DNA of 37,104 nucleotides, from positions 1 through 37,104 of the forward strand of contig NZ_FXLV01000008.1 of the NCBI RefSeq assembly GCF_900180345.1. Direction: 5' to 3'. Positions 1-37,104 of this stretch are shown here, piece by piece. Positions within the stretch are counted from its first letter, which is position 1. The number at the start of each line of letters is the position of its first letter. The notes below the pieces were generated by a model. It did not search any database, was not told the origin of the DNA, and saw only the letters and a program-made list of their open reading frames with translations. The translations under genes were made by a program, and so were the position numbers. This stretch comes from Bathymodiolus heckerae thiotrophic gill symbiont. GTDB lineage: Bacteria; Pseudomonadota; Gammaproteobacteria; PS1; Pseudothioglobaceae.

Positions 1-186
1 CTTTTAAAAATATGGTGGCCACACCTAGAATTGACATCAAGGTGATAGGACACAGGGATTTTTAATCCAAAAAAAACCTGCATAAGGCACAGGCTTTTAA
101 AAATATGGTGGCCACACCTAGAATTGACATCAAGGTGATAGGACACAGGGATTTTTAATCCAAAAAAAACCTGCATAAGGCACAGG
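1..186 (-). repeat. Two 93-bp tandem units of tRNA-Phe fragment plus terminator
   Basis: Positions 1-93 and 94-186 appear identical, and a third unit starts at 187 but runs into the intact tRNA-Phe gene. Read on the minus strand, each unit holds a 3' tRNA-Phe-like piece: an anticodon-arm-like GGATTAAAAATCC, the sequence CTGTGTCC, a T-arm enlarged by about 8 bases, and TGTGGCCACCA. A hairpin with a T8 run follows. The inserted T-arm bases contain the small inverted repeat ATCA-AGG-TGAT. The acceptor 5' strand and D arm are missing, so the units cannot make a functional tRNA. More units may lie left of position 1. Confidence 0.9.
69..98 (-). terminator. Second copy of the terminator-like hairpin
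   Basis: This is the exact duplicate, 93 bp away, of the hairpin at 162-191, lying behind the damaged tRNA fragment of the middle unit. It would act as a back-up terminator for transcripts that read through the first one. Confidence 0.5.
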
Positions 187-191
187 CTTTT
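162..191 (-). terminator. Terminator-like hairpin behind tRNA-Phe
   Basis: On the minus strand the sequence reads AAAAG-CCTG-loop-CAGG-TTTTTTTT. It has a 4-bp GC stem, extended by A-T pairs, directly before eight T residues. It begins 8 bases past the tRNA CCA end, as expected for an intrinsic terminator. The GC stem is short, so its strength is uncertain. An identical copy lies one repeat unit further on. Confidence 0.6.
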
Positions 192-198
192 AAAAATA

Positions 199-274
199 TG
201 GTGGCCACACCTAGAATTGAACTAGGGACACAGGGATTTTCAGTCCCTTGCTCTACCAACTGAGCTATGTGGCC
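199..274 (-). tRNA. tRNA-Phe (anticodon GAA)
   Basis: The reverse complement folds as a full tRNA. The acceptor stem is GGCCACA paired with TGTGGCC, the D arm contains AGCTCAGTTGGTAGAGC, the anticodon loop CTGAAAA carries GAA, the T arm is CCTAG-TTCAATT-CTAGG, and the CCA end is encoded (199-201). It reads phenylalanine UUC/UUU codons. It lies 49 bp downstream of trxB on the same strand and may share its transcript. Its 3' flank is the start of the tandem array of damaged copies. Confidence 0.97.
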
Positions 275-323
275 TTAAAAAAGTAGCAATTATACCTGTA
301 ATTATCAATCTAGCAGTTAAATA

Positions 324-1283
<960 letters not shown>

Positions 1284-1330
1284 TTATAATTACTGAAAAT
1301 ATAGATATTATAAAGTAAGCGTAAACCGCC

Positions 1331-3619
1331 TTGAAAAAAAATAACAAATCTAACGCCAATCGCGTCACTCAGCCTCGTCGAACCCGTGTAAAAAACGAGG
1401 TGCTCTTTATTTCACTCGTTGCCTTTAGTATGCTCTACTTGGCCGCGCTGATTACTTATTCGCCAACAGAAAACCCTTGGTCTGGCGTTGCGCTTAGCGA
1501 AACCACAAACAACTTAGCGGGTATTTTTGGCGCTTATCTGAGTGATATTTCTTTATCAATTTTAGGTTATGGTGCTTACTTAATCCCCACTTCGCTCATT
1601 TGGTTGGGCTACAAAATTCACAAAAGCACTGGAAAAACCCCAAACAGTCGTCTGATTGTTATCATTCGATTGTTTGCTGTTTTTATACTATTTGCCTCAA
1701 GCACAGCGCTACTAACACAGAATACTTCAGTTCCTGCTGGAGGCTGGGTTGGCGATATGATACACACTTACTTTAGTTCGCTATTTGGCTCAGCATCATT
1801 AATTGTTTATCTGAGTATTGCAATGATTAGCTTTAGCATTGCTAGCACCACCTCATGGGGCAATATCTTTGCCGCTATTGGCGATATATTTGGCGCATTA
1901 TTCGCTAAATTTGCACAATCTCGTGCCAAATCCCGTATCAAATCTGAGGCAAAAAAAGCTGCCAAAGCCCTCGCTAAATCTCAACGAGTCAAAACCTCAA
2001 AACCCAGTGTGCTAAATAAAATAAAATTAGCCAAAAAGAACAAACCACCAAAGAAGACCAACGCCACAACACTAAATTCTAATTTATTTAATAACAAAAC
2101 CCCAAGCGGGCTGCCTGATTTATCCCTACTTGATGAAATCAAAGCCAGTGTCAAAGGCTATTCTGATAAAGAACTTGAAGATATGTCTCGTCAAGTGGAG
2201 CTCAAACTCAAAGACTTTGGTTTTGATGTAACCACCACCACAGTAACACCGGGCCCTGTCATTACCCAATTCGAGTTATCGCTTGCGCCAGGCGTTAAAG
2301 TGTCTCAGATTATGAGCCTAAGCAAGGATTTAGCGCGTGCCTTATTGGTTGAAAGTGTGCGTATTGTTGATGTTATTCCAGGCAGACCGGTGATTGGCTT
2401 AGAGATTCCAAACACTGAACGAGAAATGATTGGGCTTAAGGAAATTTTATCTTCTGAGGTGTTCACCAACTCATCTTCTGTACTTACTGTAGCACTTGGC
2501 AAAGACATTAACGGGCAACCCACAGTGGCAAATTTGGCAAAAATGCCACATTTATTGGTGGCAGGTGCAACAGGAATGGGTAAATCCGTTGGACTGAATG
2601 CGATGATTTTAAGTGTGCTTTATAAAGCCACACCAGAGCAAGTACGGATGATTATGATTGACCCTAAAATCGTCGAATTATCTTGTTATGCAGACACACC
2701 ACATTTGCTAACGCCTGTCATCACTGATATGAACCAAGCAGCAGCAGCATTGTGGTGGTGCGTAAATGAAATGGAGCGCCGTTACTTATTGTTGGCTAAA
2801 TTTGGGGTGCGCAATATTGAAGGGTTTAACGAGAAACTTCAAAAATCTAAGAAAAAAGGCGAGCCATTACTTGACCCCTCTTTTAACGAAGCCACCGCTG
2901 AAAAAGGGGAAAGCGCACCAGAGCTAGAATCGTTGCCACTGATTATGTTAGTGATTGATGAATACGCTGATATGCTCGGCTCGCTGGCGCAAGAAGACCG
3001 TGCTAAAGCCAAACGCGTAGAAGCACTAATTATCCGACTTGGGCAAAAAGCGCGCGCAGCAGGCATTCACTTAATTATTGCCACCCAACGCCCTAGTGTT
3101 GATGTGATTACTGGGCTGATTAAATCCAATATTCCTTCCCGTGTTGCCTTTAAAGTTACTTCAAAAGTGGATTCTCGCACCATTCTTGATCAAGGCGGTG
3201 CAGAGCAGTTATTGGGCATGGGCGATATGCTCTATATGACACCAGGCCTCTCACATCTCATTCGTGTGCATGGTGCTTTTGTTGGTGATGATGAAATTGC
3301 ACGGGTGGTTGGCTTCTTGCGTGAACACTCTGAAACCAATTATCTTAACAGCGTTGTAAATGCACATAGCGAGTCTGCCGATTCTCACGAAGGCACTGGC
3401 GAGGCTGGTGGTGAGATGGATGCACTATATGATGAGGCGGTACAGATTGTTACCACTTCACGCAAGGCTTCAATTTCAAATCTGCAACGCTGCCTACGCA
3501 TTGGCTACAATCGTGCCGCACGCATTATTGAAGACATGGAAACTACAGGCGTTGTCAGCAGTATGAACAGCGCAGGCAATCGCCAAGTGCTAGCACCAGA
3601 GCCAATTAATGAGGATTAA
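1331..3619 (+). CDS. ftsK: DNA translocase FtsK
   Basis: FtsK is a septum-anchored motor that pumps chromosome ends and activates XerCD at dif during division. At 762 residues it has the short form of the family, with a short linker rather than the long E. coli one. Order: about four N-terminal membrane helices (roughly 25-180), a lysine-rich linker, the alpha/beta motor with Walker A GATGMGKS near residue 411 and Walker B LVIDEYADM near 540, and a C-terminal winged-helix gamma domain that reads KOPS. The start is TTG at 1331; no ATG exists before the first membrane helix, and the ribosome binding site is weak. lolA follows after 3 bp. Confidence 0.96.
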   Translation: MKKNNKSNANRVTQPRRTRVKNEVLFISLVAFSMLYLAALITYSPTENPWSGVALSETTNNLAGIFGAYLSDISLSILGYGAYLIPTSLIWLGYKIHKSTGKTPNSRLIVIIRLFAVFILFASSTALLTQNTSVPAGGWVGDMIHTYFSSLFGSASLIVYLSIAMISFSIASTTSWGNIFAAIGDIFGALFAKFAQSRAKSRIKSEAKKAAKALAKSQRVKTSKPSVLNKIKLAKKNKPPKKTNATTLNSNLFNNKTPSGLPDLSLLDEIKASVKGYSDKELEDMSRQVELKLKDFGFDVTTTTVTPGPVITQFELSLAPGVKVSQIMSLSKDLARALLVESVRIVDVIPGRPVIGLEIPNTEREMIGLKEILSSEVFTNSSSVLTVALGKDINGQPTVANLAKMPHLLVAGATGMGKSVGLNAMILSVLYKATPEQVRMIMIDPKIVELSCYADTPHLLTPVITDMNQAAAALWWCVNEMERRYLLLAKFGVRNIEGFNEKLQKSKKKGEPLLDPSFNEATAEKGESAPELESLPLIMLVIDEYADMLGSLAQEDRAKAKRVEALIIRLGQKARAAGIHLIIATQRPSVDVITGLIKSNIPSRVAFKVTSKVDSRTILDQGGAEQLLGMGDMLYMTPGLSHLIRVHGAFVGDDEIARVVGFLREHSETNYLNSVVNAHSESADSHEGTGEAGGEMDALYDEAVQIVTTSRKASISNLQRCLRIGYNRAARIIEDMETTGVVSSMNSAGNRQVLAPEPINED

Positions 3620-3622
3620 GTA

Positions 3623-4207
3623 ATGATTAAAATATTAACCCTAATATCTGTCTTATGGGCAAATGTAGCGTTTAGTGAGCGCAACCAGTTTTCTGAATTT
3701 TTTAACTCAATAGAATCGCTTAGTGCCAACTTCTCGCAAACAATTTACGATGAAGGTCTTACTTTACTAAGCGCAACAACGGGTAATTTTTCCTTTCAAC
3801 GCCCGCAACAATTACATTGGCATACTGTAAGCCCCAACGAACAAATATTACTGCTAAATAACGACGAATTATGGCAAATTGATATCGAGCTTGAACAGGC
3901 TATTTTGCAACAAACAAAAGACTTTTCCAAAACACCGCTCTACTGGCTGATTAACAAACCCGATTCAATTAAAAATACGCCAAAATTCTCCCACCAAGAA
4001 GGCGATATTAACTGGTATTTAGCTGTAAATACGCACAGTCAGCCAATAGAGTTTGGCTTTATAGATGGATTATTACACGCCATTTCATTAGAAAACGAGC
4101 TTGGACAAATTGTTACCATTTCGTTTAAGCAATTGCGTGTTAATCCCAACATTCCAGCACAAGCCTTTGAATTAAGCGTCCCTAAAGACTTTGATATTAT
4201 TAAGTAA
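3623..4207 (+). CDS. lolA: Outer-membrane lipoprotein carrier LolA
   Basis: LolA is the periplasmic chaperone that carries lipoproteins from the LolCDE transporter to LolB at the outer membrane. The 194-residue protein starts with a signal peptide (about 1-18, ending VAFS). The mature part has the family pattern: SLSANFSQTI, then a beta-rich stretch with NFSFQRPQQLHW and a DGLLHAISLEN segment. The gene starts 3 bp after ftsK, an order common in gammaproteobacteria, and is surely cotranscribed with it. It ends only 2 bp from the convergent norB stop, so the two transcripts probably overlap. Confidence 0.93.
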   Translation: MIKILTLISVLWANVAFSERNQFSEFFNSIESLSANFSQTIYDEGLTLLSATTGNFSFQRPQQLHWHTVSPNEQILLLNNDELWQIDIELEQAILQQTKDFSKTPLYWLINKPDSIKNTPKFSHQEGDINWYLAVNTHSQPIEFGFIDGLLHAISLENELGQIVTISFKQLRVNPNIPAQAFELSVPKDFDIIK

Positions 4208-4209
4208 TA

Positions 4210-6471
4210 TTATTTTTTTACAATAAACGCTTTAAACACAAACCACGCAAAAGCAAACACACCAACAGCAAAGACGGTATCGCCCGGCACTCTAGCCCAT
4301 ACCAGCGCATGCATAATATCACTTTGCATAAACTCGACACTGCGTGCGGAGACATAACTCTGTGAAATGCTTTGGTAGGTTTGCCATAAGCCTTGCGGCA
4401 ACAAAGACAAAAATGTCATCATTGCTAAGCCGATATTAAGCGACCAAAAAGTAATTTTCAAGAGTTTAGTATCCCATTGTTTTATGTCGGTCAAGCCACG
4501 CATGGCATATAACATCAAACCAAGACCAAGCATCCCATAAACGCCAAATAATGCTGCGTGTCCGTGATTAGCGGTAATGTTCAAGCCTTGCATATAATAA
4601 AGGGCGATTGGCGGATTGATTAAAAAGCCAAACAAACCTGCGCCAACCAAATTCCAAAACAATACCGCACTAAAAAACATGAACGGCCAATGGTAATTTT
4701 CTTGCCAAGTTTGTTGATTTTCTAATTTTTTATGGTTATATGCTTCAAATCCAATTACCACTAATGGCACCACTTCAAGTGCTGAAAAACTCGCACCAAC
4801 TGCCATAACTGAGATTGGTGTTCCACTCCAATATAGGTGGTGTAAGGTGCCCAATACACCGCCACCTAAGAAAATAATCGTGGTAAAGATTACCATTGTA
4901 GTTGCAACCGAAGTTCTTAATAGCCCCATACGCACAAACAAAACTGAAATAATTGCGGTGGCAAACACCTCAAACACACCTTCAACCCAAAGATGCACTA
5001 CCCACCAACGCCAATATTCTATAATGCTTAAGTTAGTGTTTTTGCCCCACATAAACCCAGCAGCATATAATAAGCCGATAGAAACAGTGGCAAGCACGAC
5101 AACAAATAAGAGTGATTTTAAATTTTTATCCTTAAAAGCAGGGATCAAAGCTCTTAACAATAAAACAACCCACAGCAATAAGCCAATAAATAAATAAATT
5201 TGCCAAAAACGCCCTAAATCAATATATTCATAGCCTTGATGCCCAAACCAAAAATTTAGGGTTAAATCCTCAATAAAACCATTTACTGCTAGCCATTGTC
5301 CTGCAAATGACCCCACCACAATTAGTAACAAACTAAAAAATAAAAAATTCACACCAAAGCGTTGAAATCTTGGTTCATGTCCTGAAATCAATGGTGCAAC
5401 ATAGAGCCCCGTTGCCAGCCAAGCAGTGGCAATCCAAAAAACTGCCAACTGTGTGTGCCAAGTTCTGGTGACCACATAAGGAATATAATTCGCAATATCA
5501 ATACCATACAAACCCTGTCCATCTACAGCATAATGTGCGGTAATGATACCTAGCAACACTTGAGATACAAACAATGCAGTTACTACCCAAAAATATTTTG
5601 CGGTGGCTTTCATTGAGGGTGTTACTTTGTTGTTTTCAATAAAATCAGCCGTGGCAATGCCCTGCTCAGGTTCTGAATTTTGACGCCACTTGTCAAATTG
5701 AGAGGCGTAATACCAAACAATACCGCCAATACCTGCCAATAATAAAAAGATTGAAATAATACTCCATAGCAAAACTGAAGGAGGGGGTGTGTTACCTATT
5801 AATGGCTCATGCGGCCAATTACTGGTATAAGTAATATCATCCCCAGGACGGTTAGTCGATGCTGCCCATGCTGACCAAAAAAAGAATGCACTAAGTTTTC
5901 TGGCTTTTTCTTCATCAAGAATCATTTTAATTGGAAAAGCATAGTCTTCACGAAGCTGTTGGTATTTTTGCTTATTTGAGGTATATAGATCAATATAATG
6001 CCGCTGTGTTTCGACAATTGCCGAGGCGCGATCTTGACTAATAGTAACCACACCCGTTATATTATTATAGGTATTGGTTCGCATTTCATCTCGTAAAGTA
6101 ATTTTGTGCGCTTCTCGTGTTTGGCGTTTATTATTTAAATAAAAGCCATTGGATTTTATAATACTTAACAAAGACAAAGCTTCACGATGTAGCCAATCTG
6201 CACTCCAATCAGGCGCTAAATAACCACCATGGCCCCAAATTGACCCCTGCTGCATACCACCTATAGTTTGCCAAATATTTTGTCCATCTTTAATATCTTG
6301 CTTGCTATAAACAACATCACCATTGATAATTTGCACTGCATTTGGTATGGGCGGTGCCTTCTGATAAATCTGCCCACCAAGGTATAACAAGGCAGAAAAA
6401 GACAAAACCAAACTAACAATCAGCGCTATCCACAATCTTTTAATGGTAAAAAAATCTGAATAATTTTTCAT
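4210..6471 (-). CDS. norB: Quinol-dependent nitric oxide reductase (qNOR)
   Basis: This inner-membrane enzyme reduces two NO to N2O with quinol electrons. At 753 residues it is the single-subunit qNOR (NorZ) form, having a long N-terminal periplasmic extension that replaces NorC. Heme-copper-oxidase-fold ligands are visible: HTQLAVFW for heme, HLWVEGVFEVF with the non-heme-iron His and Glu, LHHLYW with the two FeB histidines, and NHGHAALFG for the proximal heme ligands. A strong AAGGAG lies upstream of the ATG. It follows nirK on the same strand, but a terminator-like hairpin lies between them and no Dnr box precedes it. No accessory norQD genes are nearby, as usual for qNOR. Confidence 0.95.
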   Translation of the reverse strand: MKNYSDFFTIKRLWIALIVSLVLSFSALLYLGGQIYQKAPPIPNAVQIINGDVVYSKQDIKDGQNIWQTIGGMQQGSIWGHGGYLAPDWSADWLHREALSLLSIIKSNGFYLNNKRQTREAHKITLRDEMRTNTYNNITGVVTISQDRASAIVETQRHYIDLYTSNKQKYQQLREDYAFPIKMILDEEKARKLSAFFFWSAWAASTNRPGDDITYTSNWPHEPLIGNTPPPSVLLWSIISIFLLLAGIGGIVWYYASQFDKWRQNSEPEQGIATADFIENNKVTPSMKATAKYFWVVTALFVSQVLLGIITAHYAVDGQGLYGIDIANYIPYVVTRTWHTQLAVFWIATAWLATGLYVAPLISGHEPRFQRFGVNFLFFSLLLIVVGSFAGQWLAVNGFIEDLTLNFWFGHQGYEYIDLGRFWQIYLFIGLLLWVVLLLRALIPAFKDKNLKSLLFVVVLATVSIGLLYAAGFMWGKNTNLSIIEYWRWWVVHLWVEGVFEVFATAIISVLFVRMGLLRTSVATTMVIFTTIIFLGGGVLGTLHHLYWSGTPISVMAVGASFSALEVVPLVVIGFEAYNHKKLENQQTWQENYHWPFMFFSAVLFWNLVGAGLFGFLINPPIALYYMQGLNITANHGHAALFGVYGMLGLGLMLYAMRGLTDIKQWDTKLLKITFWSLNIGLAMMTFLSLLPQGLWQTYQSISQSYVSARSVEFMQSDIMHALVWARVPGDTVFAVGVFAFAWFVFKAFIVKK

Positions 6472-6484
6472 GAGACTCCTTAAT

Positions 6485-6513
6485 AAAAAATGACCTTTAT
6501 TGAGGTCGTTTTT
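6485..6513 (-). terminator. Hairpin between nirK and norB
   Basis: The sequence AAAAAA-TGACC-8-base loop-GGTCG-TTTTT is nearly symmetric and would work on either strand. On the minus strand it lies 7 bp past the nirK stop and 14 bp before the norB start. It may terminate part of the nirK transcripts so that norB receives read-through, or act as an intercistronic mRNA stabiliser. Confidence 0.65.
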
Positions 6514-6519
6514 AGTTTA

Positions 6520-7647
6520 TTATTTAATTTTACTTGGTGGCTTAACCTGTTTCATTAGGTCATTATTCCACTCGCCTTCAACAGATACATGTGCCACACC
6601 ACCTAACAAAACCGCTTCAATTAAGTTGTGATTAACATAGGCATAAATACCAGGCTGTTTAAAGGTATAAACTGCAGCCACTGCCTCACCACCGAGTACA
6701 CTCCAAGTTTCTCTATCAACTGTTGGTGTGTTGTTAAACGAGCCACCTGACCACACTTGGTCGCCATGACCACCAATTAGGTGAATGCGTGAATCTTCAT
6801 TTGCCTGGGAATGGATAAACAATACAGTTTCACCCACTTTGGCTTTCATTGCATTTTTACCCGTTAGTGCGCCTTTTTTTCCGTTATAAGTAATATGTGT
6901 TGGTACTAAATTTTTCATCACTTTTAAAGTATCATTCATAGAAACAACCGCATTAGGATAACGCTTATACTTGCCTTGTGCATCTTTTGGCACATACCAG
7001 CCCTGCTCGCCCACATAATAAGCTCGGTCATAAACTACTAGATTGCCCTTATTGTCTTTAAGTCCGTCTTTTGGCAAAATCATAATAGCACCATACATGC
7101 CTGAAACCACATGGTAAGGAATCATAACACCGCCTGGGGCACAATGATAAACATAAGTGCCTGGTCTGTCTGCTTTAAAGCGTAAAACCACCTCCTCTCC
7201 AGGCGCTACCTTGGTTAAGGCACCGCCACCTAGTGCACCTGTTGAGGCGTGAAAATCAATATTATGTACTAAAAAGTTGGTTTTCGGATTTTTGAGTGTT
7301 AATTCTACATAATCCCCCTCATGCACTACTATCAATGGACCTGGATTAGTACCAGCAAAAGTCATTGCCTGCACAAAAACCCCTGGCTCGACTTCAATTT
7401 CTTTTTCCTCGATGACCATTTCCATTTCAATAATTCTAGGCTTGCCTGAATAGCGCTGTTCGTGTTTTGGCAAGAAAGGGGGCGCAACCAATATTTGCCT
7501 CACACGCTCCAGACCTCTTAAGTTGGACTCAACACCAACACTGGCAATATAAGATTCTGCTCCCGCCTCTGCCATGGCAATATTTGATAATGACACTGAC
7601 ACTGATAAAGCTATGCTTAAACTTAATTTTTTAAATAGTTGTTTCAC
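6520..7647 (-). CDS. nirK: Copper-containing nitrite reductase
   Basis: This periplasmic enzyme reduces nitrite to NO. The 375-residue protein has a signal peptide (about 1-26, ending AMA) and two cupredoxin domains. Type 1 copper ligands are visible as H128, C169, H179 and M184. Type 2 copper ligands are H133, H168 and H340. D131 in HNIDFHAS and a histidine of HLIGGHGD (289-294) fit the catalytic pair. The spacing is that of the short AniA-like class, with no fused cytochrome or cupredoxin. It has its own Dnr-type promoter (box 7709-7722). NO produced here would be consumed by the downstream qNOR. Confidence 0.97.
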
Positions 7648-7680
7648 TTCTTTTCCCCTTATTTAATTCAACCAAGTCAA

Positions 7681-7722
7681 ATCATACTATATCAATTATT
7701 GGTACTCATTGATATAAGTCAA
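7681..7722 (-). promoter_or_regulatory. Dnr/Fnr-box promoter of nirK
   Basis: The minus-strand site is TTGACTTATATCAA (7709-7722), fitting the Fnr/Dnr consensus TTGAN6TCAA. The hexamer TATGAT at 7681-7686 is a good -10. If the start point is about 7674, the box centre lies at -41.5, the classic class II activator position. The start point would be 27 bp before the nirK ATG. The regulator gene ends only 4 bp upstream of the box. Confidence 0.88.
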
Positions 7723-7726
7723 GTGT

Positions 7727-8401
7727 TCAAGAAATTATAATATCTTCTAACTCAGATGGTTTAAGCAACACAATATGACTGCTGTCAACTGCTATCAAAC
7801 CTTGTTTGGAAAGCTCATTGAGTGTGCGTGAAAGCGTTTCTGGCTTAATTGAGAGTTGTGATGCTAAGATATTTTTGGCAATAGATAAATCCACATTGTT
7901 TGATTTTTTTGCATTGGCAAGCAAAAACTTAATTAACCGATACTTACCATCATGCAAAACCAAATGATTGATCTCGCTCGTCGCCCAATGCAACCGTTGT
8001 GATAGTTTACCCATAATCTTAAAACAAGACTTGGTCGAGGATTCCAGTATTTTTAAATAACATCCAGTATTAACACGCAACACCCCACTGTGTCCTAATG
8101 CGCTTGCGTTTAAGGGATATTTTCTCTGCCTAAAAAACATTACTGCCTCAGCAAAACTATGCCCTGGTTGGATGACATCAACCACCTTTTCAAGCCCCTC
8201 TGCAGACAAAAATGCCAACTTTATCTTGCCACTGACTAACAAGAAAAAATCTTTTGCTATTTGCCCCTGTTCAAAAAGACGCTGCTGGTTTTCTACCTCA
8301 ACAAAGGCAGAGAATCTGCTGATTTGTGCTAATTCATCCTCAGTAAAGCCAGAAAATAAAGCATTCGCCTGTAGAATTTTTTGATGCTCAGCACTTAGCA
8401 T
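7727..8401 (-). CDS. dnr: Crp/Fnr-family regulator, probable NO-responsive Dnr type
   Basis: This transcription factor probably switches on denitrification genes. It has an N-terminal cyclic-nucleotide-binding-like beta roll, a dimerisation helix and a C-terminal winged helix with recognition region SIKPETLSRTLNEL. The N-terminal cysteine cluster that holds the FNR 4Fe-4S centre is absent, and the neighbours are nitrite and NO reductases, so a heme/NO-sensing Dnr role is likely; that is inference. I chose the ATG at 8401 (224 residues) because AAGGGAG sits 6-7 bases upstream. A TTG at 8422 would add seven residues but lacks such a site. It follows the Sco-PCuAC gene by 17 bp in one operon. 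Confidence 0.85.
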   Translation of the reverse strand: MLSAEHQKILQANALFSGFTEDELAQISRFSAFVEVENQQRLFEQGQIAKDFFLLVSGKIKLAFLSAEGLEKVVDVIQPGHSFAEAVMFFRQRKYPLNASALGHSGVLRVNTGCYLKILESSTKSCFKIMGKLSQRLHWATSEINHLVLHDGKYRLIKFLLANAKKSNNVDLSIAKNILASQLSIKPETLSRTLNELSKQGLIAVDSSHIVLLKPSELEDIIIS

Positions 8402-8418
8402 AGTTCGCTCCCTTGTTA

Positions 8419-9387
8419 TCAATGATCAAGTTTTATTCGAATTGGAATATTGCCTGCGTTCTTAAATTTTAAACTAATATCTACAACCTTGACCTCACTT
8501 AAAGGCTTTTTTAAGCCCATAAACATAATATGATAAGACATCGGCTTTAGCATAAGCGTCTCTCCAGCTTTAAACACCTTGTTTGGTGTATGCATCATTT
8601 TTACAAAATTATCCACAACTTTGGTTTGATGTAATTCTACCCGTTTTGCTATTGGGCTTGAGACGCTGATAAGCACATCTTCTGCATTAGAAATATTGGT
8701 TATCTTGCCATAAGCGGCAGCTGATCTGGCATTTTTTGCGCCTTGATTCATATAAAAATCCTCAATCTTGATGGGTTTTGGTAACAATGAGCGTATATTG
8801 GCAATAAATTCTTTTTCAGTAGTGCCCGTATAGCCAAGGCTTCGTACATCGCCCTCAGTATCAATCAAGTATAAAACGATGCCGTGATTATAAACATTGG
8901 TAGTCGCATTTCGGGCATTACTTTTTTTGACCACACTGCGATAATCGACAAACTCAACTGGAATGTCTTCGGCAATTTTGGTATATTTCATTTGAAATAG
9001 CTCGGCAATTTGGTCAATATTTTCTCTGCTACCCGTTATACCTATAAAGTCCTTATTAAAATGCGCCATAAACTCTTTTAAATGTTGTGGTGTATCGTAT
9101 TCTGGATCAATAGAGACAAATAAAATTTTGGTCTTTTTTTGTGCATACGCAGGCAATCCTTCATATACTTTTTTTAAATAACCCAAAGTAAAAGGACAAA
9201 TATCAGGGCAGTTAGTGTAGCCATAACCCATCACTACAACATTTCCTTTGTAGTCATTGAATTGTATTTCTTTATTGTTACTGTCAATCGCACTAAAATT
9301 ACCGCCGATACCGCTTAAAACAGGTAAATTTATCCCAGCATTTGTATTTAGTGCAATAAAAATTAATAGTAATATTATTATTTTCAT
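8419..9387 (-). CDS. Sco-PCuAC fusion copper chaperone
   Basis: This periplasmic protein joins two copper-delivery domains that are usually separate. After a signal peptide (1-17) comes a Sco1/SenC thioredoxin fold (about 22-203) with CPDIC (C60, C64) and H167, the three usual copper ligands. Then follows a PCu(A)C domain (about 208-322) with H252, M263/M264, H285 and M287, matching the HxnM...HxM pattern. Both domains are known to metallate the CuA site of cytochrome oxidase; NirK is the other local copper enzyme. It sits between an unknown secreted protein and dnr, under a Dnr box, so supply for NirK is plausible. All ligands are present. Confidence 0.9.
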   Translation of the reverse strand: MKIIILLLIFIALNTNAGINLPVLSGIGGNFSAIDSNNKEIQFNDYKGNVVVMGYGYTNCPDICPFTLGYLKKVYEGLPAYAQKKTKILFVSIDPEYDTPQHLKEFMAHFNKDFIGITGSRENIDQIAELFQMKYTKIAEDIPVEFVDYRSVVKKSNARNATTNVYNHGIVLYLIDTEGDVRSLGYTGTTEKEFIANIRSLLPKPIKIEDFYMNQGAKNARSAAAYGKITNISNAEDVLISVSSPIAKRVELHQTKVVDNFVKMMHTPNKVFKAGETLMLKPMSYHIMFMGLKKPLSEVKVVDISLKFKNAGNIPIRIKLDH

Positions 9388-9412
9388 AAATTATGCTGAG
9401 TTTTTTAACACT

Positions 9413-10222
9413 TTAGCAGGTTAGTTTATCCCAAGCCCCCATATCAGGTAGAAGCAGTCGTTCTTTGATGTTAAGTAGTTGGTAATTTCCACCCATTTCT
9501 TTCTTCATATCAACTGTCTGTTCAATCTTGGCAATCCCTAGCTTGCCCTTATTGGTAATGCCATTCCAACGGATAATAAGCACTATCCGTAAACTGTCTT
9601 TGGTGTTTTTTATTACTTCAATGCTGCGTAGTAAATACTGCCCAACACCCATCCATTCCTTATGCTTTGATAGGGCGGCTGATAATGTGCCTTGATACTG
9701 CTTTGCCCCTATTTGTAACTGATGCTTGGCATTATTAATCTTATTTTCAAACAACGCTGTATTACCATTTAAGTATGCTAGCCACTTATAAGCAAAATTT
9801 CGATACTGATAATGGTCTTTATCAAATGTGCTTGGTGTACTTATTGTATCAATTTCTTTGCTTTCTAATCTGTCAATTTTAATAAAATTGTTATTTTTAT
9901 TCAAATCAAAAACAAAATTCTCATTGATTTGCTTGGTTTTTATTTGCTGATTGTGTAAATAATTAAAATGCACTTGAGTTACCAATATAAAGTGTTCCTT
10001 GTTTTTGTTCAACTGGGTGTCAATAATTTGTATACTTTGAATATTATCTGGATAATTATTTGTATGCTTGTTGTTCATTAATTTATCGTACCAACCCATA
10101 ACCGAAGCAACAATTGTATTTAGATTTTTAGCATACGATTTTTCAGTGACCGCATAATTTGCTAGGACTGTATTTGGGAAATATAAAAATATCAAAAAGG
10201 ATGCTTTTAGAATAGTATGCAT
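9413..10222 (-). CDS. Secreted protein of unknown function in the Dnr operon
   Basis: I do not recognise this 269-residue protein. It has a signal peptide (about 1-21, ending VLA) and a hydrophilic, lysine- and asparagine-rich mature part with alternating beta-like and helical stretches. No CxxCH heme motif or clear metal-binding cluster is visible, and the only cysteine is the last residue. It is the first gene of the operon driven by the Dnr box at 10279-10292, followed 25 bp later by the Sco-PCuAC gene and then dnr. The context suggests a periplasmic role in nitrite/NO respiration or copper handling. Its base composition is more AT-rich than that of its neighbours. Confidence 0.75.
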   Translation of the reverse strand: MHTILKASFLIFLYFPNTVLANYAVTEKSYAKNLNTIVASVMGWYDKLMNNKHTNNYPDNIQSIQIIDTQLNKNKEHFILVTQVHFNYLHNQQIKTKQINENFVFDLNKNNNFIKIDRLESKEIDTISTPSTFDKDHYQYRNFAYKWLAYLNGNTALFENKINNAKHQLQIGAKQYQGTLSAALSKHKEWMGVGQYLLRSIEVIKNTKDSLRIVLIIRWNGITNKGKLGIAKIEQTVDMKKEMGGNYQLLNIKERLLLPDMGAWDKLTC

Positions 10223-10250
10223 TTATCTTGACCTATGGTTGTTTGTAAAT

Positions 10251-10292
10251 ATTATCCAAACTATAATTAGAAATATCCTTGACACAAGTCAA
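10251..10292 (-). promoter_or_regulatory. Dnr/Fnr-box promoter of the secreted protein-Sco-dnr operon
   Basis: The minus-strand site is TTGACTTGTGTCAA (10279-10292), a near-perfect Fnr/Dnr box. GATAAT at 10251-10256 serves as the -10. This puts the box centre at -41.5 from a start point near 10244, exactly the same layout as at nirK. Because dnr is the last gene of this operon, the regulator probably activates itself. Confidence 0.88.
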
Positions 10293-10306
10293 GCCTTCGT
10301 TTTTAG

Positions 10307-11005
10307 TTAAGACTTCTTGGTATTTTTTCGATACAAAGAGATGGTAATGCCGCCTAACACCAGTGCCATCAAAAACCATTGCAAAGCATAGCCCAGATGC
10401 TTATCAACACTGCCATAAAACGGTTGCCATTTGCGATAAAAGCCGTTGCTTTCTTTTGCCTCTAATTGTGCCAACATTGGCACGAGTTGATAATTTGACA
10501 ATTGTGAAAGTCGTTCCATATTTAGAGACTGAATAAGCATTGGAAATGTTACACCAATGTCTTGTTGTTCAAACTTAATACGCTCTTTGGGCTTAATAAG
10601 CCCAACTTGAATGATAGTTTTGCTTTCGCCAATATTAGTATCGACCAATTTTTCACGATTGCCTCGCCATGGTACGAAGCCACGATTAACCAAAATGGCA
10701 GTTTTATTCTCAAGCACAAAAGGAGTTAAAACAAAATATCCAGCATTGCTATTAACAATTTGATTGTCATAAATAAATTGTTTGTTATTATCATAATGAC
10801 CCTTAAGAATCACCTGATAATACTCTTTATCAGTAAGTTCGCTCACTTGCACGAACTCAGCAGAGTCTGATTGTGCGGCAATAATCTCAGCCTCTATCGC
10901 CCGCTTTTCGTCTGCACGCTCAAGTTGCCAAAACCCTAAGGACAATAACCCCCATAAAGTGAGCGTGATTAATATAGTGGGTAGGACGAATATGCGCTTA
11001 ATCAT
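10307..11005 (-). CDS. SURF1 family cytochrome oxidase assembly protein
   Basis: This inner-membrane protein helps insert heme A into cytochrome c oxidase subunit I. The 232-residue protein has the family layout: an N-terminal membrane helix (about 8-26) followed by GFWQLERADEKR, a periplasmic domain, NRGFVPW near the middle, and a C-terminal helix (about 208-225) after HLGYALQWF. It overlaps the upstream DUF2909 gene by 4 bp (ATGA), so the two are translationally coupled. It ends the cox cluster; the Dnr-controlled operon starts after it. Confidence 0.93.
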   Translation of the reverse strand: MIKRIFVLPTILITLTLWGLLSLGFWQLERADEKRAIEAEIIAAQSDSAEFVQVSELTDKEYYQVILKGHYDNNKQFIYDNQIVNSNAGYFVLTPFVLENKTAILVNRGFVPWRGNREKLVDTNIGESKTIIQVGLIKPKERIKFEQQDIGVTFPMLIQSLNMERLSQLSNYQLVPMLAQLEAKESNGFYRKWQPFYGSVDKHLGYALQWFLMALVLGGITISLYRKNTKKS

Positions 11006-11232
11006 TTCTGTACTACTGGTGCATCCACCATGACATTATTTGGCTCAATCCACCCCATATAACCAGCAAACATCACAAAAAGAAACAATACCACCGACAA
11101 GGTAACACGGGTTACCAAGGATTTAAACATCCTGTTTGAGCCTGCTTTTCCACCTTTAATCATGCCAACAAGCCCAAAGCCTAATGCCGTTAATATGGCA
11201 ATAATAACAATAACGATTAAAACTTCTGTCAT
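11002..11232 (-). CDS. Small twin-helix membrane protein, DUF2909 family
   Basis: This 76-residue protein has two membrane helices (about 3-25 and 44-62) joined by a short basic loop. It matches the small DUF2909 proteins regularly found between coxIII and SURF1 in gammaproteobacterial oxidase clusters; the exact role is unknown but is probably in oxidase assembly. AGGAG precedes the ATG, and it overlaps SURF1 by 4 bp. It lies just behind the terminator-like hairpin that closes the coxIII transcript, so it depends on read-through or a weak local promoter. Confidence 0.8.
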   Translation of the reverse strand: MTEVLIVIVIIAILTALGFGLVGMIKGGKAGSNRMFKSLVTRVTLSVVLFLFVMFAGYMGWIEPNNVMVDAPVVQK

Positions 11233-11254
11233 AAAAACTCCTGATATTTTTTAT

Positions 11255-11282
11255 AAAAAGACCCCAGTTGAGGGGTCTTTTT
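11255..11282. terminator. Strong bidirectional hairpin behind coxIII
   Basis: The sequence AAAAAGACCCC-AGTTGA-GGGGTCTTTTT is a perfect inverted repeat with A/T tracts, so it can terminate on either strand. On the minus strand it lies 25 bp past the coxIII stop. It separates the structural genes from DUF2909-SURF1 and probably reduces expression of the assembly genes relative to the subunits. Confidence 0.9.
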
Positions 11283-11306
11283 ATCAATAAATATGTACTT
11301 ATTTAT

Positions 11307-12194
11307 TTACAGCCAATATACAAAAATAAAGAGCCCTAACCACACCACATCCACAAAGTGCCAATACCAAGCAACACCCTCAAAACCAAAATGATTGTCT
11401 ACGGTGAAATGACCTTTTTGTATGCGATACAAGATGACTGTCAACATAATGACACCAACTGTTACATGAAAGCCGTGGAAGCCCGTTAGCATGTAAAAGG
11501 TTGAGCCGTAGATGCCTGAGGTGAGTTTTAAGCCATCATAATAGGCGTGTCCGTATTCCATAACTTGAAAACCTAGGAAAGCTGAACCTAAGGCAATAGT
11601 TGCCACTAACCAGCCAATGATTTGATTGCGATGTCCAGCACGCAATGCATGGTGGGCGAAGGTTAGCGTTACCCCTGATAGCAATAACAACAATGTATTA
11701 AGTGCTGGTAAACCCCATGTATTAACCAATTGTGTTGGCACTGACATTTCGATACCTGACTGCAAAGTTGTGCCGGGTGTTGTGAAAGCAACTGTGTCCC
11801 ATCCTGCTTTAAAGCCATTCCACAATTCTGGCGTATATATATTATTATCTGCACCGCCTAGCCACGGCACTGAAAGTTGCCTTGCATAAAACAATGCACC
11901 GAAAAAAGCGGCAAAAAACATCACTTCAGAGAATATAAACCAACTCATGCCCCAGCGAAATGAGCGATCAACTTGACTGTTGTAAATACCGTTTGTGCTT
12001 TCGCTAACCACTTGACCAAACCAACCAAACATCATAAATACTGTAATCGCAAAACCAAGTGCCATTACTGAGCCGCCCCATTCTACACCGTGCATCTGAT
12101 TGGCAAAACCTACAAATAATGTCGCTACACCGATTGATCCAATAATCGGCCAGTAAGTGCCATCTGGCACATAATATGCTTGTTCCTTACTCAT
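11307..12194 (-). CDS. ctaE: Cytochrome c oxidase subunit III
   Basis: This inner-membrane subunit of the aa3/caa3 oxidase stabilises the core and supports proton uptake. The 295-residue protein has about seven membrane helices. Family features include HDGTYWPIIGS-like YVPDGTYWPIIGS at the start, FRWGMSWFIFSEVMFFAAFFGALFY-type sequence around residues 80-105, GFHGFHVTVG, and the C-terminal FEGVAWYWHFVDVVW. It follows cox11 by 12 bp and ends before a strong terminator. Confidence 0.96.
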   Translation of the reverse strand: MSKEQAYYVPDGTYWPIIGSIGVATLFVGFANQMHGVEWGGSVMALGFAITVFMMFGWFGQVVSESTNGIYNSQVDRSFRWGMSWFIFSEVMFFAAFFGALFYARQLSVPWLGGADNNIYTPELWNGFKAGWDTVAFTTPGTTLQSGIEMSVPTQLVNTWGLPALNTLLLLLSGVTLTFAHHALRAGHRNQIIGWLVATIALGSAFLGFQVMEYGHAYYDGLKLTSGIYGSTFYMLTGFHGFHVTVGVIMLTVILYRIQKGHFTVDNHFGFEGVAWYWHFVDVVWLGLFIFVYWL

Positions 12195-12206
12195 AACTTT
12201 CCCCTT

Positions 12207-12728
12207 CTAACTATCAAGTTTAAAAAAATTGTAAGACAAACTTATATCTTTGATGCGCTTGTCTAACTCTGGTTCAACCACAAAACGAAGCGTCATCTCA
12301 ACCTCTTCATGTGGCTTAAATGTCTGCCTATTAAAACAAAAACATTCTAATTTCTTAAAATGCAGTGCAGCATCCGTTGGTGCTACACTTGGAATTGCTT
12401 GACCAATAACAGTTTCATCTGTATTGTTCTTAGCAATATAACTGGTGGTATAAAACTTACCAGGAACAACCATCATCGAATGCACCTTTGGCCCAAATTG
12501 CACTGGAAAACCACCCATCGTCATCGCAAAAAAACTGACCTCAACCTTACGCTGTTCATCAACCGCATAGGATTGTTCCGTATCTACTCTGCCCGTTGTA
12601 CCGTTAAAGCCAGTAATCTCACAAAAAACATCGTAGATGGGTACCATTGCATAAGCAAAAGCAAACATCAATATCGGTGCTGAAAATAACTTAATCCAGA
12701 ACCTTTTCGTTATTTTCTTCCGTTCCAT
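12207..12728 (-). CDS. ctaG: Cytochrome c oxidase assembly protein Cox11/CtaG
   Basis: This protein delivers copper to the CuB site of subunit I. The 173-residue protein has one N-terminal membrane helix (about 11-29) followed by a periplasmic immunoglobulin-like domain. The copper-binding CFCF is present in LECFCFNRQTF, together with YDVFCEITGFNGTTGR just after the helix, giving the three family cysteines. The length is slightly below the usual 180-200. It starts 1 bp after the stop of a 34-codon gene and leads into coxIII. Confidence 0.95.
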   Translation of the reverse strand: MERKKITKRFWIKLFSAPILMFAFAYAMVPIYDVFCEITGFNGTTGRVDTEQSYAVDEQRKVEVSFFAMTMGGFPVQFGPKVHSMMVVPGKFYTTSYIAKNNTDETVIGQAIPSVAPTDAALHFKKLECFCFNRQTFKPHEEVEMTLRFVVEPELDKRIKDISLSYNFFKLDS

Positions 12729-12729
12729 A

Positions 12730-12834
12730 TTAGCCAGTCGGATTAAACAACACGATGGTGGCTATAAATACTCCTATTGCTACAACACCGACAATGACCG
12801 CAGTCCTAACGGCACCTTTTCTCTTGTCTTCCAT
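12730..12834 (-). CDS. 34-residue single-helix protein between coxI and cox11
   Basis: A short open frame encodes [16 protein letters not shown]..., a positively charged start followed by one membrane helix (about 11-30) and FNPTG at the end. Its ATG overlaps the coxI stop (TAATG) and its stop lies 1 bp before the cox11 ATG, so spacing supports a real, coupled gene. It resembles the tiny 'cytochrome oxidase small assembly protein' annotated at this place in other gammaproteobacteria; the function is not established. It is easily missed because of its length. Confidence 0.82.
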   Translation of the reverse strand: MEDKRKGAVRTAVIVGVVAIGVFIATIVLFNPTG

Positions 12835-14450
12835 TAAGAATGCTGAGACTCTGCCTTAATCAACTTTCTTGATGGTGGCGTATTAAAACTGTGATATTGC
12901 GCTTTTGGCTCTAATGTCCATTCCAAACCTTTTGCACCTTCCCAAGGGCGTGAACTGGCTGGCTTGCCATTGCGAATACAATCAATCACAATATAAGTCA
13001 ATAAAATGAACGATGCGCCAAATGCAAAACCACCAATGGAAGAAATAAAGTTAAAATCTGCAAACTGTAATGAATAATCAGGAATACGGCGTGGCATACC
13101 CGCAAGACCTAAGAAATGCTGAGGGAAAAACAATACATTAACTGAAATAACCGCCCACCAAAAGTGTATTTTTGCCAATTTTTCGTTATACATCTTGCCT
13201 GTCCACTTAGGCAACCAATAGAAGGTTGCCGCAATAATTGACCACAATGCACCTGTGACTAACACATAATGGAAATGTGCAACCACAAAATAAGTATCGT
13301 GATACTGAATGTCTGCCGGTGCAATACCTAACATTAAGCCAGAGAAGCCACCAATCGTAAACAAGAATACAAATGAAACTGCCCACAACATCGGTGCTTC
13401 AAAAGTCATTGACCCCCGCCACATTGTTGATATCCAGTTAAATACTTTAACACCTGTAGGCACTGCAATTAACATAGTGGCATACATAAAGTATAATTCA
13501 CCTGCAACTGGCATACCCGTTAAGAACATATGGTGCGCCCATACAATGTAGGACAAAAATGCAATTGATGCTGTTGCATATACCATGGACGAGTAGCCGA
13601 ATAATGGCTTGCGTGCAAAGGTTGGAATAATATGAGAAACCACACCAAACGCTGGCAAAATCATAATATAAACCTCAGGATGACCAAAGAACCAAAAAAT
13701 ATGCTGAAATAACACTGGGTCGCCACCGCCTGTGGCATCAAAGAACGCAGTGCCAAAGTTACGGTCGGTCAGCATCATAGTTACCGCACCTGCTAATACT
13801 GGCATCGCACCGATTAGCAAGAATGAAGTAATCAACCAAGTCCATACAAATAACGGCATATCCATTAGTTTCATCTCAGGGGCACGCATATTAAGCACGG
13901 TTGCAATAATGTTAATCGCACCCATAATTGACGAAAAACCTAATAAATGAACTGCAAAAATAAAGAAGTCCGTGCTGTCTGGTGCAAAGGTGGTTGATAA
14001 TGGCGCATAGAAGGTCCAACCAAATGCCGGCGCACCACCTTCCATAAAGAAAGTGCTTAAAAGAATACCGCCAGCAAATGGCAGAATCCAAAATGACCAG
14101 TTATTCATTCGTGGTAGTGCCATATCAGGCGCACCCACCATCATTGGAATCAGCCAGTTACCCAAGCCAACAAAGGCAGGCATAATCGCACCAAAAACCA
14201 TAATCAAACCATGCATGGTCGTTAATTGATTAAAGAACTGTGGTTCCATTAGTTGTAGTCCCGGCTGCAATAATTCAGCACGAATGCCCATTGCAAATGC
14301 ACCGCCTACTAATAACATAGTAAAGGCAAACCACATATAAAGCGAACCAATGTCTTTGTGGTTTGTTGTCTTAACCCATCTCATCAAACCTTTTTCAGGT
14401 CCGTGATGATGGTCGTCGTGTGTAGCCTCTATTGTTGTTGCTGTTGTCAT
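12834..14450 (-). CDS. ctaD: Cytochrome c oxidase subunit I
   Basis: This is the catalytic subunit of the terminal oxidase, carrying heme a, heme a3 and CuB; it reduces O2 to water and pumps protons. The 538-residue protein has twelve membrane helices. The CuB His and cross-linked Tyr are in [12 protein letters not shown], the other CuB histidines in [10 protein letters not shown], and the heme ligands in [12 protein letters not shown] and [11 protein letters not shown]. The Glu of the D channel shown by GHPE-type (A-family) enzymes is expected in the XGHPEVY helix. It follows coxII by 23 bp. Confidence 0.97.
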
Positions 14451-14473
14451 AATATTCTCCTTTAATGCTTTGG

Positions 14474-15574
14474 TTATCGTGCAGATTTAATATCTGATGG
14501 TTGAACAACACTGCCTGTGTTACCAAAGGCATTTCTTTCATAAGTAATTACTGCTGCAAGGTCACTGTCACCCAACATTTTAAATTGTGGCATAGCGCCC
14601 TTGCCATTTAAAACAATGCTTAAATGTGCTGCTGCCGAACCATTTGCAATCACGGAGCCCTTTATGGCTGGGAATACTGGTGGCATACCTGAACCATCTG
14701 CCTTATGACAAGCAGCACAGTTGGTGTTATACACGCCTTTGCCTTTTGTCATTAATTCGTTTTTACCCCATGTTTTGGTGGCACTTACTGCGGCTGCGGC
14801 TGCTTCTGATTGCTTCTTGGCTACCCATTTTTTATAATCCTCTTTAGAAACCACATCAACAACGATTGGCATAAAGCCATGGTCTTTACCGCACAATTCA
14901 GCACATTGCCCACGATAAGTGCCGATTTCTTCAATTTCAGCCCACGCATCATTAATAAAGCCTGGGTTAGCATCTTGCTTTACCCCAAAATCAGGCACCC
15001 ACCAGTTATGAATAACATCGTTAGAGGTAATCAAAAAACGAACTGAAGTATCAACTGGCAAAACCAAACGGTTATCCACATCTAATAAATAGTGGTTGGC
15101 ATTTTCACGGTCTGCATCTGTGCCATTAACCGCATCTTTAGAGTCTTGTGATAAATTTGAAATAAAACTAATGCCTTCTTCAGGATAATCATACTGCCAT
15201 TTCCATTGATGACCGGTAATCTTAACCGTCATCTGTGCTTTAGAAGTATCTTCTAAGTCAATTAATACCTTGGAAGCAGGGACTGCCATTCCCACCAGAA
15301 TAATCATGGGCACAATTGTCCAAATAAGCTCTGCCTTCGTGCTTTCGTGAAAGTTAGCCGCAACTGCACCTTTTGATTGTCTGTGCATATATAACGAATA
15401 TAACATGGCGCCAAATACCACGATTGCAATAACGACTGAAACCCAAAAAACCATCATATGCAAACCATAAATATCACGGCTAAGCGATGTTACGCCTTCG
15501 GTCATATTTAGCCCGTACTCAGCAAACACATTAAAACTGAACAATAATCCAAATGCTATTACTAACTTTTTCAT
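14474..15574 (-). CDS. ctaC: Cytochrome c oxidase subunit II with fused cytochrome c (caa3 type)
   Basis: This subunit accepts electrons from cytochrome c or another donor and passes them through CuA to subunit I. A signal peptide (about 1-18) is followed by two membrane helices, a cupredoxin domain with CuA ligands in [11 protein letters not shown] and [12 protein letters not shown], then an alanine-rich linker and a cytochrome c domain with CAACH and a likely Met ligand in AMPQF. The fusion marks a caa3-type oxidase. I chose the ATG at 15574 (366 residues), where AGGAGGGG lies upstream and a proper signal peptide begins; a start at 15622 would add 16 residues before it. Confidence 0.96.
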
Positions 15575-15613
15575 CACCCCTCCTGCAAACTTCTTGTAAT
15601 AAATAGATTTCAT

Positions 15614-15641
15614 ATTATTCACAGAAAAACATACTTTGCAA
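15614..15641 (-). promoter_or_regulatory. Candidate promoter of the cox operon
   Basis: On the minus strand TTGCAA (15636-15641) and AATAAT (15614-15619) are separated by 16 bp. They match four and five of six consensus positions. This would start the cox transcript about 35 bp before the coxII ATG. The region is very AT-rich, so other assignments are possible. Confidence 0.35.
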
Positions 15642-15709
15642 GTCTATTGGCTTATAATAATATTACTATAAACCAATACATCTCTACAACAGTAAAAAAT
15701 AAGTATATT

Positions 15710-15870
15710 GAGACCTTTGCATAAATATGAATAATCATCAAAAATCCACTTTTCACCCGCTTGGCGATTTTTTAAACCCAGCCTTAGCCCTGCTAGGACA
15801 AGGTTTAATAAAATCACCAATCTGGCAAAAATTGAATTTTGCTAATCATCCCTATTTATGCAAAGGTCTC
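15710..15870. mobile_element. 161-bp MITE with 18-bp perfect inverted repeats
   Basis: The ends are GAGACCTTTGCATAAATA (15710-15727) and its exact reverse complement (15853-15870). The pentamer ATATT flanks both sides directly (15705-15709 and 15871-15875), as a target duplication. The 125-bp interior has an open frame from 15727 that runs beyond the right end and has no recognised function; it may be a remnant of a transposase start. The element is too small to move by itself. It sits between the coxII promoter region and ctaA, ending 35 bp before the ctaA ATG. Confidence 0.9.
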
Positions 15871-15905
15871 ATATTGATACTCACTTTCAATTACCTCATA
15901 TTTAA

Positions 15906-16886
15906 ATGTTTACAAAACTACTAAAAATATCAATTATCCTTGCACTTATTGTTGTTGTTTTAGGTGCTTATACTCGGCTCGGCGATGCAGGGTTAGGTTG
16001 TCCTGATTGGCCAACTTGCTACGGTCAGCTAACAGTACCAGATGTAGCAGATGGCACTAAACTTGAGGGCTATGAACGCCCACTTGAGTCCGCTAAAGGC
16101 TGGAAGGAAATGGCGCATCGTTACGCCGCCTCCTTGCTGGGGCTGGTTATTTTTGCGTTATTCTTCTTAGCAATCAAAGGCAAAACAAAACGCCCTCAGT
16201 CATCTGTATTACCAGCATTTACCGCTTTTTTTGTTATACTTCAAGGTGCTTTTGGCATGTGGACAGTTACGCTACTGGTTCATCCTGGTATTGTTACCAC
16301 GCACCTTGTTGGTGGCTTTGTTACCACTGCTTTGTTAGCTTGGTTGTTACTTAACCAAGGCTACCCGCCCATTACTTATAGACATATTTTGAAAAGACAC
16401 AAACTGTTGTTAATAGCCGTTTTATTTATTTTAAGTGTGCAAATTATTTTGGGTGGCTGGACTTCTACCAACTATGCCGCCTTGTCTTGTGGCGAAGAGT
16501 TTCCAACTTGTTTAGGGGCTTGGTGGCCAGAGATGGATTTTATTAAAGCACTGTATTGGGGGCCAATCGGCGTTGATTACGAATATGGCGTATTAGAAAA
16601 TCCAGCGCGTGCTGGCATACAAATGATGCATCGCATTGGTGCATTAATCACCACATTCTTCATCATTACATTGATTTATTCATTTAAAACTTACCTTCAC
16701 CTGAGGGAATGTCTAACACTGATTGGCGGCTTATTGGTGGTACAAATAACCTTGGGAATTTTAAATGTAGTGTTGTCAATACCAATGGCAATTGCCACTT
16801 TGCACAACGCAATGGCACTGTTGTTGCTACTCAGCGTTATTGCGCTAATACACAAGGTGTTTAAAATGCCGCTAAGGCAACACTAG
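15906..16886 (+). CDS. ctaA: Heme A synthase (Cox15/CtaA)
   Basis: This inner-membrane enzyme oxidises heme O to heme A for the caa3 oxidase. The 326-residue protein has about eight membrane helices in two similar halves. The heme-ligand histidines are visible in EMAHRYAASLLG, HLVGGFVTT, MMHRIGALIT and LHNAMALL. The cysteine pairs in LGCPDWPTCYG and SCGEEFPTCLG are a known feature of one class. It is on the plus strand, opposite to coxII and to ctaB. No clear ribosome binding site precedes the ATG, and the MITE ends 35 bp upstream, so its promoter may have been changed by the insertion. Confidence 0.94.
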   Translation: MFTKLLKISIILALIVVVLGAYTRLGDAGLGCPDWPTCYGQLTVPDVADGTKLEGYERPLESAKGWKEMAHRYAASLLGLVIFALFFLAIKGKTKRPQSSVLPAFTAFFVILQGAFGMWTVTLLVHPGIVTTHLVGGFVTTALLAWLLLNQGYPPITYRHILKRHKLLLIAVLFILSVQIILGGWTSTNYAALSCGEEFPTCLGAWWPEMDFIKALYWGPIGVDYEYGVLENPARAGIQMMHRIGALITTFFIITLIYSFKTYLHLRECLTLIGGLLVVQITLGILNVVLSIPMAIATLHNAMALLLLLSVIALIHKVFKMPLRQH

Positions 16887-17063
16887 CCCAACAACAGCAA
16901 TCACTGCCATAATAAAGCCAACTGTCATTATCAGCCCAACAATAATATAAGCCCATGGGCCTTGTTTTTCTGTGCGCTCAAAGTCCTTAATAAGATCTTC
17001 TTTTTTACCCACACCAATCATAGCCGAGGTTACCGCTTTAAATACTTGCCCTAATCCTTTCAT
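16872..17063 (-). CDS. Small membrane protein, DUF2970 family
   Basis: This 63-residue protein has an amphipathic basic start (GLGQVFKAVTSAMIGVGKKEDL) and one membrane helix (about 37-61). It fits the DUF2970 family, usually found inside gammaproteobacterial cox operons next to cox11 or coxIII; the function is unknown. Here it instead follows ctaB by 4 bp. Its 3' end overlaps the convergent ctaA by 15 bp. Confidence 0.78.
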   Translation of the reverse strand: MKGLGQVFKAVTSAMIGVGKKEDLIKDFERTEKQGPWAYIIVGLIMTVGFIMAVIAVVGLVLP

Positions 17064-17067
17064 TGTT

Positions 17068-17952
17068 CTATCCTAGTGTAATTAACCAATAATGGTCAAT
17101 AAGTAACGCCACAAACAGCAGCATTAAATAATTAACCGAAAACATAAATGTGCGCCAAGCAATTCTATTGTCATCTGGATTTTTGTAAATTCTAATCGAA
17201 TATGCCAAAAATACAACCCCCAAAATTAAAGCCGAAGTGAGATAAATCAAGCCCGACATACCTGATAAATAAGGCAACAAGGTAACCAATGTCAACAATA
17301 TTGTATAAAGCAAAATCTGCGTTCTGGTATAAGCCAATCCGTGGGTTACTGGCAACATCGGCACATCGACTTTTTTATACTCTTCGACCCGAAAAATAGC
17401 CAACGCCCAGAAATGCGGTGGCGTCCAAACAAATACAATTAAAAACAACAATAAGGCATACTCAATATTCTGCGTACCTGCGATTGAAGTCCAGCCTAAT
17501 ATTGGCGGCGCTGCGCCTGCTGCACCACCAATCACAATATTTTGTGGCGTTGCCCGCTTAAGATACATGGTGTAAATCACCGCATAGCCAATCAAAGAAA
17601 CAAAAGTCAGCACCATGGTAAGAGTATTAACAAAAAACTGCAAAACACCCAAGCCAACAACACCTAAAAATACGCCCCACACCAATGCCTGATTGCGGCT
17701 CACCTTGCCTTGTGGCAAAGGGCGTTTATTGGTTCGTGACATTTGTTTATCAATTTGCTCGTCAACAATATGATTAAATACTGCTGCTGATGCTGATACC
17801 ATACCAATGCCAATCGAGGCAAGCACCACCAACACGGGATCAGGAAAATACGGCGCAGGCACCGACAAAAACATACCAACCACCGCCGTCAGTAAAATAA
17901 GTAAAACCACTTTAAGCTTACAAAGCCCTAATAAATCCGCTAATGAGGGCAT
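17068..17952 (-). CDS. ctaB: Protoheme IX farnesyltransferase (heme O synthase)
   Basis: This inner-membrane prenyltransferase attaches farnesyl to heme B, giving heme O, the substrate of CtaA. The 294-residue protein has seven or more membrane helices. The prenyl-diphosphate-binding motif NHIVDEQID (N60, D64, D68) is followed by SRTNKRPLPQG, and a second polar loop WTPPHFWALA is typical. Its ATG overlaps the last base of the upstream Sco-like gene, so the two are coupled. Together with ctaA it supplies heme A to the oxidase. Confidence 0.96.
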   Translation of the reverse strand: MPSLADLLGLCKLKVVLLILLTAVVGMFLSVPAPYFPDPVLVVLASIGIGMVSASAAVFNHIVDEQIDKQMSRTNKRPLPQGKVSRNQALVWGVFLGVVGLGVLQFFVNTLTMVLTFVSLIGYAVIYTMYLKRATPQNIVIGGAAGAAPPILGWTSIAGTQNIEYALLLFLIVFVWTPPHFWALAIFRVEEYKKVDVPMLPVTHGLAYTRTQILLYTILLTLVTLLPYLSGMSGLIYLTSALILGVVFLAYSIRIYKNPDDNRIAWRTFMFSVNYLMLLFVALLIDHYWLITLG

Positions 17953-18485
17953 TATCCAACCCTTGAATACTTAAACAAACGCTGTAAATCCTTAATCACC
18001 CGCCTAATATCTAAAGATTGTGGGTTATAGCGCAACATCACATTGCCTAGTGGGTCAATCAAAAATAGACTGTTGTTTGGAAATTTTCTTAATTTTTGCT
18101 GCAACGCTCTACTGGGTTTGGCAATCAATAGACCTTTTTTCTGCAAATTACTTGAACCATTAATCAACAGCAGTCTCTGCACACGGCGCATATTGTCATT
18201 CATTAGGGTACGAATAGTTTTCATATCTTCTAGGGTTTTTTCGCAAGCATTATCACACACATTGGTTGCATAAGTCAAAGTCCACAATCCTTGCAGATCG
18301 CCTTGACTGTTTTTGGAAAACACCATATCTTGCTTTTGTGTGGCAATAATAGGATTAACAAACTCGCCATAATTAACAGTATTGCCTGTAAAAACTGTCG
18401 GGTTCCAATAAAAAAACGCCGTTCCCAGGGCAATCGGTAGCACAAACGAAGCCAATAACACCCACAATTCTTTTTTAGAGTTCAT
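17952..18485 (-). CDS. Membrane-anchored Sco-like thioredoxin-fold protein
   Basis: The 177-residue protein has one N-terminal membrane helix (about 7-27) and a periplasmic domain resembling a reduced Sco/thioredoxin fold. CDNAC (C77, C81) gives the CxxxC copper or redox pair, and LFLIDPLGNVMLRYNP near the end matches the Sco core. The conserved Sco histidine before the LID strand is absent, so copper binding may be altered. Proteins like this lie beside ctaA/ctaB in other oxidase clusters. I chose the ATG at 18485, which has AAGG upstream, over a TTG at 18503. Confidence 0.72.
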   Translation of the reverse strand: MNSKKELWVLLASFVLPIALGTAFFYWNPTVFTGNTVNYGEFVNPIIATQKQDMVFSKNSQGDLQGLWTLTYATNVCDNACEKTLEDMKTIRTLMNDNMRRVQRLLLINGSSNLQKKGLLIAKPSRALQQKLRKFPNNSLFLIDPLGNVMLRYNPQSLDIRRVIKDLQRLFKYSRVG

Positions 18486-18511
18486 AAAAAACCTTGTTTT
18501 CAAAACACAGA

Positions 18512-18540
18512 ATAATACGCTTAAGTCATTAAAAAATCAA
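18512..18540 (-). promoter_or_regulatory. Promoter of the Sco-like-ctaB operon
   Basis: On the minus strand TTGATT (18535-18540) and TATTAT (18512-18517) are spaced by 17 bp, close to the sigma-70 consensus. Transcription would begin near 18505, about 20 bp before the ATG. It shows that the heme O/assembly genes have their own promoter. Confidence 0.6.
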
Positions 18541-18549
18541 TATTGCGGA

Positions 18550-19317
18550 TTACAACCTAACTTCTATGCCGTTTTCTTGCATGGCTTGCTTGGCTTGTTG
18601 CACCGTATATTCGCCAAAATGAAAAATACTGGCTGCCAATACTGCATCCGCACCGCCTTGCAATATGCCTTCAGATAAATGCGCCAAATTACCCACACCG
18701 CCAGAGGCAATCACAGGCACGCTCACTGCGCCTGTTACTGCTTTGGTGAGCGCCAAATCAAAGCCAGTTTTTACCCCATCACAATCCATTGAAGTTAGCA
18801 ATACCTCGCCAGCACCATGGTCACCCTTGGTCATTTTCAGTGCCCACTCAACAGCATCAATGCCTGTAGATTTACGCCCACCGTGAGTAAAAATCTCCCA
18901 TTTATTATCAGCCACTTTTTTTGCATCAATGGCAATCACAATACACTGTGAGCCAAACTCTTCACTCAGTTGATTGATTAAATTGGGATTAAAAATCGCC
19001 GCAGAATTCACCGCAACCTTGTCTGCCCCTGCATTTAACATCGTGCGCACATCCTCTGATTTACGAATGCCACCACCAACAGTAAGTGGAATAAACACCT
19101 GATCTGCAATCGCCTCAACCATATGTATCAAAGTATCTCTACCCTCGTGCGAGGCGGTGATATCTAAGAAAGTAATCTCATCAGCCCCCTCGTCGTCATA
19201 GCGTTTTGCCACTTCAACAGGGTCGCCTGCATCTTTAATATTGACAAACTGCACACCTTTGACCACGCGACCATCACGCACATCAAGACAAGGAATAATT
19301 CTTTTTGCTAAACTCAT
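18550..19317 (-). CDS. hisF: Imidazole glycerol phosphate synthase subunit HisF
   Basis: This cyclase subunit turns PRFAR plus ammonia from HisH into imidazole glycerol phosphate and AICAR in histidine biosynthesis. It is a (beta/alpha)8 barrel of 255 residues, the family length. The catalytic aspartates are in [14 protein letters not shown] and VIAIDAKK, with phosphate-binding VGGGIR and IASGGVGN. I chose the ATG at 19317, where the family's usual start aligns; a GTG at 19353 would add 12 residues. The other his genes are not nearby. It diverges from uppS. Confidence 0.96.
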
Positions 19318-19355
19318 AAACGCAGATTTTACCGTAGTCGGTATAATTCTCACTT

Positions 19356-20042
19356 ATGAATATTCCAAAACACATCGCAATTATTATGGACGGCAACGGT
19401 CGTTGGGCAAAAAAACGCAAATTGCCACGCATTGTAGGACATAAAAAAGGCGTGGATGTGGTGCGAGAAATCGTTAAGCACTGTGGCATAATTGGCGTGG
19501 AAACACTTACCTTGTTTGCCTTTAGTAGTGAAAACAAAAACCGCTCTAACGAAGAAGTTACCTTACTTTTTAAGTTGTTTTTAAGTGTGTTAAAACAAGA
19601 AGTCGAAAAACTTAATAAATACAATGTTCAACTAAAAATTATTGGCGAGCTGTCCTTATTCCCTATTGATGTGCAAAAAACTGCCACCGAGGCGCAGACA
19701 TTATTAGCCAACAATACTGGGTTGACTTTAGTGATTGCAGCTAATTATGGCGGACAATGGGACATTATAAATGCTTGTAAGCAAGCAATTACCGATGGAG
19801 TATCTGCCACTGAATTAAATGAGGAAAAGTTTTCTCAATATTTATCACTACAAAATAACACAGTGGATTTACTCATTCGTAGCAGTGGCGAACAGCGTAT
19901 TAGTAATTTTTTACTATGGGATATTGCCTATAGCGAGTTGCATTTTACCGATACGCTGTGGCCTGATTTTGATGCAGAGGAATTGGACAAAGCCATTGAG
20001 AGCTTCAACCAACGAGACAGGCGTTACGGAGGAATAAAATGA
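19356..20042 (+). CDS. uppS: Undecaprenyl diphosphate synthase
   Basis: This cytoplasmic cis-prenyltransferase makes the C55 lipid carrier for peptidoglycan and other envelope glycans. The 228-residue protein shows the signature IMDGNGRWAKKR with the catalytic Asp near residue 13, GHKKGVDVVRE, and LLIRSSGEQRISNFLLWD near the end. A TATAAT at 19342-19347 lies only 8 bp before the ATG with no clear ribosome binding site, so a near-leaderless transcript is possible. It overlaps cdsA by 4 bp and starts the uppS-cdsA-dxr cluster. Confidence 0.96.
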   Translation: MNIPKHIAIIMDGNGRWAKKRKLPRIVGHKKGVDVVREIVKHCGIIGVETLTLFAFSSENKNRSNEEVTLLFKLFLSVLKQEVEKLNKYNVQLKIIGELSLFPIDVQKTATEAQTLLANNTGLTLVIAANYGGQWDIINACKQAITDGVSATELNEEKFSQYLSLQNNTVDLLIRSSGEQRISNFLLWDIAYSELHFTDTLWPDFDAEELDKAIESFNQRDRRYGGIK

Positions 20043-20836
20043 ACAACCTGACCCAAAGAATACTAACCGCTTTGGTGTTAATACCACTAATGTTATTCTT
20101 GTTATTTGAATTACCAATTGGCTTTGTACTGCTCATAATTATAACGGTTGTAATAAGTATGTATGAATTTCTTAAACTTACCCAAGTCTCAACCACAAAT
20201 AAAATTATTAGCATCATTACGCTAACACTCAGTAGTTATATTGCACTAATTTCACCAACAATTTTTTATTATCTTGCCCTTACAAAAATGGCATATGTTT
20301 ATGTCCTAGTGGTCGTACTGCTTTGGTGGGCTAATAACTTTCGGATGGTTGCAAATTATCCAAAGTTAAAACCTCTAAATGTTTTTACGCCTATTAAAGC
20401 CGTGCTTTTATTTACTCCTTTGTTTTTTTTATTTATTTTTGAACCTTACTTAATATTGTTATTGCTCTTAATTGTTTGGGGTGCGGACAGTTTTGCGTAT
20501 TTTGCAGGCAAGGCGTTTGGCAGACACAAACTTGCGCCTAATCTCAGTGGCGGAAAAACCATTGAAGGCGTGGTTGGCGGCTTAATAGGCGTGCTTTTGA
20601 TTACTGGCACATGGATGGTTTACTACCACGAAACAAATTGGAAGTTCTTGCTGCTGGCATTGGTTACTGGCATCTTTTCTGTGGTGGGCGATTTGTATGA
20701 GAGCGTTTACAAACGCGAGGCGGGTGTCAAAGACAGTGGCAATCTTTTGCCGGGACATGGCGGTGTGTTAGACCGTATTGATGGACTACTCGCCGCCACA
20801 CCGGTTTTTGTTACTGGTATTATACTTCTACTATGA
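20039..20836 (+). CDS. cdsA: Phosphatidate cytidylyltransferase
   Basis: This inner-membrane enzyme makes CDP-diacylglycerol from CTP and phosphatidate, the entry to all phospholipids. The 265-residue protein has about seven or eight membrane helices. The family signature KDSGNLLPGHGGVLDRIDGL is near the C-terminus, preceded by DSFAYFAGKAFGRHKLAP. It overlaps uppS and dxr by 4 bp on each side, so it is coupled to both. Confidence 0.96.
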   Translation: MNNLTQRILTALVLIPLMLFLLFELPIGFVLLIIITVVISMYEFLKLTQVSTTNKIISIITLTLSSYIALISPTIFYYLALTKMAYVYVLVVVLLWWANNFRMVANYPKLKPLNVFTPIKAVLLFTPLFFLFIFEPYLILLLLLIVWGADSFAYFAGKAFGRHKLAPNLSGGKTIEGVVGGLIGVLLITGTWMVYYHETNWKFLLLALVTGIFSVVGDLYESVYKREAGVKDSGNLLPGHGGVLDRIDGLLAATPVFVTGIILLL

Positions 20837-21978
20837 AAAATATCACAATTCTAGGGGCGACAGGCTCGATTGGCGATAGCGCACTGTCGGTAATAGCACT
20901 ACATCCTGACAAATTTAATGTTTTTGCACTCAGTGCCAATACCAACTGGCAAAAAATGCAAATACTATGTGAAAAATTTCAGCCTAAGTTTGTTGTGATG
21001 ATGGATGAATCCGCTATTGAAGAACTCTCAAAAGTGACGAGTAACAACATAGAAATTTTACATGGTGCAGAAGCATTAGACACAATTGCATCCCACAATG
21101 AAGTAGATTTTGTCATGGCAGCGATTGTTGGCAGTGCAGGGATGTCATCAAGCCTAGCGGCTGCCAAAGCGGGCAAACGCATTATGCTTGCCAACAAAGA
21201 ATCCTTAGTACTAGCGGGGAATTTGTTTATGCAGGCAGTGCATGATAATAACGCAGAGCTTATCCCAGTGGATTCTGAACATTCAGCAATTTTCCAATGC
21301 CTGCAAAGTGGCAAGTCAGGATTAAGCAAAATCCAGCTCACTGCCAGTGGCGGGCCGTTTTTACACACGCCGATTGAGCAATTAAAAACCATTACTCCCG
21401 ACGAGGCGTGCGCCCATCCAAACTGGTCAATGGGACGAAAAATATCAGTAGATTCTGCTACGATGATGAACAAAGGCTTAGAAGTAATTGAGGCACATTA
21501 TTTGTTTAATTTACCTGCCGAAAAAATCAGCGTAGTAATACACCCGCAGTCCATTATCCACTCTTCGACTTATTATGAAGACGGCTCTACCTTGTCGCAA
21601 CTCGGCAACCCTGATATGCGCACGGTAATTGCCTATGCGCTGAGTTATCCCAGTAGAATGGCTTCTGGCGTTGCGCCGTTGGACTTGGCAGGCAACTCGC
21701 CACTGGAATTCTATGCGCCTGATTTGAATAAATTTGTTTGCTTAAGGCTGGCGTTTGATGCGCTCAAACAAGGTGGCAACGCCATGGGAACGCTGAATGC
21801 CGCTAACGAGGTTGCCGTTGAGCATTTCTTAAACCATAAAATTGGATTTTTAGAGATTGCAAATATTGTTGAGCGCACTCTAGACACCGTTCAGAACACA
21901 AGTGCCGCTTCACTAGAAGCCATTATTGCCAACGACAAAACTGCACGCAAAACTGCTCAGAGGATTATCAATGCATAA
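20833..21978 (+). CDS. dxr: 1-deoxy-D-xylulose 5-phosphate reductoisomerase
   Basis: This enzyme makes 2-C-methylerythritol 4-phosphate in the non-mevalonate isoprenoid pathway, which feeds UppS. The 381-residue protein shows NADPH-binding GATGSIGDSAL, ANKESLVLAG, metal- and substrate-binding VDSEHSAIFQ, and KISVDSATMMNKGLEVIEAHYLF-type sequence. It is slightly shorter than the E. coli enzyme (398), mainly at the ends. It overlaps cdsA by 4 bp and the following M23 peptidase gene by 8 bp. Confidence 0.96.
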   Translation: MKNITILGATGSIGDSALSVIALHPDKFNVFALSANTNWQKMQILCEKFQPKFVVMMDESAIEELSKVTSNNIEILHGAEALDTIASHNEVDFVMAAIVGSAGMSSSLAAAKAGKRIMLANKESLVLAGNLFMQAVHDNNAELIPVDSEHSAIFQCLQSGKSGLSKIQLTASGGPFLHTPIEQLKTITPDEACAHPNWSMGRKISVDSATMMNKGLEVIEAHYLFNLPAEKISVVIHPQSIIHSSTYYEDGSTLSQLGNPDMRTVIAYALSYPSRMASGVAPLDLAGNSPLEFYAPDLNKFVCLRLAFDALKQGGNAMGTLNAANEVAVEHFLNHKIGFLEIANIVERTLDTVQNTSAASLEAIIANDKTARKTAQRIINA

Positions 21979-22774
21979 ATTTTTATTTATTATCTTATTA
22001 TTTATCGGCAATGCCCATGCACTTGAACGCACAATCCATATTACGCAGTCGCTGAATTACGACGCAAGAAAGGCCAACATTAGCCAAAAAACTGTGCATA
22101 ACATTGTGCGTATTTTCTCATGGAAAATTGACTTTAACAAAGATTTAAAGAAAGGCGATAGGTTTATTGTTGTAGGCAATAAAGGGGCTTCGCCAAGTGC
22201 AATTATCTATATTGGTGCTAAAAAACGAATTGCTGTTTTTGCCTACACTGACAAGCGAGGGCGTATTGGCTACTACGACAGTAGCGGTAAAACACTGTAT
22301 CCTTCTTTTGCAAAATCACCCTTAAAATACAGCCGTATCAGTTCCAAATTTCAAAAAAAACGCCTACACCCAATCCTAAAAACTTGGCGACCACATAGAG
22401 CTGTAGATTACGCCGCAAAACAAGGCACAGTAGTCCGTGCTGTGGCTAACGGCATTATTAAACACAACAAATACATGGGCGCTTTAGGCAATGTGGTCTA
22501 CATCAAACACGGCAGCAACTACACCACAGTTTACGCACATTTGTCTAAATTTGCCCGTGGGCTTAGACCTTCGTCCAAGGTTAAAAAAGGTCAAATCATT
22601 GGTTTCGTAGGTTCAACAGGCCGCTCCACAGGTCCACACCTACACTACGAACTACGCTATAAAGGCATTCGTAGAAATCCACTCACATGGCAGCTACCTA
22701 GACAAAAACGGGTAGCAAAATATGATTTAAAACGCTTTCAAAAAAGAGCCAAAGCCATTTTACGCAGTTTATAA
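21971..22774 (+). CDS. Secreted M23-family peptidoglycan peptidase
   Basis: This is a probable periplasmic zinc endopeptidase that cuts peptidoglycan cross-links, related to MepM-type enzymes. The 267-residue protein has a signal peptide (about 1-18), an OapA/SH3-like middle part, and an M23 domain (about 115-235) with zinc ligands H142 and D146 in HRAVD and H225 in HLHYE, plus H190 and H223. The usual HxGxD has A instead of G. The very basic C-terminus may bind polymer. I chose the ATG at 21971, 8 bp before the dxr stop, since the signal peptide begins there. It stands where rseP follows cdsA-dxr in many relatives. Confidence 0.88.
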   Translation: MHKFLFIILLFIGNAHALERTIHITQSLNYDARKANISQKTVHNIVRIFSWKIDFNKDLKKGDRFIVVGNKGASPSAIIYIGAKKRIAVFAYTDKRGRIGYYDSSGKTLYPSFAKSPLKYSRISSKFQKKRLHPILKTWRPHRAVDYAAKQGTVVRAVANGIIKHNKYMGALGNVVYIKHGSNYTTVYAHLSKFARGLRPSSKVKKGQIIGFVGSTGRSTGPHLHYELRYKGIRRNPLTWQLPRQKRVAKYDLKRFQKRAKAILRSL

Positions 22775-22812
22775 ATTTGCCTGTAAAAGTGTAAGAGGTT
22801 AAACCTATTGCA

Positions 22813-23421
22813 TTACTGACTGGCAATCCACTTACGCCAGTTTTTTACTTTCAAACTACGCCAACGACCGCTGTCTATATGTTGCGCTTGATATTTGGTC
22901 GCACCTTTAACCTTATTTAAAACTGCATAAGTAATCAGCTCGTCAATACGCCGCATATCTTTAGTACCCGGTACTAAAGACTCGTTTCTAATCACTGCAG
23001 CGATAAAAGCAGATTGTGCGTTGGCATGTACTTCGACAGATTCTTCTAATAACTTCAGTGCCATTAATTCGTTTTTGGCAAAGCCACCGCCCCCATCAAG
23101 CAAATATAAGGCACTGTCATAAATTGCTGGGTCATAACCTTGCTTAAGTAATTTACTCAATATTTTATTAGCAATAGCGATTTGCGGAGGATGACCCATC
23201 AAAGCACTGCCTAAACGCGCCTGCTTAGAGGCTTCATAGGCCGAATCAAGGTCGTTAAATTTAAACATACCTTTTAACAACAACGACTGCCCGTTCGTTA
23301 CCACAGCAGGCGAGCCAATTTCATTGCCAATTTTAATTAGCCTGAGCGCACCCTCACTCAACGGCGAGGCTAACACAGGCTGAATAATAAATAGGGCGGT
23401 AATTAGGCGTTTTTTTATCAT
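22813..23421 (-). CDS. Secreted helical-repeat protein of unknown function
   Basis: I cannot name this 202-residue protein. It has a signal peptide (about 1-19, ending VLAS) and a mature part of paired helices with Sel1/TPR-like spacing, for example LLDGGGGFAKNELMALKLLEES. Such repeats usually mediate protein contacts. The end is rich in Trp, Lys and Arg. I chose the ATG at 23421; a more distal start at 23481 would precede the signal peptide by 20 unlikely residues. It converges with the M23 peptidase gene and diverges from purC. Confidence 0.7.
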   Translation of the reverse strand: MIKKRLITALFIIQPVLASPLSEGALRLIKIGNEIGSPAVVTNGQSLLLKGMFKFNDLDSAYEASKQARLGSALMGHPPQIAIANKILSKLLKQGYDPAIYDSALYLLDGGGGFAKNELMALKLLEESVEVHANAQSAFIAAVIRNESLVPGTKDMRRIDELITYAVLNKVKGATKYQAQHIDSGRWRSLKVKNWRKWIASQ

Positions 23422-23517
23422 AATACTACACTGGATTTTACCACAGACTGCCCAAATCACCCGCATTGACATTTTTAACAAGTTAAAATAGCGCCTAAAC
23501 CACTATTTAATACAATT

Positions 23518-24393
23518 GTGCAAACACTTTTTGAAACCTCACTCAGCCTGCCACTTATCCAAAAAGGCAAAGTTAGGGACATCTATGATATTGATAGCGA
23601 GCGTATGCTGATTGTTACCACTGATCGCCTAAGCGCGTTTGATGTGGTATTCCCAGAGCCTATTGCTGGCAAGGGTCGGGTGCTTACTAAAGTGGCAAAT
23701 TTTTGGTTTAAAAAAACCCAGCATATTGCCCCTAATCATTTAACACACGAACCACTTGACAGCGTTTTACCGCCAGCAGAGGTCAAACAAGTAAAGGGGC
23801 GAGCAATCATCGTCAAAAAACTCAAACCACTCCCTATTGAGGCAATTGTGCGTGGCTATCTCATTGGCTCTGGCTGGAAAGACTACCAGAAAACTGGCTC
23901 AATTTGCGGCATTACCTTGCCAGCAGGCTTGCAATTAGCAGAAAAGTTACCCGAAACACTTTACACGCCTTCCAGCAAAGCGGCCGTTGGCAAACATGAT
24001 GAAAACATTAGCCTCGAGCAAACAGCGCAACTTGTGGGCAAAGATTTGGCACAACAAATCAAAAATACCAGTGTGGCACTTTATCAGTTTGCAGCAAATT
24101 ATGCACTAGCGCGTGGCATTATCATCGCCGACACCAAGTTTGAATTTGGCTTAGACAAAGCAGGGAAACTAACATTAATGGACGAAGTGCTCACCCCTGA
24201 CAGCTCCCGATTTTGGTCAAAAGACACCTACCAAATCGGCACCAGCCCGAAGAGTTTTGACAAACAAATCGTGCGTGATTATTTAGAAGCCCTAGACTGG
24301 AACAAAACCCCGCCAGCCCCAAGCCTGCCAAATAGCATTGCACAAAAAACTGCCGACCAATATCATCAAATTCAACAAATTTTGTGTAAATAA
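23518..24393 (+). CDS. purC: SAICAR synthase (purine biosynthesis)
   Basis: This cytoplasmic ligase joins aspartate to CAIR using ATP. The 291-residue protein belongs to the longer form of the family. Motifs include KGKVRDIYDI at the start (ATP loop), TTDRLSAFDVVF, AIVRGYLIGSGWKDY, and LMDEVLTPDSSRFW near the C-terminus. The start codon is GTG at 23518; no in-frame ATG gives the conserved N-terminus. It stands alone and diverges from the secreted protein gene. Confidence 0.96.
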   Translation: MQTLFETSLSLPLIQKGKVRDIYDIDSERMLIVTTDRLSAFDVVFPEPIAGKGRVLTKVANFWFKKTQHIAPNHLTHEPLDSVLPPAEVKQVKGRAIIVKKLKPLPIEAIVRGYLIGSGWKDYQKTGSICGITLPAGLQLAEKLPETLYTPSSKAAVGKHDENISLEQTAQLVGKDLAQQIKNTSVALYQFAANYALARGIIIADTKFEFGLDKAGKLTLMDEVLTPDSSRFWSKDTYQIGTSPKSFDKQIVRDYLEALDWNKTPPAPSLPNSIAQKTADQYHQIQQILCK

Positions 24394-24444
24394 ACAAGCT
24401 ACGCACTGTTTTTTATTAAAACATCAGAATATCACCCACTTTTA

Positions 24445-24474
24445 TTGCCTTTTATTTTGCACTCAAAATATAAT
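24445..24474 (+). promoter_or_regulatory. Candidate promoter of the fatty acid hydroxylase-type gene
   Basis: TTGCCT (24445-24450) and a perfect TATAAT (24469-24474) are spaced by 18 bp. A second TATAAT at 24489-24494 lies inside the part later duplicated to 25435. Either could serve the gene at 24529. Confidence 0.4.
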
Positions 24475-24481
24475 AAACACT

Positions 24482-25434
24482 ACATGTGTATAATTATGGC
24501 ACTAATAAACAGTTATGTGTAAAAAATCATGACATTAACAATACCTACATTACTAGTAATAGTCACTACTGCACTTTTTCTAATATGGGAAAGAGCAAAA
24601 CCAGGGCGCTCATTACCAAGTTCAAAAGGATGGTATGTAAGGTCACTATCTATAAATTTTATTCAGTTAGGCATCACTTTACTTACTGGAAAACTATGGA
24701 TAACATGGTTTGCAGATAAATCACTTATTAATTTAGCAAGTTTAAACATGCCCATTCTTGAAGGCTTCATGGGTTGGTTTGTAGGGACATTTGTTTTTTA
24801 TTGGTGGCATAGACTTCGGCATAAAAATGGTTTTTGGCAAATATTTCACCAAATGCATCACTCTGCATCCCGTATTGAAATATTAACTTCTTTTTACAAA
24901 CACCCTATAGAGATTTTTGTTAATACATTTATAACTGCTTTAGTTTTGTTTCCAATATTAGGCGTGTCTTTGCTTGCTAGCTTTTGGTATAACTTCTTTG
25001 CAGCAACAGGCGAGTATTTTTATCATGCTAATATTAAAACGCCAAAGTGGCTACGCTACTTTATTCAAACGCCTGAGCTTCACTCTATTCATCATCAATA
25101 TGGCGTGCATAATTTTAATTATAGTGATTTACCACTATGGGACAGGCTCTTTGGCACTTACAACGATGCCACGGAGTTCAGTGATAGATGCGGATTTCCA
25201 GATGGTGCGGAACAAAGAGTGCCTGAGATGTTAATGTTCAAGGATGTATATGAGCCAGAAAACGCACAACAAATCACTCCAACCGACCGCTCGGCACGCC
25301 CTTTGGGTAAACACATCAGCTGAATTCAAGTGTTATAAATAAATATTTCTTTACTCAAAAAAAATAAAAATGCAAAAAAACAGGCAATATACAAAAAATG
25401 CATACCGCGCTTGAAGAGGGCAATGCAATCTACC
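24482..25434 (+). repeat. First copy of a ~950-bp tandem duplication
   Basis: This copy spans the last part of a promoter region, the hydroxylase-type gene and the first bases of a DUF2797 gene. Its start (24482-24519) recurs at 25435-25472 with three mismatches, and its end (25269-25434) recurs at 26118-26280 with few differences. The junction at 25434/25435 joins a broken DUF2797 start directly to the repeated promoter, as expected for a head-to-tail duplication. Confidence 0.85.
24529..25323 (+). CDS. Fatty acid hydroxylase / sterol desaturase superfamily membrane protein
   Basis: This 264-residue inner-membrane protein has about four membrane helices and the diiron histidine clusters of the superfamily: HRLRH (about residue 92), HQMHH (about 106), HSIHHQ (about 186) and an added YHAN. 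Family members hydroxylate or desaturate lipids with O2; the substrate cannot be told, though membrane lipids are likely. There is no clear ribosome binding site. The gene's C-terminal end is duplicated 850 bp downstream, where QITPTDRSTHPLGKRIS is kept in frame without the rest. Confidence 0.88.
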   Translation: MTLTIPTLLVIVTTALFLIWERAKPGRSLPSSKGWYVRSLSINFIQLGITLLTGKLWITWFADKSLINLASLNMPILEGFMGWFVGTFVFYWWHRLRHKNGFWQIFHQMHHSASRIEILTSFYKHPIEIFVNTFITALVLFPILGVSLLASFWYNFFAATGEYFYHANIKTPKWLRYFIQTPELHSIHHQYGVHNFNYSDLPLWDRLFGTYNDATEFSDRCGFPDGAEQRVPEMLMFKDVYEPENAQQITPTDRSARPLGKHIS

Positions 25435-25469
25435 ACATGTGTATAATTATGGCATTAATAAATAGTTAG

Positions 25470-25694
25470 GTGAGCCCTTTGCATAAATTGGTTGAAAATA
25501 TATGCTTATCTCATTTTAGACTGTTGTGGAATATTATTGTTACTGGTTTAATTATCACTGGCTTTGTGCTCTAGTTTGGATTTATTTTTGGGTCAGTAAT
25601 TGGAATAATACTTATTCTTATTTTTGCGCCAGCTTTATTTTTATTACCCCTGCTATTAGCGCTGATGTATACTAAAATATGGAATGAGGAATAA
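25470..25694 (+). pseudogene. Small two-helix membrane protein gene broken by an amber codon
   Basis: A frame from GTG 25470 (or TTG 25479) to TAA at 25692 is open except for one TAG at 25572. Before it come HKLVENICLSHFRLLWN and a membrane helix; after it comes a second, strongly hydrophobic helix, then ALMYTKIWNEE. The parts fit together as one protein of about 70 residues. It ends 3 bp before hicB. I do not recognise the family. The start overlaps a sequence like the local MITE end, so the true start is uncertain. Confidence 0.55.
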
Positions 25695-25697
25695 ATT

Positions 25698-25916
25698 ATG
25701 AAAACAATTATTGAAAAAGATGGTGATGGTTATTTGGCCAAAATAGAGGGGCATCAGAATTTATTTGCATTTGCCTATTCTGAAAAAGAGGCAGTCATAG
25801 AATTAAAAAATGTTGTTGAGATGATGATGGATTATCACCTTGAACAAGTAAACGATGAAAGAATTATCAGAAATGAATTAACTCATGCAGTAGAAAAGTA
25901 TGCCGTTCAAGTATAG
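25698..25916 (+). CDS. hicB: HicB-family antitoxin
   Basis: This 72-residue protein probably neutralises the HicA toxin made by the next gene. It has the HicB partial RNase H-like fold: a start with IIEKDGDGYLAKIEGHQ, then FAFAYSEKEAVIELKNVVEMM. A short C-terminal helical part follows; the DNA-binding domain of long HicB proteins is absent or reduced. GAGG is about 9 bases before the ATG. It overlaps hicA by 17 bp, with antitoxin first. It lies inside the replaced part of the tandem duplication, a sign of acquisition. Confidence 0.83.
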   Translation: MKTIIEKDGDGYLAKIEGHQNLFAFAYSEKEAVIELKNVVEMMMDYHLEQVNDERIIRNELTHAVEKYAVQV

Positions 25917-26109
25917 GGCATTTGAAAGGAAATTAACAAAACTTGGTTATAAAATTGTGCGTCAAAAGGGCTCACATGTTATATTTTCAGATGGGAAAAA
26001 TACTTTTCCAGTGCCAAATCACGGCTCAAAAGATATTTCTCCTGGTGTTGAAAGGCAGTTATTAAAAATACTAAACTTAACAATCAATGAATTTAGAAAA
26101 ATCAAGTAG
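25900..26109 (+). CDS. hicA: HicA-family mRNA interferase toxin
   Basis: This 69-residue toxin probably cleaves mRNA and stops growth when not bound by HicB. The fold is the small double-stranded RNA-binding type. The pattern GYKIVRQKGSHVIF contains the catalytic His, followed by FPVPNHGSKDISPGVERQLLK, typical of the family. It overlaps hicB by 17 bp, so it is translationally coupled. It ends 8 bp before the second copy of the duplicated hydroxylase end. Confidence 0.88.
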   Translation: MPFKYRAFERKLTKLGYKIVRQKGSHVIFSDGKNTFPVPNHGSKDISPGVERQLLKILNLTINEFRKIK

Positions 26110-26217
26110 AACACCTGACAAATCACTCCAACCGACCGCTCGACACACCCTTTGGGTAAACGCATCAGCTGAATTCAAGTGTTATAAATAAATATTTCTT
26201 CACTCAAAAAAATAAAA

Positions 26218-27018
26218 ATGCAAAAAACAGGCAACATACAAAAAATGCATGCCACGCTTGAAGAGGGCAATGCAATCTACCAACTGCCAATCGGCAACGA
26301 AATGGTGGCAATGAACGCATTAGTGGGGCAAGAAATATCGCTCATATTTAATGGCACAATTACTTGCTCAAACTGCGGCGTGATAACTAAAAAAAGTTAT
26401 TCTCAGGGCTACTGCTACCCTTGTTGTCGGGATTTGGCACGCTGTGATTTGTGCATTATGAAGCCTGAAACCTGCCATCACCACCTTGGCACTTGCCGTG
26501 AGCCATTATGGGGGCTGGATAATTGCTTTGCCCCGCATATTATTTATTTGGCAAATTCATCGGGTATTAAGGTCGGCATTACCCGTAAAAGTAACATTCC
26601 CAGTCGCTGGATTGACCAAGGCGCAGTGCAGGCTCTGCCAATATTTGAAGTTGATACTCGGCTTAAATCGGGGCAAATTGAAGTAGCCTTAAAAGCCTTT
26701 GTTAGCGACAAAACCAACTGGCGAAAAATGCTTAAAAACGAAGTTGACGAAGTTAACCTAGTGGCAACAAAAAACCAACTACTCGCAAAAGTGACTGGTT
26801 TGGCAACAGAGTTAGGCGCAGTAGCGCTAGACAATGAAGCGATAAAAATCCATTACCCTGTGGTAGAATATCCGAGCAAAGTCACTTCGTTAAATTTTGA
26901 CAAAATGCCTGAAATTTCTGGCGTTTTGCGGGGCATTAAGGGGCAATATTTATTGCTAGACACGGGCGTGCTTAATATTAGAAAATTTAGCTCATATAAC
27001 ATTACATTAACTTATTAA
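26218..27018 (+). CDS. DUF2797 protein with zinc-ribbon-like cysteines
   Basis: The 266-residue protein matches the DUF2797 family, whose function is unknown. The N-terminal half has a cysteine-rich region: [21 protein letters not shown] and CHHHLGTC, fit to bind zinc. Then comes [17 protein letters not shown] and RWIDQGA, reminiscent of a GIY-YIG nuclease core. Nucleic acid binding or cleavage is plausible but unproven. The ATG at 26218 or 26248 could start it. Its first codons are duplicated at 25370-25434, where one extra A breaks the frame. An FKBP gene follows after 11 bp. Confidence 0.85.
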
Positions 27019-27029
27019 GGAAAATACAA

Positions 27030-27353
27030 ATGGTAGAATTACAAATCGAAGAATTAAACGCTGGCAAAGGCAAATCTTGCAAGGCTGGCGACTTCATATC
27101 TATGCACTACACTGGCTGGCTTACTAATGGCAAAAAATTTGACTCCAGCATTGATAGAAACGAGCCATTTGATTTTAAACTCGGCGTGGGGCAAGTAATT
27201 CCCGGCTGGGATCAAGGTATTGAAGGTATGGAAATCGGCGAAAAACGCAAACTTACCATTCCTTCAAAATTGGCCTACGGCGAAATGGGTACGGGTCCAA
27301 TTCCACCCAGTGCGACTATAATTTTTGAAGTTGAATTACTGGCTATTAAGTAA
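27030..27353 (+). CDS. FKBP-type peptidyl-prolyl isomerase
   Basis: This 107-residue single-domain protein catalyses cis-trans proline isomerisation. It has the complete FKBP fold: [40 protein letters not shown], and [24 protein letters not shown]-type C-terminus, with the pocket aromatic residues kept. No signal peptide is seen, so it is likely cytoplasmic. AAGGAAAA precedes the ATG. It lies between DUF2797 and the restriction-modification genes. Confidence 0.95.
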
Positions 27354-27364
27354 GATGAGGTTTG

Positions 27365-28360
27365 ATGAGTTATAAGGTATTATCGTTATTTAGCGGTTGT
27401 GGAGGGCTTGACTTAGGGTTTCGAGGGGGGGGTTGTTTTCTTGATAAAAATTTCTCAAAAAACAACTTTCAAATAATCTGGTCAAACGATATAGATAAAA
27501 ACGCTTGTCAAACATACCATCATTATTTCAATCATCCAATAGTTTGTGGCGATATTAGAGAAATATTGGCAAACAATCATACAAGTATATTTAACAACCC
27601 AATACCATTAGAGTCTGACATTGTGCTTGGTGGCTTCCCATGCCAAGACTTTAGTCATTCAGGCAAAAGAAGGGGGTTTGATAGCAAAAGAGGAACTTTA
27701 TATCAGGCGATGTCCGACACCATTGTAAAAACAAAGCCAAAAGTTTTTTTAGCCGAAAATGTAAAAGGGCTTTTGACACTCAATGACGGCGCAGCAATCA
27801 AACAAATCGCACAGGATTTTGAGGAAATAGGCTATCATGTGTCGTATAAGCTCTTATTAACAGCAGATTTTGGTGTTCCCCAAAAAAGAGAAAGGGTCAT
27901 TATTATTGGCACAAGAAAAGGCCTGTTGCCAAAATTTGACTTTGACACACTGTCAAATCAAAACACTAAATGGATGTCAGTACAGCAAGCAATAGGCGAC
28001 CTAGAAAGTAAAAATGAAGGCGATGTTGATAATCACTTTTGGTCAAAAGCAAAAAAAAATAAGGGTCAGGGAAATAACGCAATTAAAAAAGAAAATCCAG
28101 CGCCTACGATGAGGGCAGAACATCATGGCAATATTGAATTTCATTGGAATAAAAAAAGGCGCTTATCAGCTAGAGAGGCTGCACGCATACAGTCTTTTCC
28201 AGACGACCTGTTTTTTTATCCATCCACCTCAAGTGCCTATAAACAAATTGGTAATGCTGTGCCCCCAGTTTTTGCTTGGAATTTAGCGAAAGCAATAGAG
28301 GTCTTCATTGATAAAAACATAAATAAAGAAAATCAATATGTAGCAAGGGTTAATTTATGA
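27365..28360 (+). CDS. C5-cytosine DNA methyltransferase (Type II)
   Basis: This enzyme methylates cytosine in its DNA target to protect it from the nuclease encoded next. The 331-residue protein shows the ordered m5C motifs: I SLFSGCGGLDLGF, IV GGFPCQDFSHSGKRRGF with the catalytic Cys, VI ENVKGLL, VIII QKRERVIIIG, and IX-X RLSAREAARIQSFP and QIGNAVPP. The target recognition region between VIII and IX is short, and the recognised sequence cannot be told. I chose the ATG at 27365, with GAGG upstream, over a TTG one codon earlier. It overlaps the nuclease gene by 4 bp. It is more AT-rich than its housekeeping neighbours. Confidence 0.94.
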   Translation: MSYKVLSLFSGCGGLDLGFRGGGCFLDKNFSKNNFQIIWSNDIDKNACQTYHHYFNHPIVCGDIREILANNHTSIFNNPIPLESDIVLGGFPCQDFSHSGKRRGFDSKRGTLYQAMSDTIVKTKPKVFLAENVKGLLTLNDGAAIKQIAQDFEEIGYHVSYKLLLTADFGVPQKRERVIIIGTRKGLLPKFDFDTLSNQNTKWMSVQQAIGDLESKNEGDVDNHFWSKAKKNKGQGNNAIKKENPAPTMRAEHHGNIEFHWNKKRRLSAREAARIQSFPDDLFFYPSTSSAYKQIGNAVPPVFAWNLAKAIEVFIDKNINKENQYVARVNL

Positions 28361-29394
28361 TTATTGCCCACAATAAAGATTATGAAACCTTTACACAATT
28401 GCTTTCTAAATCGGTGTCGCAATTAGAAAAAGATTCCAGCACTCGTCCAAAATATTACTTAAATCGGGGTGGCGTAGATTTTGAAAAAGATGTCTATAGT
28501 TTTGTTAACAACAACGCAAAAAACACAATATTTGAGGGCAGTATAGAGTTAATATCAGGACAAAAGTTCCCAGATATTGTAGCTTATGTCAACAAAAACA
28601 AGGCTTATGGTTTAGAAGTTAAAACTACAAAATCTAATAAGTGGAAAACAATAGGTAGCAGTATTTTTGAAGGCACAAGGGTAGATAACACACAAAATAT
28701 TCATCTTTTGTTTGGGAAATTATCCAGCCCGATTGAGTTTAAATGTAAAAAATATGAAGAATGCTTATACGATGTTGCGATTACTCACTCTCCTCGCTAT
28801 TTAATAGATATGGATATTATGGAGCATGAATCTATATTTAAAAAAGTTGGCATTGAGTATAACCAACTAAGAAAACTCAACAATCCATTTAAACCAATAA
28901 AAAGGTTTATAAGAAAAACATTGAAAGAAGGCGAAGACTTGTGGTGGATAGGCAACGACGAAAACACTATTGACCTAAGCATAAGACACTGGAGCAATCT
29001 ATATTCTAAACAAAAGGACGAGTTAAGTGCCTTGGCGTTAGCCTATTTTCCGGTTTTATTAAGTAAAAATCCACAAAAGTATCTAAGGCTATCGACATGG
29101 CTGGTGTCTAGATTTGGTGTTGTAAATCATGCATTAAGAGATACCTTTACTACTGGTGGACAGATTAAAATACAAGGCGTTATGTTTCCACAAATTTTTA
29201 AATACATTGTTGGCGATTTGAATAATATTATCACCAATGTCAATGAAATCCAAGAGGATGATGTGAGTTATTATTGGGAGATAGATGTGCCTATAAGCAA
29301 TAAAACTGATATGTGGAAGCAACAATGTTTGTTACACTGTAAAAATAGTTTAAACGAAAATCAATTAAATATCATTAAACAACTGCTCCTATGA
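28357..29394 (+). CDS. Type II restriction endonuclease, PD-(D/E)XK type
   Basis: The 345-residue protein is the probable partner of the upstream methyltransferase. A PD-(D/E)XK core is visible near residues 70-90: [14 protein letters not shown], then [13 protein letters not shown], giving D, E and K. The following SSIFEGTRV and IHLLFGK fit the same fold. The rest (about 100-345) is not recognised and probably includes the target recognition and dimer parts. It overlaps the methyltransferase by 4 bp and alaC by 4 bp. Target site unknown. Confidence 0.82.
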
Positions 29395-30578
29395 ACGACG
29401 ATTTCCCACGAATAAAAAGATTGCCTGAATATGTTTTTGCAATTACCAACAAGCTCAAGGCTGAAGCGCGTGCTAGGGGCGAGGATATTATTGACTTTGG
29501 CATGGGCAACCCTGATCAGCCAACGCCTGATCATATTGTTGAGAAACTGGTAGAGGCAGCACGCCGTCCAAACACACATCGCTACTCGACTTCTCGTGGC
29601 ATCCCACGATTGCGCAAGGCGATTACTAATTGGTATAAAAAACGCTTTGATGTTGATATTGATGTAGAAACTGAGGCGATTGTTACTATCGGCTCTAAAG
29701 AAGGTTTGGCGAATTTGGCACAGGCGGTGGTTGGCAATGGCGATACAGTGCTAGTACCAAACCCAGCTTATCCTATTCACCCTTATGGGTTTGTGATTGC
29801 GGGCGCAGACATTCAGCATGTGCCTTGTGGGCCTGAAGATGATTTTTTTGCAGAATTAGAACGCTCAATTAAAAACACCTTTCCAAAACCAAAGATGTTG
29901 GTGCTAAACTACCCTTCGAACCCAACCACCGAGTGTGTAGAATTAGAGTTTTTTGAAAAAGTTATCAAAATTGCCAAAGCCCATAAAATCTGGGTCATTC
30001 AGGACTTGGCTTATGCAGACATCGTATTTGATGGCTATGTCGCACCCAGCATTTTGCAGGTAGAGGGCGCTAAAGATATTGCAGTTGAGTTTTTCTCATT
30101 GTCAAAAAGCTACAATATGCCTGGCTGGCGTGTGGGCTTTATGGTGGGCAATTCAACCTTAGTGAGTGCGTTGACAAAAATAAAATCCTACCTAGATTAT
30201 GGTATGTTTACCCCTATTCAAGTCGCTGCCATTGAGGCGTTAGAAGGCGACCAAACTTGCGTTAAAAAAATCTCAGATATGTATCAAGATAGGCGAGATG
30301 TATTGTGTGAAGGGCTCAATTCTATTGGCTGGGCAGTTACGCCGCCTAAAGCCACGATGTTTGTTTGGGCGAAAATTCCTGAGTTTTATCAAGAAATAGG
30401 CTCGTTAGAATTTACCAAAAAACTACTTAAAGTGGCAAAAGTCGGTGTATCGCCTGGCGTTGGTTTTGGCGATTATGGCGATAAATATGTGCGCTTTGGA
30501 TTGATTGAAAATGAACACCGCACCCGCCAAGCCGTGCGAGGTATCAAAGAAATGTTTAAACAAGACGGGTTGTTATGA
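29391..30578 (+). CDS. alaC: Glutamate-pyruvate aminotransferase AlaC
   Basis: This PLP enzyme makes alanine from pyruvate and glutamate. The 395-residue protein is a fold-type I aminotransferase. [12 protein letters not shown] is near the start, NYPSNPTTE binds substrate, [13 protein letters not shown] holds the PLP-interacting Asp and Tyr, and the Schiff-base lysine is in [12 protein letters not shown]. It matches AlaC (YfdZ) rather than AlaA. The ATG overlaps the stop of the restriction nuclease (ATGA), and the next gene overlaps its stop by 4 bp. Confidence 0.92.
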
Positions 30579-31408
30579 GGCTTGCTACTAGAGGATTTTC
30601 CAAGTCAGGCAATAAGCGTTTAACCCTACTCGGTATGTCAGGTGTTGGCAAAACACATTTGTCAAAACTACTCAGCTGCGACGATAAATGGTATCACTAT
30701 TCTGGCGATTATCGCATTGGCGCAAAGTATCTGAACGATAGTATTCTTGACAACATCAAACAAAAAATCCAGCAAGATGAATGCTTGGCTGAATTACTAA
30801 GCAACGATTCTATCCGTGTTGAAAATCACATTACCTTCGACAATCTGTCTTCGGTTTCTAGTTTTTTAGGCAAGGTTGGTAATCCAGAACAAGGCGGGCT
30901 GCCCATTGATGAATTTATGCGCCGTCAAGCGTTGTTTCAAACGGCCGAATCTATGGCAATGCTAGATGTGCCTAAATTTATTGAAAAATCCCAACAACAA
31001 GAATTTAATCATTTTATTAACGATGCTGGTGGCAGTCTGTGTGAATTGGACAATGAAAAAGTATATAAAACACTGTCTGAAAACACCCTCATTCTCTATA
31101 TTCGAGCAAGCAAAGCTAACGAATCTGCGCTGATTGAGCGGGCACAAACACACCCTAAGCCGTTATACTACCAAGCTAAATTTTTACAAGAACAATTGAG
31201 TATTTATTTAGCAAAAAACCAACTAACCTATGTCGCACAAATTGACCCTGATAAGTTTGTGCGTTGGATATTTCCCCGCTTGCTTGAACATCGTAAGCCA
31301 AAATATGAATATATTGCGCAGCAATACGGTTACACCATTGACAGCGAGGATTTATACCAATGTAAAAACGCCGACGAAGTGCTTGAACTTATCTATGGAG
31401 CACTATGA
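30575..31408 (+). CDS. P-loop NTPase of unknown function
   Basis: This 277-residue protein has a Walker A motif [12 protein letters not shown] (about 20-31) and [11 protein letters not shown] (about 43-53), resembling small-molecule kinases. No clear Walker B is seen. A likely substrate or lid region lies in the middle (around residues 105-130). Related proteins beside methionine or aspartate-family genes are common in marine proteobacteria, but the activity is unknown. It overlaps alaC by 4 bp and precedes metA by 154 bp. Confidence 0.75.
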
Positions 31409-31562
31409 GCCTCTTATACAAATACAAGCACGAAAGAAAAATATCAAAATTATGCTTGATTGAGGCGAAAAACGTTGTGATTAGCCAGCTATTTACAAGC
31501 TTTACAACAAAAATAAAGAATAATTTTGGCATTTTATCTTGTGTTTATATAGGATACTCACC

Positions 31563-32618
31563 ATGCCACTAATTGCATACTCAAATCTACCTTCTTTTAA
31601 ACGCCTCCAACAGGAGGGCGAAACCATTTTGTCAAAAGACAGGGCAGACCATCAGGCTATTAGGGAATTGCACATCGGGCTGTTAAATATGATGCCAGAC
31701 CCAGCGCTTGAAGCAACTGAACGCCAATTTTTCCGCTTAATTGGGCATTCTAACCAAATTGCGCAATTTTATCTACATCCGTTTACATTGCCCTCTATCA
31801 AACGAGGTAAAACAACACAAACGCATATTGACCAATATTACCAAAGTTTTGACGATATTAAAAAACAAGGATTAGACGCTTTGATTATCACCGGCGCACA
31901 TATTGAAGATGCTGATTTAAAAAAAGCACCTTTTTATGAAGAATTAAAAGCCGTGATTGACTGGTCGTACGATCATGTTACTTCAACGCTATGCTCGTGC
32001 TTAGCGACCCACGCTGTGTTAGAATTTCGCTACGGGCAAAAGCGCCAAGCCGTTGGTGAAAAATGCTGGGGCGTGTTTCCCCACCAAGTGCTAGACCGAC
32101 AGCACCCTTTAATGAGTGGCGTTAACACCTGTTTCGATGTGCCGCATTCTCGTTTTAATGAAATCACAAAAGCACAATTTGACAGCACCAAGGTTAAAAT
32201 CTTAGTTGACAGCAAAATCGGTGCACACCTATGTGTAAGCGAAGATTTACTCCGAATTGTGTTTTTCCAAGGACATCCAGAATACGACACCATTAGCCTA
32301 TTAAAAGAATACAAACGCGATATTATTGCCTATTTAGAAAAAATACGCAACGACTATCCGCCTTTCCCTGAGCACTATTTAACCGAGCAAGGCAAGGCCA
32401 TTCTCAATGAGTATAAAGTCAAATTATTATCTGGCGAATTTACAATAGCCGATTTCCCCGAGCAACTTATCAGCAAAACCTTAAACAACACTTGGGGCAA
32501 CGCCACCAATGTCATTATCAACAACTGGATTGGCTGCGTTTATCAAGTAACTCATAAAGACATCGACAAGCCGTTTATGGATGGTATTAATCCACACGAC
32601 CCGCTTGGCTTAAAGTAG
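31563..32618 (+). CDS. metA: Homoserine O-acyltransferase, MetA-like
   Basis: This enzyme probably acylates homoserine in the first step of methionine synthesis. The 351-residue protein has a glutamine-amidotransferase-like fold with the nucleophile Cys146 in TLCSCLATHAVLE, and the catalytic His and Glu in FFQGHPEYD. LLNMMPDPALEATERQFFRL is the family hallmark. It has about 40 extra C-terminal residues compared with E. coli MetA, and GAHIEDADLKKAPFYEE departs from the usual GAP motif, so the acyl donor (acetyl or succinyl) cannot be assigned. I chose the ATG at 31563 with AGGA upstream. Its stop overlaps mutY (TAGTG). Confidence 0.88.
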   Translation: MPLIAYSNLPSFKRLQQEGETILSKDRADHQAIRELHIGLLNMMPDPALEATERQFFRLIGHSNQIAQFYLHPFTLPSIKRGKTTQTHIDQYYQSFDDIKKQGLDALIITGAHIEDADLKKAPFYEELKAVIDWSYDHVTSTLCSCLATHAVLEFRYGQKRQAVGEKCWGVFPHQVLDRQHPLMSGVNTCFDVPHSRFNEITKAQFDSTKVKILVDSKIGAHLCVSEDLLRIVFFQGHPEYDTISLLKEYKRDIIAYLEKIRNDYPPFPEHYLTEQGKAILNEYKVKLLSGEFTIADFPEQLISKTLNNTWGNATNVIINNWIGCVYQVTHKDIDKPFMDGINPHDPLGLK

Positions 32619-33637
32619 TGCGCTCAATATCAAAACCGCTGTTAAAGTGGTTTGACCAATTTGGTCGTCATTCTCTGCCATGGCAAGCACCACACAGTGG
32701 CACGACCAACCCTTACCATGTCTGGTTGAGTGAAATCATGCTACAACAAACGCAAGTAGCCACGGTTATTGACTACTTTAACAACTTTATCCAACATTTT
32801 CCAACCATGGAAGCACTTGCAAACGCCAGCGAAGATGCAGTTTTAGCCCAGTGGGCAGGCTTGGGATATTACGCCAGAGCGAGGAATTTGCACACAACAG
32901 CTAATATTATTATGCACCAATACCAAGGCAATTTTCCTGCTGAATTTACACAGGTCGTCGCCTTACCTGGTGTGGGTGAATCTACAGCAGGTGCTATTTT
33001 GTCCATTAGTTTTAATCAAAACCACGCCATACTTGATGGCAATGTTAAGCGTGTTCTTGCAAGATGCCATCAAGTTAAAGGGCATTATGGGCAAAACGAA
33101 ACGCTTAAACAATTATGGCGTTTAGCAAGACACCACACACCTGATGAGCGCAACGCCGACTACACGCAAGCTATTATGGATTTAGGTGCAACCTTATGCA
33201 CCCGTAGCAAGCCAAATTGCGAGCAATGCCCCATTCAATCTGACTGTTTAGCATGGCAGACCAATACACAGAGTGAATATCCCCACCCAAAACCCAAAAA
33301 AAACAAACCCACTCGCACAATTGCATTGCTGATTTACCAAAATACAGCAGGAGAAATTTATTTAGAAAAACGCCCACAGAAGGGTATTTGGGGCGGGCTA
33401 TGGAGCCTTGTAGAATGCGAAAACGATGAAAAAAAAATCAATCAAGCCATTAAAAAATTTGATAAAAACGCTCAGATAAAAGAAAAACTAGCAACAGTTA
33501 AACACAGTTTTACCCACTATCATTTGATGATTAGCCCCATTATAGTTGCCTGCACAACAACCAAGGGCTTCCAGTCTATTGCCAAATTAAAAGTTGGCTT
33601 GCCAGCACCTGTTAAGAAAATTATTGCTAAAATATAG
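32618..33637 (+). CDS. mutY: Adenine DNA glycosylase MutY
   Basis: MutY removes adenine mispaired with 8-oxoguanine. The 339-residue protein has the catalytic Glu in LSEIMLQQTQVATV, a helix-hairpin-helix with LPGVGESTAGAILS and the catalytic Asp in AILDGNVKRVLAR, four cysteines holding a 4Fe-4S cluster (C-x6-C-x2-C-x5-C in CTRSKPNCEQCPIQSDC), and a Nudix-like C-terminal domain (about 225-330) that reads 8-oxoG. The start is GTG at 32618 within TAGTG, coupled to metA. Confidence 0.96.
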   Translation: MRSISKPLLKWFDQFGRHSLPWQAPHSGTTNPYHVWLSEIMLQQTQVATVIDYFNNFIQHFPTMEALANASEDAVLAQWAGLGYYARARNLHTTANIIMHQYQGNFPAEFTQVVALPGVGESTAGAILSISFNQNHAILDGNVKRVLARCHQVKGHYGQNETLKQLWRLARHHTPDERNADYTQAIMDLGATLCTRSKPNCEQCPIQSDCLAWQTNTQSEYPHPKPKKNKPTRTIALLIYQNTAGEIYLEKRPQKGIWGGLWSLVECENDEKKINQAIKKFDKNAQIKEKLATVKHSFTHYHLMISPIIVACTTTKGFQSIAKLKVGLPAPVKKIIAKI

Positions 33638-33640
33638 TCT

Positions 33641-34552
33641 ATGAAACTTATCCGTGGCTTACAAAATTTAAAATCCCATTTGAACAGTGTCGTTACCATT
33701 GGTAATTTTGATGGCGTGCATCTAGGTCATCAGAAAATCATCTTGCGTTTGGTTGAAAAATCAAAAAAAATGGGTGTGCCTTCCGTATTGATTTCGTTTT
33801 CGCCCACACCACAAAGTTTTTTTGGTTATGAGCAAGCATCACTCAGTAGTTTTAAAGAAAAACACACTTTGCTGTCTGCGCTGGGCTTAGATATACATCT
33901 AGTTATCCACTTCAATCAGAGTTTTTCTCAACTAGAAGCGCAGGACTTTGTGCAAGAAATTCTGCTCAACAAACTGGGCATGAAACATTGCCTGATTGGC
34001 GATGATTTTCGCTTTGGTAAAAACAGAAAAGGCGATTTTACACTGTTACAAAATTTATCAAAAGCCCAAGGATTTACAGTAGAAAAAACACCAAGCGTTC
34101 TGCATAATAACTGCCGCATCAGTAGCTCAAAAGCTCGTTCGTTATTAAAACAAGGAGAATTGCAGTCTGCCGCACAAATACTGGGTCGTGAGTTTTCCAT
34201 CACTGGCAAAATTATTCATGGATTAAAAAATGGCCGCAACATTGGCTTTCCAACCATCAATATTCCCATTAAACGCAAAATCAGTCCTATCCACGGCATA
34301 TTTGCCGTGATAGTTGAACTGGATGGCGCCACTTATCAAGGTGTGTGTAGTATTGGCAATCGCCCAGTTATCGGCGACACAAAGACCTTATTAGAGGTGT
34401 TTCTCTTTGATTTTAATCGTGAAGTTTATGGGCTTGAGGCTAACACCATCTTTAAACACAAGATTAGAGATGAAAGGAATTTTGATAACTTTTCAACATT
34501 AAAAAAACAAATTGAGCTTGATGTCGCAGATGCAAAAAAATATTTTGATTAA
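33641..34552 (+). CDS. ribF: Bifunctional riboflavin kinase/FAD synthetase
   Basis: RibF phosphorylates riboflavin to FMN and adenylylates it to FAD; FAD is needed by TrxB nearby and many others. The 303-residue protein has an N-terminal nucleotidyltransferase domain with TIGNFDGVHLGHQ and GDDFRFGKNRKGD, then a C-terminal kinase domain with GRNIGFPTINI and the beta barrel. It follows mutY by 3 bp. It overlaps arfB by about 23 bp in a different frame. Confidence 0.96.
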   Translation: MKLIRGLQNLKSHLNSVVTIGNFDGVHLGHQKIILRLVEKSKKMGVPSVLISFSPTPQSFFGYEQASLSSFKEKHTLLSALGLDIHLVIHFNQSFSQLEAQDFVQEILLNKLGMKHCLIGDDFRFGKNRKGDFTLLQNLSKAQGFTVEKTPSVLHNNCRISSSKARSLLKQGELQSAAQILGREFSITGKIIHGLKNGRNIGFPTINIPIKRKISPIHGIFAVIVELDGATYQGVCSIGNRPVIGDTKTLLEVFLFDFNREVYGLEANTIFKHKIRDERNFDNFSTLKKQIELDVADAKKYFD

Positions 34553-34934
34553 CATGGGTGATGTAGAGATGTGCGCCATTCGCTCGCGTGGTAAGGGCGG
34601 GCAAAATGTCAATAAAGTCAATACTGGCATTCATCTTCGTTTTAATATAAAAACAGCAAATTTGACCGATGAAGACAAGGATAAATTACTCAAACTAAAC
34701 GATACTCGCTTGTCAAAAGACGGGGTAATTGTCATCAAGGCGGACAATTTTCGCACCCAAGAAAAAAACCGCCTTGATGCACTCAAGCGTTTAAATTTGT
34801 TACTAGAAAACACGCTCAAGGTGGCAAAAATTAGAAAACCAGCCAAGGTTTCTAGAGCAGCTATTGCTAGGCGAATTGAGCAAAAATCTCAACGCTCAAA
34901 AATCAAACAAACTCGAAAAAAGGTCAGATTCTAA
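34530..34934 (+). CDS. arfB: Peptidyl-tRNA hydrolase ArfB (ribosome rescue)
   Basis: ArfB releases stalled ribosomes by hydrolysing peptidyl-tRNA without a stop codon. The 134-residue protein has the GGQ motif in SRGKGGQNVNK and the basic C-terminal tail (about 100-134) that enters the empty mRNA channel. The start chosen is the ATG at 34530, giving the usual N-terminus; ATG at 34521 or TTG at 34512 are also possible. Its stop overlaps the ion channel ATG (TAATG). Confidence 0.92.
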   Translation: MQKNILINMGDVEMCAIRSRGKGGQNVNKVNTGIHLRFNIKTANLTDEDKDKLLKLNDTRLSKDGVIVIKADNFRTQEKNRLDALKRLNLLLENTLKVAKIRKPAKVSRAAIARRIEQKSQRSKIKQTRKKVRF

Positions 34935-35698
34935 TGATAAAAACACTACAAAACACCCTGCTAAAACTACACAACAACAAACTTTTTGAATTTAGCATAA
35001 TCGGCGTTATCATCTTTTCATCCTTATTAATCGGCGTTAAAACTTACGACCTTAATCCGAGTTATTTACTGGTTTTAGAGGTGCTAGATGTGGGCGTAAC
35101 GGTATTTTTCTTGGCTGAAATTTTGCTTCGATTTATCGCCACCACCAATAAAAAACGCTTTTTCCACAATGCTTGGAATGTGTTTGACACCCTCATTGTT
35201 ACCGTCAGCCTAATCCCCATTGATCAAAGCGAATACGCATTGTTAGCACGCTTAATCCGTATTTTCCGTGTGTTACGCTTGGTTAGTGCCATTCCCGAAT
35301 TACGCTTGTTGGTCAATGCATTGCTCAAAGCCCTACCTTCAATGGGCTATGTACTATTATTAATGTTTATTTTGTTTTATATGTATGCCGCTATCGGCAG
35401 TTTTATTTTCGAGTCTATCAATCCCGTCCTATGGGGCGATATTTCTATCTCTATGCTAACCCTATTCAGGGTGGTTACTTTTGAAGATTGGACCGATGTG
35501 ATGTATGAAACCATGATAGTGCATCCATGGTCATGGGTATATTATTTGTCGTTTATTTTCTTTAATGCCTTTGTATTTTTAAATATGATGATTGGCATTG
35601 TAATTGACAAGATGCAACAAGAACACGAAAATGATGAGGAAGGGGTTCACGAACGCTTAAAGCGCATTGAGCAAAAATTAGACGACCTATCAATGTGA
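34934..35698 (+). CDS. Single-domain voltage-gated cation channel (BacNav-like)
   Basis: The 254-residue membrane protein has six helices and should form a tetramer. S4 carries arginines every third residue (R106, R109, R112, R115). S2/S3 counter-charges are near E62 and D85. The pore filter is TFEDWTD (182-188), unlike the TLESWS of NaChBac. After S6 (about 203-225) comes a cytoplasmic coiled coil ending in ERLKRIEQKLDDL, typical for BacNav tetramerisation. Na+ or Ca2+ selectivity cannot be told from this motif alone. It starts in the arfB stop (TAATG), ending the mutY-ribF-arfB run. Confidence 0.9.
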   Translation: MIKTLQNTLLKLHNNKLFEFSIIGVIIFSSLLIGVKTYDLNPSYLLVLEVLDVGVTVFFLAEILLRFIATTNKKRFFHNAWNVFDTLIVTVSLIPIDQSEYALLARLIRIFRVLRLVSAIPELRLLVNALLKALPSMGYVLLLMFILFYMYAAIGSFIFESINPVLWGDISISMLTLFRVVTFEDWTDVMYETMIVHPWSWVYYLSFIFFNAFVFLNMMIGIVIDKMQQEHENDEEGVHERLKRIEQKLDDLSM

Positions 35699-35772
35699 TA
35701 TTTATCTTGTTGGCTTGTTTAAAAGACTTGAAAATAGAAGCGAACTTTATAGAAAATTAAATTAAGAATATT

Positions 35773-36612
35773 ATGGAGCAAAAGAAAAAACAAGAAACAG
35801 AATATTTATATTGGAGTAACGGAATTCTTTTAGGAATACTCGGAAGTATTTTAGGCAGTTTTTTTGTATCAAGTTTTTTTACTATATATCGTGAGTTTGA
35901 TTTTAACTGGAAATCCATTCCAGTTGTTGAAGGCATATTGTTAATAATTTCAGTTATTGGATTGCTTTCAATGTATTTAAGATATAGGAATAGGAAAAAT
36001 AAAATTACAGGGGAGCATTTAAGAGACTTTAATCAGGAAAAGTTAAATAAAGAATTGAAAAAAGGAAGGATGAAGTCAGCTATGTCTATATTAAAAAAAG
36101 ACCCCAGTTTAAATCTAAATATTTCGAAGGCAATAGATATCGTTTTAAGAAAAAAAGAAAATCCTCTGACTTTTTTAGAAGAATACAAGGAAATTAAAGA
36201 AATAAAATTGTCTGCTTATTCTTTAGAGGGGTGTAAAGAATTTATTCGTCATGAAGGAGGGGGGCTAGAAAATGAAGGAATTGGAAGTATTATTGTAATA
36301 GAAAGATTTTTTAAAAATGACTATACAAAGCCTTTTGATGATGACTTTTGGAGGGGAGTTAGTCTTAATCTTGTATCCATATGCGATTTTTTTGCAGCCT
36401 ATCACACAACCGCCTTGTTGTTATATTGTTTAATTTGTAATGTAACGGAAGAACCAATCACCCATTTTTCAATGGCAAATAATTACAACAATCAAATAGA
36501 AAAACTCAATGCTTTGATTAGACTTTTAAATAAAAACCCTTATGTTCGAGAAGATACCAAAGAAATATTAGGAAAAATCAGAGCTTTAAACCAAGAAAAT
36601 AAAAAAGATTGA
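35773..36612 (+). CDS. Unrecognised two-helix membrane protein
   Basis: I do not recognise this 279-residue protein. It has two N-terminal membrane helices (about 15-40 and 50-68), a basic stretch RYRNRKNK, and a mainly helical cytoplasmic part rich in Lys, Glu and Asn. ERFFKNDYTKPFDDDFW (about 176-192) and CDFFAAYHTTALLL (about 202-215) are distinct features. The ribosome binding site is weak (GAATATT). Base composition is very AT-rich and unlike the channel gene next to it, suggesting transfer. It lies between the channel gene and an IS3-family element. Confidence 0.65.
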   Translation: MEQKKKQETEYLYWSNGILLGILGSILGSFFVSSFFTIYREFDFNWKSIPVVEGILLIISVIGLLSMYLRYRNRKNKITGEHLRDFNQEKLNKELKKGRMKSAMSILKKDPSLNLNISKAIDIVLRKKENPLTFLEEYKEIKEIKLSAYSLEGCKEFIRHEGGGLENEGIGSIIVIERFFKNDYTKPFDDDFWRGVSLNLVSICDFFAAYHTTALLLYCLICNVTEEPITHFSMANNYNNQIEKLNALIRLLNKNPYVREDTKEILGKIRALNQENKKD

Positions 36613-36681
36613 AAGAGCCTTATTAAACTGAAGTTCCCCCAATAAACTGGACACCAAATTACAACAATTTAGGAGTCCAAA

Positions 36682-37008
36682 ATGACCAGAAAATACACAG
36701 CCTTTACCAAAGCGTTTAAACTAGAAGCCCTACATTTGGCAAATCAACCTAACACCTCTGTGGCACAACTTGCAAGAGATCTAGGCATTCGTAGAAACAT
36801 GATATATAAATGGAGAGTTGAATTGAATCAAAAACAAGACAAAGCCTTTAAAAGAACCGCCGAGAATATTGACACCCAACACCACAAAGCAACACATTCT
36901 GAGTTATTAAAAGCGAATAAACAACTAGCAAAAGATTTAAAACTCTCCCAAATGGAGGTAGAAATCTTAAAAAAGGCGCAAGCCTTCTTCAAGGCGGAAA
37001 ACAACTGA
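36682..37008 (+). CDS. IS3-family transposase OrfA
   Basis: This 108-residue protein is the DNA-binding part of the transposase. It has a helix-turn-helix in SVAQLARDLGIRRNMIYKWR (about 25-44) and a C-terminal leucine-zipper-like helix (about 73-100). AGGAG precedes the ATG. The slippery heptamer A-AAA-AAG at 36969-36975 is in the exact phase for -1 frameshifting into orfB. Confidence 0.93.
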   Translation: MTRKYTAFTKAFKLEALHLANQPNTSVAQLARDLGIRRNMIYKWRVELNQKQDKAFKRTAENIDTQHHKATHSELLKANKQLAKDLKLSQMEVEILKKAQAFFKAENN

Positions 37009-37104
37009 GATTTAAGTTTATTGCTGTTGAGGCAACAAACTATCCAATCACCGTTTTATGTCGGTGTATGAAAGTATCTAAAAGTGGATACTACTATTGG
37101 AAAA
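36972..37104 (+). CDS. IS3-family transposase OrfB, start only (cut by window end)
   Basis: In the -1 frame relative to orfA the sequence stays open to the window end and encodes KFIAVEATNYPITVLCRC and VSKSGYYYWK, the hallmark N-terminus of IS3 OrfB. The DDE catalytic domain lies beyond 37104. It is expected as an OrfAB fusion made by frameshifting at the A6G site. Confidence 0.88.

Follow-up and report, generated by a model that had tools for sequence, protein, structure and literature searches.

The window, the 37,104-nt stretch of the Bathymodiolus heckerae thiotrophic gill symbiont genome that was analysed, carries on its minus strand the gene order coxB-coxA-ctaG-coxC-SURF1, then a Dnr box followed by X, SCO1-PCuAC and dnr, and then a second box followed by nirK and norB (Table 1). 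X, the subject of this study, is separated from the SCO1-PCuAC gene by a 25-nt gap, and both the CPDIC and the HX10MX21HXM motifs of the SCO1-PCuAC product are intact. Inspected by eye, the interval between nirK and norB (6472-6519) contains GACCTcaataaAGGTC, which resembles a hairpin and runs into a stretch of T; it may act as an intrinsic terminator or attenuator.

Table 1. Features of the X locus, with positions in the window.
Feature	Position	Strand	Basis or remark
norB, quinol-type nitric oxide reductase	4210-6471	-	PF22085 and COX1
nirK, copper nitrite reductase	6520-7647	-	TIGR02376, E 3.8e-138, above cut-off
-10 TATGAT ahead of nirK	7681-7686	-	Motif position
Second Dnr box, ahead of nirK	7709-7722	-	Exact consensus match
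dnr, Dnr-like Crp/Fnr regulator	7727-8422	-	Pfam; ORF from TTG, ATG at 8401 likelier
SCO1-PCuAC fusion, periplasmic copper chaperones	8419-9387	-	Pfam SCO1-SenC 6e-33, PCuAC 6e-27
X ORF, 269 aa, predicted exported tandem NTF2-like protein	9413-10222	-	ATG start, stop TAA
X C-terminal half, residues 132-269, complete NTF2-like domain (predicted)	9416-9829	-	Fold search
X N-terminal half, residues 22-131, helix and 4 strands, NTF2-like (predicted)	9830-10159	-	Separate AF2 model, pLDDT 81
Probable Sec signal peptide, X residues 1-21, cleavage VLA/N	10160-10222	-	Sequence and hydropathy
-10-like GATAAT of X, class II spacing, box centre at -41.5	10251-10256	-	Motif position
Dnr/FNR-type box TTGACTTGTGTCAA upstream of X	10279-10292	-	Exact consensus match

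Because TAA and TGA stop codons precede it in frame at a short distance, the ATG of X is the plausible start. Read by eye, the N-terminus shows K6, a hydrophobic stretch and the cleavage site, and the N-termini of the homologues, likewise judged by eye in the family alignment, are comparable and end in A-x-A-like sites. The signal peptide claimed in the initial annotation is therefore probable. The same annotation had placed X in no known family, and this was confirmed: for the window protein and 21 family members no family was found in Pfam or NCBIfam and no sequence match in the PDB. The NTF2/SnoaL-type Pfam models were not matched by the 21 members apart from one chance-level match to NTF2_YvbJ (E 0.18). 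X gave no match to the PF04314 domain, and no HXnMX21-22HXM motif was found in it; PF02630 (SCO/SenC) was not matched, and X has a single Cys, so that no CxxxC is present. The domain of NirV is formylglycine-generating-enzyme-like, and no NirV-type domain was detected in the 21 members at Pfam E <= 0.5. X is a new protein family within a known kind of system.

The structure prediction and fold search suggested in the initial annotation yielded two NTF2-like domains. The AlphaFold2 model, built from nine sequences (pLDDT 75, pTM 0.75), consists of two helix-plus-sheet halves. The C-terminal half is modelled as a curved antiparallel sheet with a long helix lying against it, was matched by Foldseek at E 2.8e-5 and reached VIA Z scores of 11-12.5 over 107-133 residues; its flexible tail (pLDDT <50) ends in Cys269. 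For the N-terminal half the best Z was 9.6 to LinA (101 residues aligned, rmsd 2.8), and Foldseek alone gave no match at E <= 0.001. An internal sequence duplication between the halves was considered and dropped, hhalign having found no profile similarity. X is thus predicted to comprise two NTF2-like domains, the C-terminal half clearly so and the N-terminal half with weaker support. X resembles the NTF2-like superfamily in how both of its halves are predicted to fold (Z 12.5 and 9.6), whereas the two tandem domains, the probable export and the undetectable sequence similarity set X apart, and shared function is not implied. NTF2-like folds serve many functions, and the fold of X names none. 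The matches include LinA, ketosteroid isomerase, NTF2 and the CaMKII hub, and the presence of NTF2-like enzymes such as LinA and ketosteroid isomerase among the top-scoring folds would suit a periplasmic enzyme or small-molecule binder, for instance one handling NO, nitrite or some reactive nitrogen compound that NirK produces. We consider such an activity improbable: X has no sequence family match, and its ties are to nirK and the copper chaperones, not to any substrate pathway.

The box ahead of X had been described as near-perfect and in fact matches the consensus fully. Exact TTGAYN4RTCAA sites occur twice in the window (0.28 expected), once before X and once before nirK, and 32 times in the whole genome versus five times for a reversed control pattern. 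Both -10 elements lie exactly 29 nt past the box centre and share five of six bases with TATAAT. The box ahead of nirK recurs at most of the homologous loci, and the same offset between box and -10 was seen ahead of nirK in several relatives. This class II spacing is supporting and not decisive, since other offsets score equally in the AT-rich window. By its box and spacing X is a predicted member of the Dnr/FNR regulon, to whose promoter Dnr is predicted to bind. The dnr product has the ETLSR recognition-helix motif, which we take to be the one expected for TTGA half-sites, and lacks the N-terminal Cys cluster; by what is established for such regulators it is probably of Dnr type.

Homologues of X were found at 22 loci in 21 genomes, belonging to Thioglobaceae/SUP05, Methylophagaceae, Hydrogenovibrio and two other Gammaproteobacteria. 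A protein search of 58 relatives recovered X in four other genomes. The profile search placed it in 7 of the 83 genomes of the window's family and also reached Methylophaga, Hydrogenovibrio and one unplaced gammaproteobacterial MAG; 11 of 57 Methylophagaceae-family genomes held 12 copies, and a class sample added one further genome (G279). The GTDB contig scan returned no loci with a single-sequence query and eight with an alignment-based query. In the plasmids and viral contigs searched no X homologue was found; the related SCO-PCuAC loci found on plasmids of Alphaproteobacteria include a second SCO but no X. Among the plasmid records, the Dysgonomonadaceae-labelled one of the pair CP070278.1/NZ_CP066788.1 is almost equal in length to a Martelella plasmid, shares its SCO-PCuAC match and source type and is probably mislabelled.

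SCO lies directly downstream of X at all 22 loci, and nirK directly upstream at all 21 loci outside the window; this nirK-X-SCO order spans two well-sampled families and several further lineages. At most of these 21 loci PCuAC follows SCO, and it is fused to it in several Thioglobaceae. Fusion was observed in some Thioglobaceae including the window, and separate genes in Methylophaga, Hydrogenovibrio and Ca. Thiodubiliella (L013/L014 vs L015-L017, L019, L030). Six of the seven X genomes of the window's family carry a second PCuAC beside the housekeeping copy. One Methylophagaceae genome (G456) has two nirK-X-SCO-PCuAC clusters (L040 and L044), one of them at a contig edge. In Ca. Thiodubiliella nirK is split over two ORFs (L019 4503-5641), and in G094 dnr is (L032 7669-8349), in each case by a frameshift or an assembly error. 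Genome G098 is assigned to another genus, yet on one of its contigs (C107, 4.2 kb; L022) dnr, nirK and norB share 95-97% identity with the window genes, which reflects either recent transfer or a binning contaminant.

Compared with the other loci, the gene order in the window (X-SCO/PCuAC-dnr, then a second box and nirK) has been rearranged locally, and X and SCO stayed together through the change. The position of X beside SURF1 and coxCAB in the window, where it leads SCO, and the classical service of SCO and PCuAC to CuA could point to an assembly factor for the CuA/CuB centres of cytochrome oxidase. We hold this to be very unlikely, as X sits with nirK and not with a cox operon at the Methylophaga, Hydrogenovibrio and SUP05 loci, and in G021 and the window's genus the cox-SURF1 side is found next to dnr-nirK whether or not X is present.

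The position directly after nirK at 21 of 21 loci outside the window speaks for a function directed at NirK itself, which need not involve copper: X could be a folding, trimer-stabilising, membrane-docking or electron-donor-docking partner of the enzyme, with SCO and PCuAC serving the same enzyme as neighbours. NTF2-like domains often mediate protein-protein contacts and oligomerisation, as the CaMKII hub and NTF2 among the matches recall, and apart from the terminal Cys, no cluster of Cys, His or Met residues and no metal-binding cluster is conserved in X. The ties of X to SCO weigh on the other side. In the 20 non-window sequences examined (20 of 21 in all) the end of X and the beginning of SCO share 7 nt, so the two are probably translationally coupled, and X in the window has kept SCO though nirK has moved. 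We rate a copper-independent NirK partner as possible, though rather unlikely.

The terminal Cys269 is invariant in 21/21 sequences, and we considered it as a copper, redox or active site. In 20 of the 21 its TGY codon lies in the SCO start codon (A followed by TGY), which forces Cys or Trp and mostly explains the invariance. X in the window, ending in ACC TGC with no SCO overlap, is the only copy that keeps the Cys independently. As the overlap with the SCO ATG confounds its conservation, we downgraded this candidate and give Cys269 little weight.

The initial annotation would have been contradicted by homologues found mainly in genomes or places without denitrification genes; instead, all 22 X loci carry nirK and SCO, and the profile search for co-occurrence found X only in nirK-positive genomes in three samples. 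In the window's family X occurred in 7 of 15 genomes with nirK versus 0 of 68 without (hypergeometric P 1.5e-6, phylogeny ignored), in the Methylophagaceae-family set in 11/19 versus 0/38 (P 4e-7, likewise ignoring phylogeny) and in the third sample in 3/20 versus 0/349 (P 1.4e-4, with the same limitation); nirK was counted at slightly different E-value limits in the three. In the NirK tree all X-linked NirKs fall into one clade of moderate support (84/88), within which X-negative members are scattered; judging from the tree, these are best read as losses. Three apparent absences (G098, G004, G466) lie at contig edges, the G098 contig beginning inside PCuAC. A role as a general denitrification gene was rejected, X being absent from 397 other phylum-sample genomes and from nirK loci outside this one NirK clade.

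One loss has left a scar. In G006 (L025 6440-6570) the Dnr box and ~14 initial codons of X run directly into the ~33 final codons of PCuAC, and dnr, nirK and norB follow with intact frames downstream of the X promoter. By this junction, X and SCO-PCuAC were lost in one deletion and nirK was kept. Broken PCuAC-tail fragments lie at the equivalent position in G008, at a contig edge. As nirK-positive relatives without X exist (G006, G021, G065/G018 and G455), one of them with the scar, X is not strictly required for NirK. The joint loss also ties X to SCO-PCuAC, which argues against a NirK partner indifferent to copper, and marks the trio as accessory. That X can be lost, as in G006 and G021, would also suit a passenger retained by operon inertia alone, which strikes us as highly improbable: X has been kept with nirK across families at 26-40% identity to the window copy; 18 positions are invariant, and no copy has a broken reading frame.

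Altogether, the genomic context leads us to propose, at what we judge an even chance, that X is a periplasmic accessory factor acting with SCO and PCuAC in the copper loading or assembly of this NirK lineage. A periplasmic factor of nitrite/NO respiration had been proposed in the initial annotation; the context supports this, tying X to NirK and to the delivery of copper rather than to NO. In the proposed sequence of events, a Dnr-type regulator would switch on X, SCO-PCuAC and nirK, as the boxes suggest; X would be exported via Sec and fold as two NTF2-like domains; and together with the co-encoded SCO and PCuAC it would bring apo-NirK into, or keep it in, a Cu(I)-receptive state, an action most useful when copper is scarce. 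From genomic context alone, copper loading is not separable from folding, stabilisation or partner docking. More tentatively, X may be a dedicated assembly factor of one NirK lineage, its two NTF2-like domains serving as a scaffold on which apo-NirK is held against SCO/PCuAC for Cu(I) insertion at low copper.

Related arrangements are known. In Neisseria the NirK AniA receives its Cu from AccA, a chaperone of the PCuAC type, and added Cu rescues the loss of AccA (PMC13006917). The likeness is a NirK-dedicated PCuAC-type chaperone there and a PCuAC domain encoded beside X here; X itself is not a PCuAC, however, and would be an additional component. In Paracoccus denitrificans N2O reduction at low Cu is supported by pcuC, senC2 and Pden_4445, a gene of unknown function (PMC7558416). 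This system, compared by gene company, again joins SCO, PCuAC and a third uncharacterised protein for a denitrification cuproenzyme, although the target studied there is NosZ. By analogy with AccA and senC2/Pden_4445, the joint loss in G006 would fit a function that becomes important under copper scarcity. NirV, commonly the second gene beside nirK, is non-catalytic, not mandatory for NirK and has been reported chiefly from Alpha- and Betaproteobacteria and Bacteroidetes (PMC4770552). X resembles it as a non-catalytic nirK companion dispensable for NirK and differs in matching no Pfam or NCBIfam model and in its predicted NTF2-like fold.

NirK has been described as maturing without the need of other genes (PMC4770552). 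Its loading by a PCuAC, a recent finding, runs against an unfavourable Cu(I) gradient, and the means of overcoming this penalty have been left open (PMC13006917). If X is an assembly factor, it might explain how the gradient to NirK is overcome by PCuAC, and a conserved third component beside nirK, SCO and PCuAC makes the question of Cu(I) loading directly testable. The literature searched contained no paper joining NirK with an NTF2-like protein.

To our knowledge, no NTF2-like protein has been placed in cuproenzyme maturation so far, and on the assembly-factor reading X would be the first. NirK produces NO and so commits nitrite to loss as gas. The family occurs in marine sulfur-oxidising and methylotrophic bacteria, where it was previously undescribed, and its hosts, marine SUP05 relatives, mussel symbionts and Methylophaga, make it relevant to nitrogen loss from low-oxygen waters.
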